Origin: Syntrophaceae bacterium UBA6109
GTDB taxonomy: Bacteria; Desulfobacterota; Syntrophia; Syntrophales; UBA6109
Reading direction: 5' to 3'
Assembly (NCBI GenBank): GCA_002428445.1
Contig: DIWJ01000045.1
Location: 1 to 9,218, forward strand
DNA: 9,218 nt
Position 1 is the stretch's first letter, and each line of letters starts with the position of its first letter. Made by a program: the position numbers and the translations under genes. Of this stretch, positions 1 through 9,218 are shown one piece after another. The notes below the pieces were generated by a model. It had not been told where the DNA came from. It did no database searches and saw only the letters and a list, made by a program, of their open reading frames with translations.

Positions 1-75
1 TAAACAACGCTCGATTTTCTTACAATTAATATGTTTACTTGCCGGATTAATAATCCGTTTGACGTCCCCCTTCAC
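1..75 (-). CDS. gspD: possible start of gspD (secretin), partial
   Basis: A GTG at 75-73 opens a frame that stays open for 25 codons to the edge of the window. The predicted start, MKGDVKRII followed by a Lys/Arg-rich stretch ending KKIERCL, would suit the basic n-region of a long signal peptide, but the hydrophobic core would lie outside the window. In related T2SS operons a gene for the outer-membrane secretin GspD often follows gspC, which is the main reason for the name. No convincing Shine-Dalgarno sequence precedes the GTG, and no ATG lies on this strand between 119 and 1. A start further downstream, outside the window, is equally possible. The call rests on position and an open frame only, not on any secretin motif. 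Confidence 0.3.
   Translation of the reverse strand, partial: MKGDVKRIINPASKHINCKKIERCL
43..57. repeat. 15-bp near-perfect palindrome in AT-rich stretch
   Basis: Arms CGGATTA (43-49) and TAATCCG (51-57) are perfect inverted repeats around one central base. They sit in the AT-rich first 60 bases, which differ in composition from the GC-rich operon. It overlaps the proposed start of gspD. It may be a protein-binding site or chance; no T-run follows on either strand to make it a terminator. Confidence 0.3.
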
Positions 76-118
76 CGGTTATGGATTTTGATCTCTGTAA
101 TGGACCCTGGCCACACGC

Positions 119-778
119 TCATGGTTTAGGCGGCTTGCCCGGACTTGGCATCGATGTCAGACGCTTCAAACGTTCGATGGGCGCAAAAGGCGGCGTCACC
201 GGCAACGGCGGAACCACAGCCACAGCACGGCGGGAGTCGGCCGGTTGCAGGGATGCTTCACCGGCCTTTCTATTCTTCTTCTCGTTCAGCAAAACGACCA
301 TTCTCTCGTCGCCTCGAACCAGCGCGATCCTATCCTCGCCGATTTCCTTAAGGACAAATCCACTTATTATGTCGCCCTTTTTCAGGAGTCTCTGCCGATT
401 TTCCCTGCCCGGTGTCGAAGAAGCGCTTTTCCTGTCCTGCACATACGCGGCAGTCAGGTCATTCATGATCAATGTTCCATAGAGGACGATATCCGGCGTC
501 GGAAGAGGTTGTTCATTCCTGGTCTCCTCAACCGCCTTCCTCGAAGGATGAAAGAGATTCTGTTCGGTAATGATCCTGAAATCGACGGGGACCGGATTCA
601 AGTCGGTTGCCGAATTCTTATAAGCTTCTGCGACGGGTCTTGTGCCTTTGGCCGGAGCGATCCGGGATTGCACATGCAGAAGGGGCGGCACGATGCGACA
701 AACCAAGACGACCACAGCGACCAACAAGATCAGGTTCAGAAAACTGCAATTCTTCAAAAGATATTCGCGACTGAACAT
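119..778 (-). CDS. gspC: T2SS inner-membrane protein GspC (homology region, no PDZ)
   Basis: GspC links the inner-membrane platform to the secretin GspD across the periplasm. The 219-residue product has a short cytoplasmic head, one membrane helix (about 13-33) and a linker. The homology region (about 68-168) shows the family landmarks: TEQNLFHPSRK at 71-81, IVLYGTLIMND at 97-107 with AYVQD at 111-115, and KKGDIISGFVLKEIGEDRIA at 133-152. After it comes a basic and proline-rich tail (VVPPLPVTPPFAP, then PSPGKPPKP) in place of the PDZ or coiled-coil domain of the longer enterobacterial proteins (about 270-300 residues). The ATG at 778 lies one base after the TGA of the gspM frame, with GGGAGATGAA before it as ribosome-binding site. 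The PilP subunit of type IV pili is a distant relative, but the gene set argues for GspC. Confidence 0.85.
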   Translation of the reverse strand: MFSREYLLKNCSFLNLILLVAVVVLVCRIVPPLLHVQSRIAPAKGTRPVAEAYKNSATDLNPVPVDFRIITEQNLFHPSRKAVEETRNEQPLPTPDIVLYGTLIMNDLTAAYVQDRKSASSTPGRENRQRLLKKGDIISGFVLKEIGEDRIALVRGDERMVVLLNEKKNRKAGEASLQPADSRRAVAVVPPLPVTPPFAPIERLKRLTSMPSPGKPPKP

Positions 779-779
779 T

Positions 780-1331
780 TCATCTCCCGTCCGTCAGGGC
801 AGCCACTTTCAGCCGGACGATAAGCTCCTTTGGTTCCCGATAGTTTTTTGCCCTCACATCCAGTTCTCGGATCATGAAACAGGGGGTGTGCGTCTCGATC
901 GCAAGAAGCGTGTCGTTCAATGCCTGAATATCGGGCAGCACGGCATCGAAACCGGCGCCGACCAACAGGAACTTCCCGCTCTTTTCGGGCTTGTCGACTT
1001 GCTCGCTGGATATCGTTCCACCTCTGCCCGCAATCATTCCCTTCACCGCATTCTGCAAGGCCGCGGCAGCAGAGGCGCGGGTTGGCGCATCGATGATTTT
1101 GGATCGATGCGCCTTTGCAGATTCTCTCAGCAATGCGATTTTTTCGTCCAGCTGCGGTTTTTGCGATATCATTTGAATGTGTTTTTCAAGAATCCTGCTC
1201 TTTGCCGCCCGCAGGTCTTCGAGAGCCGACAGGTCCGACTGAATCCCGACATAGCCGTATTGATAGATCCATAAACCGAGGAGCGCGGCAGTGATAGGGA
1301 CGCAAAATGCCATGAGCCGACTTTTTCTCAT
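780..1331 (-). CDS. gspM: GspM, probable internally initiated product
   Basis: GspM is a small bitopic inner-membrane protein that pairs with GspL and stabilises it. From the ATG at 1331-1329 the product would be 183 residues. It has a basic N-terminus (MRKSRLMAF), one membrane helix at about residues 7-24, a coiled coil at about 30-80 (rich in Leu, Lys and Glu) and a C-terminal alpha/beta domain ending KELIVRLKVAALTDGR. This is the usual GspM size (about 160-200) and layout. The AAGG repeat directly upstream (1357-1342) is a purine-rich tract that could serve as its ribosome-binding site. In this sequence the same frame also continues from gspL, so GspM could be made as part of the fusion, by internal initiation, or both. 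It ends in TGA one base before gspC. Confidence 0.6.
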   Translation of the reverse strand: MRKSRLMAFCVPITAALLGLWIYQYGYVGIQSDLSALEDLRAAKSRILEKHIQMISQKPQLDEKIALLRESAKAHRSKIIDAPTRASAAAALQNAVKGMIAGRGGTISSEQVDKPEKSGKFLLVGAGFDAVLPDIQALNDTLLAIETHTPCFMIRELDVRAKNYREPKELIVRLKVAALTDGR

Positions 1332-2864
1332 CACTCGCTGCCCTTCCTTCCTTCCTTCTTCTTGTCCCGCGCCCCTCAGTTCCATTTTCATGACGAACCG
1401 ATCGGCTTTCATTACGGAATCCCTGACAGTTGGCGCCGCAAATTCAACCTTCCTGAATAGAGTCGACGCCTCGATTCCCGGCAGGAACTCCGCAGGCGAT
1501 GTCGTCGCAAGACCCTCGATATCGACGGTTGCCGCCGAGATCCGTATTCTCGAGAGCCAGGAAGTCTTCGGCAGAATTGCTGTCAGTTCTTTGATGACTG
1601 TGAGAACCCCAGGGCTCTTCTTCCGCAAGTCCGCAATGGAGTTGATCTCGCCATCCAGCGCGTCGATGTCCTTCTGCAGCAACTCAATCTTCCGGATCTC
1701 ATCCTTGCGGAGTGCGATCTGGCGTTCAATTTCCTGAAGCTTCGCCCTTTCGATCTGCAGAGGCGCGACTGCGCAGGCAATGCCCAGGACCGCAAGCGCC
1801 AGCAGCAGGAGAGCCGTGATCATTACAGGCGTCCTGGCGGTATGATGTCTGCCTTTCGAGAGCAGATTTGTCGCCACGGCTTTCGGCCACAGGCATTCCA
1901 CCAGGCCCCCGAGGGCAATGTGAGAAATCCCCTTCAATCCCGCCGGAAAACGGCGGGCGATCTCGCGATCGCTTACGGTTCGGATCGGCAGGGGCGCCCG
2001 GGCCGCCAGTTTTTCCCGATCCATGCTGTTCAGAAAAATTATGCATGAGCCGGGCGGTGCACCGCATTTCCTGATCTTTTCGACCAGAGAGGACATTTCG
2101 AAAACGATCTTCCCGATCCTTGCATCCTCATCTTCCGTTTCGAACCTCGCGTTGGCAGCGCGCGAAACGCAACCATCGATGACGTGGCCCAGTTCATAAT
2201 CATCCCCGTTGGCCACCAGATAAATGACGTTCGAGCAACCGGACACGAAGTGGAGAAGATTCGCCGTCGCCGAAGGATGCAGGGTAATCCTGTCGACCGG
2301 GAGTCCTTTGGCGCCGAGGGCATCGATGTACGGCTTTATGAGATCACACCTTGCAGCGGCAACCGTCACGGAAAGCCATCCGTTCCTTTCGTTCAGCAGC
2401 CTGAAATCGAAAAACGCATTCGCGGGGTTCAAAGGCGTAAACCTGTCAAGTTCGTAGGAAACGACGCCGGCCAGATTTTCGTTTGCGGCGGACGGAAGAT
2501 CCACGGCCCTGATGACCGCCCATGCCTTGGGGATGGAGAGCGTTATCGGCGTTCGGATCGCCCTGCATTCGCCGACGAACGAGGAGACGCGGGCGGCAAG
2601 GACGTCGGGCGAGGGATATTGCCCTTCCGCCAGCGCGCATTCCCGGTATTGCTCTATCTTGATGCGCGACAGGAACCTGCTTCCGTACGCCATCGACATG
2701 CCCCCGGCATGGATGGAAACAAGAATGTCCCGCCGGGGCGAAACGATTTCGTCGGCAAGACTGAAGGTGAGCAGCCTACGAAGCGCCCTGCAGCCCCGGA
2801 CAGCCGTTTCCATGCGGGGAAGAGAAGCCATTCTCATCTTGTCATACAATGCTTGTGCGGTCAT
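780..2864 (-). CDS. gspL: GspL-GspM in-frame fusion (T2SS platform proteins)
   Basis: One uninterrupted 694-residue frame holds two proteins that are normally separate. Residues ~46-335 resemble the actin-like cytoplasmic domain of GspL, which recruits the ATPase GspE. A membrane helix follows at ~346-368, then a coiled coil (~370-415) and a PilN/GspL-type periplasmic ferredoxin-like domain (~418-497). At 497-511 the frame crosses a linker (RGAGQEEGRKEGQRV) encoded by an AAGG tetranucleotide repeat. From M512 a typical GspM begins. The ATG at 2864 overlaps the gspK stop (ATGA). Loss of one 4-bp repeat unit would end GspL at residue 509 with a TGA (1333-1331) that overlaps the gspM ATG. The fusion is directly visible; whether it is a real gene, a phase-variable state, a recent mutation or an assembly error cannot be told from sequence alone. 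Confidence 0.85.
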   Translation of the reverse strand: MTAQALYDKMRMASLPRMETAVRGCRALRRLLTFSLADEIVSPRRDILVSIHAGGMSMAYGSRFLSRIKIEQYRECALAEGQYPSPDVLAARVSSFVGECRAIRTPITLSIPKAWAVIRAVDLPSAANENLAGVVSYELDRFTPLNPANAFFDFRLLNERNGWLSVTVAAARCDLIKPYIDALGAKGLPVDRITLHPSATANLLHFVSGCSNVIYLVANGDDYELGHVIDGCVSRAANARFETEDEDARIGKIVFEMSSLVEKIRKCGAPPGSCIIFLNSMDREKLAARAPLPIRTVSDREIARRFPAGLKGISHIALGGLVECLWPKAVATNLLSKGRHHTARTPVMITALLLLALAVLGIACAVAPLQIERAKLQEIERQIALRKDEIRKIELLQKDIDALDGEINSIADLRKKSPGVLTVIKELTAILPKTSWLSRIRISAATVDIEGLATTSPAEFLPGIEASTLFRKVEFAAPTVRDSVMKADRFVMKMELRGAGQEEGRKEGQRVMRKSRLMAFCVPITAALLGLWIYQYGYVGIQSDLSALEDLRAAKSRILEKHIQMISQKPQLDEKIALLRESAKAHRSKIIDAPTRASAAAALQNAVKGMIAGRGGTISSEQVDKPEKSGKFLLVGAGFDAVLPDIQALNDTLLAIETHTPCFMIRELDVRAKNYREPKELIVRLKVAALTDGR
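1342..1357 (-). repeat. AAGG tetranucleotide repeat (4 copies) at gspL-gspM junction
   Basis: On the coding strand four perfect AAGG units follow two AAG units. The repeat length is not a multiple of three, so gain or loss of a unit by slippage shifts the gspL frame. With one unit fewer, gspL ends at TGA 1333-1331, overlapping the gspM ATG (TGATG). With the present number the two genes are fused. The repeat also looks like a ribosome-binding tract for gspM. Four units is short for a classical contingency locus. Confidence 0.8.
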
Positions 2865-3853
2865 GGCGCAATCTGTGCCGGACTCCTGTAATAGGCGTAT
2901 CGATAGTTGAGATGATCGACGATGACGACCGTGGCCCTGATCGCAAAGCCGCTCTTTTCGTTATCCGTGTAGCCAAGTGCGTCGATCGTGTAGGTATTCG
3001 ACTCGCCGACACTGACGTACTGCGCGACCAGGGGATGATTCTTCACAAGCAGGGCATGGGTAGCGCGGATCTGTTCCGTCGCTCCGCTTTGCCTGTCCCG
3101 GATCACGCTGTCGGCCATATCTTCCGTCATGCCGTCGATCGCCGACAGGATCTCCTTCGACGCGACGTTGACGTTGACCGCGTTCTTTCCCGAATGGACC
3201 GTAAGAAAATGAACGAGACCCTTTCGCGAGCCCTTCCCATAGAGGATTTCCGGGGACATGCCCTTCACGTGCAGCAATTCCTCCAGCGTATCGAATTTTG
3301 CATTCTTGGCTTTGCAGGGAACCGGCAGCGATAGATAGTGATCACTCTCCGCGCCGTGAAGCCGCCTGAAGTCGTCTTGGTCCCTCCAATCCAGGATTGA
3401 ATCCACGATCGTATCGGCGGTTTCCTTCTCTGCGCCGAGCCGAACGAGGAGACTGTTCAACAGGATGCCGGACGCGTCGGTCATGGCGTTGATATCCAGC
3501 TTCCCCGATTCATCGAAGATGCGGATCTTGTAGAAGCCGTCTGCCAGACGGCCGACATAGGATGTGCCATCCGTCTGAAACGCCTCGTATCCCTCCATGG
3601 GGATACTCTGATTCTCGTATAGATTCCGGCAGAAGATCTCTATGATCGCCCGCTGTATCCCCGCCTCCGCCAGGAATTTATTCTCCGTTCCGGTTTTGTA
3701 GGAAGCCATGGAATGCGCCTCCGTCCTCACCATGAACGAGAAAGACAGAACAAGGATCGTCAGGATAACCGCAAGCCACAGCGTGATGAGCAGCGCCACG
3801 CCCCTCCGGGAGGATAGCGTCGTGCGCATGTCTTTCCCCGGCGTCTCTGCCAT
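2861..3853 (-). CDS. gspK: minor pseudopilin GspK
   Basis: GspK is the largest minor pseudopilin; with GspI and GspJ it forms the tip that primes pseudopilus assembly. From the chosen start the product is 330 residues, the usual size. The prepilin site is RRG|VALLITLW, without the Glu at +5, as is normal for GspK. Family signatures follow: DESGKLDINA, then DSILDWRDQDDFRRLHGAES and the ComEA-like segment FDTLEELLHVKGMSP. The frame is open back to an ATG at 3901, but that start has no useful spacing to a ribosome-binding site. AGGGGGTGA lies 7 bases (core to ATG) before the ATG at 3853, which I therefore prefer; 3856 and 3829 (the latter giving a 10-residue leader) are possible. The TGA overlaps the gspL ATG. 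Confidence 0.88.
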   Translation of the reverse strand: MAETPGKDMRTTLSSRRGVALLITLWLAVILTILVLSFSFMVRTEAHSMASYKTGTENKFLAEAGIQRAIIEIFCRNLYENQSIPMEGYEAFQTDGTSYVGRLADGFYKIRIFDESGKLDINAMTDASGILLNSLLVRLGAEKETADTIVDSILDWRDQDDFRRLHGAESDHYLSLPVPCKAKNAKFDTLEELLHVKGMSPEILYGKGSRKGLVHFLTVHSGKNAVNVNVASKEILSAIDGMTEDMADSVIRDRQSGATEQIRATHALLVKNHPLVAQYVSVGESNTYTIDALGYTDNEKSGFAIRATVVIVDHLNYRYAYYRSPAQIAP

Positions 3854-3920
3854 CATCTCACCCCCTGTCTTATCCGGTTTCGCGGTTCGACTTCTCGACA
3901 TCCTCAGGCTGCATTCAACT

Positions 3921-3976
3921 CATGCTTCGACAAGCTCAGCATGACAAATGGATGTCACCCTGAGCCTATCGAAGGG
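3921..3976. repeat. inverted pair of REP-like repeats between gspJ and gspK
   Basis: The unit GCTTCGACAAGCTCAGCATG (from 3924) faces a second copy on the opposite strand, CCTTCGATAGGCTCAGGGTG (reading down from 3975). The two 22-base units, both ending in GAC, agree at 17 positions, so the region can fold into a long imperfect hairpin with a loop of about 8 bases. Each unit also has a small hairpin of its own (GCTT/AAGC). CTTCGACAAGCTCAG-type palindromes are familiar as scattered intergenic repeats in many bacterial genomes; I recognise this by eye and have not searched. It is the only large gap in an otherwise packed operon and could attenuate or stabilise the message between gspJ and gspK. 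Confidence 0.65.
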
Positions 3977-3984
3977 CGATCCTG

Positions 3985-4644
3985 TTAGTCCATACCCAAG
4001 TCGCCGGAGCGCATCGGAACAACCAGCGCATACGTTCCCGTGTCGCCGACGATGTTCATCCTCATGCGATCCGGGAACCGCAAATTGTCCATCTCATCGG
4101 CGGGCCATTGGCTCACCCATTTGCCCGGCTCCGTAATGTCCTGATGGAAATACTCGAAAGACATGCCGTCAAGCGCATCGAAGAGCTTCGTTGTCCTTGC
4201 GCCTTCAATGCCGATCGCACTTTCCGTGGCTGTCAGAAACCATTTCCCGTCCTTGTCCGGCTCGACCGAGTATCTGACCGTTACATAACCGCGCCGCCCG
4301 TCCCAGATGGAGGAATTCGTTGCGAACTGCACCGATTTGCCGTCGCCCCGGAAGGAAGCTGTCTTTTCAGCGTTCTCTTCGAATATCAGGGGGATCTGGG
4401 ATTCCAGTTGCGAAATGACGATCAGCATGGACGAACGGAACCGCTCCACCGCGTCGATCTTCCTTTCGCCCGCCTCGACGGAGCGGTATCCGAGCCGCAA
4501 TGCCAGTCCCGCGATGGAGACGACAAGGACGATCAATAGAATGGAAACCAGCAATTCCAGGAGAGTAAATCCTCTGCAGCCGGTGTCCGGTCCGTTCTGA
4601 CGATACCTCACAGGTGTCTTTGCCGAAGCGATGGCCAAACGCAT
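3985..4644 (-). CDS. gspJ: minor pseudopilin GspJ
   Basis: GspJ is a minor pseudopilin that joins GspI and GspK in the tip complex of the pseudopilus. The 219-residue product has the prepilin peptidase site CRG|FTLLELLVSI with the conserved Glu at +5 (residue 30) and a hydrophobic N-terminal helix at 26-48. The C-terminal beta-rich domain has the family pattern, including SQLESQIP (78-85), DALDGMSFEYF (156-166) and WVSQWP (176-181). The leader of 25 residues is long. The ATG at 4644 has AGGGAG directly next to it, so the spacing is poor; a GTG at codon 12 would give a 14-residue leader. It starts 4 bases after the gspI stop and ends in TAA, followed by the REP-like gap. Confidence 0.88.
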   Translation of the reverse strand: MRLAIASAKTPVRYRQNGPDTGCRGFTLLELLVSILLIVLVVSIAGLALRLGYRSVEAGERKIDAVERFRSSMLIVISQLESQIPLIFEENAEKTASFRGDGKSVQFATNSSIWDGRRGYVTVRYSVEPDKDGKWFLTATESAIGIEGARTTKLFDALDGMSFEYFHQDITEPGKWVSQWPADEMDNLRFPDRMRMNIVGDTGTYALVVPMRSGDLGMD

Positions 4645-4648
4645 CTCC

Positions 4649-5056
4649 CTAGGAGCGAACCTTTTTCACTGCCTTCAGAGTCCTCAGCGTCAGAGTTTTC
4701 TTCTTCAACCCCACGGGCCGCTGGACCTTCACCGATACTTCCAGAAGCCGGATCCCGAGGCTCTCGGTACGCTCTTTCAGGGTCTCGGATACGGAAATGT
4801 CTATCCGGCAGGCGTCATCCGCCGTTTCGCTCCACATTTTCTCTTCCAGGACCTCGTTGTTCAGCACGTCCCGCATCTTCATCTCTGCCAGAACCGCCAT
4901 CGGCATGTAATCGTCCGACAGGGAAATGGTCCTGAGGTTCGCGGAGAAGAGTAGAATACTCCACGTCACCGCGACGGCCAGTATCGTCAGCGACACAAGC
5001 ACTTCGAGGAGAGTGAACCCCTCTCGGGGATTTTCTGCAAGGCGCCGATCATTCAT
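4649..5056 (-). CDS. gspI: minor pseudopilin GspI
   Basis: GspI is the minor pseudopilin at the centre of the GspI-J-K tip complex. The product is 135 residues, close to the usual ~120-130. It has a short leader (MNDRRLAENPREG), cleavage before FTLLEVLVSLTILAVAV, and Glu at +5 (residue 18). The globular part carries AVLAEMKMRDVLN (55-67), which fits the GspI pattern in which the first helix is followed by a residue-rich stretch before the beta domain (SLGIRLLEVSVKVQRP, 99-114). The frame is open further upstream, but the extra residues are gspH in another frame. The ATG at 5056 overlaps the end of gspH by 8 bases and gives a normal leader, which is why I chose it. Confidence 0.87.
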   Translation of the reverse strand: MNDRRLAENPREGFTLLEVLVSLTILAVAVTWSILLFSANLRTISLSDDYMPMAVLAEMKMRDVLNNEVLEEKMWSETADDACRIDISVSETLKERTESLGIRLLEVSVKVQRPVGLKKKTLTLRTLKAVKKVRS

Positions 5057-5537
5057 TCTTGATGGCCGCACCGACCACGGGGTCCAGATGGATGCTCCGC
5101 ATTCTCGTCTCGTTCCACAGGACGATCGTGCTTCCGTCCACGCCGCCGGAGGCATGAAAGACAAAATCATATTTGCCGGTGACGATCTCCCCGTCATAGG
5201 GATCGATAATCTTCATGCCGATCTCGGATGGAACATTCCGGGCCGCTATGCCGTCGATTCCGAACATCTTCTTGTCAAGATCGACGGCCACTGTCTTTTC
5301 CTCGTGATGCAGCCGGGCAAGAGACTTGGCGTATCTCGCCGTTACGAGCAACTCCCGGGCCGTTGCATCGAGCTTCGCGCCCGGAATCCTGCCGGCGAAA
5401 TGGACGGCCGCAAGGCCCAGAACGAGCGAAAGGAGGAAAAGAACCACGATCGTCTCCAGCAGCGTGAAGCCGCTTTCCGGGCAGCGGTCGGCATGCAGCC
5501 TTTTCGCATCGGGCAATGCCCGTCCGTCTCTGGTCAT
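5049..5537 (-). CDS. gspH: minor pseudopilin GspH
   Basis: GspH is a minor pseudopilin thought to sit between the major pilin stack and the tip complex. The 162-residue product has a 23-residue leader, the cleavage site PESG|FTLLETIVVLFLL with Glu at +5 (residue 28), and a GspH/FimT-type C-terminal domain. That domain shows ARYAKSLARLHHEEKTVAV (67-85), the FHASGGVDGSTIVLW segment (127-141) and SIHLDPVVGAA (148-158). It lacks the Trp- and Pro-rich pattern of the major pseudopilin GspG, so it is not a substitute in sequence terms. GAGGAG three bases before the ATG at 5537 supports the start. It begins only 24 bases after gspF, where gspG would normally lie. Confidence 0.86.
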   Translation of the reverse strand: MTRDGRALPDAKRLHADRCPESGFTLLETIVVLFLLSLVLGLAAVHFAGRIPGAKLDATARELLVTARYAKSLARLHHEEKTVAVDLDKKMFGIDGIAARNVPSEIGMKIIDPYDGEIVTGKYDFVFHASGGVDGSTIVLWNETRMRSIHLDPVVGAAIKNE

Positions 5538-5561
5538 TCTCTCCTCGTTCCCGGAGTCCTA

Positions 5562-6755
5562 TTAAAAAGGCAGATCCGTGATGCTGAATATGGCGGCGAG
5601 TATGGAAACGACAATGAAACCGATGATCAATCCCAGACTGAGGATTATGACGGGCTCGAAGAGGCTCACGAACCTCTTGATGCTCTGGGCCAGGCTTCTC
5701 TCGTATGCCGAGGCCACCTTCAGGAGCATGTCTTCCAGGCGGCCCGTCTCCTCGCCGACCCGGATCATCGAAAGGGCAAAAGGCGGAAAGATCCTTGCAT
5801 CCGCAAGCGTGTCCGTTATCCCCCGGCCTTCCTTCGCCGCCCCGGAGATCGACTGCAGCGCCGAGGCCATCGCGCGGTTCCCGATGACGTCTTTCGCGTT
5901 GCCGAGCGCCTGAAGAAGCGGCACGCCGCCCTTCAGAAGCGTGCCGAGCGTCCGGCAAAATCTCGCCGTCTCGAGTTTCGTGACGATGTCGCCCATCAGA
6001 CGCAGCTTCAAGGCGTCCCATTTGCATCTGCCCTTTTCGGACTTGATATAGGATTGGAACCAGACGATTCCCGCGCCGATCGCAACCGGAGCGACCCACC
6101 AGTACGAGCGCAGGCCGGAACTCAGCGAAAAGAGCATTCTGGTTGAGGCCGGCAGCGACCCGCCCATGTCGGAAAGAAGCGTGGACAATTTCGGCACCAC
6201 GAAGACAAAGAGAACGATGATGGAGATCATGCAGGTCGCAACGAGAATCGCCGGATAGATCAACGCGGAGAATACGTGCTCCTTCAATTGCCGCGAGGAT
6301 TCGAGGAATTCGTTGAGCTTGTCCAGCACGACGTCCAGGGCGCCGCCCGACTCGCCCGCCTTGATCATGTTGATATAGAATTCCGGGAAGATCCGGGGAT
6401 GCATGCGGAGCGCATCCGAAAAGGTCTTCCCCTCCCGGACCGCTTTCAAGAGAGAGAGGACGACGTCATGGGTGCCCTTGTTCTCGAATGCCTCGGCAAG
6501 AATATGAAGGCCCCTGTCGAGGGGCAGGCCCGCGTTCATGAGCACATATAGTTCCGCCGTGAACGACGGGAGGTCCACCTTGGACGATCCGAGGGACATC
6601 CTCTCCCGAAGGCCCTTGTTCTCCACATGGACTTTCAGCGGTATGGCACCTGCACTCTTCAGCCGTACGACCGCGGCCTCTTCATCCGCGGCCTCGATGA
6701 GACCTTCCGTTACAGCGCCGTCTCTCTTTGCCGCCCTGTAGGAAAAGACCGCCAC
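5562..6755 (-). CDS. gspF: T2SS inner-membrane platform protein GspF
   Basis: GspF is the polytopic protein at the base of the pseudopilus; it passes movement from the GspE ATPase to the pilins. The 397-residue product is the standard length. It has an N-terminal segment typical of the family (FSYRAAKRDGAVTEG) and two T2SF domains, about 66-190 and 264-388. Each carries the repeated pattern seen as FTAELYVLMNAGLPLDRGL (65-83) with AGESGGALDVVLDKL (133-147), and ARFCRTLGTLLKGGVPLLQA (264-283) with VGEETGRLEDMLLKV (333-347). Membrane helices lie at about 165-187, 218-236 and 366-390. It starts with GTG at 6755, three bases after the gspE stop. Confidence 0.95.
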   Translation of the reverse strand: MAVFSYRAAKRDGAVTEGLIEAADEEAAVVRLKSAGAIPLKVHVENKGLRERMSLGSSKVDLPSFTAELYVLMNAGLPLDRGLHILAEAFENKGTHDVVLSLLKAVREGKTFSDALRMHPRIFPEFYINMIKAGESGGALDVVLDKLNEFLESSRQLKEHVFSALIYPAILVATCMISIIVLFVFVVPKLSTLLSDMGGSLPASTRMLFSLSSGLRSYWWVAPVAIGAGIVWFQSYIKSEKGRCKWDALKLRLMGDIVTKLETARFCRTLGTLLKGGVPLLQALGNAKDVIGNRAMASALQSISGAAKEGRGITDTLADARIFPPFALSMIRVGEETGRLEDMLLKVASAYERSLAQSIKRFVSLFEPVIILSLGLIIGFIVVSILAAIFSITDLPF

Positions 6756-6758
6756 GGC

Positions 6759-8297
6759 TCAAACCTCGTGAGTCACCCGCAGAACCTCGCTCATCGCCGT
6801 CATGCCGGCGGCCGCCTTGATCGCGCCTTCTTCAAGGAGCGTCTTCATGCCGGCCCGGCGGGCGGATTCGCGAATGAGATTCATGTCGGGATCCTTGATC
6901 ATCAACCGGCGGATGGCGTCGTCGACAACAAGGAGCTCGAAGATCCCCATGCGGCCGTGATAGCCCGTGTGGGCGCATCGCTCGCACCCTTTCCCCACGC
7001 ACAGATCGAGCGGCCCGACAATGCCGAGTCTCTGCACGGCGTCCCGATGCGCGCTCGACGGGTCCTTTTCCCTGCAGGAAGGGCAGATCACCCGCACAAG
7101 CCGCTGGGCGAGGATTCCCCTTATCGTCGAGGCCAGCAGGAAATCTTCGACGCCGATGTCGACAAGCCGCGTGATGGAGCTTGGCGCGTCGTTCGTGTGA
7201 AGCGTCGAAAAGACGAGATGCCCCGTGAGGGCCGACTGAATGGCGATCTCGGCAGTTTCCAGGTCGCGGATCTCGCCGATCATGATGATATCGGGGTCCT
7301 GCCTCACGATGTGCCGCAGGATGTTCGGGAACGTCAGGTTGATCTGCGGCTTGACCTGGATCTGGTTCACCCCCTTCAACTGGTACTCGACCGGGTCCTC
7401 GACGGTGACGATCTTCTTGTCCGGCGAATTGATCTTCTCCAGGGCGCCGTAAAGCGTGGTGGTCTTGCCGCTGCCGGTGGGACCCGTGACGAGAAGAATG
7501 CCGTTCGGCAATTGGATAAGCTCCTGAAAACGGGAGAGCGTTTGCGGCGGAAACCCCAGGCTGCTGAGGTCGATGAGGATATTGTCCCTGTCCAGTATGC
7601 GCATCACGATGCTCTCTCCGTAGAGAACCGGCACGGTCGATACGCGGAAATCGATGTCCTTTTCGACGACCTTCAGCCTGATCCGGCCGTCCTGGGGCAG
7701 CCTCCTCTCCGCGATATTGAGCTTCGCCATGATCTTGACCCGCGAGATGATTGCGGGCTGCAGGCGCTTCGGCACGGATTCCACGTCGTGCAGAACACCG
7801 TCTATACGGTACCGGACCTTCAACTCGTCCGCGTAAGGCTCGACGTGGATGTCGCTCGCCCTGTTCTCCACGGCCCTCGACACAAGCACGTTGACGAGCC
7901 GGATGATCGGCGCCTCCGCAGCCAGGTCCTTGAGATACCCGACGTCTTCCTCGTCTTCCTTGACAAAAGAGAGGCCAGTCTCATCGATGTTCTCTATGAT
8001 GCCGTCGATATTCTGCGATTCCTGGCCGAACACCCGCTCGATATACTCGTTGATTGCCTTCTCTTCGCAGGCACAGGCCACGATATCGGCCGCAAGGGTC
8101 GATCTGATCGCATCGAGAAGCTCACTGTCAGCGGGATCGGCTATGGCGATCCTTAAGACATTATCCTTGAAGTCCAGGGGAATGATCTTGTTTTCGCTGA
8201 GAAACCGGGACGATACACCTTCCAGAACGAAAGGCACCCGGGGAAGATCATCCGCTGTCAGATAGGAGGTCCGTTCGGTCAAATTCAGGTCCCGCAA
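6759..8297 (-). CDS. gspE: T2SS assembly ATPase GspE
   Basis: GspE is the cytoplasmic hexameric ATPase that powers pseudopilus assembly; it docks on GspL and GspF. The 512-residue product has an N-terminal N1E-type domain (about 20-90) and a linker. The ATPase core shows Walker A GPTGSGKT (272-279), the Asp box TVEDPVEYQ (298-306), Walker B IIMIGEIRD (337-345, with E342) and the His box STLHTND (364-370). A zinc-binding tetracysteine follows: CPSC at 405-408 and CERC at 438-441, with an extra Cys433. The start is a TTG at 8297: the frame stays open back to a TAA at 8402, but holds no ATG, GTG or TTG before it. No good ribosome-binding site is seen, and a hairpin lies just upstream, so the start is less certain than the gene. 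Confidence 0.95.
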   Translation of the reverse strand: MRDLNLTERTSYLTADDLPRVPFVLEGVSSRFLSENKIIPLDFKDNVLRIAIADPADSELLDAIRSTLAADIVACACEEKAINEYIERVFGQESQNIDGIIENIDETGLSFVKEDEEDVGYLKDLAAEAPIIRLVNVLVSRAVENRASDIHVEPYADELKVRYRIDGVLHDVESVPKRLQPAIISRVKIMAKLNIAERRLPQDGRIRLKVVEKDIDFRVSTVPVLYGESIVMRILDRDNILIDLSSLGFPPQTLSRFQELIQLPNGILLVTGPTGSGKTTTLYGALEKINSPDKKIVTVEDPVEYQLKGVNQIQVKPQINLTFPNILRHIVRQDPDIIMIGEIRDLETAEIAIQSALTGHLVFSTLHTNDAPSSITRLVDIGVEDFLLASTIRGILAQRLVRVICPSCREKDPSSAHRDAVQRLGIVGPLDLCVGKGCERCAHTGYHGRMGIFELLVVDDAIRRLMIKDPDMNLIRESARRAGMKTLLEEGAIKAAAGMTAMSEVLRVTHEV

Positions 8298-8302
8298 ATG
8301 TT

Positions 8303-8317
8303 CCGGCGCAGAGCCGG
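8303..8317 (-). promoter_or_regulatory. GC hairpin directly before the gspE start
   Basis: On the transcript CCGGC and GCCGG form a 5-bp stem with a 5-base loop, ending 5 bases before the TTG start codon of gspE. It occupies the place where a ribosome-binding site would be expected. It may limit translation of gspE, or it may mean that the true start is elsewhere. The stem is short, so chance is possible. Confidence 0.3.
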
Positions 8318-8469
8318 TATTGGAGAATGCTTCTCGAAGGCAGGTGACATGAAGGCAACGGCCCTCACGACGCAGAGCCCTTTCAGTGTCGTAATCGACT
8401 TATCGGAAAACCGCCACTTCCTCGATGTAATTCTCCACAGCCACGGCAGTGGAAAGGAGGGCGATTCAG

Positions 8470-8492
8470 TAAATAGGGACAGCGCCCATTTA
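8470..8492. repeat. REP-like hairpin with GGGACAG motif
   Basis: TAAAT plus GGG (8470-8478, one bulged A) pairs with CCC plus ATTTA (8485-8492) around the loop ACAGCG. The AAATAGGGACAG core resembles motifs that recur near REP-associated IS200-like transposases in many bacteria. That is recognition by eye, not a search result. No transposase gene is present in the window. Confidence 0.45.
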
Positions 8493-8507
8493 AATGCCTG
8501 CTTTCGG

Positions 8508-8528
8508 CCTGCCCTTCGGCCGGGCAGG
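8508..8528 (-). terminator. hairpin behind vapC, possible terminator or REP arm
   Basis: A perfect 7-bp GC-rich stem (CCTGCCC / GGGCAGG, loop of 7) lies 22 bases downstream of the vapC stop. An outer pairing TGCTT/AAGCA can lengthen it. There is no U-run after it on the transcript, so it is at best a weak intrinsic terminator. It is adjacent to the GGGACAG hairpin and may belong to the same repeat element. Confidence 0.35.
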
Positions 8529-8550
8529 AAGCATTCTCTCGACAGTCCGT

Positions 8551-8943
8551 TCAGGAGATCACTCTCAAACTGCAGTACTTCTTTATCGGATCAAAATCCC
8601 TGTCGTTGTGAAGCAATACTGCACCATGAGTAATAGCCACTGAGGCAATCATGCAGTCCACCGGTTTGCGTATGGCTAGACCTCGGCGCCGAAGTGAACG
8701 ATACAGTTGCGCTGACATCACAAATACGTCTCGATTCATCGGCAGGTACAAGAGGTCATCGAAAAACGACAGCGTTTTTCGATAAGAGACATCGTCGCGG
8801 ATCCCCTGCAACACTTCCGTCAGGATAATCCCGCACGTGCAAACGTCTTCGCCCTCATTTAACAGTCGCTCAAGTTCGGCGACCTCCAGAGTGGGTTTGT
8901 CGCCCAAGAAGTCGATCCATACGGTGGTATCGACAAGCACCAT
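8551..8943 (-). CDS. vapC: VapC toxin, PIN-domain ribonuclease
   Basis: VapC toxins are Mg2+-dependent RNases, typically cutting tRNA or rRNA, held inactive by the VapB antitoxin. The product is 130 residues, the normal PIN-domain length. It begins MVLVDTTVWIDFL with the first acidic residue D5. The other expected active-site residues are present: E43 in LTEVLQG, D96 in KPVDCMIA, and D114/D116 in HNDRDFD. All four conserved acidic positions are intact, so the toxin should be active. The frame is open further upstream, but the extra residues would overlap vapB. The ATG at 8943 lies two bases after the vapB stop and gives the canonical PIN start, so it is preferred. Confidence 0.92.
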   Translation of the reverse strand: MVLVDTTVWIDFLGDKPTLEVAELERLLNEGEDVCTCGIILTEVLQGIRDDVSYRKTLSFFDDLLYLPMNRDVFVMSAQLYRSLRRRGLAIRKPVDCMIASVAITHGAVLLHNDRDFDPIKKYCSLRVIS

Positions 8944-8945
8944 TG

Positions 8946-9146
8946 TCAGCCGCGCTCCTTGCGCCATTCGTCCAGATTGCCTTCCCAGAGGATTTTGCCT
9001 TTTAATTCCAGGATCTTCTTCTGCCGATCGTGCCGCAACAGTTCCTCCAAAGCATGTTCGATCAAGGCGCGCTGTGTTTTGATGCCCGTAGCTTGCAGGC
9101 ATTTCTTCACCAGTTCGTCATTGAGCACGATATTTGTTCTCCCCAT
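8946..9146 (-). CDS. vapB: VapB-family antitoxin
   Basis: VapB binds and blocks VapC and usually represses its own operon by binding DNA through its N-terminal half. The 66-residue product fits the VapB antitoxin family. The N-terminus MGRTNIVLNDELVKKCLQAT is the DNA-binding half. A helix follows (RALIEHALEELLRHDRQKK), and the C-terminal tail has the typical ILELKGKILWEGNLDEWR pattern that grips the toxin. The frame extends 8 codons upstream to 9170, but GGAGGTGA lies in that extension, five bases before the ATG at 9146. That strong ribosome-binding site fixes the start. It is followed by vapC after two bases. Confidence 0.9.
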   Translation of the reverse strand: MGRTNIVLNDELVKKCLQATGIKTQRALIEHALEELLRHDRQKKILELKGKILWEGNLDEWRKERG

Positions 9147-9163
9147 TTCCGTCACCTCCAATC

Positions 9164-9195
9164 TATACACACACTATCATGATCTAGTGTGTATA
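9164..9195. promoter_or_regulatory. palindromic operator of vapBC
   Basis: A 32-bp inverted repeat with arms ACACACTA (9169-9176) and TAGTGTGT (9185-9192) around TCATGATC lies directly upstream of the vapB ribosome-binding site. Pairing extends outward to TATA on both sides with a two-base slip. Such a palindrome in front of vapB is where VapBC complexes bind to repress their own promoter. A possible -10 (TATAGA, 9167-9162) overlaps its proximal edge; no good -35 is visible. Confidence 0.65.
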
Positions 9196-9218
9196 TCAGA
9201 GGTGGTCTGGGTTCTTCG

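Follow-up and report, generated by a model that had tools for sequence, protein, structure and literature searches.

The stretch of DNA analysed here, called the window, is 9,218 nt long and carries on its minus strand a T2SS operon in the order gspE-F-H-I-J-K-L-M-C. The genes gspH, I, J and K encode minor pseudopilins; the letters gspH and gspI were assigned by gene order and the prepilin motif. The features that concern the gspL/gspM junction and its surroundings are the following.

8297-6759, minus strand: gspE
6755-5562, minus strand: gspF
780..2864, minus strand: joint frame of gspL and gspM (PilN domain at residues 423-495, T2SSM_b at 587-689, NCBIfam GspM at 524-691)
1332..2864, minus strand: gspL part (PilM/PilN-like), with a hydrophobic segment at residues 342-373, a periplasmic PilN-like domain and a charged tail
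1342..1357, minus strand: tandem (AAGG)4 tract, an exact array, in the GspL tail and upstream of the gspM start codon
1341..1357, minus strand: purine-rich stretch, putative Shine-Dalgarno region of gspM (duplex energy -8.4 kcal/mol)
1331..1333, minus strand: +1-frame TGA at the position equivalent to the gspL end in relatives (from the junction sequence and the relatives' C-termini)
1329..1331, minus strand: gspM ATG overlapping the +1 TGA as TGATG (from the junction sequence and the start of homologue P0121)
780..1331, minus strand: gspM part of 183 aa, counted from its own ATG, with a hydrophobic segment at fused residues 515-535; closest homologue P0121
778-119, minus strand: gspC, 219 aa, with weak NCBIfam model matches and no Pfam family

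Between 119 and 6755 on the minus strand, there are three short prepilin-type genes plus gspK, and the major pseudopilin gene gspG was not recognisable among them. No gspD was seen in the 9,218-nt window. Upstream of gspE, the window harbors a gene pair for a VapB-like antitoxin and a PIN-domain (VapC-like) protein (8551-9170, minus strand). The gspK/gspJ interval contains an imperfect palindrome (3925-3974, plus strand) of two 22-nt arms, 82% complementary, with a 6 nt spacer, which we take to resemble REP-like extragenic palindromes; neither of two strings taken from the palindrome recurred exactly in the other loci.

An earlier note on this DNA had read gspL as running through four AAGG units straight into gspM to give a protein of 694 residues, and the open reading frame and the junction sequence confirmed this reading. 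A single minus-strand frame from 2864 to 780 is open over all 694 codons, with gspL followed in frame by gspM, and the minus-strand letters at the junction are GGA CAA GAA GAA GGA AGG AAG GAA GGG CAG CGA GTG ATG AGA. The coordinates given earlier for the out-of-frame TGA (1333-1331) and for the gspM ATG that it overlaps (1331-1329) were likewise correct. Translated directly from the window, the +1 frame ends in ...KEGRKGSE, followed by two stops.

Both parts of the frame were recognised by protein family models. The GspM part scored 75 bits against the curated cut-off of 60 bits of NCBIfam NF040576 (residues 524-691), and the GspL part scored 38.3 bits against the cut-off of 22.8 of PF05137, with its PilN-like domain at residues 423-495. 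The pilM model matched the GspL part weakly and far below its cut-off, and a search of solved structures gave two weak matches only, both to PilM. In their sources, homologues of the GspL part bear the names PilN-domain protein or general secretion pathway protein L, and the features by which GspL is recognised, namely a PilN-like periplasmic domain, a PilM-like cytoplasmic part and adjoining gspK and gspM genes, were all found. The locus is like the GspL/GspM platform of other T2SS in its K-L-M-C order, its PilN-like and T2SSM_b/GspM matches and the start and length of GspM, but differs in that the two coding frames are joined. Another comparison is with translationally coupled gene pairs whose stop and start codons overlap as TGATG. 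The window is like them in having TGATG at 1333-1329, a form also found in the related locus L007, but its gspL translation does not stop there.

Comparison of the gspL C-termini of close relatives, which the earlier note had proposed, showed that all five closest GspL proteins (P0001-P0005) end at the expected place. These proteins, of which P0004 comes from a MAG named Syntrophales bacterium, have 492-509 aa and 86-92% identity to the GspL part. Their C-termini read ...GAGQEEGKRGNE (two proteins), ...GAGQEEGKRGSE (two) and ...GAGQETEKRSSE (one), so that the last residues are EGKRGNE, EGKRGSE and ETEKRSSE, respectively, while the +1 frame of the window gives EGRKGSE. Because the +1 frame matches the ends of the relatives, the expected GspL tail is still encoded in this frame of the window, over the array and on its downstream side. 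The five were compared as proteins and their junction tracts are known through the protein only; as judged in this way, their tails do not encode the AAGG tract. Among the 120 GspL matches listed of 146, the lengths were 492-543 aa. The tail past a conserved DRFxxKME-like motif, found in 110 of these 120 proteins, had 11-38 residues (median 18), and the longest tails (P0044, P0081, P0088, P0094 and P0104) were rich in Lys/Glu and held low-complexity stretches of Lys, Glu and Pro. The GspL tail appears to be a free stretch encoded by purines, where tandem repeats can arise. On the other side of the junction, the closest GspM homologue (P0121) has 93% identity and 183 aa and starts at the same methionine as the gspM of the window.

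The junction was also compared at the DNA level. From 47 related loci, 42 had a GspL C-terminus (none was found in L027-L031), and removal of the duplicates L004, L005 and L023 left 39 distinct junctions. These loci are distant, with 29-45% identity to P0004 over the best-matching stretch; the best values were 41% over most of the length and 45% over a partial match. In 39/39 junctions gspL has its own stop and gspM is out of frame with gspL (+1 in 36, +2 in 3), and the (AAGG)4 tract was absent from all 39. L007, which had the best E-value among the genome loci, shows the layout CAAGAAGAAGGAAAGGTCAAACCGTGATGA, very like that of the window; its DNA shares the CAAGAAGAAGGA...TGATGA layout with the window but has no array. 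For each locus, the start codon closest to the gspL stop was taken as the gspM start, although it is not in every case the likely one: in L007 it is a GTG one codon ahead of the ATG, and in 9/39 loci it is located downstream of the stop. The frame counts are independent of this picking, and the duplex energies depend on it. In 27 of the 39 loci, the picked start precedes the gspL stop by 11-17 bases (by 14 bases in 23 of them). A long gspL/gspM overlap is common in the loci; in the window and in L007 the overlap is of the short TGATG form.

A search of genome contigs for DNA of close relatives returned three distant loci only, and a search of viral contigs, plasmids and phages returned none. 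In further genome sets, matches were found at E <= 1e-3 in 2/2 and 27/46 genomes, the latter including weak matches, and in sets searched at the stricter E <= 1e-60, in 8/395, 1/5 and 12/155 genomes.

The earlier note had named a fusion common to the close relatives as the outcome that would speak against phase variation. This outcome was looked for and did not appear, and no conserved gene-fusion form was found in the relatives either: the GspM part (residues 512-694), searched against proteins whose length was 0.55-1.75 times that of the fused protein, matched none of 6246 candidates, and none of the 39 loci was fused. The same part alone, searched against 1713 candidates, gave 44 separate GspM proteins; these protein searches reach only relatives that share exact five-residue words with the query. 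The long frames of L016-L018 and L038 (650-844 aa) were considered as fusions and rejected, as gspL ends normally in them, in L038 as read from the translation, and the additional codons are on the upstream side. Since the two genes are out of frame in 39/39 loci and none of the 6246 proteins matched, the fusion appears to be confined to this sequence.

The suggestion that a normal gspL-TGATG-gspM overlap was turned into a fusion by four extra bases agreed with the separate gspL of the relatives, the matching tail in the +1 frame and the start of P0121. We consider it likely that an ancestral TGATG pair was joined by the gain of one unit in (AAGG)4, a slippage frameshift that may be real or artefactual, and this estimate covers both a real mutation and an error. 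A single gain of four bases in the tract, in the lineage or in the assembly, is the most economical account. In the ancestral state, gspL and gspM would have been two genes overlapping as TGATG. The purine-rich end of gspL encodes the charged tail, whose length is variable in relatives, and the same stretch lies at the position expected for the gspM ribosome-binding site. Extra bases worth one AAGG unit carry gspL past its stop and into the gspM frame, and they would have arisen by slippage during replication in the cell or population that was sequenced, an error of reading or assembly being less likely.

Such an error, in which the cell would have the normal overlap without the extra four bases, forms a sub-case of the one-unit gain, and we hold it as a tentative possibility. 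It is consistent with the finding that all relatives examined are unfused and that the fused protein of the window itself was absent among the large-database matches listed. The core subunits of the T2SS are, moreover, usually kept intact. However, single reads can cover an array of 16 bases, and no other frame break was visible among the T2SS genes of the window, which argues against an error-rich assembly.

The earlier note had further proposed that the fusion could switch back to separate genes and that the repeat length could tune the assembly of the whole T2SS. The reversible switch gained no support from our comparison, because the tract is absent at the junctions of the relatives examined, length variants were not seen and four units are borderline; the tuning gained none for the lack of a tract or length variants among relatives and because the fused product is topologically implausible, as discussed below. 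A phase variation in which the unit number reversibly flips the two genes between fused and separate, and so switches or tunes the T2SS, is improbable in our estimation. The window resembles the simple-repeat phase-variable genes of H. influenzae and Campylobacter in having a tract with a non-3 unit within the open reading frame, at a place where the unit number sets the frame. Passages of an H. influenzae survey count tetranucleotide tracts from 3 units, with 4 in its Table 3 (PMC2651432), and this threshold leaves some room for phase variation. On the other hand, four units fall under the cut-off of at least 5 units given in passages of a Campylobacter survey (PMC6321876), and the H. influenzae tetranucleotide tracts named in the passages of the former survey have 8-33 units (PMC2651432). 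In contrast to those genes, the window has four units only, and neither a shared tract nor length variants were seen at this locus among the relatives (39 junctions by DNA, the five closest by their protein tails). Moreover, gspL encodes a core subunit of an envelope machine and not a surface antigen.

The rarity of the array depends on the scale that is considered. Three AAGG units occurred in 0/200 dinucleotide shuffles of the window, and the 47 related loci, with 200,562 bases when overlapping loci are counted twice, contained no tetranucleotide array of at least 4 units, so the array is above chance at the scale of the window. Three arrays of three units were found in these 47 loci. One of them shows the repeat type of the window in a shifted phase (AGGA x3, L002 at 2447), and it sits about 1 kb beyond gspM, outside gspL/gspM and so not at the junction. 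At the scale of a genome, one four-unit tract is not remarkable when compared with M. tuberculosis, for which passages of a repeat study give four units as the longest tetranucleotide repeats, with two occurrences (PMC2430213).

A variant of phase variation would take the AAGG tract, as code for the GspL tail and as the gspM ribosome-binding site, for a low-rate contingency locus that turns the T2SS off and on by gain and loss of a unit. The gain would tie the platform proteins together and turn the T2SS off in a few cells, which could, for example, escape T2SS-dependent phages; GspM would still be made from its own start, and the loss of a unit would restore the T2SS. Loss of the T2SS can indeed pay, as passages of a Ralstonia study describe spontaneous gspL and pilD mutants that are phage-resistant (PMC9765573). 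With such selection by phage, the contingency locus is conceivable though unproven, and we think it very improbable. It was also considered, and rejected, that the number of units tunes the ribosome-binding site of gspM: an added unit keeps the distance between the last AAGG and the ATG, so little effect would be expected.

A stable functional GspL-GspM fusion, which would hold both subunits in one chain at a fixed 1:1 ratio, is hardly credible, although no stop interrupts the joint frame and the GspM part shares 93% identity with an intact homologue. According to passages of a study on Dickeya, GspL and GspM interact directly via their periplasmic domains and spans, which favors such a chain, but both are single-span proteins with periplasmic regions whose spans insert N-in/C-out in reporter fusions (PMC3815138). 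Two N-in/C-out spans in series would leave the last domain cytoplasmic, and so the fused chain is unlikely to replace both proteins. The fused protein of the window has two hydrophobic segments, at residues 342-373 and 515-535. The 15 residues preceding the second segment hold 5 K/R and 3 D/E, and the following flank holds 0 K/R and 3 D/E. The chain would be outside after span one, and span two would return inward with its positive flank on the outer side and the GspM domain in the cytoplasm. As the segment 515-535 scores 1.72, barely above the cut-off of 1.6, this argument on topology depends in part on homology. In one continuous chain, the GspM domain would probably end up on the wrong side of the membrane, and no second fusion was found among the 6246 candidates.

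Programmed +1 frameshifting or transcriptional slippage on the array, yielding a GspL that ends at 1331 together with a longer chain, is barely conceivable: a Shine-Dalgarno-like stretch lies just upstream of the alternative stop and +1 is the frame needed, but there is no 0-frame stop codon after the array and no long homopolymer run, and the arrangement is kept in no relative examined, gspL having its own in-frame stop in 39/39 loci.

If the one-unit gain is real, its consequences can be considered from the sequence. The region upstream of the gspM ATG gave -8.4 kcal/mol against a typed anti-Shine-Dalgarno sequence, and the related loci gave -0.2 to -11.7 kcal/mol. Internal initiation at the gspM ATG may still supply GspM. 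The GspL made from this template would carry GspM as an unwanted extension, with a second span of the wrong polarity. With some normal GspM and no normal GspL, the T2SS would be impaired rather than tuned.

If the reads showed mixed unit numbers, this would be the first known repeat-driven switching of a T2SS core subunit, as none was found in our literature search, which covered mostly titles and the openings of abstracts. The fusion has little wider meaning if it reflects an error or a slippage confined to this sequence. It illustrates that a ribosome-binding site inside the purine-rich tail of an upstream gene can drift to a tandem repeat and may become a slip site that fuses the two genes.
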